NCBI RefSeq assembly: GCF_030408775.1
Contig: NZ_CP047210.1
Span: 682,001 to 746,000 of the forward strand
Source of the DNA: Corynebacterium fournieri
GTDB lineage: Bacteria > Actinomycetota > Actinomycetes > Mycobacteriales > Mycobacteriaceae
Direction of reading: 5' to 3'
DNA: 64,000 bases
Shown here: positions 1-64,000 of the stretch, in pieces
How positions within the stretch are numbered: position 1 is the first letter of the stretch
How the letters are laid out: every line of letters starts with the position of its first letter
The notes under the pieces: model-generated
The model's database searches: none
Seen by the model: only the letters and a program-made list of their open reading frames with translations
Told to the model about the DNA's origin: nothing
Made by a program: the position numbers and the translations under genes

Positions 1-81
1 GTTCTTACGGGTCACATAGGTGAAACCGGTGCCCGCAGTGGACTTGAGCTTGATGATCGGGCGGATATCGTTACGTGCCAT
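1..81 (-). CDS. rpmG: 50S ribosomal protein L33, zinc-free form (3' end outside window)
   Basis: The first 27 codons of L33 are present, beginning [14 protein letters not shown] and running into the typical [10 protein letters not shown] stretch; the rest lies beyond the window edge. The part seen has no cysteine where zinc-binding L33 proteins carry their first CxxC pair, so this looks like a C-minus (zinc-independent) paralogue. Its ATG overlaps the stop codon of rpmB as TAATG, so the two are translationally coupled. In related actinobacteria rpsN and rpsR follow, but they would be off the edge here. Identity is firm; the missing C-terminus prevents checking the second cysteine pair. Confidence 0.93.
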
Positions 82-317
82 TAGATCTTCTCACCTCGTG
101 CGCGGATCTGAGCGACGACGGACTCGATACCGTCGCGGTCGATGACCTTCAGGCCCTTAGCGGAGACGTTCAGGGTAATGGTACGGCCCTCGGAGGGCAG
201 GTAGAACCGACGCTTCTGCACGTTGGGGTTCCAACGGCGCGAGTGGCGGCGGTGCGAGTGCGAGACGGTCTTGCCGAACGACGGCTTACGTCCCGTGACC
301 TGGCAATGTGCCGACAT
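81..317 (-). CDS. rpmB: 50S ribosomal protein L28, zinc-free form
   Basis: This 78-residue protein begins [15 protein letters not shown] and ends [16 protein letters not shown], the full length of bacterial L28. It contains a single cysteine and lacks the CxxC pairs of zinc-binding L28, and by memory it is closest to the mycobacterial RpmB2 type that is controlled by zinc availability. It heads an operon with rpmG (overlapping stop and start). No recognisable Zur operator is visible in the 197 bases upstream (318-514), so regulation by zinc is not supported by the sequence itself. Confidence 0.95.
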
Positions 318-514
318 GGGTTAGCTTCCTTACTCTTCTTGCCGCCCACGACACGATCGCTATGTGAGGTAAAGCGCCAGGTAGGAAACGGAGTGAGGGT
401 CCGCGACCGGCGCAAATGCAATCGGTTGACGCAGGCGTATACGTGTACTTCGACAACAGCGAGAGCCAACCATACCGCCTTGCCCGCCTATCTCATAATC
501 GCGCTGCGCGAATA

Positions 515-1651
515 CTACGCGGCCACCAGCAGCGCGGCCGTCGCGGCGCCTACCGCCACAGGAGCCACCGCCAGCCCCCAGAGTGTGAAGTGCTTCCACG
601 GCACCTTCACGCCAGAGCGTTTCAGCTGGTCTGCCCAGAGCAGTGTGGCTAGCGACGCCCAAGGTGTGACCACCGGCCCCGCATTGACCCCAATAAGTAG
701 TGCCATCGCACTGAGTGGGTCGTCGGCCGCGGGTTCAAGCGCGAAGTAGGCGGGAATGTTGTTGATCGCGTTCGCGGCCGCTGCGCCTGCGGCGGCGATG
801 AACCACGGGTGCGCGCCTTGGAGGTGCTGCACCGCACCCGCGACGTTGCCGGCCGTGGTGCACAGTGTCGCCGTTGCTGAAAGTGCGGCCGCCAGTGCCA
901 GCGCGGGCCATGGGATCAAAGGGGCGATGCCGCCGCGCCTGCCGTCAGTACCGACTGCGATCCACATCGCGGCGGCGGCAACGGTGCTCGTGACCCAGTA
1001 GGGCACCGGGCCGAGCAGGGCGAGCATCGTGGCGCACAGGACCAACAGCGCGGCTCCGGGGCGCGGGTAGTGGTGCTGCTGACTGTCGTGCTCTACGTGC
1101 CCGGCGGCTCCGCGGTATGCGAAGCGGGCGAGGTAGCACGCCGCCGCGGCCACGGCGAAAGCGGCCGAGGCCGGCTGCAGGGCTGCGTGGCGGAAGTGCT
1201 GCTGTGAATCGAATGCCCCGCCGCCAAGCGCCAGCAGATTGGTCAGGTTGGACACCGGAAGCGGCATCGAAGCCAGGTTGGCAATCCAGACCACCGCGAG
1301 CACCACGGCAGGTTGGGGTAGGTGAAACCGCGCCGCGAGCTGGATGGCCAGCGGGGTGAGCATGATGGCAGTGGTGTCGAGGGAGAAAAACGCTGTGCAT
1401 GCCGCGGCGAGGGTCAAAAAGCCCGCGAAGGCCGCCTCCCGGCTCGAGGTAGCGCGCTCGAGCTGGGCCACCAGCCATTCGAAGAGGTGGACCCGGGCGG
1501 CCAGGTTGACCACTACGGACATGCCGGCGGCAAACGCGAGCACGGGCAAAAGCCGCAGCGCGAGAGCTGCGGCGGCGTCAGTGTCGGCTGCGGCAAGGCT
1601 GGCGAAGGCGAGGAGTGCAGCAGCGGGAAGGAAAAGTGGGTGGCGATGCAT
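515..1651 (-). CDS. ArsB/CitM-type membrane permease
   Basis: A 378-residue, strongly hydrophobic protein with about ten membrane segments. The stretch FFSLDTTAIMLTPLAIQLA and the later SNLTNLLAL motif are the paired hairpin motifs of the ion transporter superfamily that includes ArsB arsenite permeases, NhaD antiporters and the citrate CitM family. The substrate cannot be told from sequence; no arsR or arsC gene is adjacent, so an arsenite role is only one possibility. It lies between the rpmB-rpmG pair and rpmE2, on the opposite strand to rpmE2. A copy of a dispersed 15-base repeat sits directly upstream of its ATG. It is somewhat shorter than a typical ArsB (about 420 residues). Confidence 0.75.
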   Translation of the reverse strand: MHRHPLFLPAAALLAFASLAAADTDAAAALALRLLPVLAFAAGMSVVVNLAARVHLFEWLVAQLERATSSREAAFAGFLTLAAACTAFFSLDTTAIMLTPLAIQLAARFHLPQPAVVLAVVWIANLASMPLPVSNLTNLLALGGGAFDSQQHFRHAALQPASAAFAVAAAACYLARFAYRGAAGHVEHDSQQHHYPRPGAALLVLCATMLALLGPVPYWVTSTVAAAAMWIAVGTDGRRGGIAPLIPWPALALAAALSATATLCTTAGNVAGAVQHLQGAHPWFIAAAGAAAANAINNIPAYFALEPAADDPLSAMALLIGVNAGPVVTPWASLATLLWADQLKRSGVKVPWKHFTLWGLAVAPVAVGAATAALLVAA

Positions 1652-1661
1652 AGGTGTGGGG

Positions 1662-1676
1662 GCCGAAGGGACGTCG
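1662..1676 (+). repeat. Dispersed 15-base repeat, copy 1
   Basis: The 15-mer GCCGAAGGGACGTCG occurs exactly three times in the window (also at 4948 and 16344). This copy is intergenic, just upstream of the permease start. With copy 3 it shares 21 of 23 bases, extending into an AAGCAG tail. Its core contains the palindrome GACGTC. Confidence 0.6.
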
Positions 1677-1734
1677 TAAAGCAGCGAGCTTAATTAGGTA
1701 AACGCGCACGTGAACTGTAAGATACTGCGGGTTG

Positions 1735-1750
1735 TCCGGCGACCGCCGGA
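1735..1750 (+). other. Hairpin in the rpmE2 leader
   Basis: TCCGGC and GCCGGA form a perfect 6-base-pair stem with a GACC loop, about 97 bases before the rpmE2 start. A TAAGAT element at 1718 could be the -10 box, which would put the hairpin at the very 5' end of the mRNA. No T-run follows, so it is not a terminator; an mRNA-stability or regulatory role is inference. Confidence 0.4.
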
Positions 1751-1846
1751 TGCAAAGACCATTTCGCACCCAACTCGGGCACGATCTTCGCGTGGCGAGA
1801 GCACGAAGAACCGACCCGTAGTTCAATCCTGAGGGAGACGAATCAT

Positions 1847-2116
1847 ATGAGGAAAGACATTCACCCGGATTACCACCCGGTGATTTTCCAGGACGCGAAC
1901 ACGGGCCACAAGTTCCTGACGCGTTCCACCCTGACCTCCGCCCGCACCGAGCAGTGGGAGGACGGCAACGAGTACCCGCTCATCGTGGTCGACGTGACCG
2001 CTGAGTCCCACCCGTTCTGGACCGGCGCACAGCGTCTCATGGACACCGCCGGCCGCGTGGAGAAGTTCAACCAGCGTTTCGGTGGTATGGCCCGCCGTAA
2101 GAAGAAAACCAAGTAG
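1847..2116 (+). CDS. rpmE2: 50S ribosomal protein L31 type B
   Basis: An 89-residue protein starting [16 protein letters not shown] and ending in a basic MARRKKKTK tail. This is the longer type B form of L31, which lacks the zinc-binding CxxC motif of type A; there is no cysteine at all. It carries the conserved [21 protein letters not shown] block. A good ribosome-binding site (GGGAG) precedes the ATG by about ten bases. rpmF follows 20 bases later and shares its terminator, so the two form an operon. Confidence 0.96.
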
Positions 2117-2136
2117 AGGGGAAAGGGAGACTCACC

Positions 2137-2310
2137 ATGGCAACTCCGAAGTTCAAGAAGTCCCGCGCCAACACGCGCATGCGCCGTTCCCAGTGGAAGG
2201 CCGACAACGCCGACCTGCAGACCGTCAAGATCGACGGCCAGGAGGTGCGCATCCCACGCCGTCTGGTCAAGGCCGCTCAGGCTGGTCTGATCGACGTCGA
2301 GCAGTTCTAA
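2137..2310 (+). CDS. rpmF: 50S ribosomal protein L32, cysteine-free
   Basis: A 57-residue protein, [20 protein letters not shown] to GLIDVEQF. The N-terminal half matches L32 of actinobacteria. Zinc-binding L32 proteins carry cysteine pairs in the C-terminal half; here there are none, so this is the C-minus form. An AAGGGAGA ribosome-binding site lies about eight bases before the ATG. A strong rho-independent terminator follows, closing the rpmE2-rpmF operon. Confidence 0.95.
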
Positions 2311-2341
2311 GTTTTTAAGGGTTTATCTAGCCCTTCGAATT

Positions 2342-2373
2342 AACCGGGATCCCCAGGTGGGGCCCGGTTTTTT
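2342..2373 (+). terminator. Rho-independent terminator of rpmE2-rpmF
   Basis: AACCGGG and CCCGGTT form a perfect 7-base-pair stem followed directly by a run of T. A weaker hairpin (AAGGG/CCCTT) sits just upstream at about 2317-2335. Confidence 0.85.
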
Positions 2374-2417
2374 CGTGTCGATTCAACTCTGAGGAGAATA
2401 TAAGTCATAATATTCCT

Positions 2418-3116
2418 ATGAAAATTCTGGTAGCCGACGACGAGCAGGCGGTTCGCGAGTCCCTCCGCCGCTCGCTGCGCTTCAACGGATACGACGTCGT
2501 CCTCGCTGAAGATGGCGAGGATGCGCTCGACCAGATCCGCGTGGAGCAGCCTGATCTGACCATCCTCGACCTGATGATGCCCAAGCTGGACGGTCTGGGG
2601 GTGTGCCGCACGCTGCGTTCCTCCGGCTACGACGGGCCGATTTTGATGCTCACCGCCCGCGACGGCGTCTCCGACAGGGTGGCCGGCCTCGACGCAGGCG
2701 CGGACGATTACTTGCCAAAGCCATTCGCGCTGGAAGAGCTGCTCGCGCGCGTGGGCTCGCTGCTGCGGCGCACCCGCTCCGAGGCGCGTAAGGCGGCGGA
2801 GCAGAACCAGACCCGCCTCCAGTTCGAGGATCTGGTCATGGACACCTCCACCCGCGACGTCACACGTAACGGCCGCGCAATTTCTCTGACCCGCACCGAG
2901 TTCGCGCTTCTGCACCTGTTGCTGCAGAACCCGCGCCACGTCCTGGAGCGTCAGACGATCTTGGAAGAGGTTTGGGGCTACGATTTCCCGACGTCCGGCA
3001 ACGCCCTCGAGGTCTACATCGGCTACTTGCGCCGCAAAACTGAGGCCGGCGGCGAATCCCGTCTCATCCACACAGTGCGCGGCGTCGGTTACGTCATGCG
3101 GGAGGCCGCTCCGTGA
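2418..3116 (+). CDS. mprA: Response regulator, OmpR/PhoB family (MprA/CgtR2-like)
   Basis: A 232-residue two-domain regulator. Residues 1-115 form a receiver domain with the phospho-acceptor Asp51 in the [12 protein letters not shown] motif and the conserved lysine in YLPKPF. Residues 135-230 form a winged-helix DNA-binding domain ending GVGYVMRE. It overlaps the histidine kinase gene by four bases (GTGA) and is followed by an HtrA protease, the arrangement of mprA-mprB-pepD in mycobacteria and cgtR2-cgtS2 in Corynebacterium, which respond to envelope stress. TATAAG at 2399 could be a -10 box placing transcription start very near the ATG; the GAGGAG further up is too distant to serve as a ribosome-binding site. 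Confidence 0.93.
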
Positions 3117-4597
3117 TTTTGCGGCGCTACGCAGAAGAGGCTGACACGCGCCCGGCGAATGCCGGCCGGTCCCTGAAGGGCAGTCTCTCCGTCCTTGCGA
3201 GCCTGATCGTCGCCGTGGTCATCCTCCTGACAGCTCTGTTTACCTACCGGCTGTCGGAGACGACCCGGCTGACGGTGATGGATGACGACTTGCGCACGCG
3301 CACTTACGGGGTCGCGCTGCAGCTGCAGGAGCTTGAGGCTGACGACGCCGAAGGTTACGAGGACGTACTCGCGCAGTTCCGGCGCGCGATGCCGTGGGTG
3401 AAGGTCGCTGCGGCAGCGCCCGGCTCCAACGTCTACTACGGCGACCCGGTCCCGGTTGCGGGGCCGTACGCCGCGACGTCGTCGGGCGACATGCTTTCGA
3501 CACGGACGGTCGCGGGCGAGCGCGTGATGGTACGCCGCAGCGACTCCGGTGTGACCGTGGCGATGTCGCAGCAGTTGGACGTGTTCAACATTGTCTCCGG
3601 CAGCTGGGGCGCCGCGGCCCTCGTCATCGCAGGCACCGGCGGCCTGCTGGCGTGGATCGCTGGCGCGGCGATCTCCGCAGTCGGTTTGCGCCCGGTGCGC
3701 AGGCTGCACCGGGCGATCGACGCCGCGAACCAGTCCGACCAGCTCACCGAGTTGCCCGTGGAAGGCGACGACGAATTCGCGGAGATCACCACCTCGGTGA
3801 ACAAGATGATCTCCACGCTGGAGGATTCGAAGACGCGGCAGGCGCAGCTGGTGGCCGACGCCGGCCACGAGCTGAAGACGCCGCTGACCTCCATGCGCAC
3901 CAACATCGAGCTGTTGATGATGCTGTACAACACCGGCCGCCAGGACCAGATCTCCGAGCAGGACCGAAAGGATCTCGAGCGCGATGTGATGGCGCAGATG
4001 GAGGAGATGTCCATCCTCATCGGCGATCTGGTCAACCTCGCTCGAGACGAAGCTCAGGGCGCCGAGCCGGAGGACTTCCGCCTGGACGAGGTGCTGGAAG
4101 ATGCCCTCGACCGCGTGCGGCGCCGCCGCCCCGACTTGGCGTTCGAATTCGAGGCGGACCCGTGGGTCATCCACGGCGACCGCTTCGCAATGGGACGCGC
4201 TCCCATCAACCTGATCGACAACGCCGCGAAGTGGTCGCCGAAGGACGGCACGGTGCGTGTGTCGTTGAAGGCGGCGAAGCGCAACGCGGTGCTGATCGTG
4301 GACGACTCCGGCCCGGGCATCCCGCCGGAAGAGCGCGAAAAGGTCTTTGAGCGCTTCTACCGCGCGCCGGAGTCGCGCTCCATGCCGGGCTCCGGGCTGG
4401 GCCTGGCCATTGTCAAGCAGGTCTTCGACCGCCACAACGCCACGATCGTGGCGGAGGAATCCGACGACGGCGGCGCACGCTTCCGTGTCGTGTTCCCGGG
4501 GCACCCGCCCGAGACGGACACCGCGGACGCGGCGGACACTGACAGCGCTGCGGCGGGGAACACCGCCCGTGTGATCCCGCGCAAGAGTTACAGCTGA
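3113..4597 (+). CDS. mprB: Sensor histidine kinase (MprB/CgtS2-like)
   Basis: A 494-residue membrane kinase. There are transmembrane helices near residues 23-45 and 163-187, an extracytoplasmic sensor of about 115 residues between them, then a HAMP linker. The dimerisation helix carries the phospho-acceptor His in HELKTPLTS (about residue 252). The ATPase domain shows the N box (NLIDNAAKW), DDSGPGIP and [11 protein letters not shown]. The GTG start overlaps the mprA stop. It would phosphorylate MprA in response to cell-envelope stress, based on the family and on the adjacent HtrA protease. The Ala/Asp/Thr-rich C-terminal tail is low-complexity. Confidence 0.93.
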
Positions 4598-4611
4598 CAC
4601 ACAAGGTCAGC

Positions 4612-4633
4612 GCGCACAGCAAGCGCACAGCAA
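4612..4633 (+). promoter_or_regulatory. Tandem 11-base direct repeat upstream of htrA
   Basis: GCGCACAGCAA occurs twice head to tail with no gap. The 11-base period is one helical turn, as expected for a dimeric OmpR-family regulator. It sits about 66 bases before the htrA start and directly after mprB, so it is a candidate binding site for MprA. The consensus for this organism is not known to me. Confidence 0.45.
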
Positions 4634-4684
4634 GTGTTACGAATTGCCCTGTACGCCCTCAAGACCAACCACAGGACGGCCGGG

Positions 4685-4690
4685 CATAAT
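4685..4690 (+). promoter_or_regulatory. Probable -10 box for leaderless htrA transcript
   Basis: CATAAT ends eight bases before the htrA ATG, and there is no ribosome-binding site between them. This arrangement suggests a leaderless mRNA, which is common in Corynebacterium. No convincing -35 box is seen. Confidence 0.45.
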
Positions 4691-4698
4691 AGCGGCTC

Positions 4699-5937
4699 AT
4701 GAGTGAACTGAACTACCCGGGCGAAACCTCCAGCTTCCCCGAAAACAGTGGCGTCTACCAGGTTCAATCGGAGCCGCCGGCGCAGCAGCGACGAAGCAAA
4801 GGCGCCGTCGGTACGGCGTTCGCAGTCGCACTGGCCACCGCGCTCGTCGCAGGCGGAGGCGCGGGCTACCTCGCCGGCTCGTCCCAGTCCGACGGCACAT
4901 CCGCAACCAGCTCCACCTCCAGCAGTACGGTGAAGGAGTCGGGGGACGCCGAAGGGACGTCGCAAGGCGAACTGCGTAACCCGACGGTCGCGGACCCGAA
5001 GGAAGCCCCCTCGGGCTCTGTGGAGCAGGTGGCGGCGCAGGTGCTGCCGGCCGTGGTCTCCATCGAGGTGGCCACGCCGCGGGGGAGCGCGGAAGGTTCC
5101 GGCTCCATCATCTCCGCGGACGGCTACGTGCTGACCAACCACCACGTCATCGCCGGGGCCGACACTCCGGGCTCCGAAATGCAGGTCACGCTCAACGACG
5201 GCTCACGCCACCCCGCCCAGTTCATTGCCTCCGACGTCAACACCGACATCGGCGTGATCAAAATCGAAGGCGTCAACGACCTGCCGGTGATGCAGTTCGG
5301 CAACTCCGACGACCTCCGCGTCGGCCAGGAAGTGGTCGCCGTCGGCTCCCCGCTGGGACTGTCGGCGACGGTGACCAGCGGTATCGTCTCGGCACTCAAC
5401 CGCCCCGTGCGCGCCTCACAGGGCGGCGGGGAAAGCTCGCTCATGGACGGCATCCAGACCGACGCGGCGATCAACCCCGGCAACTCCGGCGGCCCGTTGG
5501 TGGACCGCAACGGCAGGCTCATCGGCATGAACTCCGTAATTGCGTCCTTGTCCTCCGGGGGCATGGGCGATGGAGGCCAGGGCGGCTCCATCGGTCTCGG
5601 CTTTGCTATCCCGTCGAACTTTGCCAAGCGTGTGGCGGACCAACTCATCGAAAAGGGAGAGGCCTCCCAGCCGATGCTCGGCGTGCGCGTCAGCGTGATG
5701 CAGAGCATGGGCGGCGGCGCCGTGGTCGCGGGGGTGGAGCCGGACAGCCCCGGTCAGCGGGCCGGACTGAAAACCGGCGACACGATCACCCGCCTCAACG
5801 ACCGCCCCATCGACTCAGCAGATGCCCTGATCGCGGCCACCCGCTCCAAGGAGTTCGGCGAGACGGTGACACTGGAGGTGCAGCGGGAGGGGGAGACCGA
5901 CACCATTCCGGTAGAGGTGACCTTGAGTTCCGAGTAA
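4699..5937 (+). CDS. htrA: HtrA-type membrane-anchored serine protease with PDZ domain
   Basis: A 412-residue protease: a cytoplasmic tail of about 35 residues, one transmembrane helix (about 38-60), a Ser/Thr-rich linker, a trypsin-like domain (about 105-310) and a C-terminal PDZ domain (about 315-410). The catalytic triad is His149 (TNHHV), Asp183 (TDIGV) and Ser263 (GNSGGPL). It resembles mycobacterial PepD/HtrA2, which degrades misfolded extracytoplasmic proteins and feeds back on MprAB signalling. It follows mprAB directly with its own apparent promoter. The linker contains copy 2 of a dispersed 15-base repeat. Confidence 0.93.
   Translation: MSELNYPGETSSFPENSGVYQVQSEPPAQQRRSKGAVGTAFAVALATALVAGGGAGYLAGSSQSDGTSATSSTSSSTVKESGDAEGTSQGELRNPTVADPKEAPSGSVEQVAAQVLPAVVSIEVATPRGSAEGSGSIISADGYVLTNHHVIAGADTPGSEMQVTLNDGSRHPAQFIASDVNTDIGVIKIEGVNDLPVMQFGNSDDLRVGQEVVAVGSPLGLSATVTSGIVSALNRPVRASQGGGESSLMDGIQTDAAINPGNSGGPLVDRNGRLIGMNSVIASLSSGGMGDGGQGGSIGLGFAIPSNFAKRVADQLIEKGEASQPMLGVRVSVMQSMGGGAVVAGVEPDSPGQRAGLKTGDTITRLNDRPIDSADALIAATRSKEFGETVTLEVQREGETDTIPVEVTLSSE
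4948..4962 (+). repeat. Dispersed 15-base repeat, copy 2
   Basis: Exact copy of GCCGAAGGGACGTCG within the linker-coding part of htrA, where it encodes AEGTS. Other copies are at 1662 and 16344. Confidence 0.6.
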
Positions 5938-5988
5938 CTTCTTATCTGTCCAATCCACGCCACGTTGCCTAAAGGGAGCCTGACCACG

Positions 5989-6549
5989 ATGCCGGAACTG
6001 TTTGACGCGCTCGACATCACTGAGCCGGACGATGCCACGCTGCGCGCCGCCGAGCTGGAGGAAAATTCCCCGACCTCGCCGTGCGCCATCGTCGTGCTCG
6101 TGGGCGACCACCGCTACGACGCGCCCGGCGACAACACCGACGAGATGGTGGTGGAGCTGCTGCGCGAGGTCGGCTACCAGGTCGACGGCGTGGTGCGCGT
6201 GAAGTCCAAGAAGTCCGAGATCCGCAAGGCCATCGAGACCGGTGTCGTCGGCGGCGTGGACCTCGTGCTCACGCTCGGCGGCACCGGTGTCGGCCCGCGC
6301 GACAAGACCCCGGGGGCGACCCGCGCTGTCATTGACAAGATGGTGCCAGGCGTCAGCCAGGCCATCCGCGCCTCCGGCCAGGCGTGCGGCGCAGTGGACG
6401 CCTGCACTTCGCGCGGAGTCTGCGGAGTCTCCGGTTCCACGGTGGTGCTCAACCTCGCCTCTAGCCGCCAGGCCATCCGTGACGGCGTGTCCACTGCAGC
6501 TCCGCTGGTGAGTCACCTCATCAACGAGCTGAACCAGTACTCGGTCTAG
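5989..6549 (+). CDS. mog: MogA/MoaB-family molybdopterin biosynthesis protein
   Basis: A 186-residue protein of the MoCF-binding fold, with LTLGGTGVGPRDKTP as its molybdopterin-binding signature. Enzymes of this family adenylylate molybdopterin before metal insertion. An upstream in-frame TTG at 5965 is possible, but AAAGGGAG sits ten bases before the ATG at 5989, which I prefer. It follows htrA by 51 bases. Another MoeA-family protein (glp) lies at 9535, so both halves of the Mog/MoeA activity may be present, although glp may have a different job. No other molybdenum-cofactor gene is visible here. Confidence 0.88.
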   Translation: MPELFDALDITEPDDATLRAAELEENSPTSPCAIVVLVGDHRYDAPGDNTDEMVVELLREVGYQVDGVVRVKSKKSEIRKAIETGVVGGVDLVLTLGGTGVGPRDKTPGATRAVIDKMVPGVSQAIRASGQACGAVDACTSRGVCGVSGSTVVLNLASSRQAIRDGVSTAAPLVSHLINELNQYSV

Positions 6550-6558
6550 GTGGCGTGA

Positions 6559-6756
6559 ATGAGCCGGGTACGACGGCGAGCGGTGCGCGTCGCGGACGTG
6601 GACTACGACAGGTCCGCGGACACCGCGCCACAGACTGAGGCAAACGAAAACCCGGCCCTCGACGCCGAGCGCGAAGTGCTGCTCGGCGAGGAGGAGCCGG
6701 GGTTGACGGGCCGCGAGTTCTATGAGACGGAGCGGCCTCCGCACTACGGCGACTAG
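6559..6756 (+). CDS. Small conserved acidic protein
   Basis: A 65-residue protein, MSRVRRRAVRVADVDY to ETERPPHYGD. A basic N-terminus is followed by an acidic stretch; there is no membrane segment or signal peptide. It begins nine bases after mog and is probably co-transcribed with it. By memory, similar short proteins with a C-terminal RPPHHG/RPPHY-type ending occur at this position in other corynebacteria. Function unknown. The start has no strong ribosome-binding site, so translation may depend on coupling to mog. Confidence 0.65.
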   Translation: MSRVRRRAVRVADVDYDRSADTAPQTEANENPALDAEREVLLGEEEPGLTGREFYETERPPHYGD

Positions 6757-6783
6757 CTCGCAGTCCAGTCGCCTGAAGGCCGG

Positions 6784-7206
6784 CTAGTTCAACGGCTTGT
6801 GCACGTTGTTCGGGTTCTGGCCGGCGAGCAGGTCGCGGATCTCCGTGAGCAGCTCGGTGTCGGTCGGCTCCGGCTCCTCCGGGTCGATGCCCTTGTGGCG
6901 CTTGTGGGCGGCATCCAGCTTGTTCATCGGAGCAACAAGCAGGAAGTAGATCACAGCGGCGATGAGCAGGAAGTTGATGATGGCGGTGAGGACGGCGCCG
7001 AAGTCGACGAAAGTCGCCTCGTTGCCCTCGCGGACGTGGAAGCCCAGGCCGGAGTAGTCCACGCCGCCCAGTGCGGCGAGGAGCGGGTTGATGATGGCGT
7101 CGGAGAACGCAGTGACCACGGCGGTGAATGCCGCACCGATAACAACACCGACGGCAAGTTGAATGACGTTGCCGCGCAAAATGAATTCTTTAAAACCTTG
7201 AAGCAT
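6784..7206 (-). CDS. mscL: Large-conductance mechanosensitive channel MscL
   Basis: A 140-residue protein, matching the family length. It begins MLQGFKEFILRGNVIQLAVGVVIGAAF, containing the gating first helix rich in small residues, and has a second transmembrane helix (AVLTAIINFLLIAAVIYFLL). The charged C-terminal helix includes ELLTEIRDLL. It forms a pentameric channel that releases solutes on hypo-osmotic shock. The gene overlaps the upstream SAF-domain gene by 17 bases, suggesting coupled expression. Confidence 0.97.
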   Translation of the reverse strand: MLQGFKEFILRGNVIQLAVGVVIGAAFTAVVTAFSDAIINPLLAALGGVDYSGLGFHVREGNEATFVDFGAVLTAIINFLLIAAVIYFLLVAPMNKLDAAHKRHKGIDPEEPEPTDTELLTEIRDLLAGQNPNNVHKPLN

Positions 7207-7834
7207 AATTCGGGATAGTAAGTGCAGGTGGACGGTTGCTCAACACGAGCGTGAGCGGTTCGCTCAGCGACGCCGCCGCCACGGCAGCCGCCTCATCCTG
7301 CCTGAGCAGCACCAATACTGCATCGCCCTCCCCTGAGGTGACAACCCTGCCGCCGACCGCGACGACGCGCGGGCCTTGCCCCACCACATCCACAACCGCC
7401 CCGTGGTGCAAAAGGGGTAACACGTCCGGTTCCGCGAGCGGGACCGGCACCATCGAAAACGTGTCGCCGTCGGGTTCGTCGCGGGTGAGAAGCCCCGCCA
7501 GATCGGGCCCGACCAGGCGGGTATTAGTGACCACCTCGCCGCGGGCGGCGGCTGCGGCGAGCAACTGCCCTTCCGCCAGCGCTAACTCATGCAGCGCATT
7601 CTCAGGCACCGATTCCGCCGGTAAGCGGCGCAGCTCCAAGTCGTCAGCGGTGAGCACGCTGCCGGGCGCGACGTCGCGGGCGAAGGTGAGGATGGGTGGG
7701 TCGGACTGTGAGGCGTCGACAAGCACGTGCGCGATGGCGGCCGTCACGAGGACGATGGCTGCGGCCCTGCGGAGAAACACCGAGCGCCGGTAGCCAGGGG
7801 TGCGGAGGGAAGAAAGTCGCGCGGAGATGTCCAT
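7190..7834 (-). CDS. Membrane-anchored SAF-domain protein
   Basis: About 214 residues. An N-terminal cytoplasmic stretch is followed by one transmembrane helix (FLRRAAAIVLVTAAIAHVLV) and an extracytoplasmic SAF domain with the start TFARDVAPGSVLTADDLELRRLP. SAF domains occur in CpaB/RcpC pilus-assembly proteins, but no pilus genes are adjacent and there is no second SAF repeat. An ATG at 7834 and a GTG at 7849 are both possible starts; neither has a clear ribosome-binding site. The 17-base overlap with mscL implies one transcript, a neighbour pair I believe recurs in corynebacteria. Function unknown. Confidence 0.75.
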   Translation of the reverse strand: MDISARLSSLRTPGYRRSVFLRRAAAIVLVTAAIAHVLVDASQSDPPILTFARDVAPGSVLTADDLELRRLPAESVPENALHELALAEGQLLAAAAARGEVVTNTRLVGPDLAGLLTRDEPDGDTFSMVPVPLAEPDVLPLLHHGAVVDVVGQGPRVVAVGGRVVTSGEGDAVLVLLRQDEAAAVAAASLSEPLTLVLSNRPPALTIPNYASRF

Positions 7835-7868
7835 GACAATTGGACGCACGCGCCCGGTGCGCGGTTCC

Positions 7869-8447
7869 CTACACGCGGAAAAAACCCTCTGGCGTAATCA
7901 CCGCGTCCACCGCTTGGTCGTGCGCGTCGTGCGGCACGGCCTCCACGACTTCCCAGTCGAAAACCACAGCCGCGACCGGAACGTCCAGACCCGCGAGTGC
8001 GCGGTCGTAGTACCCGGCGCCTTTGCCCAGGCGCATCCCCTGCCTATCGACGGCTAAAGCAGGCACCACCAGCATCCCGCAGGAGCGCAGCACCGCGGAG
8101 GTGAAACGAGCCCCGCGCGGTTCTGCAATTCCCAGCGAGCCCAGAGCATCGTCCTGGCCCGCCTGCGCCCAGGCGAGCACCCCGTCAGCTAACGAGATGG
8201 GCAGAAACACAGCGCGGGCGGCGGGCGCGAGCCGGGCCGCGAAATCCGCGGGGCCGGGCTCCGAGGGCAGGGGATTGTAGGCGGCGATGTTGGTGCCGGA
8301 TGCCCCGAAATCCTCCAGACACTCCAATGAGGCCTGGACAATCGCCTGGTCAAGCGTGCTCTTGCGTTGCGTGCCGCGCAACGCGCGACGATCCGCGAGG
8401 TGGGCGCTGCGCAGCGCTGCTTTGGGGTGGGGGCGGGGCGTGTCCAA
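7869..8447 (-). CDS. fthC: 5-formyltetrahydrofolate cyclo-ligase
   Basis: A 192-residue enzyme that converts 5-formyl-THF to 5,10-methenyl-THF using ATP. Recognised by the C-terminal motif RLGKGAGYYDRAL, which binds nucleotide and folate, and by the start region KAALRSAHLADRRAL. The reading frame stays open far upstream, through the antisense strand of galU, but the protein family begins near the TTG at 8447, which I take as the start. The gene lies between the SAF-domain protein and divergent galU. Confidence 0.9.
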   Translation of the reverse strand: MDTPRPHPKAALRSAHLADRRALRGTQRKSTLDQAIVQASLECLEDFGASGTNIAAYNPLPSEPGPADFAARLAPAARAVFLPISLADGVLAWAQAGQDDALGSLGIAEPRGARFTSAVLRSCGMLVVPALAVDRQGMRLGKGAGYYDRALAGLDVPVAAVVFDWEVVEAVPHDAHDQAVDAVITPEGFFRV

Positions 8448-8522
8448 TTTGGTGTGTGCGCTCCTTGACTCTGCCGGGTCGTAGCCGGGTTGTGCCGTGT
8501 GTGGGCTGTAGGCTTTGCGTTT

Positions 8523-9497
8523 ATGCGGAATTCTACTGACCAGCCCGTGCAGGACGTGAGTGCTTCGGTGAAGACGGTTGTTGTGCCTGCGGCGGGGATG
8601 GGTACGCGTTTTTTGCCGGCGACGAAGACGGTGCCGAAGGAGTTGCTTCCGGTGGTAGATACTCCTGGCATTGAGTTGATTGCGGAGGAGGCTGCTGCGG
8701 CTGGGGCGCAGCGTCTTGCTGTGGTGGTCGCGCCGAATAAAGAAGAGATCATGCGTCATTTCGGCGAGTTTGAGCAGCTGCAGCAGTTGATGGTTGCCCG
8801 CGGCAAGGATGCGCAGGCTGAGAAGGTCGCGCGTGCCAATGGGCTGATTGAAGCTGTGGCGGTGACTCAGGAGGAGCCGCTTGGTTTGGGGCATGCGGTT
8901 GGCTGTGCTGAGTCGGCGTTGGATGACGATGAAGATGTTGTGGCTGTCATGTTGCCGGATGATTTGGTGTTGCCGGTTGGTGTGATGGACAAGATGGTTG
9001 CGGTGCGCCGCGAGCTTGGTGGGTCGGTGTTGTGCGCGTTTAACGTCTCTCGCGATGAGGTGTTCAACTACGGCGTGTTTGACGTGGAGGATGCTGAGGC
9101 CCAGGTTGATGGTGTTGAGGTGTTGAAGGTGCGTGGCATGGTGGAAAAGCCTGCTGTGGAGGATGCGCCGTCGACGTTGGTGGCCACTGGTCGGTATTTG
9201 TTGGATCGGGGCATTTTTGATGCTCTGCGTCGGATTGAGCCGGGCAAGGGTGGGGAGTTGCAGCTCACGGATGCGATTGAGTTGATGATTTCTGAGGGGC
9301 ATCCGGTGCATGTGGTGGTGCATGAGGGCAAGCGCCATGATTTGGGTAACCCGGGTGGGTATATCCCGGCGAATGTGGATTTTGGTTTGCGGGATGCGAA
9401 GTACGGCCCGGCGTTGTACACCGCGGTGAAGAAGATCATCGCCGAGTACGAAGCAGAACACCCGGAGCTCGCAGCCAAGACGCAGGACAACGCGTAA
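8523..9497 (+). CDS. galU: UTP--glucose-1-phosphate uridylyltransferase
   Basis: A 324-residue enzyme making UDP-glucose. The nucleotide-binding motif GMGTRFLPATK lies at residues 25-35, followed by KELLPVVDTP; PGKGGELQLTDAI and KRHDLGNPGGY are further family motifs. UDP-glucose feeds trehalose and cell-wall glycan synthesis, and here could also feed the SqdB-like enzyme at 50266. An ATG at 8523 is chosen; an earlier start at 8490 would add a non-conserved tail. Codon use is unusual: the coding strand is rich in G and T and poor in C up to about 9400, unlike every neighbour. Confidence 0.95.
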   Translation: MRNSTDQPVQDVSASVKTVVVPAAGMGTRFLPATKTVPKELLPVVDTPGIELIAEEAAAAGAQRLAVVVAPNKEEIMRHFGEFEQLQQLMVARGKDAQAEKVARANGLIEAVAVTQEEPLGLGHAVGCAESALDDDEDVVAVMLPDDLVLPVGVMDKMVAVRRELGGSVLCAFNVSRDEVFNYGVFDVEDAEAQVDGVEVLKVRGMVEKPAVEDAPSTLVATGRYLLDRGIFDALRRIEPGKGGELQLTDAIELMISEGHPVHVVVHEGKRHDLGNPGGYIPANVDFGLRDAKYGPALYTAVKKIIAEYEAEHPELAAKTQDNA

Positions 9498-9534
9498 TAC
9501 TCGCACGTAACTACCACAGGAAGGGGCACCGGCC

Positions 9535-10845
9535 ATGCGCAGCGTAGAGGACCAGCTAGCAGCTGTAGTGGATGCCGCGGTCGCCCCTGAGCCGATCCGA
9601 GTGGCGCTGACAGACGCCCTCGGGCTCATGTGTGCTGAGGAGGTCACCTCCACCAAACAAGTGCCCGGCTTCCCTCAGGCGGCGGTGGACGGGTTTGCCG
9701 TGCGAGCGGTAGACGTGGGCGGCTCCGTCGGCCTGCGTCGCCCGGAGCGCCGCCCCGAGCGCGGCGAAGAAGGCGAGGAGCAGGATGCCCCCGCCGTCCC
9801 GCCGCCGGTCCGCGAGCAGGCGCTGCCCGTGGTGGGGGAGGTGCCTGCGGGCTCCCAGAAACCACTGCGCCTGCAGCCGCGCCAAGCGGTGCGCGTGGCC
9901 ACCGGTGCACCGCTGCCCACCCTCGCCGACGCGGTCCTGCCGCTGGAGTGGACAGACCGCGGCCGCAAGCGGGTCACCCCGCAGCGGCCCGTGCGCACGG
10001 GCGATTTCGTGCGCAAGCCGGGCGACGACATCCAACCGGGGGACATCGCGGTGCGCCAGGGCACGGTGCTCGGCCCCGCCCAGGTGGGGCTGGCGGCCGC
10101 AGCCGGCCGGGACAAGCTGCTGGTCTACCCGCGCCCGCGCGTGACCGTGATGAGCTACGGCCTGGAACTTGTGGATTTGGACCGCGGCCCGGGGTTGGGC
10201 CAGGTCTACGACATCGCCTCCTACGTCGTCGCCGCAGCCGCCAAGGAAGCGGGGGCGGACGTGCACCGCGCCGGCATCATCAACGCCGAGCCGCGCCGCA
10301 TGCGCGAAACCGTCGCCGGACACATCGCAAAAAGTGAGTTCGTTGTGGTCACGGGCGCGGTGGGCGGTTCCGGCGCGGCGCCGATCCAGGAGATTCTGCG
10401 CGAGCTGGGCCAGGTGGATACCACGCGTGTGGCCATGCACCCCGGCTCCGTCCAGGGCTTCGGGTTGATGGGGGAGGAGCGCGTGCCCGCCTTCCTCCTG
10501 CCGTCCAACCCTGTCAGCGCGCTGGTGATCGCCGAGACATTCATCCGCCCGGCAATTCGCCGTTCGCTGGGTAAGACCGCGGTGACGCGCCGCACCGTCA
10601 AGGCGCGCTCGCTGCGCGAGCTGAGCTCCATTCCGGGCCGCCGTGGCTATATCCGCGCCCGGCTGATGCGCGACGCCGACAGCGGCGACTACCTGGTCGA
10701 GCCCCTGTCCGCACTGGAGGCTGGGCCGACGCACCTGCTCGCCGGTTTCGCCGAGGCGAACGCGATGATCCACCTGCCGGAAGAGACGACGCATGTGCGA
10801 CCGGGCGACATCGTGGACGTCGAATTCCTCCGCCAACGCAGCTAA
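9535..10845 (+). CDS. glp: Gephyrin-like MoeA-family protein (Glp)
   Basis: A 436-residue MoeA/gephyrin family protein with the three-domain MoeA plan: AAVDGFAVRA near residue 43, VTGAVGGSGAAPIQ near 270 and the PSNPVSALV block near 325. MoeA proteins insert molybdate into molybdopterin. In Corynebacterium the copy in the galU-rimJ-glpR locus has been described as Glp, which binds FtsZ and the membrane receptor GlpR during division. Synteny with rimJ and the GlpR-like gene at 11613 supports that role here. An insert of low-complexity residues (about 67-92, EREEGEEQ-like) is unusual for an enzyme. Whether it keeps molybdotransferase activity is unclear. Confidence 0.88.
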   Translation: MRSVEDQLAAVVDAAVAPEPIRVALTDALGLMCAEEVTSTKQVPGFPQAAVDGFAVRAVDVGGSVGLRRPERRPERGEEGEEQDAPAVPPPVREQALPVVGEVPAGSQKPLRLQPRQAVRVATGAPLPTLADAVLPLEWTDRGRKRVTPQRPVRTGDFVRKPGDDIQPGDIAVRQGTVLGPAQVGLAAAAGRDKLLVYPRPRVTVMSYGLELVDLDRGPGLGQVYDIASYVVAAAAKEAGADVHRAGIINAEPRRMRETVAGHIAKSEFVVVTGAVGGSGAAPIQEILRELGQVDTTRVAMHPGSVQGFGLMGEERVPAFLLPSNPVSALVIAETFIRPAIRRSLGKTAVTRRTVKARSLRELSSIPGRRGYIRARLMRDADSGDYLVEPLSALEAGPTHLLAGFAEANAMIHLPEETTHVRPGDIVDVEFLRQRS

Positions 10846-10856
10846 GCCGCCGCATC

Positions 10857-11504
10857 GTGTTCGAGATGTTCCGCCAGCCCACACCAGGCTGGCCCGAGAC
10901 CACGCCCAGCGCCACGCTTGTCGACGGCGCTTCCGTGCGCCTGCGCCCCCTGTCCTCCCGCGACGGGGCGGAGTGGTCGGGGACCAGGATCGTGGATAAG
11001 CATTGGCTCGAACCCGTCGAACCCACGGTGGACGGGAGTTGGGAGGACGCGCACTCACGCGCGGCGTGGCGCAGCACGTGGTTGAACCTGAAACGCTTGG
11101 CCGGCCAAGGCACGGTGGTGCCGCTGGTGATCGAGGTGGACGGCGAGTTCGCGGGTCAGGTCACCCTGGGCAACATCCAGCACGGCATCGTCTCCGAATG
11201 CTGGATCGGCTACTGGGTGTACTCGCCGTTTATGGGCCGCGGGGTGGCAACGCTCGCGTGCGCGCTGGGGGTGGACCACGCCTTCGGGCGCGTGGGGCTG
11301 CACCGCCTGACCGCTACCTACCTGCCGCACAACCCCGGTTCGGGGAAGGTGCTGGAGCACAACGGTTTCCGCGAGGAAGGGTTTTTGCGCCGGAACCTCC
11401 ACATTGACGGGCAGTGGCGCGACCACCACTTCGTGGCGCTCAACGTCGACGACTTTGCCACCACCGCTGTGCAGCGCCTGCGCGATGCCGGGCGCGCACG
11501 CTAA
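10857..11504 (+). CDS. rimJ: GNAT N-acetyltransferase, RimJ-like
   Basis: A 215-residue acetyltransferase of the RimJ/RimL type. The acetyl-CoA-binding region is seen around YSPFMGRGVATLACALGVDHAFG, followed by HRLTATYLPHNPGSGKVLEHNGF, both typical of the GNAT fold. RimJ-type enzymes acetylate protein N-termini or small amines; the substrate here is unknown. GTG at 10857 is the first start; an ATG three codons later is also possible. It sits 11 bases after glp and before glpR, the conserved order in this genus. Confidence 0.9.
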   Translation: MFEMFRQPTPGWPETTPSATLVDGASVRLRPLSSRDGAEWSGTRIVDKHWLEPVEPTVDGSWEDAHSRAAWRSTWLNLKRLAGQGTVVPLVIEVDGEFAGQVTLGNIQHGIVSECWIGYWVYSPFMGRGVATLACALGVDHAFGRVGLHRLTATYLPHNPGSGKVLEHNGFREEGFLRRNLHIDGQWRDHHFVALNVDDFATTAVQRLRDAGRAR

Positions 11505-11612
11505 GCGCGAAAAACAGCTGTCCTCCACGGCGCGCCGATCCGTTCGGGCGCGCGCGGGCCGATACCGTGGACTTCTGAATTTGAGGGTGTAACTTACGCG
11601 GAAAGGTGGCAA

Positions 11613-12893
11613 ATGCCGATGGGCAGCCCGAGCTTAATGATCATTTTGATCCTCGTCGTCTGGATCATCGTTCTCGCCCCGCTGATGATCGGCAACAACA
11701 AACCGATCCGTCGCTCCGGTGAGGGCTACGAGGAGACCCGTGTGCTGCACGAGGGCGGCACTGCCCAGCTGGCCGAGCGCCGCCGCCCGAAGCTGACCGC
11801 GGCCGACATCCACCGCCACAGCGAGGACGAGGATTACGAGGTGGTCGAGGCCACCGACGCGGATGAGCAGGTGCTTATCGACGACGCTCCCGCTCTTCGC
11901 TCCATCTTCCGCCGCCCGGGCGCCACGGAGGGCGACTTCGCTGCGGACCATGTCGACGGGGAAGTGATCGAGCACGTCGATGACGAGGCGGAATCTGCCG
12001 CCGAGGAAGCCGACTCCGCCGACGAGGTGGATGCCGCCGACAGCGCAGACACCGAGGCAGCAGAGGCTGACGCCGCACCCACGGGCGGATCCACCAAGGT
12101 CGCGGCCAACGCTGCCGGCGGCTCGACGTCCGTGAAGCTCCTCACCGCGGAGGATGATTCCGACGAAGAAGCCGCAGAGGCCGAAGACTTCGCAGAGGAA
12201 GACCGCTACGACCTCGACGAGTCCTACACCGCACCCGAGGACTATGGCTACGCTCAGCACGGCGCCACCGCTGAGTCTGACAGCGAGAACGGCACCGATG
12301 CCGCAGCCGCGGACGCCGACCGCCTCCAGGACACCGATGACGACGCTGAGTCGGATGCCGACGCCGCTGACGCAGACAGCGACGACACCGCCACGGCCGA
12401 CAACGCCTCTGAAGAAGACCTCGCCTTTGCCGCTTCCCGCCGCGGCCGCGGCGGCTACGACCCGGAGCGCGAAAAGAAGAACACCGCCACCCGCTTCCAG
12501 CGCCGCCAGCGAACCCTCCTGGTGCTCATCGCGGCGTGCGTGGTCACCTTCGTCATCGCGTTTGTCGCCGGCGGGTGGGCCTGGGTGCTGCCCGCGGCGG
12601 CCGTTGCTACGACCGCGTGGTTCATGATCGCCCTGCGCAGGGTGGTGCTCCAGGAGCGCGCCCTCCACCAGCGCCGGCTGCGTCAGCTGCGTCGTGCCCG
12701 GATGGGTGTGGCCATGAGCACTTCGCATGAGAATCCGCGCGACGCACGGCTGCGCGCCGGCTCCGTGGTGCTGGACCTGGACGACGAAAGCCCGGATTTC
12801 GACACCTTGCCGTCCACCCGCTTCGCGCCCACGCAAGGCCCCGATTACGACGACTACGAAGAGCTCGGCGGCTACGGCACCCGCGCCTCTTAA
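11613..12893 (+). CDS. glpR: GlpR-like membrane protein with acidic linker
   Basis: A 426-residue protein. An N-terminal transmembrane helix (about residues 8-27) is followed by a long, very acidic, Ala/Asp/Glu-rich disordered region (about 60-275) and two more helices near 300-345, then a basic segment and an acidic tail. This plan and its place after galU-glp-rimJ match GlpR of Corynebacterium and SepX of Streptomyces, membrane receptors linking division proteins to the membrane. The acidic linker is low-complexity and encoded by repetitive GAC/GAG/GCC codons, so its length may vary between strains. A GAAAGG ribosome-binding site precedes the ATG. Confidence 0.82.
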   Translation: MPMGSPSLMIILILVVWIIVLAPLMIGNNKPIRRSGEGYEETRVLHEGGTAQLAERRRPKLTAADIHRHSEDEDYEVVEATDADEQVLIDDAPALRSIFRRPGATEGDFAADHVDGEVIEHVDDEAESAAEEADSADEVDAADSADTEAAEADAAPTGGSTKVAANAAGGSTSVKLLTAEDDSDEEAAEAEDFAEEDRYDLDESYTAPEDYGYAQHGATAESDSENGTDAAAADADRLQDTDDDAESDADAADADSDDTATADNASEEDLAFAASRRGRGGYDPEREKKNTATRFQRRQRTLLVLIAACVVTFVIAFVAGGWAWVLPAAAVATTAWFMIALRRVVLQERALHQRRLRQLRRARMGVAMSTSHENPRDARLRAGSVVLDLDDESPDFDTLPSTRFAPTQGPDYDDYEELGGYGTRAS

Positions 12894-12967
12894 CTTCCGG
12901 TGAAAACCCCGCGTGCGCTCCCGATTTAGCCTGCGCGCGGGGGAGGAGTAACGTACTTCAACACCGA

Positions 12968-13040
12968 GGGGCTATAGCTCAGTTGGTAGAGCGTCGCGTT
13001 CGCAATGCGAAGGTCAGGGGTTCGATTCCCCTTAGCTCCA
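12968..13040 (+). tRNA. tRNA-Ala (anticodon CGC)
   Basis: A 73-base cloverleaf: acceptor arms GGGGCTA/TAGCTCC with one G-U pair, D arm GCTC/GAGC, anticodon loop TTCGCAA giving anticodon CGC (codon GCG), TΨC arm AGGGG/CCCCT around TTCGATT, and discriminator A. The CCA end is not encoded. Confidence 0.97.
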
Positions 13041-13051
13041 CAGATCCCACG

Positions 13052-13087
13052 GGACCCGGACAGTTCGAAGAAGAACTGGCCGGGTCC
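13052..13087 (+). terminator. Terminator after tRNA-Ala
   Basis: GGACCCGG and CCGGGTCC form an 8-base-pair stem, continued inside by CAGTTC/GAACTG after a single mismatch. A weak T-run (GTTTTG) follows. It separates the tRNA from the cation-efflux gene. Confidence 0.75.
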
Positions 13088-13151
13088 TGTGACGTTTTGT
13101 AGGTCGGCTACACTGCTTCGCGGTATTTCAAAGTACAAAAGGAGCAGTACA

Positions 13152-13772
13152 GTGGCCGATTCTCTGGGGGCACAGAAGATCCGTCGCGCGGTGCTTATTG
13201 TGGCGCTGCTGAACCTGGGCTACTTCTTCGTCGAATTCTTCGGCGCTGTGGCCATCGGCTCGGCGTCCTTGTTCGCAGATTCTGCGGACTTCCTCGAAGA
13301 CACGGCCATCAACCTGCTCGTCTTTTTCGCCGTGGCTTGGCCGGCTGCACGGCGACGTACCGCGGGCAGCGTGCTCGCCGCGCTGATTCTCATCCCGGCC
13401 GTGGCGGCGATTGTCACCGTGATTGCCAAGATCATGAACCCGGTCGCGCCGTCGCCGGAGGGCCTGACCGGCATCGCGCTCGGCGCGCTGGTGGTCAACG
13501 TCATCTGCGCCATCCTGCTCATGCAGCTGCGCGGCGAAGGCTCGTCGCTAGCTACCGGTGCGTGGCTGGCTGCCCGCAACGATGCGTTGGCCAACCTGCT
13601 CATCATCGCCGCCGGCCTGCTCACGTTCGTGTGGGAGACGGCCTGGTTCGACATCGTGGTCGGCGCCATCATCGCCGCTATCAACCTCTCCGCCGCGAGG
13701 GAAGTGTGGGAGGCCGCCCGTGAGGAGCACGACTCGGTGGAGGAAGCCTTCGCCGAGATGGACGACGACTAA
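13152..13772 (+). CDS. Cation diffusion facilitator family transporter
   Basis: A 206-residue membrane protein with about six helices. The opening NLGYFFVEFFGAVAIGSASLFADSADFLED is the CDF signature region, with acidic metal-site residues in FADSADFLED. The fifth-helix metal site reads AARNDALAN, where many zinc transporters have HxxxD; the histidine is absent, so metal specificity may differ. It lacks the cytoplasmic C-terminal domain of larger CDF proteins. The frame is open upstream through the tRNA, but AAAAGGAG six bases before the GTG at 13152 decides the start. Confidence 0.82.
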   Translation: MADSLGAQKIRRAVLIVALLNLGYFFVEFFGAVAIGSASLFADSADFLEDTAINLLVFFAVAWPAARRRTAGSVLAALILIPAVAAIVTVIAKIMNPVAPSPEGLTGIALGALVVNVICAILLMQLRGEGSSLATGAWLAARNDALANLLIIAAGLLTFVWETAWFDIVVGAIIAAINLSAAREVWEAAREEHDSVEEAFAEMDDD

Positions 13773-13778
13773 AAGCGC

Positions 13779-14390
13779 CTACGCCCACACCCCGGACGCG
13801 CCGCGGCGCCAGGTGCCCACCAGGTTGGTGTCCAGAATTCCGGTGGACTCCATCAGCGCGTACATGGTTACCGGGCCGACGAAGCTGAAGCCGCGCTTTT
13901 TCAGGTCCTTCGCCAACTGCTCCGATTCAGCCGAGCGGGTGGGCACCTCCTCCATGGTGCGCGGGGCAGGGGTCCGCTCCGGCTGGTAGGACCACACAAA
14001 CTCGCCGAGATGCGTTCCTTCCTCCCTTAGTCCGAGGGTGGCCTGGGCGTTTTTCACCGCAGCCTCCAGTTTGCGCCGGTTGCGGATCAAGGAAGCGTCG
14101 TCAAGCAAATGCTCGATGCTCATGCCCGCCACCACCTCCGGGTCGAAGCTCGCAAACGCCGCGCGCAACGCCTCGCGCTTCTGCAATATCAGCCGCCACG
14201 ACAGCCCGACCTGGAACCCTTCCAGGCACACGCGCTCGAACATGCCCTGCTCGTCGGTGACGGGCATGCCCCATTCGGTGTCGTAGTAGTCGCGCAGCAG
14301 CGGATCATGTGCCGCCCACGGCGGGCGCGCACGCCCGTCCTCGCCGTTGACGGGCCAGCCTAGTTCTGGTGTGAGGTGAAGTTCAGTCAT
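13779..14390 (-). CDS. tag: DNA-3-methyladenine glycosylase I
   Basis: A 203-residue base-excision repair enzyme that removes 3-methyladenine from alkylated DNA. Family motifs include DPLLRDYYDTEWGMPV, FERVCLEGFQVGLSW (with the conserved catalytic-pocket Glu) and FSFVGPVTMYALMES. The ATG at 14390 gives the usual family start, MTELHLTPELGWPV; a longer in-frame start is less likely. The C-terminal zinc-snap cysteine and histidines of E. coli Tag are not obvious. The window also carries an unrelated AAG-type glycosylase at 43091. Confidence 0.9.
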   Translation of the reverse strand: MTELHLTPELGWPVNGEDGRARPPWAAHDPLLRDYYDTEWGMPVTDEQGMFERVCLEGFQVGLSWRLILQKREALRAAFASFDPEVVAGMSIEHLLDDASLIRNRRKLEAAVKNAQATLGLREEGTHLGEFVWSYQPERTPAPRTMEEVPTRSAESEQLAKDLKKRGFSFVGPVTMYALMESTGILDTNLVGTWRRGASGVWA

Positions 14391-14442
14391 AGGTATTGGA
14401 CTCAGTTCTACCCGCTTCGGTTCCACGGGTACGCTAATCGGC

Positions 14443-14850
14443 ATGAATAGGCCCGCTGTCCGCGACTTCGCGCTGCTTGTGCTCCGGCTCGTGCTGGGTG
14501 CGGTGTTCGTGGCCCACGGCTACAACCACTGGTTCGAGATCGGCATGGCGGAAACCGGCCGCCTATTCGCCGCGCTCGGGGTGCCGCAGCCGCAGCTGTC
14601 CGCCTACCTCACCGGCACGGTCGAGCTCATCGGCGGGGCGTTTTTGGCGGTGGGGCTGTTAACGACGATCACCGCCTCCATCCTCGCCCTTCTGGTGCTT
14701 TCCGCCGGGTACTTCGTGCACCTGGGCCACGGCTTCTTCGTCGACGGCGGCGGGGTGGAATACGTCCTCGTGCTGGCCGCGTCGCTGTTTATCATCACCG
14801 TCTTCGGCACCGGCCGCGCCAGCCTGGACGGAGTGCTCACCCGTGATTAG
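14443..14850 (+). CDS. DoxX family membrane protein
   Basis: A 135-residue protein with four transmembrane helices. The opening FALLVLRLVLGAVFVAHGYNHWF is the DoxX signature. Members of this family have been linked to redox or oxidative-stress complexes in actinobacteria, but the function of this one is unknown. It overlaps the next gene by eight bases and diverges from tag, with a 52-base shared promoter region. Confidence 0.85.
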   Translation: MNRPAVRDFALLVLRLVLGAVFVAHGYNHWFEIGMAETGRLFAALGVPQPQLSAYLTGTVELIGGAFLAVGLLTTITASILALLVLSAGYFVHLGHGFFVDGGGVEYVLVLAASLFIITVFGTGRASLDGVLTRD

Positions 14851-15478
14851 CCACGAGGAAGTGCAAAAGGCGCTGTCCGCGCGTATCGATGGGGAACCGT
14901 CCGGTCTCGACGACGCCGTCGTGGACGCCCACGTGTCCGGGTGCCCCGAGTGCCGCGCCTTTTTAGACCGCTCCCTCGCTCTGACCCAGCAACTCCACGG
15001 CGATGACATAGAAGCATTTGCGCCGCCGCAGGACCTCTCGTCCGTCATCCTCGCGGGCGTGGACGACGAGTGGCGCCGCTTCGCCCGCCGCCGCGAGGTG
15101 GGCATCGCTGTCGGGCGTGTACTCCTCGGCGTGATGGCCGTGGTGTGGGTGCTGTGGGCTGTGCGCCTGATCATCGCCGGCGGGGACGAACCCGTGGTCG
15201 CCTCCACCGCCTCCGTGCGATTCGGCGTGGCGCTGGCGCTCGGCTTCACGGCGTGGCGCCCGCAGCAGATCCCCGGGGTACTGCTGATTGTCGGCACCAT
15301 GTTTACCTTCACCGTCGGCTTCGCCGTGCGCGACGCGGTGCTCGGCACAGGGCAGTTCGAGCTCGCCGGGGTGCTCATCCCCCTGCTCAGCCTGGTTGCG
15401 CTGGTGTGGACGTGGGTCGCCGACCGCGGCGGGGCGTTGCGCCGGGCGTGGCAGCTTTTGGACGCCCGCCCTTACTAG
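14843..15478 (+). CDS. Anti-sigma-factor-like zinc-finger membrane protein
   Basis: A 211-residue protein. The N-terminal part carries HVSGCPECRAFL, the HxxxCxxC motif of the zf-HC2/anti-sigma zinc-binding fold, near residues 30-42. Four or five transmembrane helices follow (about 90-195). The layout suggests a membrane-tethered anti-sigma factor or redox sensor, but no sigma factor gene is adjacent, so the partner is unknown. The GTG start overlaps doxX, implying coupled translation. Confidence 0.72.
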   Translation: MISHEEVQKALSARIDGEPSGLDDAVVDAHVSGCPECRAFLDRSLALTQQLHGDDIEAFAPPQDLSSVILAGVDDEWRRFARRREVGIAVGRVLLGVMAVVWVLWAVRLIIAGGDEPVVASTASVRFGVALALGFTAWRPQQIPGVLLIVGTMFTFTVGFAVRDAVLGTGQFELAGVLIPLLSLVALVWTWVADRGGALRRAWQLLDARPY

Positions 15479-15521
15479 GACGTCTGCCGCGGCGCCGGGA
15501 GAGCACAACCGGGAAACACAA

Positions 15522-15554
15522 AGCCCGGCCGGGGGAGCACACCCCGGCCGGGCT
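15522..15554 (-). terminator. Strong hairpin terminator between convergent genes
   Basis: A perfect 13-base-pair GC-rich stem (AGCCCGGCCGGGG and its complement) with a 7-base loop. On the minus strand a T-rich run (TTTGTGTTT) follows, so it mainly ends pmt, and it may also end the plus-strand operon. Confidence 0.85.
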
Positions 15555-15571
15555 GAAATTATCTGCGAGCG

Positions 15572-17218
15572 CTACTTCCAGCTCGGCAGCCACATCAGCG
15601 ACTCGTAGTAGCTGTCCGGAATGCGGAAGCCGTAGAAGATAGGCGACCAGTAGATGAAGCTGGCCACCACCAGCGCCACGTAGACCACAGCGGCGAGCTG
15701 GCCCCAGCGCATTTCAAAGCCCGCGACCTTGTTCACCCACGACCACGTCACGGGCCCGCCCTTGTTAGCCAGGTTGCCCAACGCCAACGCCAGCAATACC
15801 GCGGTAAACGGCACCAGGGCGGTGGCGTAGAAGAAGTACATCTGGCGGTCGAAGGCGGCCAGCCACGGCAGGAAGCCCGCGGCGAACGCAACCACCGGGA
15901 CGATGACGCGGAAATCCTTGCGCGTCAGCCACACCCAGCACGCCCACAGCAGCACCGGCACAGTCAGCCACCAGATGGCGGGGGTGCCAAACATGTAGAT
16001 CATCTCGCGGCACTTGCCGTCGCCGGGAGCGACGGAGCAATCCAGATCCGTGGCGGAGTAGTAGAGGATCGGGCGCGCGGAGACCAGCCACGCCCACGGC
16101 TTGGAGTCCCACGGGTGGGAGTGGCCGGACGAGGAGGTCAAGGAGGCGTGGAACTTCAGCACCGAGAAGTGGTAGTAGAACCAGCCGGCAACCGGCTCCG
16201 GCAGATTGGTCAGCCACGGCCACTCGGAACCGGCGATGGTGCCGTCAGACAGCGAGTGCCGGTACACGGAGGTCTCGGAGGCGAACCAGGCGCGCCAAGA
16301 CCACAGGTACAGCACGGCGGGGATGAGCACGATGGAGGCGAGCGCCGAAGGGACGTCGCGAAGCAGAGTGCCCGAAATGGGTTTTTCAACGCCGTAGCGG
16401 CGGCGCAGGAACAGGTCCCAGAAGGCGGACAGCAGGCCGAAGAACATGATGTAGTACAGGCCCGACCACTTCACCGCCAACGTCAGGCCGAGCAGCACAC
16501 CGGTGGCGAAGCGCCACCAGCGAAAGCCCATGCGCGGGCCGAAGGGGCCAGCGTCTTCGAGCTTGCCTGCCAGCCACGCGTCGTGCCAGCGGTGGTGGAC
16601 CTGGCGCATGTCGCCAGCGAGCGTCCAGGCTGCCATCACCACGAACAGGACCTGGAAAACGTCGAGCATGCCGAACTTGGCGGAGACCAGCAGCACGCCG
16701 TCGAACAGCGCGATGATGCCGGCGAGCAGTCCGATGTTGGTGGACTGGCTCACTCGCCGCGCCAGCAGGAACACGAAGACAATTACGGCGGTGCCGAACA
16801 AGCCAGTCATCAGGCGCCACCCCAGTGGGGTGTAGCCGAACAGCGTCTCGCCCATAGCCAGCAGCTGCTTGCCCAACGGCGGGTGCACGACGAGGCCGTA
16901 GCCCGGGTTGGACTCGATGCCACCGAGGACGGGGTTGAAGGAGCTGCGCACCATGTCCCAGGCCTGCGGCACGTAGTGCTTCTCGTCGAAGACCGGTGTG
17001 TCGGAGCTGGTGGGTTGCACCAGGCCGATGAAGCGGGTGAGCAGCGCCAAGATTCCGATGGCCCAGGCGGCGATCGTGTCGCGGCGCGTCCACGGCACAG
17101 TCACAGGTGCTTCGGGCGCCGGGCGGGTAGGCCTCAGGGCGCCTGAAGTGCCGGGCGGCGCTGCCTCGGTGCCGGAGGGCGGTCCGGCGGGGTTCGGGGT
17201 GCTCGCGATAGTGGTCAC
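15572..17218 (-). CDS. pmt: Protein O-mannosyltransferase (PMT family)
   Basis: A 548-residue polytopic membrane enzyme of the GT39 family. The catalytic acidic pair is seen in PVFDEKHYVPQAWDM near residue 77, in the first external loop, followed by NPGYGLVVHPPLGKQL. About ten to eleven membrane helices follow. It transfers mannose from polyprenyl-phosphomannose to exported proteins during translocation, the route for protein glycosylation in mycobacteria and corynebacteria; the exported proteins at 51641 and 55083 have Thr/Pro/Ser-rich tracts that could be substrates. It uses a GTG start and diverges from rsmI. Copy 3 of the dispersed repeat lies inside it. Confidence 0.93.
   Translation of the reverse strand: MTTIASTPNPAGPPSGTEAAPPGTSGALRPTRPAPEAPVTVPWTRRDTIAAWAIGILALLTRFIGLVQPTSSDTPVFDEKHYVPQAWDMVRSSFNPVLGGIESNPGYGLVVHPPLGKQLLAMGETLFGYTPLGWRLMTGLFGTAVIVFVFLLARRVSQSTNIGLLAGIIALFDGVLLVSAKFGMLDVFQVLFVVMAAWTLAGDMRQVHHRWHDAWLAGKLEDAGPFGPRMGFRWWRFATGVLLGLTLAVKWSGLYYIMFFGLLSAFWDLFLRRRYGVEKPISGTLLRDVPSALASIVLIPAVLYLWSWRAWFASETSVYRHSLSDGTIAGSEWPWLTNLPEPVAGWFYYHFSVLKFHASLTSSSGHSHPWDSKPWAWLVSARPILYYSATDLDCSVAPGDGKCREMIYMFGTPAIWWLTVPVLLWACWVWLTRKDFRVIVPVVAFAAGFLPWLAAFDRQMYFFYATALVPFTAVLLALALGNLANKGGPVTWSWVNKVAGFEMRWGQLAAVVYVALVVASFIYWSPIFYGFRIPDSYYESLMWLPSWK
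16344..16358 (+). repeat. Dispersed 15-base repeat, copy 3
   Basis: Exact copy of GCCGAAGGGACGTCG inside pmt, antisense to its coding strand, where the complement encodes RDVPSA. It continues as CGAAGCAG, close to the tail of copy 1. Confidence 0.6.
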
Positions 17219-17258
17219 GGGGGAAGATATTAGCGCTTCCTATGTATGCTGTGACTTT

Positions 17259-18134
17259 ATGGCCGACACTCACCCCGCACTCCCGACAACTGGTGTGGTG
17301 CTCGCCGCCACGCCGCTGGGCAATATCGACGATGCCTCCGAGCGTTTGCGCCAGGCGCTCGCCCAGGCCGACGTTGTGGCCGCCGAAGACACGCGCCGCA
17401 CTCGCGCCCTCGCGTCCGCGCTTGGGGTGGAGATCAGTGGGCGGGTGGTTTCCAACTTCGACCATAACGAGGAGACGCGCCGTGGCGAGCTGCTGCAGGC
17501 GGCACGTGCGGGTGTGGTGCTCGTGGTCACGGACGCCGGGATGCCGATTGTGTCTGACCCCGGGCTCGCGCTCGTCGCCGCGGCGCACGATGCCGGCGTG
17601 CCGGTGACGTGCCTCCCCGGCCCGTCTGCAGTGACAACCGCGCTGGCGTTGTCTGGTCTCAACGTCGGCCACTTCATCTTCGACGGCTTTGCGCCACGCA
17701 AATCCGGTGCCCGCCGCGCGTGGCTCGCCTCGCTCGTCGGCGAGCGCCGCGCAGTGTGTTGCTTCGAGTCCCCGCACCGCATCGAGCAATTGCTTATCGA
17801 CGCCCGCGACGTCCTCGGCCCGACCCGCCGTGCCGCAGTCTGCCGAGAACTCACCAAAACTTACGAGGAGGTCAAACGGGGCACCCTCGCCGAACTCGCC
17901 GACTGGGCTGCCGAGGGGGTTCGCGGCGAAATCACCTTGGTAATCGAGGGCGGCGCCGCCGAAGACGCGGAACCGGAAGACCTGGTGGACCGCGTGCTGT
18001 CGCTTGTCGACGACGGAGCGCGGATGAAAGACGCCGTGAAATCCGTGGCTAAGGATGCTGGCGTCAAAGTCGGCGACCTCTACGATGCGTCGGTGTCCGC
18101 ACGGGAAGGAGCACTAGGTGATTCCTCCAACTAA
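17259..18134 (+). CDS. rsmI: 16S rRNA (cytidine-1402-2'-O)-methyltransferase
   Basis: A 291-residue tetrapyrrole-methylase-fold enzyme that 2'-O-methylates C1402 in the ribosomal decoding centre. Motifs are LAATPLGNIDDAS, AEDTRRTRALA, DAGMPIVSDPG, the LPGPSAVTTAL loop and ESPHRI. The ATG at 17259 gives the standard family start; the longer open frame upstream runs antisense through pmt. Its end overlaps the next gene by 17 bases. In related genomes metG follows closely, but here three extra genes intervene. Confidence 0.94.
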   Translation: MADTHPALPTTGVVLAATPLGNIDDASERLRQALAQADVVAAEDTRRTRALASALGVEISGRVVSNFDHNEETRRGELLQAARAGVVLVVTDAGMPIVSDPGLALVAAAHDAGVPVTCLPGPSAVTTALALSGLNVGHFIFDGFAPRKSGARRAWLASLVGERRAVCCFESPHRIEQLLIDARDVLGPTRRAAVCRELTKTYEEVKRGTLAELADWAAEGVRGEITLVIEGGAAEDAEPEDLVDRVLSLVDDGARMKDAVKSVAKDAGVKVGDLYDASVSAREGALGDSSN

Positions 18135-19143
18135 GGACAAGCAGCGAACCCGCTGGATGCGACTCGTCTTGCTGTTCATTTGCATTTTTTCGATCGTGGC
18201 GTCGTTTCTCCTCGTGCGCGTCCAGCCCCCGCGCGCTGTGCAGTCCGTGCAAGTGCTCACTTCAGACTGGGAGCCGTATGTCAATCCCGTGGAGGAGAAT
18301 GGTGGCACGGTCGGCGAAATTGTCGTCTCGGTGCTGGCGAGTAGTGGCTACGCCGCGCAGGTTACCGAAGACAATTGGGACAGCGGCCTGGAGAAGGTGG
18401 ATGCCGGTACTGCGTTCGGCATCTTCCCGATGGTGAAATCCGAAGAGCGGTTGGACAAGTTCGAGTACTCCGAGCCACTCGTGGACTTCCGCTACGTCCT
18501 GTTCAAACGCAGCGACGAACCCGTGTCTTCCGAGGTACTGGCCGGCGATCTTTCACAGGTCCGAGTCGGCAGGATCGATGGCTACGACTACTGGCCGCAG
18601 CTTGATGCCTCAGGCGCCGACTTCCGCGACTTCCCCTCAACGAGCGCCGGATTCCAGGCGCTTCGCGACGGTGAGATCGACCTCCTCGCCGAATCCGATG
18701 TCGTGGGCAACGCCACCCTTACCAGCGCAGAATTCGTCGGAGATGCCAGCTGGTTCGAAATCGTCGAAAGTGACAACCCCGCGCTTTCCTCCACAGACAG
18801 CGTCTACTTCCTCGTGCGCAAAAGCGACCTGTCGGGTGCGGTCATGGAACGCTTCAACCAGTCGTTGGAGCAGTTCAAGCAGTCCGAACGCTACCGTGAG
18901 CTCGTGTCCTCGCTCGGCGGTGTCCCTGACGACGTGATCCTCGTCGGTGATGGGCTCGTCGAGGTGTCCGACCCCGCTGGGGAGCCACTCGGGGCAATTC
19001 CGCCCGGCGTGCGCGCACGGGTGGTCGCCTGGCCAGACGAGCTGCACCCCGGCAGCCGACTCGAAGTGAAAATGCTCGACGGGCCGCTGGCGGGCAGAAT
19101 CGCCACCGTCGATCTGGAACACGTGGAGGTGAGTGGTGTTTAA
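18118..19143 (+). CDS. Membrane-anchored solute-binding-like protein with C-terminal SH3-like domain
   Basis: A 341-residue protein. There is one N-terminal transmembrane helix (about residues 14-34). Residues about 43-265 resemble a family 3 periplasmic-binding fold (QVLTSDWEPYVNP, then FSEPLVDFRYVLFKR-like and a second lobe), normally used to bind amino acids. Residues about 275-341 form a compact beta-rich segment, with GAIPPGVRARVVAWP and DGPLAGRIATVDLEHVEV, like an SH3/KOW barrel. No ABC permease is nearby, so it is more likely a sensor or partner than an importer component. It overlaps both rsmI and the next gene, so it is translated as part of a chain. Confidence 0.7.
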   Translation: MIPPTKDKQRTRWMRLVLLFICIFSIVASFLLVRVQPPRAVQSVQVLTSDWEPYVNPVEENGGTVGEIVVSVLASSGYAAQVTEDNWDSGLEKVDAGTAFGIFPMVKSEERLDKFEYSEPLVDFRYVLFKRSDEPVSSEVLAGDLSQVRVGRIDGYDYWPQLDASGADFRDFPSTSAGFQALRDGEIDLLAESDVVGNATLTSAEFVGDASWFEIVESDNPALSSTDSVYFLVRKSDLSGAVMERFNQSLEQFKQSERYRELVSSLGGVPDDVILVGDGLVEVSDPAGEPLGAIPPGVRARVVAWPDELHPGSRLEVKMLDGPLAGRIATVDLEHVEVSGV

Positions 19144-20443
19144 GGCAGAGTTCCGTCTCATCTCCCCGCTGCGCGTGCACTGCCTCGTGCAGCCGGGAGT
19201 GGAGTTTCGAGAGACCCAAGCCAACCACGCGTTCTGGGAAAGGGTCGCCACTGCGGTCGGGGCGCAGCACATGCGCCAAGATCCGAACCAGCACGGTCTG
19301 CAGTACCAGTCGACCAGTAGCATCGACCTGCCCAACGACATCGCCGTGCTGAAGCAGCAACTGAGCGTGCCACGCGACGTCGTCTGCTCCACGGAGCGAG
19401 GCATCGACGTCACCGGCGTGGAATGGAGCCTGTGCGACTTCGGCATCCTGCTCGTGGAGACCTCGCTCACTGTCACCATTTCCGACCAGACGGCGCACGA
19501 CATCGAACGTGACGTCCAAGCCGCCGCGACCGAGGTCAACGACCGGATCGTCGCTGACAGCTACGGCACCCTATGTGCGGCGATCAAGGAGTCACCGAAC
19601 TACGAGGATTTCGTCGTGTTCGACAACGGCGAGCCAATCGTCCACGCCTGGGCCTCGCGCGCCCTCATCTTCGATCCTGCCATCGAGGCCGGCGCCTCTC
19701 ATCAACGTCAGTTCGCCATCGACTGGCTGAGTAACTCCAGGCATTCCGACGAGATCGTTGAGAGACTCACAACTCGAGAGATCACCCACTCGGCGGACTG
19801 GATGAACTACGTCTACCTGAAGGAAACCGCAGACAACGCCAGCGAAGTCAAGGAGAACTGGAAAGCGTTGCTGCGCGCCCAATTCTATTATTCCGCGATG
19901 GGGCGCATCGACGGCAACCTTACTGAGATCCTTTCGTGGTCCATGTCGCCGTCGGAGGACATCTCCACCAGCAAACTGCGCCAGCAGCTACGTCAGGAAA
20001 TGGACTTTGCCGAGGCACTGTTCTTGAAGAAATCCGAGGTAGGCAAGTACGTCAATCCCGGCTCACGGGTAGAAACCGAACGCATCCTTGAAGTCTGGGA
20101 CTTCGACGACGTGCTGGCTGACCCCGTGCAGATGAAACTGCAGATCTGCCAGACGCGGCTGGACACTATCGAAAGCGAACGGGCCCGCTCGGCGGGATTC
20201 TTCACGGACCTCATTTTGATGGTCATCGGTGTCACATCCATCCTCGGAACCGCGCTCGCAGTGGTGAGTCTGGGGCGCAGCGCATCCGCGGATCCGAATC
20301 AAACCGTCTACGACCTCGGTGCGGGAAAACTCACCACCTGGATCGCCACACAGCCGATGGACGTCATTTTGCTGATCTCCACGATTGTCTCCGTACTTAT
20401 GGTGATCGCCTTTGTCGCTGCGAGGAAGAAGAGCGAGCAGTGA
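19133..20443 (+). CDS. Unknown protein with large soluble domain and C-terminal membrane hairpin
   Basis: I do not recognise this 436-residue protein. Residues 1-350 look soluble, with a beta-rich start and a mostly helical middle (SHQRQFAIDWLSN, WKALLRAQFYYSAMGRID). A helical segment with RLDTIESERARS precedes two transmembrane helices (about 357-380 and 408-430) joined by a loop of about 28 residues, and a short basic tail ends the protein. The helix-then-hairpin layout recalls CorA- or RMD1-like membrane proteins, but no GMN motif is present. GGAGG sits just before the GTG start. It overlaps both neighbours, tying it to the solute-binding-like protein and the MFS transporter. Confidence 0.65.
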   Translation: MVFKAEFRLISPLRVHCLVQPGVEFRETQANHAFWERVATAVGAQHMRQDPNQHGLQYQSTSSIDLPNDIAVLKQQLSVPRDVVCSTERGIDVTGVEWSLCDFGILLVETSLTVTISDQTAHDIERDVQAAATEVNDRIVADSYGTLCAAIKESPNYEDFVVFDNGEPIVHAWASRALIFDPAIEAGASHQRQFAIDWLSNSRHSDEIVERLTTREITHSADWMNYVYLKETADNASEVKENWKALLRAQFYYSAMGRIDGNLTEILSWSMSPSEDISTSKLRQQLRQEMDFAEALFLKKSEVGKYVNPGSRVETERILEVWDFDDVLADPVQMKLQICQTRLDTIESERARSAGFFTDLILMVIGVTSILGTALAVVSLGRSASADPNQTVYDLGAGKLTTWIATQPMDVILLISTIVSVLMVIAFVAARKKSEQ

Positions 20444-21639
20444 TGAACCTGCGCACGCGCTTAAGCATCATTGTCATCGCCTTGGAGGTCCAGTTCTGGT
20501 TCCCAGTCTGGCTGCTGTTTCTCCTCGACCGAGGTTTCACCGTAGGTCAGGCAGCACTCGCCGACGGCGTGTTCCGGCTCGTGGCCACCCTCGCAGAAGT
20601 GCCGGCTGGCTGGTTGTCGGACAGAATCGGGCGAAAAGCGTCGCTCGGAATCGCACTCGGGGGCACTGCGTTGACGTTCCTGTTGATTGCCTCCGTGAGC
20701 AATATGGCAGGCCTCCTGCTCGCCTGGTCTGTCTGGGGTGTGCTCTGGGCGCTCGTGTCAGGCCTGCTCACCGCTTACGCGTGGGAACTGGGCAGTGAGG
20801 TAGAAGGCGGCGGGAGCATCCGCGCAACGGAGTTCGTCCGCGTGCGACGAGTCTGCGCGGCGGCTGCGATGCTCTTCTCCTTGGTGACAGCGGGTTGGCT
20901 CTATGAGCTTGCACCCACGTTGCCGTTCATCGTGACCGCAGTACTCGCTCTTGCAGTCATTCCGGTTGCGATGGGCCTTCCTGCAATCCCGCACCGCGCC
21001 AGCGGCAATGCGCATTCGGCGCGCGCGTTGCGCATGGGAGCACGAGCGATTTCGCCTCCGCAGCGGCTCGCCCTGGGCGCCGGGGCGATCGTTCTGGTGG
21101 CCGGGTGGAGCATTCAGATGGTCTTTCAGCCGCTGGGCCTGCAAGCTGGGCTCGATCCGACGGGCATTTCGTTTCTCTTCGCAGGCTTTGCGCTGGCCCA
21201 ACTTGCCGGCGCATGGCTGGTGGGTCGGATCCCTGCGCGACGCGAGACGATCCTCGTGGGATCCGTCGCTGGGATCGCTGCGATGTGTTTCGGTGCGTGG
21301 CTCGGGTTCACTCACGCCGCACCTGTGTGGGTCTCAATTGTCAGTCTTGTCGCACTCGGGGTGTTCTACGCTGTGGGCACGACGTACTGTGACATTTGGG
21401 TCTCCGAACTTGCGACGACGAGCAACCGAGCGACCATGTTGTCGCTGGTGGCGCTCCTCGGTGGCGCTGTGATGATTGTATCGAGGCCCCTCTTGGGGCT
21501 TGTCGCTGACGCGACGAGTGCCTCGGAGGCGTTCGGTCTGTGGGCTGCGGTCTGTGCCCTGTTCGGGTGGGTGCTGTGGATGATGCTGCGCCGAGGAGTT
21601 CCCTCAGCCGGTGCGCCCGGGCAGTCGGGGTCAACGTAA
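20443..21639 (+). CDS. Major facilitator superfamily transporter
   Basis: A 398-residue, 12-helix transporter. The loop between helices 2 and 3 reads [14 protein letters not shown], the MFS signature. It belongs to the drug-efflux-like branch by general appearance, but the substrate is unknown. The ATG overlaps the previous stop as TGATG (a GTG one codon earlier is also possible). Its codon use is less GC3-biased than that of metG, which follows 10 bases later. The tight linkage to two unusual membrane proteins suggests that they act with this transporter. Confidence 0.82.
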
Positions 21640-21649
21640 GGTAGTGGAC

Positions 21650-23479
21650 ATGGAAAACAACGTTCTTGTGTGCGTGGCGTGGCCGTATGCGAACGGCCCG
21701 CGCCATATCGGCCATGTCGCCGGCTTCGGCGTCCCCTCTGACGTCTTCGCCCGCTACCAGCGAATGTCGGGCAAGAACGTGCTCATGGTTTCCGGCACCG
21801 ACGAGCACGGCACCCCGCTGCTCGTGCAAGCGGACAAGGAAGGTGTCACTGTCAAGGAGCTGGCGGACCGTTACAACCGCCAGATCGTGCAGGATCTGGC
21901 CGGGCTCGGCCTGTCCTACGACCTGTTCACCCGCACCACAACCCGCAACCACTACGCGGTGGTCCAGCAGCTGTTCCGCGGGCTGAACGACAACGGTTAC
22001 ATGATCCGCGAGATCACGCAGGGCGCGATCTCCCCGTCGACCGGCCGCACCCTGCCGGACCGCTACATCGAGGGCACGTGCCCGATCTGCGGCGCTACCG
22101 ACGCGCGCGGCGACCAGTGCGACAACTGCGGCAACCAGCTCGACCCCGCAGACCTGATCGACCCGGTGTCCAAGATCAACGGCGAGACCCCGGAGTTCAT
22201 CGAGACCGAGCACTTCATGCTCGACCTTCCCGCGCTGCACGACGCGCTGGAGCAGTGGCTGTCCACCCGCGAAGAGTGGCGGCCGAACGTGTTGAAGTTC
22301 TCCCTGAACCTGCTCGAGGACATGCGCCCGCGCGCCATGACCCGCGACATCGACTGGGGTATTCCGATCCCGGTGGAGGACTGGCAGGACAACCCGTCGA
22401 AGAAGCTTTACGTCTGGTTCGACGCGGTGGTCGGCTACCTGTCTGCCTCGATTGAGTGGGCGCACCGCTCGGGCAACCCGGACGCGTGGAAGGAGTTCTG
22501 GCAGGACCCGGCCACCGAGGGCTATTACTTCATGGGCAAGGACAACATCACCTTCCACTCCCAGATCTGGCCGGCGGAACTGCTCGGCTACGCCGGCAAG
22601 GGTTCCAAGGGCGGCGAGGTTCACGAGCTTGGCGAGCTGAACCTGCCTACCGAGGTGGTCTCCTCCGAGTTTTTGACCATGTCCGGCTCCAAGTTCTCCT
22701 CGTCCAAGGGCGTGGTCATTTACGTCAAGGACTTTTTGGCGGAGTTCGGCCCGGACCCGCTGCGCTACTTCATCGCGGTGGCCGGCCCGGAAAACAACGA
22801 CACCGACTTCACCTGGGACGAGTTTGTCCGCCGCGTGAACAACGAGCTGGCCAACGGCTGGGGCAACCTGGTCAACCGCACCGTGTCCATGGCGCACAAG
22901 AACTTCGGCCAGATCCCGGCGCCGGGCCCGCTGGAGGCGTCCGACGAGCGCATCCTCAACCTGGCCGAGGAAACCTTCACCACCGCCGGCGAGGAGCTGG
23001 GCAAGGCCCACTTCAAGTCCGCGATTACGAAGGTCATGCACGTTGTGGGCGAGGCCAACGCCTACATCGCGGAGCAGGAGCCGTGGAAGCTGGCCAAGGA
23101 CGACAGCCAGCGCGAGCGCCTGGCCACCGTACTGTGGACGGCGCTGCAGGTCGTCTCCGACTGCAACGCCATGCTCACCCCGTATTTGCCCCACACCGCG
23201 CAGAAGGTCCACGAGACCCTCGGCCGCACCGGCATCTGGGCTGCGGAACCGCGCGTGGAGGAAGTCGTCGACGACGCGGACTACAACCTTGTCGGCGCCG
23301 GTCTGCCGGACAAGGGCCAGACCTACCCGACGATTACCGGCGACTACTCGCAGCAGCAGGCGGTGTGGCAGCGTGTCGACGTCGTCCCGGGCACCGAGCT
23401 TGCAAAGCCGCAGCCGCTGATTGCCAAGCTGGACCCGGAGCTGGGCGAGACCGGCCCGGAGTGGGCGCCGGTGCAGTAG
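21650..23479 (+). CDS. metG: Methionyl-tRNA synthetase
   Basis: A 609-residue class I aminoacyl-tRNA synthetase that charges tRNA-Met. The HIGH motif is within [12 protein letters not shown] near residue 20; the KMSKS-equivalent reads KFSSSKG near 347. A zinc knuckle [18 protein letters not shown] places this in the E. coli-like form with one four-cysteine cluster. No C-terminal tRNA-binding extension is present. GTAAGGTAGTGG lies before the ATG at 21650. It is separated by only ten bases from the accessory MFS gene, so expression may now depend on the inserted cassette or on an internal promoter. Confidence 0.97.
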
Positions 23480-23493
23480 CCCGGTGCAGTAGC
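23468..23493 (+). repeat. 13-base tandem duplication at the metG stop
   Basis: CCGGTGCAGTAGC is repeated head to tail. The first copy contains the metG stop codon; the second touches the stop of the convergent hydrolase. Confidence 0.7.
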
Positions 23494-24392
23494 TAGAGCC
23501 GGTCGCCCAGCCAGGCGCGCGCCGAAGCGAGCATCTGTCTAACCACGCCGATGTCGAACGCCCAAAGCTCAATCGCGTGCGGCGCGCCTTCGATGATTTC
23601 CAGCTGCGCGGGTACCTCGGCTTCGCGCAAGCGGCGGGCGTAGCTGCAGATCTCCTCGTAGAACAGCTCGATGTCGCCGGTTGACAGCCATGCAGGCGGC
23701 AGCCCTGACAAGTCCACTCGACGAGCGGGCACCGCGTACTCAGGCACGTATGCCCTTCCTGGCGCTTGGCCCAGGTAGGAAGTCCACGCAAAGCGGGTCT
23801 GCTCGTTGTTGGCTACCGGCCTGTCACGCGGGACGTCTCGTCTGCGGTCCGCGGTGGGGCGGTCGTCCAGCATGGGGCAGAACAGCCACTGAGCCCGGGG
23901 TTGGGGGCCGTTTTCGTCGTACAGCCGCTGGCATGCCGCGGCGGCCAGACCGCCACCCGCGCTTTCGCCGCCGATGGCGAACGGCTCCCCGAACTCGCTG
24001 GCGTGCTCGTGCATCCACGCCCACGTGTCAAGCGCCGCGTTCAAGCCAGCGGGGAACGGGTGGGCCGGGGAGAGCGGATATCGGGGGGCGATCACGGTGA
24101 CCCCAACTTCCGCGGCGGTGTTGACACACAACGGGCCGTCCTGGCTCGGGTGGCCGATGATGTGGCCGCCGCCGTGGAGCCACAGCAGCGAGCCCTTAGG
24201 GTTGCGCGGTTTGTAGATGAGGGTGCGCCCCGACCTGAGTAGTTCCACACCTTCGCGGCGGGGGTGGGGAAACAGTGCCTGCCCGTGGGAAGCGAGCCAG
24301 CGGGTCGCGCCGCATTCCACATGCGGGTGGGGGATGAGACGCGCGCGTCGGCGAAACTCCGACCGGACCAGCGGCATGATCGAATTGGTCAC
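23493..24392 (-). CDS. Alpha/beta hydrolase, hormone-sensitive-lipase family
   Basis: A 299-residue esterase-type protein. The oxyanion motif HGGGHIIG and the nucleophile elbow GGESAGGGLAAA identify the HSL (bacterial family IV) carboxylesterases; a C-terminal GAPHAIELW carries the catalytic His, and an Asp near TGDIELF is the likely third member. No signal peptide is seen, so it is cytoplasmic. Substrates are probably short acyl esters. The GTG start overlaps the upstream gene stop (GTGA); an ATG at 24377 is the alternative. Confidence 0.85.
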   Translation of the reverse strand: MTNSIMPLVRSEFRRRARLIPHPHVECGATRWLASHGQALFPHPRREGVELLRSGRTLIYKPRNPKGSLLWLHGGGHIIGHPSQDGPLCVNTAAEVGVTVIAPRYPLSPAHPFPAGLNAALDTWAWMHEHASEFGEPFAIGGESAGGGLAAAACQRLYDENGPQPRAQWLFCPMLDDRPTADRRRDVPRDRPVANNEQTRFAWTSYLGQAPGRAYVPEYAVPARRVDLSGLPPAWLSTGDIELFYEEICSYARRLREAEVPAQLEIIEGAPHAIELWAFDIGVVRQMLASARAWLGDRL

Positions 24393-24781
24393 AGGAATTG
24401 CCCCAAGAACTCGGTGAGCTTGCCGGGTTCCTCGTCCTCGAAGCGCTGGTCCACCACCACCAGCGGGGCGGTGTATTTCTCTGCGGCCCCGCCGGGGTCT
24501 TTGACGACGACGAGGTCGGTGCCGTAGGCGTCGCTAAGCAATTGCCACGCATAGCCCTCGCGTACGAGCGCTTGGCCGAGCGCGGTGCCGTAGAGGCGCG
24601 CGGTCTCGCCGCGGGGGAAGGAGCGGCGCACATCCGGGGGAAGCGCGAGGTAGTCGGCCAGCTCGGCTTCGAAGGAGCCGACGATGTCGGCGGGCGAGCC
24701 GTTGATGCCGCGCCCGGCGGCTTCGGCCAAATCGGCCTCGATTTGTCTCTGGGTGGCTGAATCGATGTCTGCAAATGCCAT
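24389..24781 (-). CDS. Small uncharacterised protein (DUF3806-like)
   Basis: A 130-residue cytoplasmic protein, MAFADIDSATQRQIEAD to KLTEFLGQFL. The block GTALGQALVREGYAWQLLSDAYGTDLVVV followed by a short beta region with a conserved acidic turn resembles the DUF3806 family, which has no known function. It overlaps the hydrolase gene by four bases and diverges from tatD, whose start is only 12 bases away. The much longer open frame reaching to 25537 is antisense to tatD and is rejected. Confidence 0.72.
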   Translation of the reverse strand: MAFADIDSATQRQIEADLAEAAGRGINGSPADIVGSFEAELADYLALPPDVRRSFPRGETARLYGTALGQALVREGYAWQLLSDAYGTDLVVVKDPGGAAEKYTAPLVVVDQRFEDEEPGKLTEFLGQFL

Positions 24782-24793
24782 AGGGTGCATCGT

Positions 24794-25630
24794 ATGAGCA
24801 AAAAGAAACCGCGTCCCACACCCGTGCCCGCCGAGCCGATTCCCGGCCTGGTGGATGCGCACACCCACCTCGCGTCTTGCGGCGCGCGCACGAAAGAAGA
24901 GGTCGACGCGTTCGTCGCCCGTGCGCGCGAGGCAGGTGTGGAGCGCATCTGCACCGTCGGAGACGGTTTGGCGGAGGCGGAGTTGGCGCTTGAAGCCGCG
25001 CACTTGCACGATCGCGTCTTCGCGGCGTGCGCGATCCACCCCACGAGGGCGCACGAGCTTGACGACGCTGCTCGCGCCCGCCTGACCGAAATGGCGCAGG
25101 ATGAGCGCTGTGTGGCGGTGGGCGAGACCGGCATTGACGCGTACTGGCTCGCGCACGACGCAGAGGGCACCGCGCCGCTCGAGGTGCAGGAAGAGGCGTT
25201 TCGCTGGCACATCGATCTGGCCGTGAAATCCGGCAAGGCGCTGATGATCCACAACCGCGAGGGCGACGAGGAGATGATGCGCATTCTGGCGGATGCGCCG
25301 AAGCCCGAGCACGTGATTTTGCACTGCTTCTCTTCGCCGGTGGAGGTGGCAAAAGAGGCGATTGAGCGCGGCTACGTGCTCAGCTTCGCCGGCAACGTCA
25401 CATTCAAGCGCAACGAACAGCTGCGCCAGGCGGCGGCGCTGGCTCCGCGGGGCCAGCTGCTGGTGGAAACGGACGCGCCGTACATGACCCCGGAGCCGTT
25501 CCGCGGGGCGAAGAACGAGCCGGCACTGATTGGGCACACCGCGAAGGTTTTGGCGGATGCGCGCGGCATGGAAGTGGCCGATGTGGCGCGAGAGATTGGA
25601 GAGACATTCTCGCGGGTGTACGGGGTGTGA
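24794..25630 (+). CDS. tatD: TatD-family metal-dependent DNase
   Basis: A 278-residue TIM-barrel hydrolase. Metal-binding residues are visible in VDAHTHLAS, AVGETGID, MIHNRE, LHCFSS and ETDAPYMTPEP. TatD proteins are 3'-5' exonucleases implicated in DNA repair, and in actinobacteria the gene commonly lies between metG and rpf. The ATG at 24794 is chosen; a GTG at 24785 would add only three residues. It lies 98 bases before rpf2. Confidence 0.93.
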   Translation: MSKKKPRPTPVPAEPIPGLVDAHTHLASCGARTKEEVDAFVARAREAGVERICTVGDGLAEAELALEAAHLHDRVFAACAIHPTRAHELDDAARARLTEMAQDERCVAVGETGIDAYWLAHDAEGTAPLEVQEEAFRWHIDLAVKSGKALMIHNREGDEEMMRILADAPKPEHVILHCFSSPVEVAKEAIERGYVLSFAGNVTFKRNEQLRQAAALAPRGQLLVETDAPYMTPEPFRGAKNEPALIGHTAKVLADARGMEVADVAREIGETFSRVYGV

Positions 25631-25650
25631 GCTGGAGCGTCGGTCCTTGA

Positions 25651-26880
<1,230 letters not shown>

Positions 26881-27732
26881 ATGGGGCAGTCGCACCTGCT
26901 CGGCCCGGCCGAGATCCGCGAACTGGCAGCCGAGCTCGACGTCACGCCCACCAAGAAGCTGGGCCAGAACTTCCTGCACGACCCGAACACGGTGCGCCGC
27001 ATCGTCGCCGCCGCGGAGCTGGATCCCAGCGACCGGGTGGTGGAGGTCGGTCCCGGCCTCGGCTCGCTGACTCTGGGGCTGCTCGACACGGTTGAAAGTG
27101 TCACCGCGCTGGAAATCGATCCGCGTCTGGCTGGCCGCCTGCCTGCCACCGTGGACGCGCGCGCGGCCGAGTTCGCGGACCGGCTGACGGTGGTCAACGC
27201 CGACGCGCTGCAGGTTGCGCGCGCGGACCTGCCGGTCGGGCCGACGGCGCTGGTGGCAAACCTGCCCTACAACGTCTCGGTGCCGGTGCTGCTGCATATG
27301 CTGGCGGAGTTGCCGTCGATACGCAGAGTGCTTGTGATGGTGCAAAAGGAGGTCGCCGACCGCCTCGCCGCGCAGCCGGGCTCCAAGGTCTACGGCGTGC
27401 CCAGCGTCAAAGCCGCGTTCTACGGTGACGTGTCGCGCGCCGGCACGATTGGCAAGCACGTGTTCTGGCCGGCACCGAACATCGAGTCGGGGCTTGTGCG
27501 CATCGACGTTTCCGACTCCGCGCCGCGCGACCTGCGCGAAACTGTCTTTCCGCTGGTGGACGCCGCATTCGCCCAGCGCCGCAAGACGTTGCGCTCTACG
27601 CTGGCCGGCATCTACGGCTCGGCCGCGGCCGCCGAGGACGCGCTGCGCGCCGCCGGCATCGACCCGGGCCTGCGCGGGGAGAAGCTCACCGTGGCCGACT
27701 TTATCCGCCTCGGGGAGGCGCGCCATGGCTGA
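26881..27732 (+). CDS. ksgA: 16S rRNA dimethyladenosine transferase
   Basis: A 283-residue methyltransferase that dimethylates A1518 and A1519 of 16S rRNA. The opening [19 protein letters not shown]-binding [12 protein letters not shown] and the catalytic NLPYNVSVP motif are all present. The ATG follows the rpf2 stop without a gap, and the end overlaps ispE by eight bases, giving the conserved actinobacterial operon rpf-ksgA-ispE. Confidence 0.97.
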
Positions 27733-28684
27733 CGGCCAGGTGCGCGAGATCGTCGCCTCTGCGCCGGGCAAGGTGAACCTGCATCTCGGCGTGGGTGAGG
27801 CGCGCACGGACGGCTATCACGACCTGGTCAGCGTCTTTCACGCGGTGGATCGGCGCGAGGTGGTGCGGCTGCTTCTCGACGGCGATCCCGGAGACGGGCC
27901 CGTAGTCGAATCCATGCGCACCACGTTTTTCGTGGACGAGCCGGACGAGGACATTGACGGGCCGCGCAACCTGGCGTGGCGCGCCGTCGAAGCGGTGGCG
28001 CAGCGCGCCGGGATCGAGCTGCCGCGTGTGCGCATCGAGGTGGACAAGCACGTCTTCGTCGCTGGCGGCATGGCGGGCGGGTCTGCGGACGCGGCGGCGG
28101 CGCTGGTGGCAGCCAACGCGCTAGTGGCCGAGTACGGCGAGCCGCTTTCGCCGGAGGTGCTGCACGAGCTTGCCGCATCCCTGGGTGCCGACGTCCCGTT
28201 TTCGCTGATGGGCGGCACCGCACTCGGCACCGGCCGTGGCGACGAACTGGTGGAGATGCTCTCGCGCGGCCGGCTGCACTGGGTGTTTATCAACCCGAAG
28301 ATTGGCATCAACACCGGCGGCGCATTTTCGCTTCTCGACGACCTCCGGCACGGCAACCCCGCCCTCGTGCCGCATTTGGACGCCACCGACCTGTCCCAGG
28401 CGCTGACCTCCGGCGACGTGGCGCGCGTCGCCGCCGCGCTGCACAACGACCTGGAAGTGCCCGCGTTGTCGATGCGGCCGGTGCTCAAGCGCGTGCTCGG
28501 TGTAGCCGCAGACGCTGGCCGCCGCGCGGTCGTCTCCGGGTCGGGTCCCACCGTGGCCGTGCTCTGCGACGATGCCGGCGCCGCGCGGTTCGCTGCCGAG
28601 CAACTGGCGGAGCAGTTCGACAGCTACGAGGTATTCGTCGCCGAAGGCCCAGACCGAGGCGCCGTAGTCGAATATATGAGCTAA
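27725..28684 (+). CDS. ispE: 4-diphosphocytidyl-2-C-methyl-D-erythritol kinase
   Basis: A 319-residue GHMP kinase of the MEP isoprenoid pathway. Motifs are [12 protein letters not shown] at the start, the phosphate-binding [15 protein letters not shown] near residue 110, and [12 protein letters not shown] near the C-terminus. The ATG at 27725 lies inside the ksgA end; the longer open frame upstream is another reading of ksgA. After this gene the base composition changes abruptly to AT-rich. Confidence 0.96.
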
Positions 28685-28749
28685 ATTCTGGCCGGTTGTG
28701 TCGGTGCGCGCCGTAATGTGCCGGGCATGCCTCTAATCGACGCCACACG

Positions 28750-28797
28750 CAATTACAACGCTACGTGAATATCGCAGCACCTGTAATTGGGTAATTG
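28750..28797 (+). promoter_or_regulatory. Inverted and direct GTAATTG repeats upstream of the ABC genes
   Basis: CAATTAC at 28750 is followed by GTAATTG at 28783 and again at 28791, making an inverted repeat plus an 8-base-period direct repeat in an AT-rich stretch. It lies about 85-130 bases before the ABC ATPase start. It could be an operator; no regulator gene is adjacent. Confidence 0.4.
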
Positions 28798-28881
28798 TCA
28801 CTCACGATAAACGTGTTCGTGCAATTGCCGATAATGTTGTGGTGCTCGAGTAGCGTATGCCCTCTAACAACAGGAATTGTG

Positions 28882-29523
28882 ATGGTCGAAATAGTTTGGA
28901 ATAAAATCTCTTTTCGATACTCGAAATATGGGCCATATATTCTGCGGGATGCCGCGCTGTCGTTGTCACGGCCTGGCATCTACGAAGTCCGGGGCCCATC
29001 GGGAAGCGGTAAATCCACGGTTCTGGATCTGTTAGCCGGTCTGCGCTCACCCAGTGAAGGCAGAGTAACCATCGACGGTAAACGGTTCGGAAAGGGCGCG
29101 GCCAAGAAGCTAACCTCGTGGCGGGCCACGCACGTCGGGTACGCACCACAGGCACCGACCCTCCTGCCTAGCCTCAGCTGCCGGGAGAACCTCGAGCTGG
29201 CAGTTCACGTCGCCGGACGGGGCCTCGACGCCCAGGGCAGGGAAGAGCTGCTTGGCACGTTGGGCATGCAGCCTTTCACAGAAGCCCTGCCGGCGGAGCT
29301 ATCCGGGGGTCAACGCCAGCGCGTTGCGGTGGCCCAGGCACTAGCTTCCCAACCGGACTTGGTGCTCATGGATGAGCCCGTCAGCGCGCTTGATGGAGCG
29401 AATGTCACCGTGGTCGAGGACTTGTTGCGCCAGTCGGCGAAGCGGGGAGCGATAGTGGTCTATTGCTCCCACCGTGAGCTTTTCGACGGGCAGGCAAAAA
29501 CGCTGCTGCAGATGGGGGCATAG
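28882..29523 (+). CDS. ABC transporter ATP-binding protein
   Basis: A 213-residue ATPase of the LolD/MacB type. Walker [10 protein letters not shown], signature [10 protein letters not shown], Walker B LVLMDEP and the H-loop YCSHRE are intact. The first 60 bases of the gene are strikingly AT-rich compared with the surroundings, with codons such as ATA, AAA and TAT. AGGA lies seven bases before the ATG at 28882. It pairs with the permease that starts three bases after its stop. Substrate unknown; export of a peptide or lipid, or resistance to one, is plausible for this class. Confidence 0.85.
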
Positions 29524-29526
29524 CCC

Positions 29527-31269
29527 ATGAAGCCCATGACTCCCACCGCCGCCTACCGGAGAGAGCTGTCGGTGACGGCGCGCCCCTTCATCGGGGGAAT
29601 CGTACTGGCTGCGGTAGTAATAGGCACGCTCGTCGGCACCATCCTTTACGTCGCATTCTCGACTGGCGGAAGCAGCGACTTCAAGGCCGGCGTGACGAAT
29701 ATGAGCCTGATTGCGATCATCCCGGCATTCGCCGGGGTCCGGTTGGCGCATCAGAATTTTATCGCTGACCACCGAAATACCGTGCAAGCGCTGCGGGTTC
29801 TCGGCATAGGCAGGGCGTTTTTCACCAGGCACATGCTCCTGCAAGGGGCGTGCCTGGCGCTTCTGGCAAGCGCTTCGGCGGTCGTGTTGGGACGGTTGTT
29901 AGCGACGCCGCTTTTCAAGGTGATTCTGCTAGGGCTCAACAAGCAGCTGCCAGATCACTGGGGCTCGCCCATTGACGTTGCCTGGTCGTCACTGCTGGTC
30001 TTAGTCCCCCTGTACCTCCTCGGCGTGGGGATTCTCAACGTCGACAAGGTGCTGGCCAAAACCGGGGATCGGGGAGCGGCGACAGTAGGTAAGTCCAAAT
30101 CCTTGGTGGGGCTGGTTGGCCTAGTGCTCGCAGTGGTCAATATTGCCGCGGGTATCTGGTGTATGGTGACAACTCCGCCAGGGCCTGTCGTGTTGATATT
30201 CGTCTTCACCTTGCCGTTCCTCGCTGTCACACTTGCCGGCACCTTCGCCCGGGCGCTAGCTCGCTGGGCAGCTGCAGCGGTCAAAAAGGTGAGCGGATGG
30301 TCGGCACCCGCGCTAGGCATCCGCTCCTCCGAAACCGTCGGGACGACCTCGAGGGTGGGGCTTGCTACCGCGCTCGTAGCCATTCCGCTGGCAGGCTTCA
30401 CGGGCGCACAGACCGCGTTATGGGCGGCAAATTACGTAGGCTCCCAGAATTTCCAAACGGTCCCAGTCGTCGTTGGCCAAGATTTTCGCCTACTGGAAGC
30501 GCAGGAAGCAGACGGTGTATGTGAGGAGATCGGCGATGACTGCCGTGGGGTGGTCTACTGGCAGCCTTCGGACTTCGAATCCGCGGGGGAGACTTCCGTA
30601 CCGATGGAGAAGGCGAATGACTATTCTCTGGCCGGATCGAATGACCACGTGATAGGGCAGCTACTCTCGCCCGCGGCGCCGGTGAAAGCTCACAGCCCCT
30701 TCTACCCAGACTTCATGGTGCCGTTCTCCGGTATTTCTAGCGAGTCTCCGGTTGAACCGGAATGGGGGCTTCCCGTGGTCGCCGAATCGGCTAGCGCACC
30801 GGATCATCTCCGGGTGGAGTCCGCGCAGGATTGGGTACGGCATGTGGATATGGATAGCCAGATCATGTACGGGCCCCACGGCGACGGAACCGCCGGCTTC
30901 GTCCCCACCGCGGCCTACACTCTGCTGGCGATCTGCCTGGTCCTCGCGGTCTCTGTGATGGGCAAGCGGGCCAATTTGCATGAGTTCTTCTCACCACTGC
31001 GTCTTCTGGGCCGTACCGAAGGCGGGATCCAACGAGCAGAGTTCTGGGCAATCCTCTTTCCGTACTGTGTTGCCATGCTGACAGCGCTCCTAGTGGGCAT
31101 CTGGTACACGGTCGCCGTCCATGTCGCAGTCTCGGCGTACCCGGGGGCGCTGCTGCCTTACCTTCCCCCAGGGCTATGGGTGCTCTTTGTCCTCGTCTTC
31201 TTAGGCACGAGTGCGACTGCCTTTTTGCCGACTCCAGACAAGGACGAGCGTGGCGCAGATGCGCCCTAG
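29527..31269 (+). CDS. FtsX-like ABC transporter permease
   Basis: A 580-residue membrane protein with about eight to ten helices in two halves, each resembling an FtsX/MacB-type permease domain, and a large extracytoplasmic region (about residues 310-450) containing a probable disulphide pair in ADGVCEEIGDDCRGV. Near the start, RNTVQALRVLGIGRAFF is a typical coupling-helix region, and FFSPLRLLGRTEGGI is its C-terminal counterpart. It forms the transporter with the preceding ATPase. Codon use is more mixed than in the flanking housekeeping genes, which suggests recent acquisition. Function unknown. Confidence 0.8.
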   Translation: MKPMTPTAAYRRELSVTARPFIGGIVLAAVVIGTLVGTILYVAFSTGGSSDFKAGVTNMSLIAIIPAFAGVRLAHQNFIADHRNTVQALRVLGIGRAFFTRHMLLQGACLALLASASAVVLGRLLATPLFKVILLGLNKQLPDHWGSPIDVAWSSLLVLVPLYLLGVGILNVDKVLAKTGDRGAATVGKSKSLVGLVGLVLAVVNIAAGIWCMVTTPPGPVVLIFVFTLPFLAVTLAGTFARALARWAAAAVKKVSGWSAPALGIRSSETVGTTSRVGLATALVAIPLAGFTGAQTALWAANYVGSQNFQTVPVVVGQDFRLLEAQEADGVCEEIGDDCRGVVYWQPSDFESAGETSVPMEKANDYSLAGSNDHVIGQLLSPAAPVKAHSPFYPDFMVPFSGISSESPVEPEWGLPVVAESASAPDHLRVESAQDWVRHVDMDSQIMYGPHGDGTAGFVPTAAYTLLAICLVLAVSVMGKRANLHEFFSPLRLLGRTEGGIQRAEFWAILFPYCVAMLTALLVGIWYTVAVHVAVSAYPGALLPYLPPGLWVLFVLVFLGTSATAFLPTPDKDERGADAP

Positions 31270-31291
31270 ACACTGGCGTGCCGGCGCCTAA

Positions 31292-31772
31292 AGGGGATCT
31301 TCCGGTTTCGGGTTGGTCAAGGTCGCCTGCGGGAAAGTGGTGGGCCAGATGTGCACGTATCTTCGCCCGCCCGAGGAATACATTTTGTTCGAGTTCAGCC
31401 ACATCCACGGCATCGACCGCGGCGACGTGGAAGGCGCGCCGAGCTGGTTCGACATCGCCGACGCGATCGTGGAGTTCGTTGGCGACGCACCGGTGTACGC
31501 CCACAACGCCACCTTCGACGCGGCTGTGTGGCGATGCCTGGACCGCTACTACTTCACGGGCACCTATCCCGAGCAGTTCTACTGCACGTTGCGCATGAGC
31601 CAGCGCCTTTTGCCGCACCTTGTCGACCACCGCCTGCCCACCGTCGCCGAGTACTGCGCGCCAGTCTTTGCGCTCAACCACCACCAGGCGGATTCGGACG
31701 CGTTGGCCTGCGCCCACATCGTCGCCCCAGCTGCAGCGCAGCCGAGGGCTGCACGAGTTGCTGCCTGCGTAA
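31292..31772 (+). pseudogene. Beheaded and frameshifted DnaQ-like 3'-5' exonuclease
   Basis: The reading starts RGSSGFGLVKVACGKVV, which aligns to the RGSICQIGLVKV region after the catalytic DxE motif of DEDD exonucleases; the preceding first strand with the DE residues is missing and a stop codon lies at 31289. Later motifs survive (SHIHGID, VYAHNATFDAAVW, LPTVAEYC). Near 31722-31733 the frame appears to slip by one base: the current frame ends PRAARVAACVR, while the next frame gives the more natural ending SRGLHELLPA with a stop at 31770. The loss begins only 22 bases after the ABC permease, so the ABC genes probably replaced its 5' end. Confidence 0.75.
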
Positions 31773-31786
31773 GATGAACAGGCGAT

Positions 31787-33577
31787 ATGGCTAACCTGAT
31801 CAACCTGGAAAACGTCTCCAAAACGTGGGGGCTGAAAACGCTGCTCGACGGTGTCTCCCTCGGCGTGCAAACCGGCCAGCGCATCGGCATCGTCGGCGTC
31901 AACGGCGGCGGCAAGACCACGCTGCTCGAGGTGCTCACCGGCATCGAGCCGCCAGACGCCGGACGCGTTTCGCACACCAGCGACCTGCGCATGGCCGTGG
32001 TCACCCAGCGCTTTTCGCTTGACGACGCCCTGACGGTCGGCCAAGCCGTCGTCGAGCCGCTGGGCTTGCAGACCTTCGAATGGGCCTCCAACGCTAAGGT
32101 CCGCGAGGTTCTGCAGGGCACCGGCGTGGCCGAGCTTGGCCTGGACACACCGGTGGGGCAGCTCTCTGGCGGCGAGCGCCGCCGCGTCAACCTCGCCGCG
32201 GCGCTCGTGCAGGATTTGGACCTGGTGGTGCTGGACGAGCCAACGAACCACCTCGACGTCGAAGGCGTGCAGTGGCTCGCCGACCACCTGATGGGCCGCA
32301 AGGTCGCCGTCGTGGTGGTCACCCACGACCGCTGGTTCTTGGACACCGTGGCCACCTTGACCTGGGAGGTCCACGACGGCGCTGTCGACGTCTACGAAGG
32401 CGGCTACAACGACTGGACCTTCGCCCGCGCCGAACGCGCCCGCCAAGCCGACGCGATCGAGCAGCGCCGCCAGAACCTCGCCCGCAAGGAGCTGGCGTGG
32501 CTGCGCCGCGGGGCGCCGGCGCGCACCTCCAAGCCGCGCTACCGCATCGAGGCCGCCGAGGCCCTGATCAAGGACGTTCCGCCGCCGCGCGACACCGTCG
32601 AGCTGATGGCCTTTTCCAAGCAGCGCCAGGGTCGCGTGGTCATCGAGCTGGAAGACGCCCGCATCGACGCCCCGGACGGGCGCACCCTTGTCGACCACCT
32701 CACCTGGAGGTTGGCGCCCGGCGAGCGCATCGGCCTCGTCGGCGTCAACGGTTCCGGCAAAACCACCCTGCTGCGCACGCTCGCCGGCGAGTATCCGCTG
32801 GCCGCCGGGAAACGGATTGAAGGGCAGACCACCCGCATCGGCTGGCTGCGCCAAGAGCTCGACGACCTCGATCCGGAGCGCCGCGTCATCGACGCTGTCG
32901 AAGATGTGGCCGCCTACATCTCCCTCGGCAAGAAGGAACTGTCGGCCTCCCAACTCGCGGAGCGTCTCGGCTTTTCTCCGAAGCGCCAGCGCACCCCCGT
33001 GCGCGACCTCTCCGGCGGCGAGCGGCGCCGCCTCCAACTCACGCGCGTGCTCATGGACGAGCCGAACGTGCTGCTTCTCGACGAGCCCACCAACGACCTG
33101 GACATCGACACCCTCCAAGAGCTGGAAAACCTCCTCGACTCCTGGCCCGGCACACTGGTGGTCATCTCCCACGACCGCTACCTCATCGAGCGCATCGCCG
33201 ATAACACCTACGCCCTGTTCGGCGACGGAAAGCTGACCAACTTGCCCGGCGGCATCCAGCAGTACCTGGACACCCGAGCCGCGCAGGCAACCCAGACTGG
33301 GCCCTTGGACCTGGGGGAGGGTAAACCGGAGGACGTCGAGAAGCGTTTAAGCTCCCAGGAAGAGCGCGAGCTGCGCAAGAAGATGAATGCGCTGGAGCGC
33401 AAGATCGCGAAGGAAGGCGAACGCGCCGACGCGCTCGAATCCGAGATCGCGGCACTTTCCGAGGCCGGCGACTTCGAAGCCATCGGCGCGAAAACCAAAG
33501 AACTCGCCGAGGTGAAAGACACCCGCGACGAGCTCGAGATGGAATGGCTGGAACTCGGCGAGCAGCTCGAAGGCTAG
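31787..33577 (+). CDS. ABC-F family ATPase (Uup-like)
   Basis: A 596-residue protein with two ABC ATPase domains and no membrane segment. The first domain has GVNGGGKTT and LSGGERRRVNLA; the second has GVNGSGKTT and LSGGERRRLQL; both have LDEPTNHLD-type Walker B motifs. The linker is about 80 residues, and a C-terminal coiled coil rich in Glu/Lys/Leu (about 520-590) is like the Uup DNA-binding extension. ABC-F proteins act on the ribosome. It follows the exonuclease remnant by 15 bases; their adjacency appears ancestral. Confidence 0.92.
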   Translation: MANLINLENVSKTWGLKTLLDGVSLGVQTGQRIGIVGVNGGGKTTLLEVLTGIEPPDAGRVSHTSDLRMAVVTQRFSLDDALTVGQAVVEPLGLQTFEWASNAKVREVLQGTGVAELGLDTPVGQLSGGERRRVNLAAALVQDLDLVVLDEPTNHLDVEGVQWLADHLMGRKVAVVVVTHDRWFLDTVATLTWEVHDGAVDVYEGGYNDWTFARAERARQADAIEQRRQNLARKELAWLRRGAPARTSKPRYRIEAAEALIKDVPPPRDTVELMAFSKQRQGRVVIELEDARIDAPDGRTLVDHLTWRLAPGERIGLVGVNGSGKTTLLRTLAGEYPLAAGKRIEGQTTRIGWLRQELDDLDPERRVIDAVEDVAAYISLGKKELSASQLAERLGFSPKRQRTPVRDLSGGERRRLQLTRVLMDEPNVLLLDEPTNDLDIDTLQELENLLDSWPGTLVVISHDRYLIERIADNTYALFGDGKLTNLPGGIQQYLDTRAAQATQTGPLDLGEGKPEDVEKRLSSQEERELRKKMNALERKIAKEGERADALESEIAALSEAGDFEAIGAKTKELAEVKDTRDELEMEWLELGEQLEG

Positions 33578-33587
33578 GGTGGGGCGC

Positions 33588-33911
33588 ATGATTTTGATCA
33601 ACGTGCGATTCAAGCCCCTGCCCGAAAACGTGGAGAACTTCCGCGAGCTGGTCAAGGATTTCACCGACGCCTCCCGCGCTGAGGAAGGCAACATTTTCTT
33701 CGACTGGTACCGCAACGAAGACAACCCCGACGAGTACCTGCTCATCGAGGCCTTCCAGGACGACGCCGCCGAAGCGCACGTCAACTCCGAGCACTTCAAG
33801 GCGGCGCAGGAATTCTTCCCGACGATCCTCGCCGAGACCCCGACCATCATCAACACCCTCATCGAGGGCAAGACCGAGTGGGACGAGATGGCGGAATTCA
33901 AGGTCTCCTAG
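33588..33911 (+). CDS. Antibiotic biosynthesis monooxygenase (ABM) domain protein
   Basis: A 107-residue ferredoxin-like-fold protein. MILINVRFKPLPENVENFRELV and GNIFFDWYRNEDNPDEYLLIEAF are typical of the ABM/YgiN family, in which small dimeric proteins oxidise quinones or act as heme-degrading or unknown enzymes. The substrate cannot be inferred. It starts ten bases after the ABC-F gene and is likely co-transcribed with it. Confidence 0.87.
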   Translation: MILINVRFKPLPENVENFRELVKDFTDASRAEEGNIFFDWYRNEDNPDEYLLIEAFQDDAAEAHVNSEHFKAAQEFFPTILAETPTIINTLIEGKTEWDEMAEFKVS

Positions 33912-33934
33912 GCCTCCGCTGCACCACTCACGGC

Positions 33935-33984
33935 TGGGAAACCACCTGGTGGGGGGAGCCCGGGTGTGACGCGATGTCTCCCAG
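33935..33984 (+). other. Structured leader candidate upstream of ycsG
   Basis: CTGGGA and TCCCAG form an outer 6-base-pair stem enclosing a small CCACC/GGTGG hairpin. A second hairpin AGGGC/GCCCT at 33983-34000 overlaps one arm, so the two could be alternatives. A -10-like TAATAT lies at 34000, so the element could also be DNA-level or the end of the previous transcript. Confidence 0.35.
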
Positions 33985-34046
33985 GGCGCTTTTATGCCCT
34001 AATATCTCCCACGTCACATTTCCCAGTTCGTGAAAGGGGTGTCCCA

Positions 34047-35303
34047 GTGACTACTCCAGACCAGACCCGTAGTGGGTCTACCGCGGCTCAGCAGCCCGCA
34101 AAGGCACCGGCGGCCGCCCGAGGCATCGGCCCCATGATCGGCGCCATCTTCCTTATGGCAACCTCCGCCATCGGCCCCGGCTTCCTCACCCAAACCTCCG
34201 TTTTCACCGTCCAGATGGGCGCCGCGTTCGCGTTTGCGATCCTGCTGTCCATCATCGTGGACATCGCTGTCCAGCTCAACGTCTGGCGCATCCTCGGCGT
34301 CTCCGGCATGCGCGCCAGCGAACTCGCCAACGAGATCCTGCCGGGCCTCGGCTGGGTGCTGGCCGTCCTCGTCGGCATCGGTGGCTTGGTGTTCAACATC
34401 GGCAACATCGCCGGCACCGGCCTGGGCATTCAGGCGCTGACCGCAGGGGCCGTCGACCCGAAGATCGGCGGCGCGCTTTCCGCGATCATCGCCATCGTCG
34501 TGTTCCTGTGGAAGCGGGCGGGCGCCGCGCTCGACGTCATCGTCGGCATCCTCGGCGCGATGATGATCCTGCTCATGCTGTACGTCGCCATCTCCTCCAA
34601 CCCGCCTGTCGCGGACGCGCTGCGCCAGACCGTGGCACCGGAGCGCGTCGACTTCAACGTCATCACCACCCTCATCGGCGGCTCCATCGGCGGCTACATC
34701 GTCTTCGCCGGCGTACACCGCCTCATCGACGCAGGCCACACCGGCCCGGAAAACGTCGACTACCTGACCCGGTCCTCAGTCACCGGCATTATCGTCACCG
34801 GTGTCATGCGCGTGCTGCTGTTTTTGGCGGTGCTGGGCGTGGTGGCCACCGGCGTAGCCCTGTCCAAGGACAACACCGCCGCCGACGTGTTCTACCAGGC
34901 GGCTGGCGACTTCGGCCGCCGCGCCTTCGGCCTCGTGCTGTGGGCTGCAGGTTTGTCGTCCGTGATCGGCGCATCGTTTACCTCCATCTCCTTTTTGACC
35001 AAGCAGGGCTTCGATCCGAAGAAGCGCGGCTGGCTCACCGTCGTGTTCATAGTGATTTCCTCGGTGGTGTTCCTTGTCGCCGGTTCTGCTCCGCAGAAGC
35101 TGCTCATTTTCGCAGGTGCGTTCAACGGCCTGATCTTGCCGATCGCTTTCGCCGTCGTGCTGTGGGCGGGCTTTTTCCGCAAGGATCTGCTCAAGGGGTG
35201 GGAGCCGCCGAAGTGGACGCTCATCATCGGTCTGGTCGTCCTTGTGGGCTGTGTGCTCATGGGTTGGGCTTCCATCTCGAAGCTGCCGTCGATCTGGGCG
35301 TAG
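34047..35303 (+). CDS. ycsG: NRAMP-like transporter (YcsG type)
   Basis: A 418-residue, 11-helix protein of the NRAMP fold. The helix-1 region reads ATSAIGPGFLTQTSVF, where manganese NRAMP proteins have a DPGN motif; the metal-coordinating Asp and Asn are absent, as in the YcsG branch found with 5-oxoprolinase genes. It therefore probably carries an organic substrate such as pyroglutamate rather than a metal. GAAAGGGG precedes the GTG start. ycsI follows by four bases, and pxpA and pxpBC lie 4 kb further on. Confidence 0.82.
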   Translation: MTTPDQTRSGSTAAQQPAKAPAAARGIGPMIGAIFLMATSAIGPGFLTQTSVFTVQMGAAFAFAILLSIIVDIAVQLNVWRILGVSGMRASELANEILPGLGWVLAVLVGIGGLVFNIGNIAGTGLGIQALTAGAVDPKIGGALSAIIAIVVFLWKRAGAALDVIVGILGAMMILLMLYVAISSNPPVADALRQTVAPERVDFNVITTLIGGSIGGYIVFAGVHRLIDAGHTGPENVDYLTRSSVTGIIVTGVMRVLLFLAVLGVVATGVALSKDNTAADVFYQAAGDFGRRAFGLVLWAAGLSSVIGASFTSISFLTKQGFDPKKRGWLTVVFIVISSVVFLVAGSAPQKLLIFAGAFNGLILPIAFAVVLWAGFFRKDLLKGWEPPKWTLIIGLVVLVGCVLMGWASISKLPSIWA

Positions 35304-35307
35304 CGAG

Positions 35308-36096
35308 ATGGGAATGCAGCCTGCTGCGATGACCCCGGCGCAAGCCCGCGCGTTGTTCCGCACCACCGATGTGGCGACGACGGCGGGCTTTTCCGCTGGC
35401 TACGTCCAGGCCAACCTGATTGCGTTGGACAAAAAGTACGCCTTCGATTTCCTGTTGTTCGCGCAGCGCAACCCGAAACCGTGCCCGCTGCTCGGCGTGC
35501 TGGAGGCGGGGCAGCTGTCTTCGTCGTTGCTCGCCGGCGGCGACATCCGCACCGACATCCCGTCCTACCGCGTGTTTTCGCAGGGCTCGCTTATCGACGA
35601 ACCTTCGGACGCCACCTCCTACTGGACCGAAGACACCGTCGCGTTTCTCATCGGCTGCTCGTTCACCTTCGAGCAGGCGCTTGTCGAACACGGTGTGCCG
35701 GTGGCGCACATCGTGCAGGGGCGCAATGTGCCGATGTATCTGACCAACATCGACTGCGAACCCGCCGGTGTGTTCAGCGGAAAAATGGTGGTGTCCATGC
35801 GTCCCATCCCGGCGAATTTGGTGTCTGACGCGGTGCGCATCACCTCGCGCTACCCGGCGGTGCACGGGGCGCCTGTGCACGTGGGGGAGCCGGGATTAAT
35901 CGGAATCGACGACCTGGACGCGCCGGACTTCGGCGAGGCCGTGGACATCCCCGCGGGCACCGTGCCGGTGTTTTGGGCGTGCGGAGTAACGCCGCAGTCG
36001 ATCGTGATGCACTCCAAGCCGGAGCTGGCCATCTGCCACGCGCCGGGCAAGATGCTCGTCACCGACGCGCGCGATCTGGCCTACCAGGTTCCATAA
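35308..36096 (+). CDS. ycsI: YcsI/DUF1445 family putative hydro-lyase
   Basis: A 262-residue cytoplasmic protein of the DUF1445 (D-glutamate cyclase-like/hydro-lyase) family. TAGFSAGYVQANL, RVFSQGSLIDEPSD, AFLIGCSFTFEQAL and FWACGVTPQ with the late SKPELAICHAPGKMLVTD are all family motifs. Relatives include a mammalian D-glutamate cyclase domain that makes 5-oxo-D-proline, which fits a pyroglutamate cluster. In Bacillus subtilis ycsI lies between ycsG and kipI-kipA. It probably forms one transcript with ycsG. Confidence 0.88.
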   Translation: MGMQPAAMTPAQARALFRTTDVATTAGFSAGYVQANLIALDKKYAFDFLLFAQRNPKPCPLLGVLEAGQLSSSLLAGGDIRTDIPSYRVFSQGSLIDEPSDATSYWTEDTVAFLIGCSFTFEQALVEHGVPVAHIVQGRNVPMYLTNIDCEPAGVFSGKMVVSMRPIPANLVSDAVRITSRYPAVHGAPVHVGEPGLIGIDDLDAPDFGEAVDIPAGTVPVFWACGVTPQSIVMHSKPELAICHAPGKMLVTDARDLAYQVP

Positions 36097-36106
36097 ACTG
36101 CGCCGC

Positions 36107-36145
36107 TGTGGACAACTTTCCCGCCTGCGTCGAGGGTTATCCACA
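36107..36145 (+). promoter_or_regulatory. Pair of DnaA-box-like sequences before the HNH gene
   Basis: TGTGGACAA at 36107 and TTATCCACA at 36137 are oppositely oriented. The second is a perfect consensus DnaA box; the first is its complement with one change. They lie 44-82 bases before the HNH endonuclease start. Confidence 0.5.
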
Positions 36146-36188
36146 GGCTGGGTCTGGGTGGGGTTGTAGGTGGTTTAGCGTGTGGGCC

Positions 36189-37262
36189 ATGAACCCGTTT
36201 GACGCATTCATCCAGGCGATGGCCGCAGAATCCATGGAGACACTGCGGCACTTCGACCTGCCCGTCGCGCTGGCCGCCGGCATCGCCCCGGACAAGGCAC
36301 ACGCGTGGGCACGGATGCAGGACGTCTACTACGGAAAAACGAAGTTCACCCGCAAACAAGCCCTCGCCGCACGAAAAGCCCGCGGATTCTCCCTCGACGA
36401 ACTCGGGCTGATCGAACGGCGTGTTGGCGGGGTGAAAGATGCCGGGGAGCGGTGGCGGCTGCGGCTAGAACTATTGGATGTCACCGGCGGGTACAAAGCC
36501 ATCGAGCGCGCCGCCCGCGAGCTCATCCCCCGCGAGGACAACGCACCGGCGAAGAAACAGGTCGCGTTCTCGCAACCGAACAACGGCCGGGCACGCATCA
36601 CCATCGACACCACCGACCGCAACGCCGCAGACTTAGAGCACCGCCTGCGCCAACACATCGACCCCGCGCTTCCGGCCGCAGCCCAGATGGAAGAGGAGTT
36701 CTGGCGCATCCTGGACGGCACAACCGGCGGGGTTGTCGCCGCCGCGCCGCGGCCGATTGTGATGGTGCCCATCGACGCGCACGCGCGCATCCTCGCAGGC
36801 GACGGTGACGACGTTGTGCTGACGCTGACTGACGGCACCACCATGACCGGGGCCGAGTACCTGGAGTATGAGTTCGGCGACGCATTGGAAGTCGCAGCGT
36901 TCCACCCGGAGCACGGCGCGGTCAACCTTTACGACACCGAGCGTTTCGCCAACCAGAAACAACGCGATCTGGCCTGCATGGTCTCGCCCGTGTGCGCGTT
37001 TCCGGGCTGCCGCCACGGCGCGCTAGGGTGCGAGATCCACCATGTGCACGCGTGGAAACACGGTGGGCTGACCAACATGAACAACCTGGTGCCGTTATGC
37101 CGCTATCACAACCGCATCAACGACGATGATCCCTGGCGGCGAAAACGCGGCCACATCACTATGATCCGCGGCGCGCCCTGGTGGATCTCACCCCGCGGAT
37201 ACCACATCAAAAACACCGACCGCGGAGCACTCGACCAACTTTTCGGACCACAAAACACCTAG
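36189..37262 (+). CDS. DUF222/HNH endonuclease domain protein (13E12-like)
   Basis: A 357-residue protein. The N-terminal two-thirds resemble the DUF222 helical domain; the C-terminus carries an HNH nuclease motif, CAFPGCRHGALGCEIHHVHAW, with NLVPLCRYHNR completing the zinc-finger-like core. Such genes are multicopy in corynebacteria and mycobacteria (13E12 repeats) and behave like selfish or recombinogenic units. It interrupts the pyroglutamate cluster between ycsI and the biotin carboxylase gene. No ribosome-binding site is strong. All HNH residues appear intact. Confidence 0.85.
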   Translation: MNPFDAFIQAMAAESMETLRHFDLPVALAAGIAPDKAHAWARMQDVYYGKTKFTRKQALAARKARGFSLDELGLIERRVGGVKDAGERWRLRLELLDVTGGYKAIERAARELIPREDNAPAKKQVAFSQPNNGRARITIDTTDRNAADLEHRLRQHIDPALPAAAQMEEEFWRILDGTTGGVVAAAPRPIVMVPIDAHARILAGDGDDVVLTLTDGTTMTGAEYLEYEFGDALEVAAFHPEHGAVNLYDTERFANQKQRDLACMVSPVCAFPGCRHGALGCEIHHVHAWKHGGLTNMNNLVPLCRYHNRINDDDPWRRKRGHITMIRGAPWWISPRGYHIKNTDRGALDQLFGPQNT

Positions 37263-37271
37263 CAACGCGAA

Positions 37272-37301
37272 ACGCCGCCGCCCAACAACGGACGACGGCG
37301 T
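37272..37301. terminator. Hairpin between convergent HNH and biotin carboxylase genes
   Basis: ACGCCG and CGGCGT form a 6-base-pair stem around an 18-base loop, without a T-run. It could end either transcript weakly. Confidence 0.35.
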
Positions 37302-37314
37302 AACACCCGCGAGC

Positions 37315-39060
37315 CTAGGAAATCGTCGCGATGGTGGCGTTTGCTTTGACGCGCTCGCCCTGCTGTGCGGCAAGCGAGATCTGCCCGTCGCGAGGTGCTT
37401 TGATCTGCGATTCCATCTTCATCGCCTCGACGGTCGCAATCGGGTCGCCCTTGGCAACGACGTCGCCGTCGGAAACGAGCCATTCCACGATCGTGGCTTC
37501 GTACTTCGACGTCACGGCGCCTGCTTCGTCGCCGGCCGGGCCAGCCGCTTCGGCCGGGGCCGTGGCCGCGCCGCCGCCGAGCATGGCGACGGGGAAGCCG
37601 ATGGTGTGCAGTCGGCCGTCGATTTCTACGACGACGTCGCGGCGCTCGTCGTAGATGTGCTCGATGTCGACGCCGTTGTGCTTCTGCGACGGCGAGTAGT
37701 TGTGATCCACCCAGTCCGTGTACACGTCGAGCGAGTCGCCGTTGATTTCGGGTGCTTCCACCATGTCGCGGTGGAACGGCAGCACGGTGCGCACGCCTTC
37801 GATCTCGAACTCGCTGAGTGCCTGCTTTGCGCGGCGCAGCGCGGTGTCGCGGTCGGGGCCCCAGATGATGAGTTTGCCCATGAGCGAGTCGTAGTACGGC
37901 GGGATCTGGCCGCCGGTGCGCACGCCGGTGTCGACACGGATGCCGGGACCAGTGGGCAGGTCGAGGCGGGTGACGGTGCCCGGCGAGGGCGCAAAGCCGT
38001 TGGTGACGTCTTCGGCGTTGAGGCGGAACTCAAACGCGTGGCCGCTTATCGACGGGTCGATTCCGTCGTGCCCGCCCTTTTCTTCGACGAAGGAGAGGGG
38101 CAGCCCGTCGGCGACGCGGAATTGCTCGGCGATGATATCCACGCCGGTGACGACCTCGGTGACAGGGTGCTCGACCTGGACGCGGGTGTTGACCTCCAGG
38201 AAGGAGACGGTGCCGTCTTCGGAGACGATGTATTCGACGGTGCCGGCGGACTGGTAGTTCGCCTTGCGGATGATTTCGCGTGCGCCTTCTTCGATGGCGC
38301 TGCGCTGTTCGTCGGTGAGGAACGGGGCGGGGGCTTCCTCGATGAGTTTTTGGAAGCGTCGCTGGGTGGAGCAGTCGCGGGTGCCAAGCACGGCGACGTT
38401 GCCGTGGGCGTCGGCAAGCACCTGCGCCTCCACGTGGCGTGGGTGGGTGAGGAACTTCTCCACGTAGCATTCGCCGCGGCCGAAGGCTTCTTTGGCTTCG
38501 CGGCCTGCGGAGGCGAAGCCTTCTTCGATGTCGGCTTCGTCGAAGACGACCTTCAGGCCGCGGCCGCCGCCGCCGAACGCCGCCTTGATTGCGATCGGCA
38601 TGCCGTGTTCGTCGGCGAAGTCGCGCGCTTCTTCCCAGGTGGACAGCGGCTCGCCGGTGCCGGGCGCGAGCGGGGCGTTGGCCTCGACCGCCAGGGCGCG
38701 GGCGGAGAGCTTGTCGCCGAGGAGCTCGATGGCTTCCGGTGACGGGCCGATCCAGGTCAGGCCGGCTTGCTCGACGGTGCGGGCGAAGTCCGCGTTTTCG
38801 GACAGGAAGCCGTAGCCAGGGTGGAGGCAGTCGGCGCCGGCGCGGTGGGCGATTTCGATGAGCGCCGGGATGTTCATGTAGGTCTCGGCGGAGGTTTTGC
38901 CTGGCAGCAGGTAGGCCTCGTCGGCGACCTGGGTGTGCAGGGCGCCGGTGTCGGGCTCGGAGTAGACGGCGATGGAGCGGATGCCCAGATCGCGTGCGGT
39001 GCGCGCGATGCGCACGGCGATTTCGCCGCGGTTGGCGATGAGTACGGCAGAAAGAGTCAT
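37315..39060 (-). CDS. Biotin carboxylase with fused biotin carboxyl carrier domain
   Basis: A 581-residue acyl-CoA-carboxylase alpha-subunit-like protein. Residues 1-450 form the biotin carboxylase (LIANRGEIAVRIARTARDLG, GGGGRGLKVV, EVNTRVQVEHPVTE); the last 75 residues form the carrier domain with EAMKMES, whose lysine takes biotin. It makes carboxybiotin from bicarbonate and ATP. It lies three bases after pxpBC in the same operon, so it may serve the pyroglutamate pathway or a linked carboxylation rather than fatty-acid synthesis. No carboxyltransferase gene is seen nearby. The main corynebacterial AccBC should lie elsewhere. Confidence 0.9.
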   Translation of the reverse strand: MTLSAVLIANRGEIAVRIARTARDLGIRSIAVYSEPDTGALHTQVADEAYLLPGKTSAETYMNIPALIEIAHRAGADCLHPGYGFLSENADFARTVEQAGLTWIGPSPEAIELLGDKLSARALAVEANAPLAPGTGEPLSTWEEARDFADEHGMPIAIKAAFGGGGRGLKVVFDEADIEEGFASAGREAKEAFGRGECYVEKFLTHPRHVEAQVLADAHGNVAVLGTRDCSTQRRFQKLIEEAPAPFLTDEQRSAIEEGAREIIRKANYQSAGTVEYIVSEDGTVSFLEVNTRVQVEHPVTEVVTGVDIIAEQFRVADGLPLSFVEEKGGHDGIDPSISGHAFEFRLNAEDVTNGFAPSPGTVTRLDLPTGPGIRVDTGVRTGGQIPPYYDSLMGKLIIWGPDRDTALRRAKQALSEFEIEGVRTVLPFHRDMVEAPEINGDSLDVYTDWVDHNYSPSQKHNGVDIEHIYDERRDVVVEIDGRLHTIGFPVAMLGGGAATAPAEAAGPAGDEAGAVTSKYEATIVEWLVSDGDVVAKGDPIATVEAMKMESQIKAPRDGQISLAAQQGERVKANATIATIS

Positions 39061-39062
39061 GC

Positions 39063-40616
39063 TTAACCTTCCAGGGTGTAGCGCTCGAAGCGGAGTTTTC
39101 CGCCGGGCGGGAGTTGTGCGGCGATGTCGACGTCTTCATTGATCACGGTCGCGATGACAGGGTAGCCACCGGTCACGGCGTGGTCGCGCAGGAACAGCAC
39201 GGGTTGGCCGGACGGGGGAACCTGCACGGAGCCTGCGACCATGCCCTCGCTGGGCAGCTCGCCGTCGCGCGAGCGGGACAGCGGCGCGTCGGATTCGAGG
39301 CGCAGCCCGACGCGGTTGGAGTCGCCGGTGACGGTGAATTCGGTGTTGAAGAAGCGCTCGACGGCTTCGTCGGTGAACCAGTCGTCGCGGGGGCCGAGTA
39401 CGCAGCGCACGACGCCGACGACATCGGCGCCGTCGCGTTCGACGCGCAGCGGGTTCGACAGCAGTGAGTTGGCGGACTGCGGCGGGGTCAGCGACATCGC
39501 GATGGTGTCGCCGGCGGCGAGCGGTTTGGGGCCGAGGCCGGAGAGCATGTCGGTGGCGGCCGAGTCGAGCTCGGTGTCGGCGATGAGCCCGCCGCGTACC
39601 GCGACGTAGGTGCGGAAGCCGAGGCGCGACGGGGCGACCACGACTTCTGCTCCGGCTGGCACGATCGTCGGGGTGGCCAGCGGCGCGGGGCGACCGCCGA
39701 CGGTGACCTCAGCGTCAGCGCCGGTGACGCAGATGACAGTCTCGGCCAGGGCGGACAGGCGCAGTCCGCCGACGTTTTCCAGCAGGGTGGCGTTGCGCTT
39801 GTTGCCGACTGCGGCGTTGGCGGTGCGGGCGGAGGCTCGGTCGGAGGACCCGGACGTGGTCACACCCAGGTTGCCGTTGCCTTGGCGGCCGAGGTCTTGG
39901 TACAGCGTCTGCAGACCGGCGTCGTCGAGGGTGAACACCGGCCGGCGCGGCGGGGTTGCCAGGTGCTTGCGCGCGGTTTCGGAGTCGTCCGGCAGCGCGT
40001 CGACGGCGCGGTAGTGCACGCGGTCGCCGGGGGCGACGAGCGCGGGCGGGGTGGCGGTGGAGTCCCACATGGGCGTGTGCGTGGTGCCGATGAGCTGCCA
40101 GCCGCCGGGCGAGGTGCGCGGGTAGACGGCGGAGAATTCGCCGGCCAGCGCCACCGCGCCTGCGGGGACGGCGGTGCGCGGCGAGTCGCGGCGCGGGATC
40201 TCGAGTGCGCGCGAGGCGTCTTCGGGTACGCAGTAGGTGAATCCGGGTGCGAAGCCGCCGAACGCTGCGACCCAGGTGGTGGAGGTGTGCCAGTCGATCA
40301 GCTTGTCTGCGTTCATGCCGAGCGTTGTCGCAAGCGCGTCGATGTCTTCGCCGTCGTAGCGCACGTCGATGTTGATGTCGCGCGGGGTGCCCATGTCGGC
40401 GGTGTCGGGCGAGTAGCCGGCCAGCACGTCGACGGCTTTTGTGGTCGCGGTGGGTGAGTCGAAGGTCACCAGCACGGTGCGTGCGGCGGCGACGACGTCG
40501 GTTTGGTGGTCCAGCGGCGTGGCGGTGAGCGCCGCGTAGAAGTCCATGACTGTTTTCAGGTCCGGCAGGTCCACGATCAGTGCGCGGGTGCCGACCCGTT
40601 TGACGGCGTAGCTCAC
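39063..40616 (-). CDS. pxpBC: 5-oxoprolinase subunits PxpB-PxpC fused (KipI-KipA)
   Basis: A 517-residue fusion. Residues 1-220 match PxpB/KipI (ALIVDLPDLKTVMDFY near the start; AFGGFAPGFTYCVPED and RTSPGGWQLIGTT near the end). Residues about 235-517 match PxpC/KipA (TSGSSDRASARTANAAVGN, then FLRDHAVTGGYPVIATV). With PxpA these form the ATP-dependent prokaryotic 5-oxoprolinase, which opens pyroglutamate to glutamate. The same domains occur in allophanate and urea-carboxylase enzymes, but adjacency to pxpA decides. The GTG start overlaps the pxpA stop by four bases. Confidence 0.93.
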   Translation of the reverse strand: MSYAVKRVGTRALIVDLPDLKTVMDFYAALTATPLDHQTDVVAAARTVLVTFDSPTATTKAVDVLAGYSPDTADMGTPRDINIDVRYDGEDIDALATTLGMNADKLIDWHTSTTWVAAFGGFAPGFTYCVPEDASRALEIPRRDSPRTAVPAGAVALAGEFSAVYPRTSPGGWQLIGTTHTPMWDSTATPPALVAPGDRVHYRAVDALPDDSETARKHLATPPRRPVFTLDDAGLQTLYQDLGRQGNGNLGVTTSGSSDRASARTANAAVGNKRNATLLENVGGLRLSALAETVICVTGADAEVTVGGRPAPLATPTIVPAGAEVVVAPSRLGFRTYVAVRGGLIADTELDSAATDMLSGLGPKPLAAGDTIAMSLTPPQSANSLLSNPLRVERDGADVVGVVRCVLGPRDDWFTDEAVERFFNTEFTVTGDSNRVGLRLESDAPLSRSRDGELPSEGMVAGSVQVPPSGQPVLFLRDHAVTGGYPVIATVINEDVDIAAQLPPGGKLRFERYTLEG

Positions 40617-41368
40617 AGGACGGCCTCGATGCGGATGCCTTCGTCGTGAAGCTTGCGCACGACGCTGCGGGTCAGTTCGACGGAGCCGGGGGAGTCGCCG
40701 TGGACGCAGACGGACTCCGCCTGAACTTCGACCTCGGAGCCGTCGATGGCGGTCACGGAGCCGGTGGAGGCGACTTGGAGCACTCGCTTGGCAACGTCCT
40801 CCGGGTCGTGCAGCACCGCCCCGGGTTCGCGGCGCGACACGAGCGTGCCGTCGGGGTTGTAGCCGCGGTCGGCGAAAGCTTCGCGGATGACGCGCAAGCC
40901 GGCCTTCTCCGCGATGTCGACGGCCACCCCGCCGGGCAGGAGCATGACGGCGAGATCCGGGCTGAACGCTTTGATGCCGTCGATGACGGCCTTGGCGTGC
41001 GCCTCGTGGTGGACGATGGTGTTGTACAGCGCGCCGTGCGGCTTGACGTAGCGCACCTGCATGCCATGCACGCGGGCGAGTGCGTCGAGGGCGCCGATTT
41101 GGTAGAGCGTTTCGTCCGCCAGCTCGCCCGGGGCGTAGTCGATGAAGCGGCGGCCGAAGCCTGCCGGGTCGTTGTAGGCCACGTGCGCGCCGAGGGTGAC
41201 CCCGTGGGCTGCGGCATTGCTTAAGGTGCCGGCGATGGAGTGTGGATCACCTGCGTGGAAGCCGGTGGCGACGTTTGCGCTGGAGACCATTTCCAGCATG
41301 GCTGCGTCGTCAGCGACCGGGTTTCCCGCGGTGGTTTCGCCGAGGTCGGCGTTGAGGTCGATGTGCAT
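40613..41368 (-). CDS. pxpA: 5-oxoprolinase subunit PxpA (LamB/YcsF family)
   Basis: A 251-residue protein of the LamB/YcsF family. IDLNADLGETTAGN at the start, SSANVATGFHAGDP, GVTLGAHVAYNDPAGFGRR, KPHGALYNT and EAFADRGYNPDGTLVSR are all family motifs. It is the third 5-oxoprolinase subunit. The ATG at 41368 begins the standard family start; the open frame further upstream is not conserved. It is preceded by the GntR gene in the same direction, with only 47 bases between them. Confidence 0.95.
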   Translation of the reverse strand: MHIDLNADLGETTAGNPVADDAAMLEMVSSANVATGFHAGDPHSIAGTLSNAAAHGVTLGAHVAYNDPAGFGRRFIDYAPGELADETLYQIGALDALARVHGMQVRYVKPHGALYNTIVHHEAHAKAVIDGIKAFSPDLAVMLLPGGVAVDIAEKAGLRVIREAFADRGYNPDGTLVSRREPGAVLHDPEDVAKRVLQVASTGSVTAIDGSEVEVQAESVCVHGDSPGSVELTRSVVRKLHDEGIRIEAVL

Positions 41369-41394
41369 GGCCCTAGTTATACAGCCCGGCACAT

Positions 41395-41406
41395 GTGACC
41401 TGTCAC
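41395..41406. promoter_or_regulatory. Palindrome between gntR and pxpA
   Basis: GTGAC-CT-GTCAC is a perfect 12-base palindrome 27 bases upstream of the pxpA start. It could be an operator; it does not match the spacing of a CRP/GlxR site. Confidence 0.35.
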
Positions 41407-41415
41407 TCAAGGGGG

Positions 41416-42081
41416 CTAGACGGCGCCGTTGTTGATCTTCTCGATCATCTCGATGATCGCTGCTGCCTGCTCCATGAGCTGCACCTGTAGGTAGTCGGAG
41501 GCGGCTTGGCGGTCGCCGGACTTGACCAGTTCCACGACGTGCTCATTGGCTTCGATGAAGCGGCGGTTGAACGCGGGGTCGCGCTCGAGGATGGGCAGAG
41601 TGGCCAGGCGGAGGAAGGCGTCAAGCTGGTCCATCGTGTCGCCCAGCGTTTTCGAGCCCATGGCAGCGAGCACGACGTGGTGGAAAGCTTGGTTGACGGC
41701 GATGAGCAGGTCGTCGTCTTCTTCTTCGATGGCCACGCGCGCTTCTTTGTTCAGCTCGTCCAGGCGCTCGACATCCAGGTCGGGGCCCCACAGCAGGGCG
41801 GCGGGTTCGATGGCGGCACGGGCACGGAAGGTGTCGGTGACGAACTCTGGCGACGGCGTGGTCAGGAAGACGCCGCGGTTCGGGATGCGTTCGCACAGGC
41901 CCTCGGAGGTCAGCATCGCAAACGCTTCGCGCAACGTGTTGCGGGAGACCCCGAAACGCTCGGCGAGGGCGACCTCGTTGAGCTTCTGCCCCGGGGCGAA
42001 TTCGCCACGTGAGATCGCTCGGCGGATCTCGGCGGAAACGTTGTGTGCAAGCATGGCATCCGTGTTGAAATCAGTTGCCAC
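41416..42081 (-). CDS. GntR-family regulator, FadR/FCD subfamily
   Basis: A 221-residue regulator: an N-terminal winged helix (about residues 12-78, with LNEVALAERFGVSRNTLREAFAML) and a helical FCD ligand-binding domain whose metal-site histidines include the one in NQAFHHVVLAAMG. It starts the operon that continues with pxpA, pxpBC and biotin carboxylase, so it probably senses a pyroglutamate-related acid and controls this operon and perhaps ycsG-ycsI. A FadR-type operator lies 63 bases upstream of its start. The start is GTG at 42081; an ATG at 42054 is possible. Confidence 0.9.
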   Translation of the reverse strand: MATDFNTDAMLAHNVSAEIRRAISRGEFAPGQKLNEVALAERFGVSRNTLREAFAMLTSEGLCERIPNRGVFLTTPSPEFVTDTFRARAAIEPAALLWGPDLDVERLDELNKEARVAIEEEDDDLLIAVNQAFHHVVLAAMGSKTLGDTMDQLDAFLRLATLPILERDPAFNRRFIEANEHVVELVKSGDRQAASDYLQVQLMEQAAAIIEMIEKINNGAV

Positions 42082-42143
42082 TTACCGCGTTTTTGCAGGT
42101 CGGTGGCCGTATTAAATAGAACTATGGAGAGTATAACTCATTT

Positions 42144-42156
42144 ATTGTTCAACAAT
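42144..42156. promoter_or_regulatory. GntR/FCD operator candidate
   Basis: ATTGTT-C-AACAAT is a perfect 13-base palindrome that contains TTGTTCAACAA, an exact fit to the FadR-subfamily pattern TnGTnnnACnA. It lies between gntR and ppk2 in an AT-rich stretch and is probably the site for autoregulation. Confidence 0.65.
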
Positions 42157-42241
42157 GTAGCCCCTAACCCATGTTGATCTACCTTTTCAGGTTAGCGGAC
42201 GTTTTTAGTGCTCACAGGGGGTCGCGGGTACGGTTGCACCT

Positions 42242-43090
42242 ATGAGCCACGACAACAAACCGCCGAAACTGTCCAAGAAGGCATACGAGAAGGAGCTGCT
42301 GCGTCTGCAGGCCGAGCTCGTTGCCATGCAGCAGTGGGTAGTCGAAAACGGCGAGCGCATCGTCATCATCATGGAGGGCCGCGACGCAGCCGGCAAGGGC
42401 TCCGCGATCAAGCGCATCACCCAGTACATGAACCCGCGCACCTGTCGCATCGAGGCGCTGCCCAAGCCCACCGACCGGGAGCAGGGGCAGTGGTACTTCC
42501 AGCGCTACGTGGAAAAACTGCCCACCGCCGGCGAGATCGTCATCTTCGACCGCTCCTGGTATAACCGCGCCGGTGTTGAGCGAGTGATGGGCTTCGCCTC
42601 CTCCCAGGAGTACCGCCGCTTCCTCCACCAGGCCCCGATTTTCGAGCGTCTGCTCGTCGAAGACGGCATCATGCTGCGCAAGTACTGGTTCTCCGTGTCC
42701 GATGAGGAGCAGTACAAGCGCTTCAAGTCGCGCCGCAACGACCCCCTGCGCCAGTGGAAGTTGTCGCCGATGGACTTGGAGTCCATCACCAAGTGGGAGG
42801 AGTACTCCCGGGCCAAGGACGAGATGTTCGTTCACACCGATATCCCGTCGGCGCCGTGGTACACCGTGGAAAGCGAGGACAAGAAGCGCTCCCGCATCAA
42901 CGTCATCTCGCACCTGCTGTCGACGATTCCCTACGAGCACATCACCCCGGATCTGCCGGAGATTCCGGAGCGGCCTGAAATCACGGACTACGAGCGCCCG
43001 CCCCGTGACGAGTTCCGCTACGTCCCCGACGTCGCCGCCAACCTCGAGCGCGGCAAAGGCAAGGACAAGAAGAAGAAAAAGAAGAAGTAG
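42242..43090 (+). CDS. ppk2: Polyphosphate kinase 2
   Basis: A 282-residue PPK2 family enzyme. The P-loop EGRDAAGKGS is near residue 45, RSWYNRAGVERVMGF follows, and the lid region contains YSRAKDEMFVHTD. It transfers phosphate between polyphosphate and nucleotides, as in the two PPK2 proteins of C. glutamicum. The protein ends in KGKDKKKKKKK, a pure lysine run not needed for catalysis. The gene diverges from gntR and converges on mpg, ending at the base before it. Confidence 0.95.
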   Translation: MSHDNKPPKLSKKAYEKELLRLQAELVAMQQWVVENGERIVIIMEGRDAAGKGSAIKRITQYMNPRTCRIEALPKPTDREQGQWYFQRYVEKLPTAGEIVIFDRSWYNRAGVERVMGFASSQEYRRFLHQAPIFERLLVEDGIMLRKYWFSVSDEEQYKRFKSRRNDPLRQWKLSPMDLESITKWEEYSRAKDEMFVHTDIPSAPWYTVESEDKKRSRINVISHLLSTIPYEHITPDLPEIPERPEITDYERPPRDEFRYVPDVAANLERGKGKDKKKKKKK

Positions 43091-43657
43091 CTAGCGCTTC
43101 TTCGGGTATCCCCGCGGCGTAGACACCGTGGCGTCACGGGGGATCCAAAACCGCCACGGCGCCTGCGCGTTTTTGGAGATGCCGATGCGCGGGCCGGCCA
43201 CCCACTCGGGCTCGCTTTCGCGCATGGTCAACTGCGCCGGCGCGCCGTTGTCGCCGAGTGACAGCCCGAGCGCCTGGCCCAAGTTGCCCGGCCCGCGAGC
43301 GAGGTTGGCAAACGGGATGTGCGCCCGGTCCGGGCGCTGCCGCCGCTTACGCGCCAGTTCTTCCCCTTCAACGACTTCGCCGCCGCGCATGAGGCAGCCC
43401 TGCCCCTGCCCTTCGGGCGCGCACACGATGTTGCCGTTGTGGTGGATGCCGTAGGAGCAGTACACGTAAAGCCTGCCGGGCGGGCCGAACATCGCGGCGT
43501 TGCGTGCGGTCTTGCCGCGGTAGGTGTGCGCCGCCGGGTCGCTGGCGCCGAGGTAGGCCTCCACCTCGGTTAGTCGGATGCTCACGCCGTTGTGCGTGAT
43601 CACGCAGCCCAGAAGCTGTGGGGCGACGAGATCGGCAGGTTGTGCGAAATCGATCAT
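43091..43657 (-). CDS. mpg: 3-methyladenine DNA glycosylase, AAG/Mpg family
   Basis: A 188-residue glycosylase of the mammalian AAG family. TEVEAYLGASDPAAHTYRGKTARNAAMF includes the base-flipping and catalytic region, and CSYGIHHNGNIVC and ARGPGNLGQALGL are further family motifs. It excises alkylated purines and hypoxanthine. The ATG at 43657 overlaps the HAD gene stop by four bases (ATGA), which decides the start over an upstream GTG. It is unrelated in sequence to the Tag enzyme at 13779. Confidence 0.92.
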   Translation of the reverse strand: MIDFAQPADLVAPQLLGCVITHNGVSIRLTEVEAYLGASDPAAHTYRGKTARNAAMFGPPGRLYVYCSYGIHHNGNIVCAPEGQGQGCLMRGGEVVEGEELARKRRQRPDRAHIPFANLARGPGNLGQALGLSLGDNGAPAQLTMRESEPEWVAGPRIGISKNAQAPWRFWIPRDATVSTPRGYPKKR

Positions 43658-44430
43658 GAAAGCCACACGGCGAGCTTGTCCACGGCGGCACCTTCCGCAT
43701 TCGTGCCCACCACCTCATCAGCCACGGCCTTGAGGTCGTCGTGCGCGTTGCCCATCGCCACTGCGATGCCGGCGGCGCGTAGCATGCCCAGGTCGTTGAG
43801 GTAGTCGCCGAACGCCGCGGTGTGTGACAGCGGGATGTCCAGCGCGCCTGCGAGCTCGCGCAGCGCCACCCCTTTGTCCGCCTCGGGGTGCATCAGGTCC
43901 AGCCAGTGCTTCCCGGAGACCACCGCGCGCAGTTCCGGCACCACATCCTGCACCCACGCAAGCGCGTCGCGTTCGGCGTCCGACTCGATGTAGAGGGCGA
44001 TTTTGACGGTGGGGGCCGAAGGCGCGTCGACAAGCGTGGTGCGCGAGGCGTAATACTTGTCCACCTCTGCGTCCACCTCGGGCGGCAGGGCAGTGGTGGC
44101 GGCGACGTCAGGGGTGCACACTACGGCGTGGGCGGCGAACGGCGCACTCGGCAGTGCGGCCAGCAGCCGGGCGACCGGAGCAGCGGGCAAGGCGGTGGTG
44201 GAAACGACGCGCCCGCCGTGGGCGACCACCGCGCCGTTTTCGGCGATGAACGTGGAGCAGTCCGGGAACATCTCCTGCAGCGTGGCCAGCTGGCGCCCGG
44301 AGGCAGGCGCGAGCACCACGCCCTTGTTGCGGGCAGCGTCCAGCAAGGGCCAAAACGCTTCCGGTACTTGGCCGGATGAGTCCAGTAGCGTGCCGTCCAT
44401 GTCCAGCGCGATCAACCGTGGTGTCTGCAT
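43654..44430 (-). CDS. HAD-superfamily (Cof-type) phosphatase
   Basis: A 258-residue phosphatase. Motif I is LIALDMDGTLLDS with the nucleophilic Asp, the SGR motif is PASGRQLATL, and motif IV is FGDYLNDLGML. The cap is of the Cof/IIB type. These enzymes dephosphorylate sugar phosphates or other small metabolites; the specific substrate is unknown. The gene is co-transcribed with mpg and diverges from the enoyl-CoA hydratase-like gene. Confidence 0.9.
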   Translation of the reverse strand: MQTPRLIALDMDGTLLDSSGQVPEAFWPLLDAARNKGVVLAPASGRQLATLQEMFPDCSTFIAENGAVVAHGGRVVSTTALPAAPVARLLAALPSAPFAAHAVVCTPDVAATTALPPEVDAEVDKYYASRTTLVDAPSAPTVKIALYIESDAERDALAWVQDVVPELRAVVSGKHWLDLMHPEADKGVALRELAGALDIPLSHTAAFGDYLNDLGMLRAAGIAVAMGNAHDDLKAVADEVVGTNAEGAAVDKLAVWLS

Positions 44431-44470
44431 TGTCCCCACAGTACCTTCTGTGATGTGGAACACTGGTGAC

Positions 44471-45466
44471 ATGACTGAGTTTGTGAAGACCGAAGTCCGC
44501 GGCACCACCGGTGTGATCACGCTCGACCGCCCGAAGGCGCTGAACTCGCTGAATCCGGAAATGGCCCGCGCCATCGACGCGACATTGAAGCAGTGGCGCG
44601 ATGACGACGCCGTCGAGCAGGTGGTCATCCAATCGTCCGGCAAGCATTTCTGCTCCGGCGGCGACGTGCGCGCCGCCCGCGACGGCATTCTCACCGGGCA
44701 CGAGGCCGAGGTGGACGCGTTCTTCGCAGACGAGTACGCCATGAACCTGGATATCGCGAACTACCCCAAGCCCTACATCGCGCTGTGCAGCGGGGTGATC
44801 ATGGGCGGCGGCATGGGAGTGTCCGCGCACGGGTCGCACATGGTGGTCACCGAAGACGCTTTCGCCTCGATGCCGGAGATGAACATCGGCTACATCACCG
44901 ACGTAGGCATGTCGTGGGTGTTGCAGAATCTGCCGAAGGTGCCGTCGCAAAGCTTGGGCACCTTTTTGGGGCTGACTGGCTACCGTTTGTCGCCGGACGA
45001 CATGCTGGCTACCGGCCTGGCCACGCACAAGGTTGCCACGCTCGACGGGGTGCTTGACGGCATCGTCGCCGACGGTCCCGGCTACCTCGACACAATCGCG
45101 CTTGAGCCGGGGGAGTCGACGCTGCTTTCGCTTCTCGACGATATCGATACCGTCTTCACCGGCCCGTGGGATGAAATCCGTGCCCGGCTCGACGGCGACT
45201 TGGCCGAGCGCGTGGCGGAGCTGACCGAGCAGGCCTCGCCATCATCGCTGGTAGCCGCCGCCGAACTGTTCGCCGCGAACGCCACGCAGGACCTCGCCGG
45301 CGCGCTTGACAACGAGCGGCGTCTCGGCGCGCTGATGACGCGCGAGCCGGACTTTGCGGAAGGGGTGCGCGCGGTGCTCGTGGACAAGGACCAGTCCCCG
45401 AACTTCGCCCCGCAGCCAGAACCCGGCAAGTACCGGGACGTCCTGCGTAACGAGCTATTCGGCTAA
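44471..45466 (+). CDS. Enoyl-CoA hydratase/3-hydroxyisobutyryl-CoA hydrolase family protein
   Basis: A 331-residue crotonase-fold protein. ITLDRPKALNSLNPEM, SSGKHFCSGGDVRA and GVIMGGGMGVSAHG form the oxyanion-hole region, and FASMPEMNIGYITDVGMSW carries the conserved Glu and Asp of 3-hydroxyisobutyryl-CoA hydrolases. The extended C-terminus is also typical of that group, which acts in valine breakdown. Substrate not proven. It ends overlapping the convergent phosphatase gene by four bases, with no terminator between them. Confidence 0.88.
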   Translation: MTEFVKTEVRGTTGVITLDRPKALNSLNPEMARAIDATLKQWRDDDAVEQVVIQSSGKHFCSGGDVRAARDGILTGHEAEVDAFFADEYAMNLDIANYPKPYIALCSGVIMGGGMGVSAHGSHMVVTEDAFASMPEMNIGYITDVGMSWVLQNLPKVPSQSLGTFLGLTGYRLSPDDMLATGLATHKVATLDGVLDGIVADGPGYLDTIALEPGESTLLSLLDDIDTVFTGPWDEIRARLDGDLAERVAELTEQASPSSLVAAAELFAANATQDLAGALDNERRLGALMTREPDFAEGVRAVLVDKDQSPNFAPQPEPGKYRDVLRNELFG

Positions 45467-47073
45467 TGGGGCATCAGCCGCGCAATGACCTCCCCACCAA
45501 GGCCGAGCAGGGCCCAGACCGAGAAGAAGGCTGCGACGGCAATCGCGATGGCTTCGGGCGCGCCCATCTTGCTGGACGACGTTTCTGGTGACGGAACGGG
45601 AGTTGCGGTCTCGGTGAGGCGGGCCTTTGCGTGGTCTGAGGTTGCGCCCAGCGGGAGACAGTCTTCAAGCTCATCGATCGTGTAGAACATCGAACCTTCT
45701 TCGATCGGCACACAGCCGGAGTGGAACGGAACTTCGGCCTCGTTGTACAGCATCCGGACAATGGTGTCGTCGTTGTCGTTTTGGAACGCGTCCCATTGAA
45801 TGTTCGCTCCCATCGGTGCGACCTTGTCGCCACGCCACGAAGAGTTGGAGTAGTCCATGACCTGGTTTGCCGGCACGCCCTTCTCCGAGCCCGGCAGTTT
45901 CAATAACGCCGCTAGCGGAACGATGGTCTCCGCGTGGCCGAAACGGAACTCGGCCGCGGTGTCACCGCCCTCGGCGCGCTCGCGCACACCGTCGAGCATG
46001 TGGTCGAGCAGTGGCTCGAAGTTGTCGTAAGAGACGGTCTGGCCCTCAATGGCTGGGCCCTTCTCGTAGTAGTCCTCGACATCGAGAAGGTATGCGAATG
46101 TCGGGCCGTCGGACTCATCCATGTATTCGTCGAAGATCCAACCTTCGGCGGGCTTCGCCGGCTCTTCCTCCATGGCTGGGGCAATGATGTACAGGTTGTA
46201 GAACTGCAGGGCGGCATCAACGATGCCCTCAACGGTCTTGTCTTTCTTCTCAACGCCGACGAACGTCAGGGTGCCGTGATCGATCGCGTCGATGAACTCC
46301 GGCGCGAAAATCTTTTCCAGTAGGCTCGTGGCCGCCTCGCGGGATGCGGGTTTTGCGTAGGCTTGCTCCACCTTTTCTTCGAGTACGTCGCCGTCGGCCC
46401 ACGCTTTGTATGCCTCGTAGCTCGGCGCCGTTTTGTCCTTGTGCGCGTAGAGGAGGTCTCGGCGGGGCTCGAGCTCTACATGGCCGTTGGCCGCACCGTA
46501 CGTGAGGTTGTCGGTAAGTTCCGGATTGGTTTCAAGCAGGCCGCTGCCGAAGTACCAGCCGGATTCAATCGCGCGGTCCTCACCGGAGGACAGGAAACTA
46601 ATGGAGTGCTTTTCGCGGTCGATAGCGTCGAACAGTTCCGCGTTGCGCCGCGCGTTGCGCTCGCCGATGCCGTTCAACTCGGCGCGACCGAAGGCAGTGA
46701 GGTTGCCGTAGCCGCCTTCACCCGGACCGGTCAGTTCGCGGTTAGCTTTGCTCATCGCCTCGACCTGCGGGATGAGGCGTTCGCCGAGTTCCGTGAGCTG
46801 ACCGCGTTCTTTGGCGGCGGTGAGCATCTGGCCGGCGAGGTCGTCGTACTTGAATGAAGACAACCCTCGCGATCCGTGGCGGTTGACCGAGCTCGTGTAG
46901 ATCTGCTGGAAACCTTCGGGGGCTTTGCTGTAACTGTCGATGGTTCCGGCAGGGAAGTAGGGCTGCTTTGTGGAGTAGTACGTCGCGGTGTCGGCGCCGG
47001 CAGCCGCAACGTTGCTGACAGCTACAGACGCAGCTGCGACTACACATACAGCACGACGGGAAAATATGGACAT
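45463..47073 (-). CDS. Secreted histidine phosphatase, MINPP/phytase-like
   Basis: A 536-residue exported protein. A signal peptide (about residues 1-28) ends near AAAGAD, and a C-terminal transmembrane helix (about 510-531) probably anchors it. The RHGxR motif (His66 in NRHGSRG) and the HAE motif (His380 in FRFGHAETIVPLAALL) are those of multiple inositol polyphosphate phosphatases, which dephosphorylate phytate. A second function on other phosphate esters is possible. A good AAGGAG precedes the ATG at 47073; a longer start at 47148 is rejected. A PhoR-box-like repeat upstream suggests phosphate-starvation control. Confidence 0.85.
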   Translation of the reverse strand: MSIFSRRAVCVVAAASVAVSNVAAAGADTATYYSTKQPYFPAGTIDSYSKAPEGFQQIYTSSVNRHGSRGLSSFKYDDLAGQMLTAAKERGQLTELGERLIPQVEAMSKANRELTGPGEGGYGNLTAFGRAELNGIGERNARRNAELFDAIDREKHSISFLSSGEDRAIESGWYFGSGLLETNPELTDNLTYGAANGHVELEPRRDLLYAHKDKTAPSYEAYKAWADGDVLEEKVEQAYAKPASREAATSLLEKIFAPEFIDAIDHGTLTFVGVEKKDKTVEGIVDAALQFYNLYIIAPAMEEEPAKPAEGWIFDEYMDESDGPTFAYLLDVEDYYEKGPAIEGQTVSYDNFEPLLDHMLDGVRERAEGGDTAAEFRFGHAETIVPLAALLKLPGSEKGVPANQVMDYSNSSWRGDKVAPMGANIQWDAFQNDNDDTIVRMLYNEAEVPFHSGCVPIEEGSMFYTIDELEDCLPLGATSDHAKARLTETATPVPSPETSSSKMGAPEAIAIAVAAFFSVWALLGLGGEVIARLMPH

Positions 47074-47130
47074 GGGAAGCGGGCTCCTTACAGGGGGGAC
47101 AAGGCCACTGCCGACGCTAAACCTCCGAGA

Positions 47131-47145
47131 TGAAATTAAAATGAA
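47131..47145 (+). promoter_or_regulatory. PhoR-box-like direct repeat
   Basis: TGAA occurs twice with an 11-base period (47131 and 47142), the core arrangement of corynebacterial PhoR sites as I remember them. It lies about 60-75 bases upstream of the phytase-like gene and 110 bases before gapB. Confidence 0.4.
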
Positions 47146-47252
47146 CACACGCTAGGGGATCCTTGCCCGGCGGGTTCGCGCAGGCGCTAGAGTAAGGGGG
47201 CGATTACGGGTATGAAAATTGCCCCCGATTCCCACATGCTGAAGGAGCGACG

Positions 47253-48704
47253 TTGACCGAAACGATGAACCCCCGCGATGAATGGAACCACAAGCTCACC
47301 CTGGCGCAGGAGATGCTGCCGCTGATCAGCCGCCTGCACCGCGAGCACAACGCGGTGACCTCGGTCTACGGCCGCCTGCTGGTGGGCGTGACCGACATCG
47401 ACATCATTAAGGCGCACCGCTACGCCCGCCGCATCGACGAAAAGGAGCTCGCCCTCGACGAGACGCTGCCGATTCTCAAGGAGCTCGTCGAGATGGACCT
47501 GGGCACCGCGTCCATCGACCTGGGCCGCCTGGCCAAGGAGTACAAGCACTCCGACGAAAAGGATCTGCGCGCCTTCCTCGACCGCGAGCTCGCCGACGTC
47601 ATCGGCACCTCCTCCGAGCTGGAGGCCCGCGACGTCGTCCTCTACGGCTTCGGCCGCATCGGCCGCCTGCTCGCCCGCATCCTCATCGCCCGCGAGGCGA
47701 TGTACGGCGGCGTGCGCCTGCGCGCGGTGGTCGTGCGCAAGAAGGGCGACATCGACATCATCAAGCGCGCCTCGCTGCTGCGCCGCGACTCCGTGCACGG
47801 CGCCTTCAACGGCACCATCACCGTGGACGAGGAAAAGGAGATCATCTGGGCCAACGGCACCCCGATCCAGATGATCTACGCCAACGACCCGGCCGAGATC
47901 GACTACACCGCATACGGCATCGACAACGCCATCGTGGTGGACAACACCGGTGCGTGGCGCGACCGCGATGGCCTGTCCAAGCACCTCGAGTCCAAGGGCG
48001 TCGACCGCGTCTTGCTCACCGCGCCGGGCAAGGGCGACATCCCGAACATCGTCTACGGCATCAACGAGGACATGATCGGCGACGAGCGCGTCCTGTCCGC
48101 GGCGTCGTGCACCACCAACGGCATCACCCCGGTGCTTAAGGTCATCAACGACCGATACGGCGTCAAGCACGGCCACGTGGAGACCGTCCACTCCTACACC
48201 AACGACCAGAACCTGGCGGATAACTTCCACAAGGGCAACCGCCGCGGCCGTGCGGCCGGCCTGAACATGGTGCTCACCGAGACCGGTGCCGCCAAGGCCG
48301 TGTCCAAGGCGCTTCCGGAGTTCGAGGGCAAGCTCACCGGCAACGCCATCCGCGTGCCCACCCCGGACGTGTCCATGGCTGTGCTGAACCTGGACCTGGA
48401 CAAGGAAGTGGAAAAGGACGAGGTGAACAACTTCCTGCGCCGCGTGTCCACCAACTCCAACCTGCGCCAGCAGATCGACTACATCAACTCGCCCGAGGTC
48501 GTCTCCACCGACCTGCTCGGCACCACCCACGCCTCCGTGGTGGACGGTTTGGCCACCATCGCCTCTGGCAACCACCTCGTGCTCTACGTCTGGTACGACA
48601 ACGAGTACGGCTACTCCCACCAGGTGGTCCGTGTTGTCGAGGACATCGCGGGCGTGCGCCCGCGCGTCTTCCCGGAGCGCAAGGAGCCGGCTGAGATCCA
48701 GTAG
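47253..48704 (+). CDS. gapB: Glyceraldehyde-3-phosphate dehydrogenase, GapB/GapX long type
   Basis: A 483-residue dehydrogenase. An N-terminal extension of about 125 residues precedes the NAD(P)-binding GFGRIGRLLARI; the active-site Cys286 is in SAASCTTNGITP. The extended form is the second GAPDH of corynebacteria, working mainly in gluconeogenesis. TTG at 47253 has AGGAG six bases upstream; an ATG four codons later is also possible. The short lipoprotein gene starts two bases after its stop. Confidence 0.93.
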   Translation: MTETMNPRDEWNHKLTLAQEMLPLISRLHREHNAVTSVYGRLLVGVTDIDIIKAHRYARRIDEKELALDETLPILKELVEMDLGTASIDLGRLAKEYKHSDEKDLRAFLDRELADVIGTSSELEARDVVLYGFGRIGRLLARILIAREAMYGGVRLRAVVVRKKGDIDIIKRASLLRRDSVHGAFNGTITVDEEKEIIWANGTPIQMIYANDPAEIDYTAYGIDNAIVVDNTGAWRDRDGLSKHLESKGVDRVLLTAPGKGDIPNIVYGINEDMIGDERVLSAASCTTNGITPVLKVINDRYGVKHGHVETVHSYTNDQNLADNFHKGNRRGRAAGLNMVLTETGAAKAVSKALPEFEGKLTGNAIRVPTPDVSMAVLNLDLDKEVEKDEVNNFLRRVSTNSNLRQQIDYINSPEVVSTDLLGTTHASVVDGLATIASGNHLVLYVWYDNEYGYSHQVVRVVEDIAGVRPRVFPERKEPAEIQ

Positions 48705-48706
48705 CC

Positions 48707-49153
48707 ATGGTCATGCGCCGTAAGCTCGCCGCCGCAGTCAGCGTGTTCGCGCTGGCCGGCTGCGGCGCGCACGGAACCGAAATGGGGCTGCAGGATGCCG
48801 CGCTGGCCGGGGACTTCACCGTCGCGGACGTGGCGGGGCCGGGGGTGGAGCGGGCTTACGTGTTTTGCCCGTACACGGACAAAGCCGAAGCGCAGCGCCT
48901 CGGCTTCGACCCGGGCGACGTGCCCGGCATTGACGGCAACTCCAAGGCCTGGGAGACGGCCTCCGGCATCGGGGTGATAGCTGACGGCCGTGCTGAGATT
49001 GAGTGGTTCGACCCACGCAAAGTCGACGCCTGCGGGCCGGGGGTGGAGCCGTACCAGGAGATCGACCCGGCAGCGACGGTGCGCGGAACCGCCGAGACCC
49101 GCGAGTACGCGGGCGGGGAGACCGCCGAGGTCACCGTCTTGCGCTTCGGATGA
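48707..49153 (+). CDS. Small predicted lipoprotein
   Basis: A 148-residue protein with an N-terminal signal peptide and lipobox (LAGC, Cys19 or so), followed by a domain of about 125 residues containing FCPYTDKAEAQRLGF and RAEIEWFDPRKVDACG. Two further cysteines could form a disulphide outside the cell. I do not recognise the family. It follows gapB by two bases, so it is on the same transcript, and its 3' end overlaps the convergent glycosyltransferase gene by 23 bases. Confidence 0.75.
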   Translation: MVMRRKLAAAVSVFALAGCGAHGTEMGLQDAALAGDFTVADVAGPGVERAYVFCPYTDKAEAQRLGFDPGDVPGIDGNSKAWETASGIGVIADGRAEIEWFDPRKVDACGPGVEPYQEIDPAATVRGTAETREYAGGETAEVTVLRFG

Positions 49154-50258
49154 CCTCGTCGTAGTAGCCCAGCACTGTCTCAGTGGAGGCGCGCCACGTC
49201 CAACGCAGCGCCTCCGCGCGCGCCGCGTTGGACATGCGTGAGCGGGTGTCCGCGTCGGTGAGCAGGCACTCGATCGGCTCCGCCCAGGCAGCGTCGGGCG
49301 CAGCGGGGTCGACCAGGAATCCGGTGGTGTCGTCGACGACGAACGGCAGCCCGCCCGCGTTCGCCGCCACCACTGGCACGCCCGAGGCGAAGGCTTCGAG
49401 CGCGGCGAACCCGAGCGTTTCGGTGGTGGAGGGAAACAGCAGCGCATCGCCGCAGGCGTACGCCGCGTACAGGTCTGCACCGGACAGGTAGCCGGTAAAC
49501 GTCGCCCAGGCGGGCGGGTCGGCGCGTAGCTCGTCGTAGAGTGGGCCCTCGCCGACCAGCGCCAGGCGCGCATTGGGCACGCGGCGGCGCACCTCGCGCA
49601 TGATCGGGATGCAGCGCTCGACGGACTTCTCCGCGGAGATGCGGCCGACGAAGATGACGAGGGGGTCGTCCGGATGACCGTCGCTAAGCAAGCTGCGCAT
49701 CTCGCGCGTGCGGGCGGCCGGGGTGAAGTGCTCGGTGTCGACCGCCTTCGGCCACAAGCGCACGTTGTCGATGCCGTACTCGGCCGCCTTGTCCATCATC
49801 GGCCCCGAGGTGACCATGTTGATGCCCGCGCGACCGTGGAAGGTGCGCAGGCCCCACTTGGCAATCGGGCTGACCCACGGAATGCCAAGTTTGTGGCAGT
49901 ACTCGGGCACGTCCGTGTGGAAGGAGGCGATGACGGGATAGCGCCGTGCGACGACGAGGGTGGACCAGCCGGCCGTCCAAATCGGGTTGACCGAGTGCAC
50001 GATGTCCGGGTCGAACTCGCGCAGACGGCGATACGTGTGCGGGCCGAGCATGCCGTGCTTGACCTCGGGGTAGACCTTCAAGCTTCGCGACGCAATGGGC
50101 ACCACCTCGAACCCCGCGTACTCAGCAGGCGGGTTGCCGGGAGCGAAGATGAGCACCTCGTGGCCCAGCTCCGCCAGCTGGTCCAGGTGGCGGGTGATGC
50201 GGGTGACCACGCCGTCGATTTTGGGCAGGAAGACTTCCGTGAGCAGCGCGATGCGCAT
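49131..50258 (-). CDS. sqdX: GT4 glycosyltransferase, sulfoquinovosyltransferase-like (SqdX)
   Basis: A 375-residue GT-B glycosyltransferase of family 4. FLPKIDGVVTRITRHLDQL at the start, SFHTDVPEYCHKLG, VDTEHFTPAARTREMRSLL, IFVGRISAEKS and PSTTETLGFAALEAFASG match the cyanobacterial SqdX and plant SQD2 pattern, which add sulfoquinovose from UDP-sulfoquinovose to diacylglycerol. Corynebacterial MgtA-type mannosyltransferases share the fold, but these motifs and the adjacent sqdB-like gene favour SqdX. It lies seven bases after sqdB. Substrate specificity is inference. Confidence 0.78.
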   Translation of the reverse strand: MRIALLTEVFLPKIDGVVTRITRHLDQLAELGHEVLIFAPGNPPAEYAGFEVVPIASRSLKVYPEVKHGMLGPHTYRRLREFDPDIVHSVNPIWTAGWSTLVVARRYPVIASFHTDVPEYCHKLGIPWVSPIAKWGLRTFHGRAGINMVTSGPMMDKAAEYGIDNVRLWPKAVDTEHFTPAARTREMRSLLSDGHPDDPLVIFVGRISAEKSVERCIPIMREVRRRVPNARLALVGEGPLYDELRADPPAWATFTGYLSGADLYAAYACGDALLFPSTTETLGFAALEAFASGVPVVAANAGGLPFVVDDTTGFLVDPAAPDAAWAEPIECLLTDADTRSRMSNAARAEALRWTWRASTETVLGYYDEVIRSARR

Positions 50259-50265
50259 GTGGCGG

Positions 50266-51462
50266 TTACTTCTCGCCCTGGGGCACACCAGCGGACTGCG
50301 CGGCGGTCCACAGGGAGCGCGCCGGGATTTTCGAGCGGTCGGCGCGCTCGGCGTACTTCTTCGCCACCTCCTCGACCTCGACGAGCAGGCCCTCCTCTAG
50401 CTTCGTCGGCTCGAGGCCCAAATCCAGAAAGGCGTCGTTGACTACGTGCAGTTCGTTTTCCGCGGACTCCTTGCGCGGGTTGGGCACCATCTGCACCTCC
50501 GCGTCCGCGATCTTTGCGACGAGCTCCGCCAAATCCCGCACGCGGTGCGTTTCCGTCATCTGGTTAAAAATCTTCACGCGCTCGCCGCGCGCCGGCGGGT
50601 TCTCCACCGCCAGCTGGATGCAGCGGGCCATGTCGCGGATGTGGATGAACGCGCGGGTCTGCCCGCCGGTGCCGTGCACGGTCAGCGGGTAGCCGATCGC
50701 GGCCTGCATGAGGAAGCGGTTGAGTACCGTGCCGTAGTCGCCGTCGTAGTCGAAGCGGTTAATCAACCGCTCGTCGCGAAGCGTCTGCGGGGTGTGGGTG
50801 CCCCAGATGATGCCCTGGTGCAGATCCGTGATGCGCAGCTCGTCGTTCTTGGCGTAGTACGCGAACAAGTGCTGGTCCAGCACCTTCGTCATGTGGTAGA
50901 CCGACCCCGGGTTGGTGGGGTAGAGGATCTGCTGCTCGACGATGCCGTTGTCGCCCGCGTCGACCTGCACATCCAGGTAGCCCTCCGGGATCTTCATGCC
51001 GGCGGTGCCGTAGCCGTACACGCCCATCGTGCCCAGGTGCACGACATGGATGTCCTGGCCGGACTCCACAATCGCGGCGAGCAGGTTGTGGGTGGCGTTG
51101 ACGTTGTTGTCGACCGTGTAGCGCTTGTGGCGCGACGACTTCATCGAGTACGGCGCGGCGCGCTGCTCCGCAAAGTGGATCACCGTGTCCGGCTGGAAGT
51201 CCTTGAGGAACGCCAGGAGGGCGTCGTAGTCCTGGGCCACGTCGATGTGCGCAAAACCAATCTCCTTGCCGGAGACCTCGTGCCATGCCGCGAGGCGCTC
51301 GTCGATGGACGCAATCGGCGTCAGGGACTCCGCGTCGAGCTCCGCGTCGATGTGGCGCCGCGACAGGTTATCCACGATGGTGACGTCGTGGCCCAAGTCC
51401 GAAAGGTGCAGGGATGCAGGCCAGCCGCAAAAGCCGTCGCCGCCGAGAACCGCAATTTTCAC
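50266..51462 (-). CDS. sqdB: UDP-sulfoquinovose synthase-like (SqdB)
   Basis: A 398-residue short-chain dehydrogenase-type enzyme. VLGGDGFCGWPASLHLSD binds NAD; VDNLSRRHID, HFAEQRAAPYSM (the characteristic SqdB/SQD1 block), the catalytic YHMTK (Tyr-x3-Lys) and RITDLHQGIIWG all match SqdB/SQD1, which make UDP-sulfoquinovose from UDP-glucose and sulfite. It is close to the family length of about 400. GTG at 51462 is chosen because AAAGGCG lies upstream; a GTG at 51486 would add eight residues. It is co-transcribed with sqdX. Confidence 0.87.
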   Translation of the reverse strand: MKIAVLGGDGFCGWPASLHLSDLGHDVTIVDNLSRRHIDAELDAESLTPIASIDERLAAWHEVSGKEIGFAHIDVAQDYDALLAFLKDFQPDTVIHFAEQRAAPYSMKSSRHKRYTVDNNVNATHNLLAAIVESGQDIHVVHLGTMGVYGYGTAGMKIPEGYLDVQVDAGDNGIVEQQILYPTNPGSVYHMTKVLDQHLFAYYAKNDELRITDLHQGIIWGTHTPQTLRDERLINRFDYDGDYGTVLNRFLMQAAIGYPLTVHGTGGQTRAFIHIRDMARCIQLAVENPPARGERVKIFNQMTETHRVRDLAELVAKIADAEVQMVPNPRKESAENELHVVNDAFLDLGLEPTKLEEGLLVEVEEVAKKYAERADRSKIPARSLWTAAQSAGVPQGEK

Positions 51463-51556
51463 TAATTTTCGCCTTTCATTACGCACATTTCCGCATAGGT
51501 TACCGGCCTCTGCGAGGCTGTGCTTGCCGAAAAGGATGGGACACCCCCGCCGAATT

Positions 51557-51568
51557 CAAATATATTTG
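51557..51568. promoter_or_regulatory. AT-rich palindrome between sqdB and the surface operon
   Basis: CAAATATATTTG is a perfect 12-base palindrome in the 178-base divergent region. It is a candidate operator or promoter element for either side; no family is recognised. Confidence 0.4.
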
Positions 51569-51640
51569 GGCATACAACTAAGTGGTAGCGTTTCCTGTGT
51601 TTTAGCGGCGTTCGAGCGTTGAAGAAGTTGGGAGTCCTCT

Positions 51641-54600
51641 ATGTCCCGTATGCCCGGAAGGAACCGCACGCCCGTCATGCGGATGACGGCGGCGGCCACG
51701 GTATTGGCCCTGGCGGGCGGTGCTGCGGCCGTGCCACTCGGACCCGTTGGCGGGGTCGCGCAGGCGCAGGTCGCGCCCATTCCGCAGGATGGCGTGCGCT
51801 TTGGCCAGATCCGCGACGACCGCGGAGACTGGCGTGCGGAAATCTTCTTCGACAAAACTATGGTGGTCAGCACCGTCGCCCACGATTTCGTGCCGCAGGA
51901 ATCCAACACGCCCTTCGGCCAGCTCGCGCAAGAGGCGGAACTCGGCGACCCGGTCTTCGACATCATCCCGGCGTCGTCGACGTTTACTCTCGAGCACTAC
52001 GAACTTGCAGGCAGAACACCGGTGTTGAAGGACACTTACGACGTCGTGGTGCGCACCAGCACCTCCACCACCCCGTCCGGCCTCAACGCGATCCGCCTCG
52101 AGTACGAGCTGCCCGACGTCACCGTCAACCAGAACGACCGACTCGCCTTGGTTGCTCCAGGCAAGGGCACTGAATACCCCAAACCCCTGCGAGGCGGAAG
52201 CTCCCGCTTTTCCATGCCGTACATCAACACCGTCTACCGCGGCCACGTGCGCGTGCACAATCCGGACTCCGACCCGGTGGGCACCCCGCGAGTCGTTGTG
52301 ACGAAAGACGGCAACGTCACCGAACCGGAGCTCGCAGAGGATTACTCGTTCCTGATCGAGCTCGGCGCCACCTCAGGCACCTACACCGTCGAGGTAGTGC
52401 CGCCGGAGGGCTTTGCCACGCCGCCAGCGAAGACGGTCGACATCACCTCGGGCGCTGCGGATCGCGACTTCGACGTCTATCCGATCACCGTGAGCGGCAC
52501 GCTTGTCGACGACTCCGGTACCCCCGTAACGGGCGCGAGCGTCACCGTGGCCGGCCGCCCCGCCACCTCGGGCGCGGACGGCACATTCACCGTCAACAAA
52601 GTTCCGGTCGGCACCCACGACGTAGTTGTCGGGGCAACAGCGGCGACCCTTGGCACCAAGCAGTCAGGCGTGAGCGTGCGCGACCGAAAGGACAATCAGG
52701 CAGGCACTATTACCGTGCCTGCCAAACCCCAGGTGGGTACCGTCGCTGGCCAAGTGAGGGACCCCTCCGGCAACGGTGTGGCCGGTGTGAAGGTCAGAGC
52801 TGGTGGAAAGACCGGCACAACCGGTGCGGACGGGAGATATTCAGTCGCCGACGTGCCGACGGGCCAGACCACCGTCGAAGTGCTCGCGGCACCCACCGCC
52901 TACGTCCTCCCGTCACCTGAGCAAGCGAATGTTTCGGCCGGCAAGGTCAGCGCCGTGAACTTCAAGATGGAACTAAAGCCGACGCCGAAAACAACGACAC
53001 CAAGAACTTCCACGTCCACACCGAAGCCGACGCCGAAAACAACGACGCCAAGAACTTCCACGTCCACACCGAAGCCGACGCCGACGACAACGACGCCAAG
53101 AACTTCCACGTCCACACCGAAGCCGACGCCGAAAACAACGACGCCAAGAACTTCCACGACCACACCGAAGCCGACGCCGAAAACAACCACCACGACGGCG
53201 CCGCGCGTCGGAGACGTGTCCGGCTCCGTGGTAGACGCGACCGGCCAGCCGGTGCCGGGCGCCACGGTGACAGCTCACGACACCAACGGCAAGGCGTTCA
53301 CCGTCGCTGTCGACGCGGACGGGCAGTTCGAGCTAACCGACCTGCCCCCGGGGCAGTACGTGGTCAGCATCGGTGTGCCTCGAGGCCTCCTCGCCCCGGA
53401 ACCGGTAGAGGTGAACGTGAAAGCTGGCAAGACGGTCAGCCTTCCCACGTTCGTCGTGCACCCTGAAAAGGCCCAGTTCGCTTGGGGCCGGGTGCAGGTC
53501 GCGCCGGGCGAGACCAAGGTGACGGTCCCGACCCGCTCCGGCAACACCACCACAGAGCCAAACTTCCGCACCTCCACCGTCACGCAGGCGCGCACTGACG
53601 GCACCACTGCGGAGATCCCGGCGGAGGAAAGCTGGATTTCGGTGGAGAGGGACGGAACGGTCGTCGCTAGGCCTCCGCGCGATGCCGCGCCGGGGGAGTA
53701 CCGCGTCGAGGTTGCTGATGCCGCGGGAGATGCGCACGTGATCACCGTGGAGGTCACCGAACCTGCGCCCATGAGCAGTCTGTACGCGGTGCGCTTCCCG
53801 GTCATCCCGGTGCCCGCGGGTACGTCGCGTCAGGCTGGCCGTCCCCGCGCCACCGTTAAGGAAGGCCCCTTCACCTACGCCGATCGCCGCTTGCCGGAGG
53901 GCACGCGCTTCGCCGTCGACCCGAAGCACCGCGGCTGGGTGCGCGTTGACGCTACCGGCCGGTTGACCTTCAGTCCTCCGCTGGGCACTGCCCCCGGGCC
54001 CCGGAAGGTTGCGGTGGATATGACCTTCCCGGACGGCTCCTCGCGCACGTACAACGCCGAGGTGGAGATCGGCGATCCGTTGCTGGCGAGCACCACTGCA
54101 CTCGGATTCGAGGACGGTTTGTCGGTGCGCCCCGGCAAGGCAGTGACCGTGATGCGCACCGGCGCGACGGCGCTGCCGGAAGGCACCACCTTCGAAGTCG
54201 ACCGCACCGAGCCGCTGGGCGGCTGGGTGGCAGTGGTGGACGAGCGCAACGGCAACCTGCGCGTCTACGCTCCGCAGCAAGGTGAGGCGGTGGAGGTGCC
54301 GGTGGTCGCCTACTTTTCCGACGGGTCATCCACCCGGTTGACCGCGGGCGTGCGCTTGTCCACGAGCTCCGCTCTCTCCGCGGCCCACAACCCCTCCTAC
54401 CCGGGTGTGAAAGCCGAGCCGGGCAGCACCGCGACGGTGCCGCTGTCTGGAACGGTGCCTGAAGGAACCGCGTTTGATGTCGTCGATGGTGGGGGTCTGC
54501 GTGAGGTGGGCGTCGACAGGCACAGTGGCACCTTGGCAGTCGAGCTGCCCGCCGACGCTCAGCTGGATTCGCCCTACACCGTCACCGTGCGCGTGCGCTA

Positions 54601-55069
54601 CGGCGACGGCAGCACCGAGGAGATCACCGCGAAGATCACCGCCGTGTCCGAGGCTGTGCGCTTCAGCCCGCGTGTAAGCGGGTCGCTCGCGGAAATCGGC
54701 GACAGCGTCGTGGTGCGCACTGGGCTGCCGTCCGGCGCAAAGCTGGTCGGTTTCAACCATGACGGCTGGAACGTGGATTACAACTCCGACACCGGAGAAC
54801 TGACCGTGGCACCGAGCACCGACGTGCCCCATGGCAGCGTGATCAAGGTGCCCCTGGAAGTGCGATTCTCAGACGGATCCACGACAGTTGTGGAGTACCC
54901 GGTCACCGCCACGGGCAAGGGTGCGCCGGCGAAAACTGGCGGCTCGAGCGAAAACGGCGGCTGGATCGCAGTCGTGCTCGGGGCGCTGGCTGCGCTTGCG
55001 GGCCTCGGGTTCGCGGTATATCTCAATCAAGACGCCATCAATGCGCTGCTGAAGCAGTACGGATTCTAA
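51641..55069 (+). CDS. Large exported surface protein with Rib-like repeats
   Basis: An 1142-residue protein. A signal peptide (about residues 1-45) is followed by a unique domain (about 46-280), two or three carboxypeptidase-regulatory-like beta domains (for example GTLVDDSGTPVTGASVTV and GDVSGSVVDATGQPVPGATV), a Pro/Thr/Lys-rich stalk with four 16-residue repeats (about 447-515), and a C-terminal region with several Rib/alpha-like units marked by FPDGSS, FSDGSS, YGDGST and FSDGST. One transmembrane helix (about 1108-1130) ends it; there is no LPxTG motif. It looks like a membrane-anchored adhesin or stalk. It is followed by the metzincin gene in the same operon. Confidence 0.82.
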   Translation: MSRMPGRNRTPVMRMTAAATVLALAGGAAAVPLGPVGGVAQAQVAPIPQDGVRFGQIRDDRGDWRAEIFFDKTMVVSTVAHDFVPQESNTPFGQLAQEAELGDPVFDIIPASSTFTLEHYELAGRTPVLKDTYDVVVRTSTSTTPSGLNAIRLEYELPDVTVNQNDRLALVAPGKGTEYPKPLRGGSSRFSMPYINTVYRGHVRVHNPDSDPVGTPRVVVTKDGNVTEPELAEDYSFLIELGATSGTYTVEVVPPEGFATPPAKTVDITSGAADRDFDVYPITVSGTLVDDSGTPVTGASVTVAGRPATSGADGTFTVNKVPVGTHDVVVGATAATLGTKQSGVSVRDRKDNQAGTITVPAKPQVGTVAGQVRDPSGNGVAGVKVRAGGKTGTTGADGRYSVADVPTGQTTVEVLAAPTAYVLPSPEQANVSAGKVSAVNFKMELKPTPKTTTPRTSTSTPKPTPKTTTPRTSTSTPKPTPTTTTPRTSTSTPKPTPKTTTPRTSTTTPKPTPKTTTTTAPRVGDVSGSVVDATGQPVPGATVTAHDTNGKAFTVAVDADGQFELTDLPPGQYVVSIGVPRGLLAPEPVEVNVKAGKTVSLPTFVVHPEKAQFAWGRVQVAPGETKVTVPTRSGNTTTEPNFRTSTVTQARTDGTTAEIPAEESWISVERDGTVVARPPRDAAPGEYRVEVADAAGDAHVITVEVTEPAPMSSLYAVRFPVIPVPAGTSRQAGRPRATVKEGPFTYADRRLPEGTRFAVDPKHRGWVRVDATGRLTFSPPLGTAPGPRKVAVDMTFPDGSSRTYNAEVEIGDPLLASTTALGFEDGLSVRPGKAVTVMRTGATALPEGTTFEVDRTEPLGGWVAVVDERNGNLRVYAPQQGEAVEVPVVAYFSDGSSTRLTAGVRLSTSSALSAAHNPSYPGVKAEPGSTATVPLSGTVPEGTAFDVVDGGGLREVGVDRHSGTLAVELPADAQLDSPYTVTVRVRYGDGSTEEITAKITAVSEAVRFSPRVSGSLAEIGDSVVVRTGLPSGAKLVGFNHDGWNVDYNSDTGELTVAPSTDVPHGSVIKVPLEVRFSDGSTTVVEYPVTATGKGAPAKTGGSSENGGWIAVVLGALAALAGLGFAVYLNQDAINALLKQYGF
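52979..53170 (+). repeat. Four 48-base tandem repeats in the stalk region
   Basis: Four complete 48-base units encode PTPKTTTPRTSTSTPK with few substitutions, followed by a partial fifth. The near identity at DNA level suggests recent duplication and likely copy-number variation between strains. Confidence 0.85.
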
Positions 55070-55082
55070 GGGGAGAACGGGC

Positions 55083-57449
55083 ATGAGAATTTCGGCGAAA
55101 GCACTCGCAGTCACCCTGTGCGCGGCGCTGGCGGCAACGGCAGTGCCGGCGCAAGCCAAGGTCGAACTTGGCGCGACGCAACCGGACGCGACAGTGGTCC
55201 GTTCCGACAAAACTCAGCCGTTTGTCAACGGCTACATCAGTCCGCGCGGGGAGGGGCGTTTCAACTACTCCCACCCGGCATCCGTAGCGGAAATTCACCA
55301 TTTCAACACCTCCATGGCAGTGCGTGCCAACGGTGAGGCGGTGACGCCGGACGCGTTTGCTCAACCAAACGTGAGCACCGATGGCACTGCCGACGTGCTC
55401 ACCTACACCCACCGGCAGGCAGACGTTCTCGTCACCAGGACCTACCGCATCGACGGCGGGCGTGTGGAGGCGAGCGTCACCGTGCGAAACACCGGCCGGA
55501 CCGCGGGGACAGTTGGCATCGACCTGGTCAACGCGCTGCCCGCGGCCGCAGACGTCAAGGCTGACACGCAGGGCGATCACATCGTCGTGCAGCCAAAGGC
55601 CGGAGGTTACGTCACCGACGTGAGCTTCAGCGCCCCGGATGCCGTCGGCGCAGGCGCCACCGCGGCCTCCGCGCTCGCGTCAGCTGGCGACGGTGCCATG
55701 CACCAGGCCGCGCGGTGGGAGCGCACGGTGGACCCTGGGGCGTCGATAAGCGCACGCATGCGCGTGGAGATCACGACCCAAGACTCCGCGCTGGACTCCG
55801 ACGGCGACGGGCTGCGCGACTCCTGGGAAGCCCACGGCATCGCGCTTGAGGACGGCACCCGCCTGCCCATCCACCGCTGGGGCGCAGACCCCGACCGCAA
55901 GGACCTGTTCCTGCAGGTCAACTGGATGGAATCCGAGTGGCAGACACTCGGCTGCAACCGCACAGAGCGCTTCGCCGCCACGCTGAAGGACTTCACCGAG
56001 TTTGCCAAGTGCGCCACCGCGAACACCAAGAGCTATGCGCCGAACCCGTCGGTGCTCAAAGAGCTGGAAGAGCTTTTTGACGCCCACGGCATCAACCTCC
56101 ATATCGACGCCGGCAAAACCTACGTCTCAGAATCCATGGCCAGCATGACCGCCGCCGAACGCAACGGCGGGGAGACGGAGAAATACACCGCCGAGTACTT
56201 CGGCGGGCTCGACGACGACGGCCGCGTGCTCAAACTGGAAGAGCAAGCGCAACGACTGCTTGGCTCGCGTCGGGCAGTGTTTCGCTCCGCGCTGATCGGG
56301 ACCCGCTTCGACGAAGAGGACAAAAAGGCCGTCACCGGCCTTGGCCAAGTCAACGGCTCCACCTTCTTCATCGCCGGCGACGTCACCAACAGCGATGAGT
56401 TGCTGCGCAACACCATTCTCCACGAGTTCGGCCACACGCTCGGCCTGCAGCACTGGGGCCGCGAAACGGCCGACAACACCGCAGGACGCACCGTCCGCTT
56501 CGTGGACACGAAGGACCCGAGCTTCACGTTCGACCGCCCTGGCTACGACTGGCTGGGCAAATACGAATCGGCGATGAGCTACGCCCACCAGTTTTCCGAA
56601 TTCAACTTTTCCGAAACACCGCTGCGTACCTCCGAGCGAATCCCGCACAAGAACGACAGATCGCGCTACCAGCCACAGGCTGGGGACTTCGACTATGTCA
56701 TCCCCGCCGACTGGGACAACCTGCTGTTTAAAACCGAATACATCGGCAAGGGCGCGCGCGACCTCGATGCCGCCTCCGACACCCCCGAAGTCACCGCCGA
56801 CGAGGAGCGCGCCATCGTCGACGAACTAATCGCCGCCTCTGCCCACAACAACGACGGCAAGGTCGGCTTCAGCCTGGCGCGAAATCTGGCCAACGACAAC
56901 GGCATCGTCACTCAGGCAGAGCACAACGTGATCAAGGGTGAGCTGCGCAACCTCGGCTCGAAGGACGACACGTTCGAGGTGGTCGCAGACTACGGTGTCG
57001 GCGAGTTCAAGGACAAGTACTTCGCCAAGGGCGACTCCAACTACGTCACCCCGGTCGACATCGACGTCTCCCCGGCAGTGTTCATCGACAACCCCGTCGT
57101 GCCCATCCGTGTCACCGTGTCCAACTCCGAGGGCGCGCAAGTCTTCGCTGAGACCTTCAACGTCTCCGCTCTCGAATACTCGCGCGGGGAGATGGATAAG
57201 GTACTCGACGAGGTACTGGCCTCCGACGCGGATCCGGAGCTGAAATCCTTCGCCCGCGAGCGCCTGAAGGCGGCGCCCGAGCAGGCTCCGACGGCGACGG
57301 CGAAACCGGCGCCTGCGAAGCCGTCGCAGAGCCAGCAGCCGTCGGGCAGCTCCGCCTCGCCGGTAGCGATCGTGGTCGGCGTGCTGCTCGGCCTGGTCGG
57401 GCTCGGTGCCGCGGCGTTCGGTTGGGCGCAAAGTCAGGGGCTTATCTAG
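55083..57449 (+). CDS. Exported membrane-anchored metzincin-type metalloprotease
   Basis: A 788-residue protein. A signal peptide (about residues 1-25) precedes a beta-rich domain with IDLVNALP, then DSDGDGLRDSWE, a calcium-binding thrombospondin-3-like loop, near residue 240. The protease motif HEFGHTLGLQHWG supplies His447, Glu448, His451 and His457; SAMSYAH supplies a Met-turn candidate at Met498. A Pro/Ala/Ser-rich linker and one C-terminal transmembrane helix follow; there is no LPxTG. AAGGGGAG lies before the ATG, 13 bases after the adhesin stop. I do not recognise a named family beyond the metzincin clan. It may process the adhesin or a host or microbial protein. Confidence 0.8.
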   Translation: MRISAKALAVTLCAALAATAVPAQAKVELGATQPDATVVRSDKTQPFVNGYISPRGEGRFNYSHPASVAEIHHFNTSMAVRANGEAVTPDAFAQPNVSTDGTADVLTYTHRQADVLVTRTYRIDGGRVEASVTVRNTGRTAGTVGIDLVNALPAAADVKADTQGDHIVVQPKAGGYVTDVSFSAPDAVGAGATAASALASAGDGAMHQAARWERTVDPGASISARMRVEITTQDSALDSDGDGLRDSWEAHGIALEDGTRLPIHRWGADPDRKDLFLQVNWMESEWQTLGCNRTERFAATLKDFTEFAKCATANTKSYAPNPSVLKELEELFDAHGINLHIDAGKTYVSESMASMTAAERNGGETEKYTAEYFGGLDDDGRVLKLEEQAQRLLGSRRAVFRSALIGTRFDEEDKKAVTGLGQVNGSTFFIAGDVTNSDELLRNTILHEFGHTLGLQHWGRETADNTAGRTVRFVDTKDPSFTFDRPGYDWLGKYESAMSYAHQFSEFNFSETPLRTSERIPHKNDRSRYQPQAGDFDYVIPADWDNLLFKTEYIGKGARDLDAASDTPEVTADEERAIVDELIAASAHNNDGKVGFSLARNLANDNGIVTQAEHNVIKGELRNLGSKDDTFEVVADYGVGEFKDKYFAKGDSNYVTPVDIDVSPAVFIDNPVVPIRVTVSNSEGAQVFAETFNVSALEYSRGEMDKVLDEVLASDADPELKSFARERLKAAPEQAPTATAKPAPAKPSQSQQPSGSSASPVAIVVGVLLGLVGLGAAAFGWAQSQGLI

Positions 57450-57465
57450 CTGCTGTTTTAGCAGC
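57449..57465. terminator. Small hairpin between convergent genes
   Basis: GCTGCT and AGCAGC form a 6-base-pair stem with a GTTTT loop, starting at the metalloprotease stop codon. No clear T-run follows; termination is weakly supported. Confidence 0.35.
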
Positions 57466-57473
57466 CGGGCGTT

Positions 57474-58271
57474 CTAGCTCGCCCGCTGCGCGTAGTACCG
57501 CTGCAGGTATTCAATCGCTTGGTCGATGGCGTGGTGCGTATCCACGGCCTCCATCGACGGCAGCGCCTCGGACCGGAACTGCGGGCCGAGGTTCTTAAAC
57601 GGGCTGATCGTGCGATCTTCGTGCATGGCCGCGTGGATGGATTCCAAAATGTCGTTGATCCTGCGCGCCACGATTTTCTTTTGTGCGCGGTTGAAGGTGG
57701 GCGGGGCGAACGGGCTGTCGTCGATAAGCATGTGCCCCGAAAGCTTTCCTACGCGTGGGTCGAACGCGAACACCGCGACCGGGAACGTGAAATCGGAGTT
57801 CATGTTCGGGCGGAACTCGATGCAGAACGTGGTGTAGAGCGCGTTGTCCTGCGAGTTCTGCAGCATCGCCAGCGTGGCGGTGGACATGTCCTCCGCCTGG
57901 AACGACGCGCGGCGCTTCAACGCGAACGCGGGGTCCTGCGGGTCAACGATTTTCACGGTTTTTTCGTCGAGCGCCACGAGAATGCGGCCGAGCTCGGCGA
58001 CCACGTTCGCGGCGTCCTCCGGTGTGTACCACTCGGGCGCTTGCGGGCTGCCAGGCTGCAGCATCGCGAGTTCGACCTCGTGGGTGTCGATGTCGTGCAC
58101 GATCACGGCGACTTTCAGGCCGGTGTCGATGACGTAGTCGGCGTCTAAGTGGCGGGCGATGTCTTCGTCAAAGTACGGATCGTCGTCTTCGATCCCGAGA
58201 TCGTCCGCGAGGTCTGCCACTTCCTCGTCGTACGTGTCTAGGTAGTACAACTCGTAAGTGTCGAATCGCAT
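57474..58271 (-). CDS. Uncharacterised cytoplasmic protein
   Basis: A 265-residue acidic protein, MRFDTYELYYLDTYDEE to YLQRYYAQRAS. There is no signal peptide or membrane segment. The middle contains EFRPNMNSDFTFPVAVFAFDPRVGKLSG, and the C-terminal third is helical. I do not recognise the family. It diverges from the DUF2200 gene across a region containing a long inverted repeat, so both may share control. Gene reality is supported by length, codon bias and absence of a better frame. Confidence 0.7.
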   Translation of the reverse strand: MRFDTYELYYLDTYDEEVADLADDLGIEDDDPYFDEDIARHLDADYVIDTGLKVAVIVHDIDTHEVELAMLQPGSPQAPEWYTPEDAANVVAELGRILVALDEKTVKIVDPQDPAFALKRRASFQAEDMSTATLAMLQNSQDNALYTTFCIEFRPNMNSDFTFPVAVFAFDPRVGKLSGHMLIDDSPFAPPTFNRAQKKIVARRINDILESIHAAMHEDRTISPFKNLGPQFRSEALPSMEAVDTHHAIDQAIEYLQRYYAQRAS

Positions 58272-58284
58272 GGGTCCCCCCTAG

Positions 58285-58325
58285 GTGTCGTGCGGCAGCC
58301 CCCTGCTGCCGCCTATCGACGACAC
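58285..58325. promoter_or_regulatory. Long inverted repeat in a divergent promoter region
   Basis: GTGTCGTGCGGCAGC pairs with GCTGCCGC and then ACGACAC, making a 15-base-pair stem with a 5-base loop and one 6-base bulge. It lies 14 bases from one start and about 70 from the other. Confidence 0.55.
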
Positions 58326-58395
58326 TAAAGCCACCCAGTTTCAGCGCACAAGAGCCCACGAGTCCATGAAAATGCGCAACGGCGAGGGAACCACG

Positions 58396-58776
58396 ATGGG
58401 GGATATGGTTGCGGGCATGGATGAACAGGCGAAGTTGGAGCGGGTCTACGCGTACCCGTTCGGCGACATTTACAACAACTACCTGGCAAAAGTGCAGCGC
58501 AAGGGACACAGTCGCGACGACCTGGACGACGTCCTTGGCTGGTTTACCGGGCTGGGCCCAACCGAGCTGGCCGCGGCTGCGGATTCGGACAAGACGCTGC
58601 GGGAGTTCTTCGACGGGATAGATCTCAACCCGAACGCGGATTTGATCACCGGCAAAGTGTGCGGCGTCCGAGTTGAGGAGGTCGAGGACGAGCTGATGCG
58701 CAAGATCCGCCAGATGGACCTCATCGTCGACGAGTTTGCCCGCGGCAAGAAGATCTCCAGCATCAAGCGCGGGTAA
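58396..58776 (+). CDS. DUF2200 family protein
   Basis: A 126-residue cytoplasmic protein. RVYAYPFGDIYNNYLAKVQRKG followed by DDVLGWFTGLGP, NADLITGKVCGVRVEEVEDELMRKIRQMDLIVDE is the DUF2200 pattern, a family without known function. AGGGA lies six bases before the ATG at 58396; an ATG at 58417 is also possible and would fit the usual family start more closely. Confidence 0.85.
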   Translation: MGDMVAGMDEQAKLERVYAYPFGDIYNNYLAKVQRKGHSRDDLDDVLGWFTGLGPTELAAAADSDKTLREFFDGIDLNPNADLITGKVCGVRVEEVEDELMRKIRQMDLIVDEFARGKKISSIKRG

Positions 58777-58818
58777 CCCGATCGGCGCGTGCGACTCAGC
58801 GTGGTTCGTGGCTTACCG

Positions 58819-59406
58819 CTAGCGCACGTCGCGAAGCACCTCGAAGGCACGGCGCACGAGCGCGCGGCCGTCGGAGGCGTCCCGGGGCTCAGGGAGCGCC
58901 AGGTACTCCTTGATGGCAGTGCCGCCTGCGATGCCGTAGGCGTTGAGCAGCACTTGGGCATCGAAGCGCGTGGCACCTGGCACTCGTCCGCGCATACTGC
59001 TCACAAGCGGATCCGTCAGCTCGCGCACCTTTTCCTCAGCAGGAGGAATCCTGGCTGCGGTTTTGGCCTGCTCGCCAAGCAACACCAGCGTGGCGGCGGA
59101 GTAGAGGTCGAAGCCGTCTTCGTTCAGTGACTCAGTGATGGCGCGTTCCATCGCTTCCGCGGCGGACAGCTCGGCCGGCAGTGCAGCAAGCTGCTCCGCA
59201 ATCTCGAGGAAGACTGCCCTGAGAAACTCGAGCAGAGCTTCATCAATGTCGGCGAAGTAGTTGTGGAACGTGCGAGGCGACACTCCCGCGAGCTCGGAGA
59301 CCCGCGCGACAGTCAAAGCCCCGATGCCGCCTTCGAGTACAAGCCCCGCTGCAGCTTCCGAGATCGCGCGGCGAGTGGCCGCCTTTTTCTCTTCGCGAAG
59401 ACTCAT
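58819..59406 (-). CDS. TetR-family regulator
   Basis: A 195-residue regulator. The N-terminal helix-turn-helix reads GALTVARVSELAGVSPRTFHNYFADIDEAL; the C-terminal ligand domain is not conserved. Its ATG overlaps the MmpL transporter stop by four bases (ATGA), so the transporter and its likely repressor are on one transcript, transporter first. Two TTGCA-type inverted repeats just upstream of the transporter are the probable binding sites, giving negative feedback on both genes. Confidence 0.9.
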   Translation of the reverse strand: MSLREEKKAATRRAISEAAAGLVLEGGIGALTVARVSELAGVSPRTFHNYFADIDEALLEFLRAVFLEIAEQLAALPAELSAAEAMERAITESLNEDGFDLYSAATLVLLGEQAKTAARIPPAEEKVRELTDPLVSSMRGRVPGATRFDAQVLLNAYGIAGGTAIKEYLALPEPRDASDGRALVRRAFEVLRDVR

Positions 59407-61766
59407 GGCTGCACCGGCACCGGTTGCGATTCCGGCACCTGCTCTCGGTGGAGTTTCTCACCCTCGATGTCGAGGTTGGGCAGTGCCTTGTCCAGCCAGC
59501 CCGGGAGCTTCCAGGCTCGGTCGCCGAGCAGGTACATGGTCGCAGGGATCAGCGTCATGCGGACGACGAAGGCGTCGATGAGCACGCCTGCTGCGAGCGC
59601 GAAGCCCATCGCCTTAATGAACGGCTCGTCGATGAGCATGAACGCCGCGAAGACGGAAATCATGATCAGTGCGGCGGCAGTGACCACTCGCGCGCCGTGC
59701 TTGAAACCGTTAGACACGGCATTGCCCGCCGTCTTGTTGCGGGAGACGTAGCCCTCGCGCATTCGGGTGACAAGGAAGACCTGGTAGTCCATGGCCAAGC
59801 CGAACGTCAGGCCGATCAGCATGATCGGCAGGAAGGACAGCAGCGGCTGCGGGTCCTCGATGATGCCGAGCTTTCCTTCCTGGAAGATGGCGACGGTCAC
59901 GCCAAAGGTCGCCGCCATCGACAGCGCGAAACCGAGCGCTGCGATGAGCGGAACCCACAGGGAACGGAACACGAGCATCAGCACGATGAAGGCCAGTCCC
60001 AGGACGATGGCGATGTACGGGACGAGCACATTCGACAGCATCTCGGAGATGTCGTCGAAGATGGGGGTGATGCCGGTGATGCCGAACGTGGCGCCGGTTT
60101 CGCTTTCGAACGGACCCTTGAAGTCGCGCAGGCGCTCCAGCGTGGCCGTGGTGGCCTCGTCGGTGGCGCCGGAATCCGGTGTGATCAGGATCTGGGCGGC
60201 GTCCAAGTTCTCCGTCGTTCGCACAATCTGCGCGTTGACCACGCCCTCGGTGCTGGAGAAGTCCTGCAGGAGGGTCTGGTACGCGCCCATGCGGTCCTGT
60301 TCTGCCACGTTGGCGGTGTCCACGTAGGCGATCATGGGGGCGTTGCGGCCGGGGCCGAAGGCGTCGTTAGTCAGCTCGTACGCCTCGCGCTGCGGGGAGC
60401 CGAGCTTGGCCGTGCCGTCGGTGGGCATGGCGAGGCGGAGGTTGGCGGCGGGGATAGCCAAGATCCCCAGCAGCACCACGCCTGCGATGAGGTTGACCCA
60501 CGGCCGTGCGCGGATCTGGCGTGCCCAGAGCAGGCCCATGGTCGGCTTTTCGTCCTCCGGGTCCGGCACTTTCGGTCCCGGGATGCGGATGGCGAACGCG
60601 CGAGTGCCCAGCAAGCCGAGCAACGAAGGCAGGAAGGTCAGCGCCACCAGGACCGCGATGAACACAGTGGCTGCGGCGGCGAGCGCCATGGTGGTCAAAA
60701 ATGGGATGCGGATGATGGAGAGTGCAGCCAGCGCGATGAGCACGGTCGTGCCGGCGAACACCACGGAGCCGCCGGCGGTGCCCAGCGCCATGCCCATCGC
60801 GTTCGCGCGGGTGGTCTTGTCCATCTTCTTCAGCGCGCTTGCGAGCTCCTTCGGAGACAGGTCGTTCAAGCCGGAGGAGGAAATCAGCTCGTTGCGGAAG
60901 CGGGCGACGATGAAAAGCGAGTAGTCGATGCCCACGGCCAAGCCGATCATGGAGGCGAGCATCGGGGTCATGTCGGAGATTGAATCCGTAAACAGCGTGC
61001 CAAGCTGCACGCCGAGGATGCCGACGCCGACGCCGACGACGGCAGCGATCAGCGGCAGGCCTGCTGCGACGAGAGAGCCAAAGGTGACGAGCAGCACGAG
61101 CGCGGCGACGGCCATGCCGATCAGCTCCGAGGTGCCGTCCATTTCGCCGGCGCCCGAAAATGCGTTGCCGTTGTATTTGACGGTGAGGTCGGTGCCGTCG
61201 TAGCGGTCCAAAATGTCTTGCACCTCGGCCAGCGTTTCGGCAGGGATGTCCATCACGGTGTCCTGGTTAAACGTGATGGACACGGTGCCGGTTCGCTGGT
61301 CTGGGCTGAGCGGGGACAAAGCGGCGATGTCTGCGTCGATCTGCTCCTGGGGCATGCCTTGGGCCGTCTTCGCATCGCCCAATTGCTTGGCCATGCCGCT
61401 GGCCGCCAGAACCGGATTGACAATGCTTTCGGAGTCTCGCAGGTCGCCGGTATTTTTCAGCTCGTCGAGCATGTCGTCAACCTGCCCCATGACATCAGGG
61501 TCGGCGAGAGTTTTGCCTTCCGGCGCTTGGATGACGATGGAGGCGGAAGGGACGCTCATGGCGTCTTCGTCGGTGCCGAAGCGCTGGTTCATCTCCTCCT
61601 GGGTGACGGTGGAGTCCATGTCCGGCATGGAAAACGTCGGGCTGGGGGATTTTGCGTAGTTGGCGGCGCCGAAGCCGAGGGCGCCGAGGAGGATGAGCCA
61701 AATGGCAAGAAACGGCCACACTTTTCGGTATGACCAACTGCCGAGGCGGTAGAGGAATTCAGACAT
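59403..61766 (-). CDS. MmpL/RND-family transporter
   Basis: A 787-residue membrane transporter of the MMPL type, with two sets of six helices and two extracytoplasmic domains. The helix-4 proton-relay region reads GLAVGIDYSLFIVARFRNEL and its second-half match is GLTFGLAMDYQVFLVTRMREGY. MmpL proteins in Corynebacterium move trehalose mycolates or other lipids; substrate here is unknown, and drug efflux is possible with a TetR partner. The ATG at 61766 (MSEFLYRLGSW) is the family start; an ATG 18 bases upstream lacks support. Confidence 0.92.
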   Translation of the reverse strand: MSEFLYRLGSWSYRKVWPFLAIWLILLGALGFGAANYAKSPSPTFSMPDMDSTVTQEEMNQRFGTDEDAMSVPSASIVIQAPEGKTLADPDVMGQVDDMLDELKNTGDLRDSESIVNPVLAASGMAKQLGDAKTAQGMPQEQIDADIAALSPLSPDQRTGTVSITFNQDTVMDIPAETLAEVQDILDRYDGTDLTVKYNGNAFSGAGEMDGTSELIGMAVAALVLLVTFGSLVAAGLPLIAAVVGVGVGILGVQLGTLFTDSISDMTPMLASMIGLAVGIDYSLFIVARFRNELISSSGLNDLSPKELASALKKMDKTTRANAMGMALGTAGGSVVFAGTTVLIALAALSIIRIPFLTTMALAAAATVFIAVLVALTFLPSLLGLLGTRAFAIRIPGPKVPDPEDEKPTMGLLWARQIRARPWVNLIAGVVLLGILAIPAANLRLAMPTDGTAKLGSPQREAYELTNDAFGPGRNAPMIAYVDTANVAEQDRMGAYQTLLQDFSSTEGVVNAQIVRTTENLDAAQILITPDSGATDEATTATLERLRDFKGPFESETGATFGITGITPIFDDISEMLSNVLVPYIAIVLGLAFIVLMLVFRSLWVPLIAALGFALSMAATFGVTVAIFQEGKLGIIEDPQPLLSFLPIMLIGLTFGLAMDYQVFLVTRMREGYVSRNKTAGNAVSNGFKHGARVVTAAALIMISVFAAFMLIDEPFIKAMGFALAAGVLIDAFVVRMTLIPATMYLLGDRAWKLPGWLDKALPNLDIEGEKLHREQVPESQPVPVQP

Positions 61767-61767
61767 G

Positions 61768-61784
61768 TTGCACATCGTATGCAA
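61768..61784. promoter_or_regulatory. TetR operator candidate 1
   Basis: TTGCA-CATCGTA-TGCAA is a perfect 5-base inverted repeat in a 17-base site, adjacent to the MmpL start codon. Confidence 0.65.
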
Positions 61785-61786
61785 GA

Positions 61787-61803
61787 TTGCACACGGTGCG
61801 CAA
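61787..61803. promoter_or_regulatory. TetR operator candidate 2
   Basis: TTGCA-CACGGTG-CGCAA is a second 17-base site of the same form with one mismatch in the arms, 19 bases (about two turns) from site 1. Two copies in tandem suggest cooperative binding. Confidence 0.6.
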
Positions 61804-61806
61804 AAT

Positions 61807-61926
61807 TTAGGTGAGTACGGAGATGCCGCGGATCACGGAGTCCCACAGTCCGATCACGGAAATGCTCAGGTCACGCAGGGAGTCCTGCCAGGACTGGGGG
61901 AGGAAGTTGTTGGTGATGTCGGTCAT
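61807..61926 (-). CDS. Possible small amphipathic protein
   Basis: A 39-codon ORF, MTDITNNFLPQSWQDSL to RGISVLT, ending just after the TetR operators. The same frame extends to an ATG at 61992 (61 codons). The C-terminal part would form an amphipathic helix, recalling in size and nature the small porin-like proteins of Corynebacterium, but there is no sequence match I can claim. No ribosome-binding site is visible; the 61992 start could be leaderless (TAGCAT nine bases upstream). Confidence 0.3.
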   Translation of the reverse strand: MTDITNNFLPQSWQDSLRDLSISVIGLWDSVIRGISVLT

Positions 61927-62113
61927 CAGCAGGATGCGCAAGTCTTCTGCGCCGTGGTGCATGTTGTATGTCAGCTGCGAGCTCAGATTCATGCGGATGA
62001 TGCTACGCCCGCTTGCCGACGCACCTCCGGTAACCGTACGTTCATCCCATTTTGCAGGCGTTATAGGTGCGACTAGCGTCAGAAGTAGTACAACCGAATC
62101 GAGGAGGCGCACC

Positions 62114-63619
62114 GTGACCACGGCAGTCACACCCGCAGCAAAACCAACCGAGCAACCCGTTGAAAAGGAACGCAAGACAGGCAAGGTTGTCGCGTTCATT
62201 TTGTCGTTTGCCGCACTCGCCGCAGTGCTGCTTATCCCGATTGCGGGGCTGGCCATGCCTGCGAAGATCGCTCTGGGGATGTTGGCTTTCGCGGTGATCA
62301 TGTGGGTGACCGAGGCGGTGTCGTACCCGGTCAGTGCGGTGATGATCGTCGGCCTGATCGCGATCATGCTCACCTTCGCCACGGATCCTGAAACAGGCCA
62401 GACCATCGGCGCCTCGAAGGGCTTGAGCATTGCGATGAGCGGGTTCTCCTCGTCCGCTGTGGCGCTGGTCGGCGCGGCGCTCGCGCTGGCAACCGCCATG
62501 CAGGCGACGGGGCTGCACCGCAGGCTCGCACTCTACGTGCTCAAGTTTGCAGGTGAGAAGGTCTCCCACATTGTTGTCGGTGCCATTGTCATCTCCATCA
62601 TCCTGGCGTTTTTCGTCCCGTCCGCGACCGCTCGCGCGGGTGCTGTTGTGCCGATCCTGATGGGCATGGTTGCCGCGTTCGGTCTGGCGAAAGAATCGAA
62701 GCTGGCTGCCCTGCTGGTGATCACCGCAACACAGGCGGTGTCCATCTGGAACGTGGGTATCAAGACCGCTGCCGCGCAAAACCTGGTGGCCGTCGGCTTC
62801 ATCGAGGACCAAATGGGGCAGTCTGTCTCCTGGGGTCAGTGGTTTGTCTGGGCCGCCCCGTGGTCGGTGTTGATGTCGATTGCGCTGTACTTCATCATGC
62901 GTTGGACCGTCAAGCCGGAGGCTGAGGCCATTGAGGGCGGGCGGGAGCTCGTCGAAAAGCAGCTGGCTGAAATGGGGCCCATGACCGCCGCGGAAAAGCG
63001 GCTCACCGCAATTGCTGTCACGTTGTTGCTGTTCTGGGCGACGGAGGGCATCGTGCACCCGATCAGTTCCGCCACCATCACCATCGTGGCAGTGGGCATC
63101 ATGCTCACGCCGGTCATTGGCGTGATGGATTGGAAATACGCCCAGGAGCACATCAACTGGGGCACGCTGGTCGTCTTCGCTGCCGGTATTTCGCTGGGTA
63201 AGTTCTTGCTGGACACCGGCGCAGCCACCTGGCTTTCCGAGTCCACCTTCGGTGCCATCGGCCTGGCATCCATGCCGATTTTGGCCACGATCGCGCTGGT
63301 GAGCCTGTTTAACATCCTTATCCACCTGGGCTTCGCATCCGCGACCTCGTTGGCCTCCGCGCTCATCCCGGTGTTCATCGCGCTGGCGTCGACGCTGGAT
63401 GTGCCGAGCGGCGGCATCGGCTTCGTCATCATCCAGCAGTTCGTGATCTGCTTCGGCTTCCTGCTGCCGGTCTCGGCGCCGCAGAACATGCTCGCCTACG
63501 GCACGGGCGCGTTCACCTCGAAGCAGTTCCTGCGCACGGGTGTCCCGCTGACCATCGTGGGCTACATGCTCATCCTGCTGTTGTCGGCGACGTACTGGAA
63601 CTGGATCGGTCTGGTCTAG
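62114..63619 (+). CDS. DASS-family (SLC13) carboxylate transporter
   Basis: A 501-residue transporter with about 12-13 membrane segments. ALAFFVPSATARAGAVVPIL-like (FVPSATARAGA) and the later FASATSLASALIPVFIAL are the two SNT/SAT re-entrant motifs of divalent anion:sodium symporters, and SAPQNMLAYGTGAF is a third. It probably imports dicarboxylates or similar anions. GAGGAGG seven bases before the GTG at 62114 decides the start; the longer open frame is rejected. A strong terminator follows its stop. Confidence 0.9.
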   Translation: MTTAVTPAAKPTEQPVEKERKTGKVVAFILSFAALAAVLLIPIAGLAMPAKIALGMLAFAVIMWVTEAVSYPVSAVMIVGLIAIMLTFATDPETGQTIGASKGLSIAMSGFSSSAVALVGAALALATAMQATGLHRRLALYVLKFAGEKVSHIVVGAIVISIILAFFVPSATARAGAVVPILMGMVAAFGLAKESKLAALLVITATQAVSIWNVGIKTAAAQNLVAVGFIEDQMGQSVSWGQWFVWAAPWSVLMSIALYFIMRWTVKPEAEAIEGGRELVEKQLAEMGPMTAAEKRLTAIAVTLLLFWATEGIVHPISSATITIVAVGIMLTPVIGVMDWKYAQEHINWGTLVVFAAGISLGKFLLDTGAATWLSESTFGAIGLASMPILATIALVSLFNILIHLGFASATSLASALIPVFIALASTLDVPSGGIGFVIIQQFVICFGFLLPVSAPQNMLAYGTGAFTSKQFLRTGVPLTIVGYMLILLLSATYWNWIGLV

Positions 63620-64000
63620 TCACTGCAGAACAAGGCCCAGGTGCAGCGAGCTCAGCTCGTGCTCGCCTGGGCCTTTTGGCAAGGCGGCCAGTTCGGCGGC
63701 GGTCTCTGCGGTGACGGGGATGATCCAGCCCAGATTTGGATCGAGCACAGGCACCGCTTCTCGGTGCACGGGCACGAAAGTGACGTCTCGCTCGCCCGGG
63801 TGGTTGAGTTGCACCGCGCCGCCTGCCGCAATGCGCTCCAACGCGGATGAGGAGGTGGTCACAATCACCATCTTCTCCTCGGTCTCGGGGGACAGTTTCG
63901 CGGTGTGCACATGCAGCCTATCGACGTCCACAGGCTCAAACCGCTCCGGAAAATCCACCAGCGGTGTTGGCCCGAGGCCCAGAAGTTGACGTGCGCGGCT
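63620..64000 (-). CDS. Uncharacterised protein (5' end outside window)
   Basis: The last 126 codons of a gene that enters from beyond the window. The reading runs ARQLLGLGPTPLVDFPERF to SSLHLGLVLQ without a stop; a GTG at 63958 is possible but internal conservation is unknown. I do not recognise the family. Its stop codon touches that of the convergent transporter with no spacer, and its last 20 codons are encoded by the transporter's terminator hairpin. Confidence 0.6.
   Translation of the reverse strand, partial: SRARQLLGLGPTPLVDFPERFEPVDVDRLHVHTAKLSPETEEKMVIVTTSSSALERIAAGGAVQLNHPGERDVTFVPVHREAVPVLDPNLGWIIPVTAETAAELAALPKGPGEHELSSLHLGLVLQ
63632..63677 (+). terminator. Terminator of the DASS transporter gene
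   Basis: AAGGCCCAGG and CCTGGGCCTT form a perfect 10-base-pair stem, with an inner GAGC/GCTC hairpin, followed by TT. On the minus strand it is followed by GTTCTG, so it may work less well in that direction. It lies inside the 3' end of the convergent gene. Confidence 0.8.

What the first reader, a model, noticed from the sequence alone, without database searches (positions are those of the whole stretch)
49131..51462. A two-gene sulfolipid (SQDG) pathway in a Corynebacterium
The proteins match SqdB (UDP-sulfoquinovose synthase, with its NAD-binding motif, HFAEQRAAPYSM block and Tyr-x3-Lys) and SqdX (GT4 glycosyltransferase, LPKIDGVVTR and REMRSLL plus GRISAEK). Together these would make sulfoquinovosyl diacylglycerol from UDP-glucose, sulfite and diacylglycerol. 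SQDG is known mainly from photosynthetic organisms and some bacteria; I do not know of it in corynebacteria, whose envelope lipids are otherwise mycolates and mannolipids. galU in the same window could supply UDP-glucose.
Basis: partly seen in the sequence, partly recalled or inferred. Interest (0 to 1): 0.8.

Follow-up and report, generated by a model that had tools for sequence, protein, structure and literature searches.

The report
Sulfolipid gene pair in corynebacteria
This Corynebacterium carries two neighbouring genes that very probably make the sulfur-containing membrane lipid of plants and cyanobacteria (SQDG), a lipid not usually expected in this group, and many related species carry the same pair.

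Summary
On the minus strand, window 50266-51462 encodes a 398-aa SqdB-type UDP-sulfoquinovose synthase: 44% identical to crystallised Arabidopsis SQD1 and 69% to the S. meliloti pSymB homologue. The catalytic residues listed for SQD1/Agl3 are present except one Glu, which is Val in 123 of 128 SqdBs compared. Seven bases downstream, 49131-50258 encodes a GT4 glycosyltransferase. It lies on the side of cyanobacterial SqdX (39-43% identity), apart from the genome's own MgtA (33%), in two trees. SqdB is in 86 of 242 Corynebacterium genomes and the GT in 85; all 85 have both genes adjacent in the same order. The 86th holds only a broken sqdB remnant. Genes for UDP-glucose and sulfite supply are present. 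Best reading: a two-gene SQDG pathway inherited as a cassette and lost in some lineages. No lipid was measured, and the diacylglycerol acceptor is inferred. Ten searches of an open-licence library, five of them naming corynebacteria, showed no report of SQDG there. This is a new member of a known kind, moderately surprising and easy to test.

The parts
50266..51462 (-). sqdB: UDP-sulfoquinovose synthase (398 aa, GTG start; SDR/NAD-epimerase fold)
   Evidence: phmmer to SQD1 1QRR E 8.4e-98; 43.7% identity over 389 columns; NF041015 347.9 bits, under its cut-off of 575; catalytic residues invariant over 110 close homologues
49131..50258 (-). sqdX-like GT4 glycosyltransferase (375 aa), predicted sulfoquinovosyl:diacylglycerol transferase
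   Evidence: on the cyanobacterial SqdX side, apart from MgtA; adjacent to sqdB in 85 of 85 genomes
50259..50265 (-). 7-nt gap between sqdB stop and GT start: tightly coupled two-gene operon (co-transcription inferred)
   Evidence: sequence read
51463..51640 (-). upstream region, divergent from the surface-protein gene; holds GGTAACCTATGCGGAAATG, resembling an element seen by eye upstream of sqdB in a number of relatives; promoter role inferred
   Evidence: no McbR- or PhoR-like repeat found with the recalled patterns tried
8499..9497 (+). galU-like UTP-glucose-1-phosphate uridylyltransferase, possible source of UDP-glucose (not linked to the pair)
   Evidence: best family TIGR01099, 229.5 bits, under cut-off 326.8

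Best explanation
The pair is a compact SQDG pathway. SqdB uses bound NAD+ to convert UDP-glucose plus sulfite into UDP-sulfoquinovose. The GT4 enzyme, a SqdX/SQD2 relative, then moves sulfoquinovose to diacylglycerol, giving sulfoquinovosyl diacylglycerol, an anionic, phosphorus-free membrane lipid. Shown here: homology, catalytic residues, SqdX-side rather than MgtA placement, strict pairing across the genus, and precursor genes in the genome. Inferred: enzymatic activity, the acceptor, presence of SQDG in the envelope, and a role as substitute for anionic phospholipids.
For: SqdB matches SQD1 over residues 2-385. All 110 close homologues aligned, the window's included, keep GGDGFCG, His96, Arg101, Thr145, Met146, Tyr149, Ser180, Tyr182 and Lys186 (SQD1 numbering); His95, Arg101, Met145, Tyr182 and Lys186 are essential in Agl3 (PMC4388408 section 6). 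The S. meliloti pSymB homologue is 68.7% identical. Control: NF041015 rings in 2 of 14 well-known genomes, Synechococcus elongatus and Sulfolobus acidocaldarius, not in C. glutamicum. GT: in each of the 5 cyanobacterial genomes that could be searched (a sixth was not held), one protein matches at E<=1e-30 out of 13-48 candidates, at 40-44% identity. MgtA forms its own clade, 100/100; without the long outgroup rows the 41 pair GTs form one group (SH-aLRT 99) and MgtA another (100). Pairing: 85 of 85 same contig, same strand, GT downstream, gap 2-107 nt. The pair is also adjacent in 10 non-Corynebacterium actinobacterial loci, 3 Trueperaceae and one Leptothoe cyanobacterium. Corynebacterium is one clade in both the SqdB and GT trees. 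Sulfite supply: PAPS-reductase-family and sulfite/nitrite-reductase-family genes lie together at about 2.092-2.095 Mb. PAPS-reductase family is present in 82 of 86 sqdB+ and 124 of 156 sqdB- genomes (Fisher p 0.0006, not corrected for kinship).
Against: No lipid data. SqdB is under NF041015's cut-off (347.9 against 575 bits), though only 1 of the 2 ringing controls passes it. Glu147 of Agl3, whose Ala mutant keeps 12.4% activity, is Val here. The GT is only 39-43% identical to SqdX and 28-34% to MgtA. In an unbiased count of 54 columns fixed to different letters in 5 of 5 SqdX and at least 11 of 12 MgtA, the window sides with SqdX at 26, with MgtA at 12 and with neither at 16, so the GT is no textbook SqdX and the acceptor is not proved. 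In the rooted tree the order of pair GTs, SqdX and MgtA at the base is unresolved. GT looks damaged or incomplete in 4 of 85 genomes: early stop in G173, late stop in G180, split frame in G236, early end near a contig end in G129. 4 of 86 sqdB+ genomes lack a PAPS-reductase-family match. The weaker of the two sulfite/nitrite-reductase domain matches has a stop counted inside. No phosphate- or sulfur-type regulatory box was found upstream.
Confidence: 0.81

Rival explanations
1. UDP-sulfoquinovose is made, but the GT places sulfoquinovose on another acceptor (a mannolipid, a trehalose lipid or a wall glycan), giving a different sulfoquinovosyl glycoconjugate, as Sulfolobus uses UDP-SQ for a glycan.
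For: The GT varies more than SqdB in the genus (50-89% against 79-96% identity to the window, remnant and split pieces left out). UDP-SQ of Sulfolobus goes into glycoconjugates (PMC4388408, abstract start). At columns separating SqdX from MgtA the GT agrees with neither at 16 of 54.
Against: The GT is nearer SqdX than MgtA in the trees and by 26 to 12 of those 54 columns; none of the ten neighbours scanned with Pfam is a glycan-synthesis enzyme.
Confidence: 0.13
2. The GT is an MgtA-type mannosyl or glucuronosyl transferase that happens to lie next to sqdB.
For: NF053787 is the best NCBIfam model for both the GT and MgtA, below cut-off; 12 of 54 separating columns carry the MgtA letter.
Against: MgtA is a separate gene in the same genome (about 313 kb) and forms its own 100/100 clade on a branch of length 2.14; adjacency to sqdB in 85 of 85 genomes.
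Confidence: 0.02
3. The SqdB-like protein is another NDP-sugar epimerase or dehydratase, not a sulfoquinovose synthase.
For: It belongs to the large SDR family (PF01370); the Glu of Agl3 is Val.
Against: Full-length match to SQD1 at 331 bits against 50 bits for the next PDB protein; NF041015 347.9 bits against 56.9 for galE.
Confidence: 0.03

Closest known systems
SqdB of the alpha-proteobacterial / part-cyanobacterial clade (S. meliloti, R. sphaeroides)
   Same: 68.7% identity to the S. meliloti pSymB homologue over 97% of the query; Val at the Agl3-Glu147 site in that record too
   Different: In the S. meliloti record the next gene is a short (879-nt) glycosyl transferase; R. sphaeroides has an sqdBDC operon (PMC11346425 passages); neither is SqdX
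Cyanobacterial sqdB-sqdX / plant SQD1-SQD2
   Same: Same two-enzyme logic (PMC8227023 passages); Leptothoe has the two genes adjacent in the same order (L071); GT 39-43% to the cyanobacterial enzymes
   Different: A genus not known as photosynthetic, with mycolates (recalled); the actinobacterial GTs form their own group
MgtA (corynebacterial GT4 glycolipid enzyme; name and role recalled)
   Same: GT4, about 33% identity
   Different: Separate clade; separate gene in the same genome
Agl3 of Sulfolobus
   Same: Same reaction; residues essential in Agl3 are conserved
   Different: Serves glycoconjugates other than SQDG; has Glu147

Membership tests
UDP-sulfoquinovose synthase (SqdB/SQD1) | Full-length homology to SQD1 well above other SDR enzymes | tested here: met
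   331 bits against 50 for the next PDB protein
UDP-sulfoquinovose synthase (SqdB/SQD1) | G-xx-G-xx-G, Thr145, Tyr182-x3-Lys186 and the residues essential in Agl3 (His95, Arg101, Met145) | tested here: met
   present in the window and invariant in 110 close homologues (residue list)
UDP-sulfoquinovose synthase (SqdB/SQD1) | Glu147/Tyr148 pair of Agl3 | tested here: inconclusive
   Tyr present, Glu replaced by Val; Val in 123 of 128 SqdBs, Glu in 5 (L200-L204)
UDP-sulfoquinovose synthase (SqdB/SQD1) | NCBIfam NF041015 curated cut-off (575 bits) | tested here: not met
   347.9 bits; of the two controls that ring, S. elongatus and S. acidocaldarius, only one passes, so the cut-off leaves out one of them too
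UDP-sulfoquinovose synthase (SqdB/SQD1) | Makes UDP-SQ from UDP-glucose and sulfite | not testable with these tools
   needs assay
SqdX/SQD2 sulfoquinovosyltransferase | Falls with cyanobacterial SqdX, apart from MgtA, PimA, PimB and MshA | tested here: met
   The 5 cyanobacterial anchors are called SqdX because each is the sole strong match in its genome and, in Leptothoe, because it adjoins sqdB; not by assay. Base order of the rooted tree is unresolved
SqdX/SQD2 sulfoquinovosyltransferase | SqdX letters at columns that separate SqdX from MgtA | tested here: inconclusive
   32 of 32 under a filter that includes the corynebacterial rows themselves (circular in part); 26 SqdX, 12 MgtA, 16 neither of 54 under a filter that leaves them out
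SqdX/SQD2 sulfoquinovosyltransferase | GT4 with EX7E motif | tested here: met
   ETLGFAALE at residue 280; PF00534 and PF13439
SqdX/SQD2 sulfoquinovosyltransferase | Genetic linkage to sqdB | tested here: met
   85 of 85 genomes
SqdX/SQD2 sulfoquinovosyltransferase | Transfers SQ to diacylglycerol | not testable with these tools
   needs assay or lipidomics
MgtA-type glycosyltransferase (considered) | Falls in the MgtA clade | tested here: not met

The most novel reading that the evidence does not exclude
About a third of Corynebacterium species make a sulfonated glycolipid as a normal envelope component, perhaps further modified or placed in the mycolate outer membrane, as a second anionic glycolipid besides the MgtA product. 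The GT of this lineage, with a near-invariant Lys13 and Arg20 in its N-terminal loop (Lys in 57 of 58, Arg in 58 of 58 rows of the SqdX set), would recognise the sulfonate there.
Probability: 0.3. Interest if true: 0.7.

Novelty: new member of a known kind. Interest (0 to 1): 0.52.

Why it matters
SQDG is treated as a lipid of photosynthetic membranes and a chloroplast marker (e.g. PMC11278827 passages). Finding the complete, strictly paired genes in a third of the genomes of a well-studied, partly host-associated genus adds a predicted anionic lipid class to an envelope thought of as mycolates, phospholipids and mannolipids. It also says which species should have it, and raises whether it saves phosphate.

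Tried and rejected
MgtA identity of the GT was rejected by the trees. Acquisition by this strain alone was rejected: 86 of 242 genomes have a match, and the 28 Corynebacterium SqdBs in the tree are one clade; gapB lies within the fetched flank in 6 of 10 named Corynebacterium loci (L031, L032, L033, L035, L036, L049). In G219 two pieces of sqdB lie in a stretch that shares the HAD gene with the window and has no GT, which favours loss. Regulation: recalled McbR-like (TAGAC-N6-GTCTA) and PhoR-like repeats were sought in 49 upstream stretches (40 Corynebacterium, some the same species twice, and 9 other actinobacteria); none found. NCBIfam cut-off failure was considered and discounted after the control. 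No structure prediction was run.

Literature: ten searches of an open-licence PMC library; five name Corynebacterium or Corynebacteriales. Complete listings were seen for (12 papers; 3; 1), capped listings for 14 (15 of 3,098) and 30 (10 of 25). Of these I looked at passages of three (PMC8231724, PMC11278827, PMC5082522); the others I know by title and start of abstract only. No listing or passage reports SQDG or sqdB in a Corynebacterium; subscription journals are mostly missing from the library.

Weak points of my own calls. G116's GT, flagged with a stop, ends naturally and is not counted as damaged. In some searches the GT was given from residue 2. In one search the query for the neighbouring hydratase gene was in a wrong frame (7 stops), so its rows were not used. 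One search was a stray test on a 33-aa piece (no match). One search's pattern matched nothing; only its genome coordinates were used. The GT tree left out 15 of 79 gathered rows, that 19 of 79 (near-copies, duplicates; also the outgroups and L084); outgroup branches are very long. The SqdB tree is a quick LG tree without bootstrap.
Full report
What is there. Window 51462-50266 (-) is a 398-aa protein that starts VKIAVLGGDGFCGW. 50258-49131 (-) is a 375-aa GT4 protein that starts MRIALLTEVFLPKIDGVVTR. The stop of the first and the start of the second are 7 nt apart. The genome is one contig of 2.39 Mb; the window is at 682-746 kb. It belongs to Corynebacterium by its same-genus genomes.

SqdB. 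phmmer finds Arabidopsis SQD1 (1QRR, 1I24, 1I2B) over residues 2-385 at E about 1e-97; the next PDB protein scores 50 bits. Identity to SQD1 is 43.7% over 389 columns. NCBIfam's UDP-sulfoquinovose synthase model is the top match with 347.9 bits; its cut-off of 575 is not reached. The same model rings in only 2 of 14 control genomes, S. elongatus and S. acidocaldarius, one of them over the cut-off, so I do not read the shortfall as exclusion. The S. meliloti pSymB homologue is 68.7% identical and is annotated only as an NAD-dependent epimerase/dehydratase. SqdB of R. sphaeroides is needed for SQDG (PMC11346425, passages), and alpha-proteobacterial SqdBs fall with part of the cyanobacterial ones (PMC8227023, passages; PMC6946739, passages).

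Residues. SQD1's catalytic Thr145, Tyr182 and Lys186 and the His, Arg and Met essential in Agl3 (PMC4388408, passages and section 6) are present, and invariant in 110 close homologues aligned with SQD1. Agl3 Glu147 is Val in the window. Of 128 SqdBs, 123 have Val and 5 have Glu; the 5 are the more distant actinobacterial type L200-L204. This is a real difference from Agl3 and SQD1, shared by the whole clade.

The glycosyltransferase. Family scores alone are indecisive: the best NCBIfam model, NF053787, is also the best for MgtA, both far below cut-off. In a tree of 64 rows (of 79 gathered), the 28 Corynebacterium pair GTs form one clade (100/99) next to Citricoccus, and 12 MgtA rows form a separate clade (100/100, branch 2.14); the order of actinobacterial, Trueperaceae and cyanobacterial rows at the base is not resolved there. 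Without outgroups and L084 (60 rows), the 41 actinobacterial and Trueperaceae pair GTs are one group (SH-aLRT 99), the cyanobacterial SqdX rows one (93), MgtA one (100). Each of the 5 cyanobacterial genomes searched has a single protein at E<=1e-30 although 13-48 candidates were scored (one of the handles given was not held). At 54 columns that separate SqdX from MgtA, chosen without the corynebacterial GTs, the window agrees with SqdX at 26, MgtA at 12 and neither at 16. A filter that included the corynebacterial rows gives 32 of 32 with the SqdX letter, also in all 5 cyanobacterial rows, but that filter is partly circular. Among those columns Lys13, Asp15, Thr19 and Arg20 sit in the first loop, which in GT4 enzymes is near the donor phosphates (recalled); sulfonate recognition there is my inference.

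Distribution. SqdB: 86 of 242 Corynebacterium genomes (83 of 235 good ones). GT: 85 of 242. All 85 have the pair on one contig and strand, GT downstream, gap 2-107 nt. The odd one, G219, has two sqdB pieces (residues 177-262 and 273-393) and no GT. GT looks damaged or incomplete in 4 of the 85 (G173, G180, G236, G129); the sqdB match is partial at a contig end in G048 and near one in G204. Named carriers include C. mucifaciens, C. minutissimum, C. phoceense, C. lubricantis, C. pilosum, C. bouchesdurhonense and C. senegalense. In an even draw of 396 genomes of the phylum, 41 have SqdB at E<=1e-100, in 18 of 237 genera (own genome counted); none of the 14 same-family genomes outside the genus has it. 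Among the 80 named loci, the GT lies directly downstream of sqdB in 24 (L031-L051, L053, L054, L071), counted; a 33% GT lies next to sqdB in Jeotgalibacillus, and weaker or more distant ones are found in Pontibacillus (L055) and two gammaproteobacterial loci (L079, L084); the other 52 show none in the stretch held, some of them short.

Inheritance. SqdB of Corynebacterium is one clade (SH-aLRT 99), within the actinobacteria that also have the SqdX-type GT (99), near Trueperaceae, Bacilli and cyanobacteria. The GT tree agrees in that Corynebacterium is one clade among the same lineages, so the pair probably travelled as a cassette. gapB lies near the pair in 6 of 10 named Corynebacterium loci. 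I read this as early presence in the genus and repeated loss, without a species tree to prove it.

Precursors. GalU-like gene at 8499-9497. A PAPS-reductase-family match at 2092038-2092703 and sulfite/nitrite-reductase-family matches at 2093856-2095034 lie together; the weaker of the latter has a stop counted inside. The PAPS-reductase family, which also takes in CysD, is found in 82 of 86 carriers and 124 of 156 non-carriers (odds ratio 5.3, p 0.0006, kinship not corrected). The carriers without are G186, G195, G223 and G236, the last 77% complete.

Novelty. The literature searches are told in Tried and rejected. The one paper with both sqdB and Corynebacterium names the genus only in a reference (PMC5082522, passages). 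A 2026 preprint reports SQDG in Borrelia by enzymes 13-17% identical to the plant ones (PMC13228262, passages), so SQDG outside phototrophs is a live topic. SqdB as a family is widespread in bacteria, which lowers the surprise. I file this as a new member of a known kind.

Verdict. The genes and their pairing are solid; that they make SQDG is likely (0.81); that the lipid sits in the envelope in quantity is untested.

Noticed in passing
L215 (G219:C1:113000-121000), pieces at 3907-4465: Broken sqdB remnant in a Corynebacterium without the GT; the stretch shares the HAD gene with the window.
   Followed up: partly
G024:C1:1975688-1976200: A second, partial sqdB (residues 1-171, 81%) in a genome that also has the pair.
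   Followed up: no
GT in G173, G180, G236 (L135, L220, L221): Early stop, late stop or split frame in the GT while sqdB is open: possible early decay or sequencing error.
   Followed up: partly
L175 (Rhodococcus qingshengii plasmid NZ_CP054208.1), 430-11155: A 62% SqdB beside a SulP transporter, a long glycosyltransferase and an alkyl-sulfatase-like gene: a different sulfosugar cluster on a plasmid typed as mobilizable.
   Followed up: no
L200-L204: A second SqdB type (about 50% identity, Glu at the Agl3-Glu147 site) in other actinobacteria.
   Followed up: no
window 55083-57449 (+): 788-aa protein with HEFGHTLGLQH, a metzincin-like zinc site (motif recalled), but no Pfam match at 1e-5.
   Followed up: no
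window 51641-55069 (+): 1142-aa protein with Rib domains and Pro/Thr-rich repeats, divergent from sqdB; only 30-52% identical where found beside the pair in relatives other than the window's own genome.
   Followed up: no
window 51463-51640: Element like GGTAACGTA.GCGG.AA upstream of sqdB, seen by eye in a number of relatives, not counted; promoter-like.
   Followed up: no
window 59403-61775 (-), 58819-59406 (-): MmpL-family transporter (790 aa) next to a TetR-type regulator.
   Followed up: no
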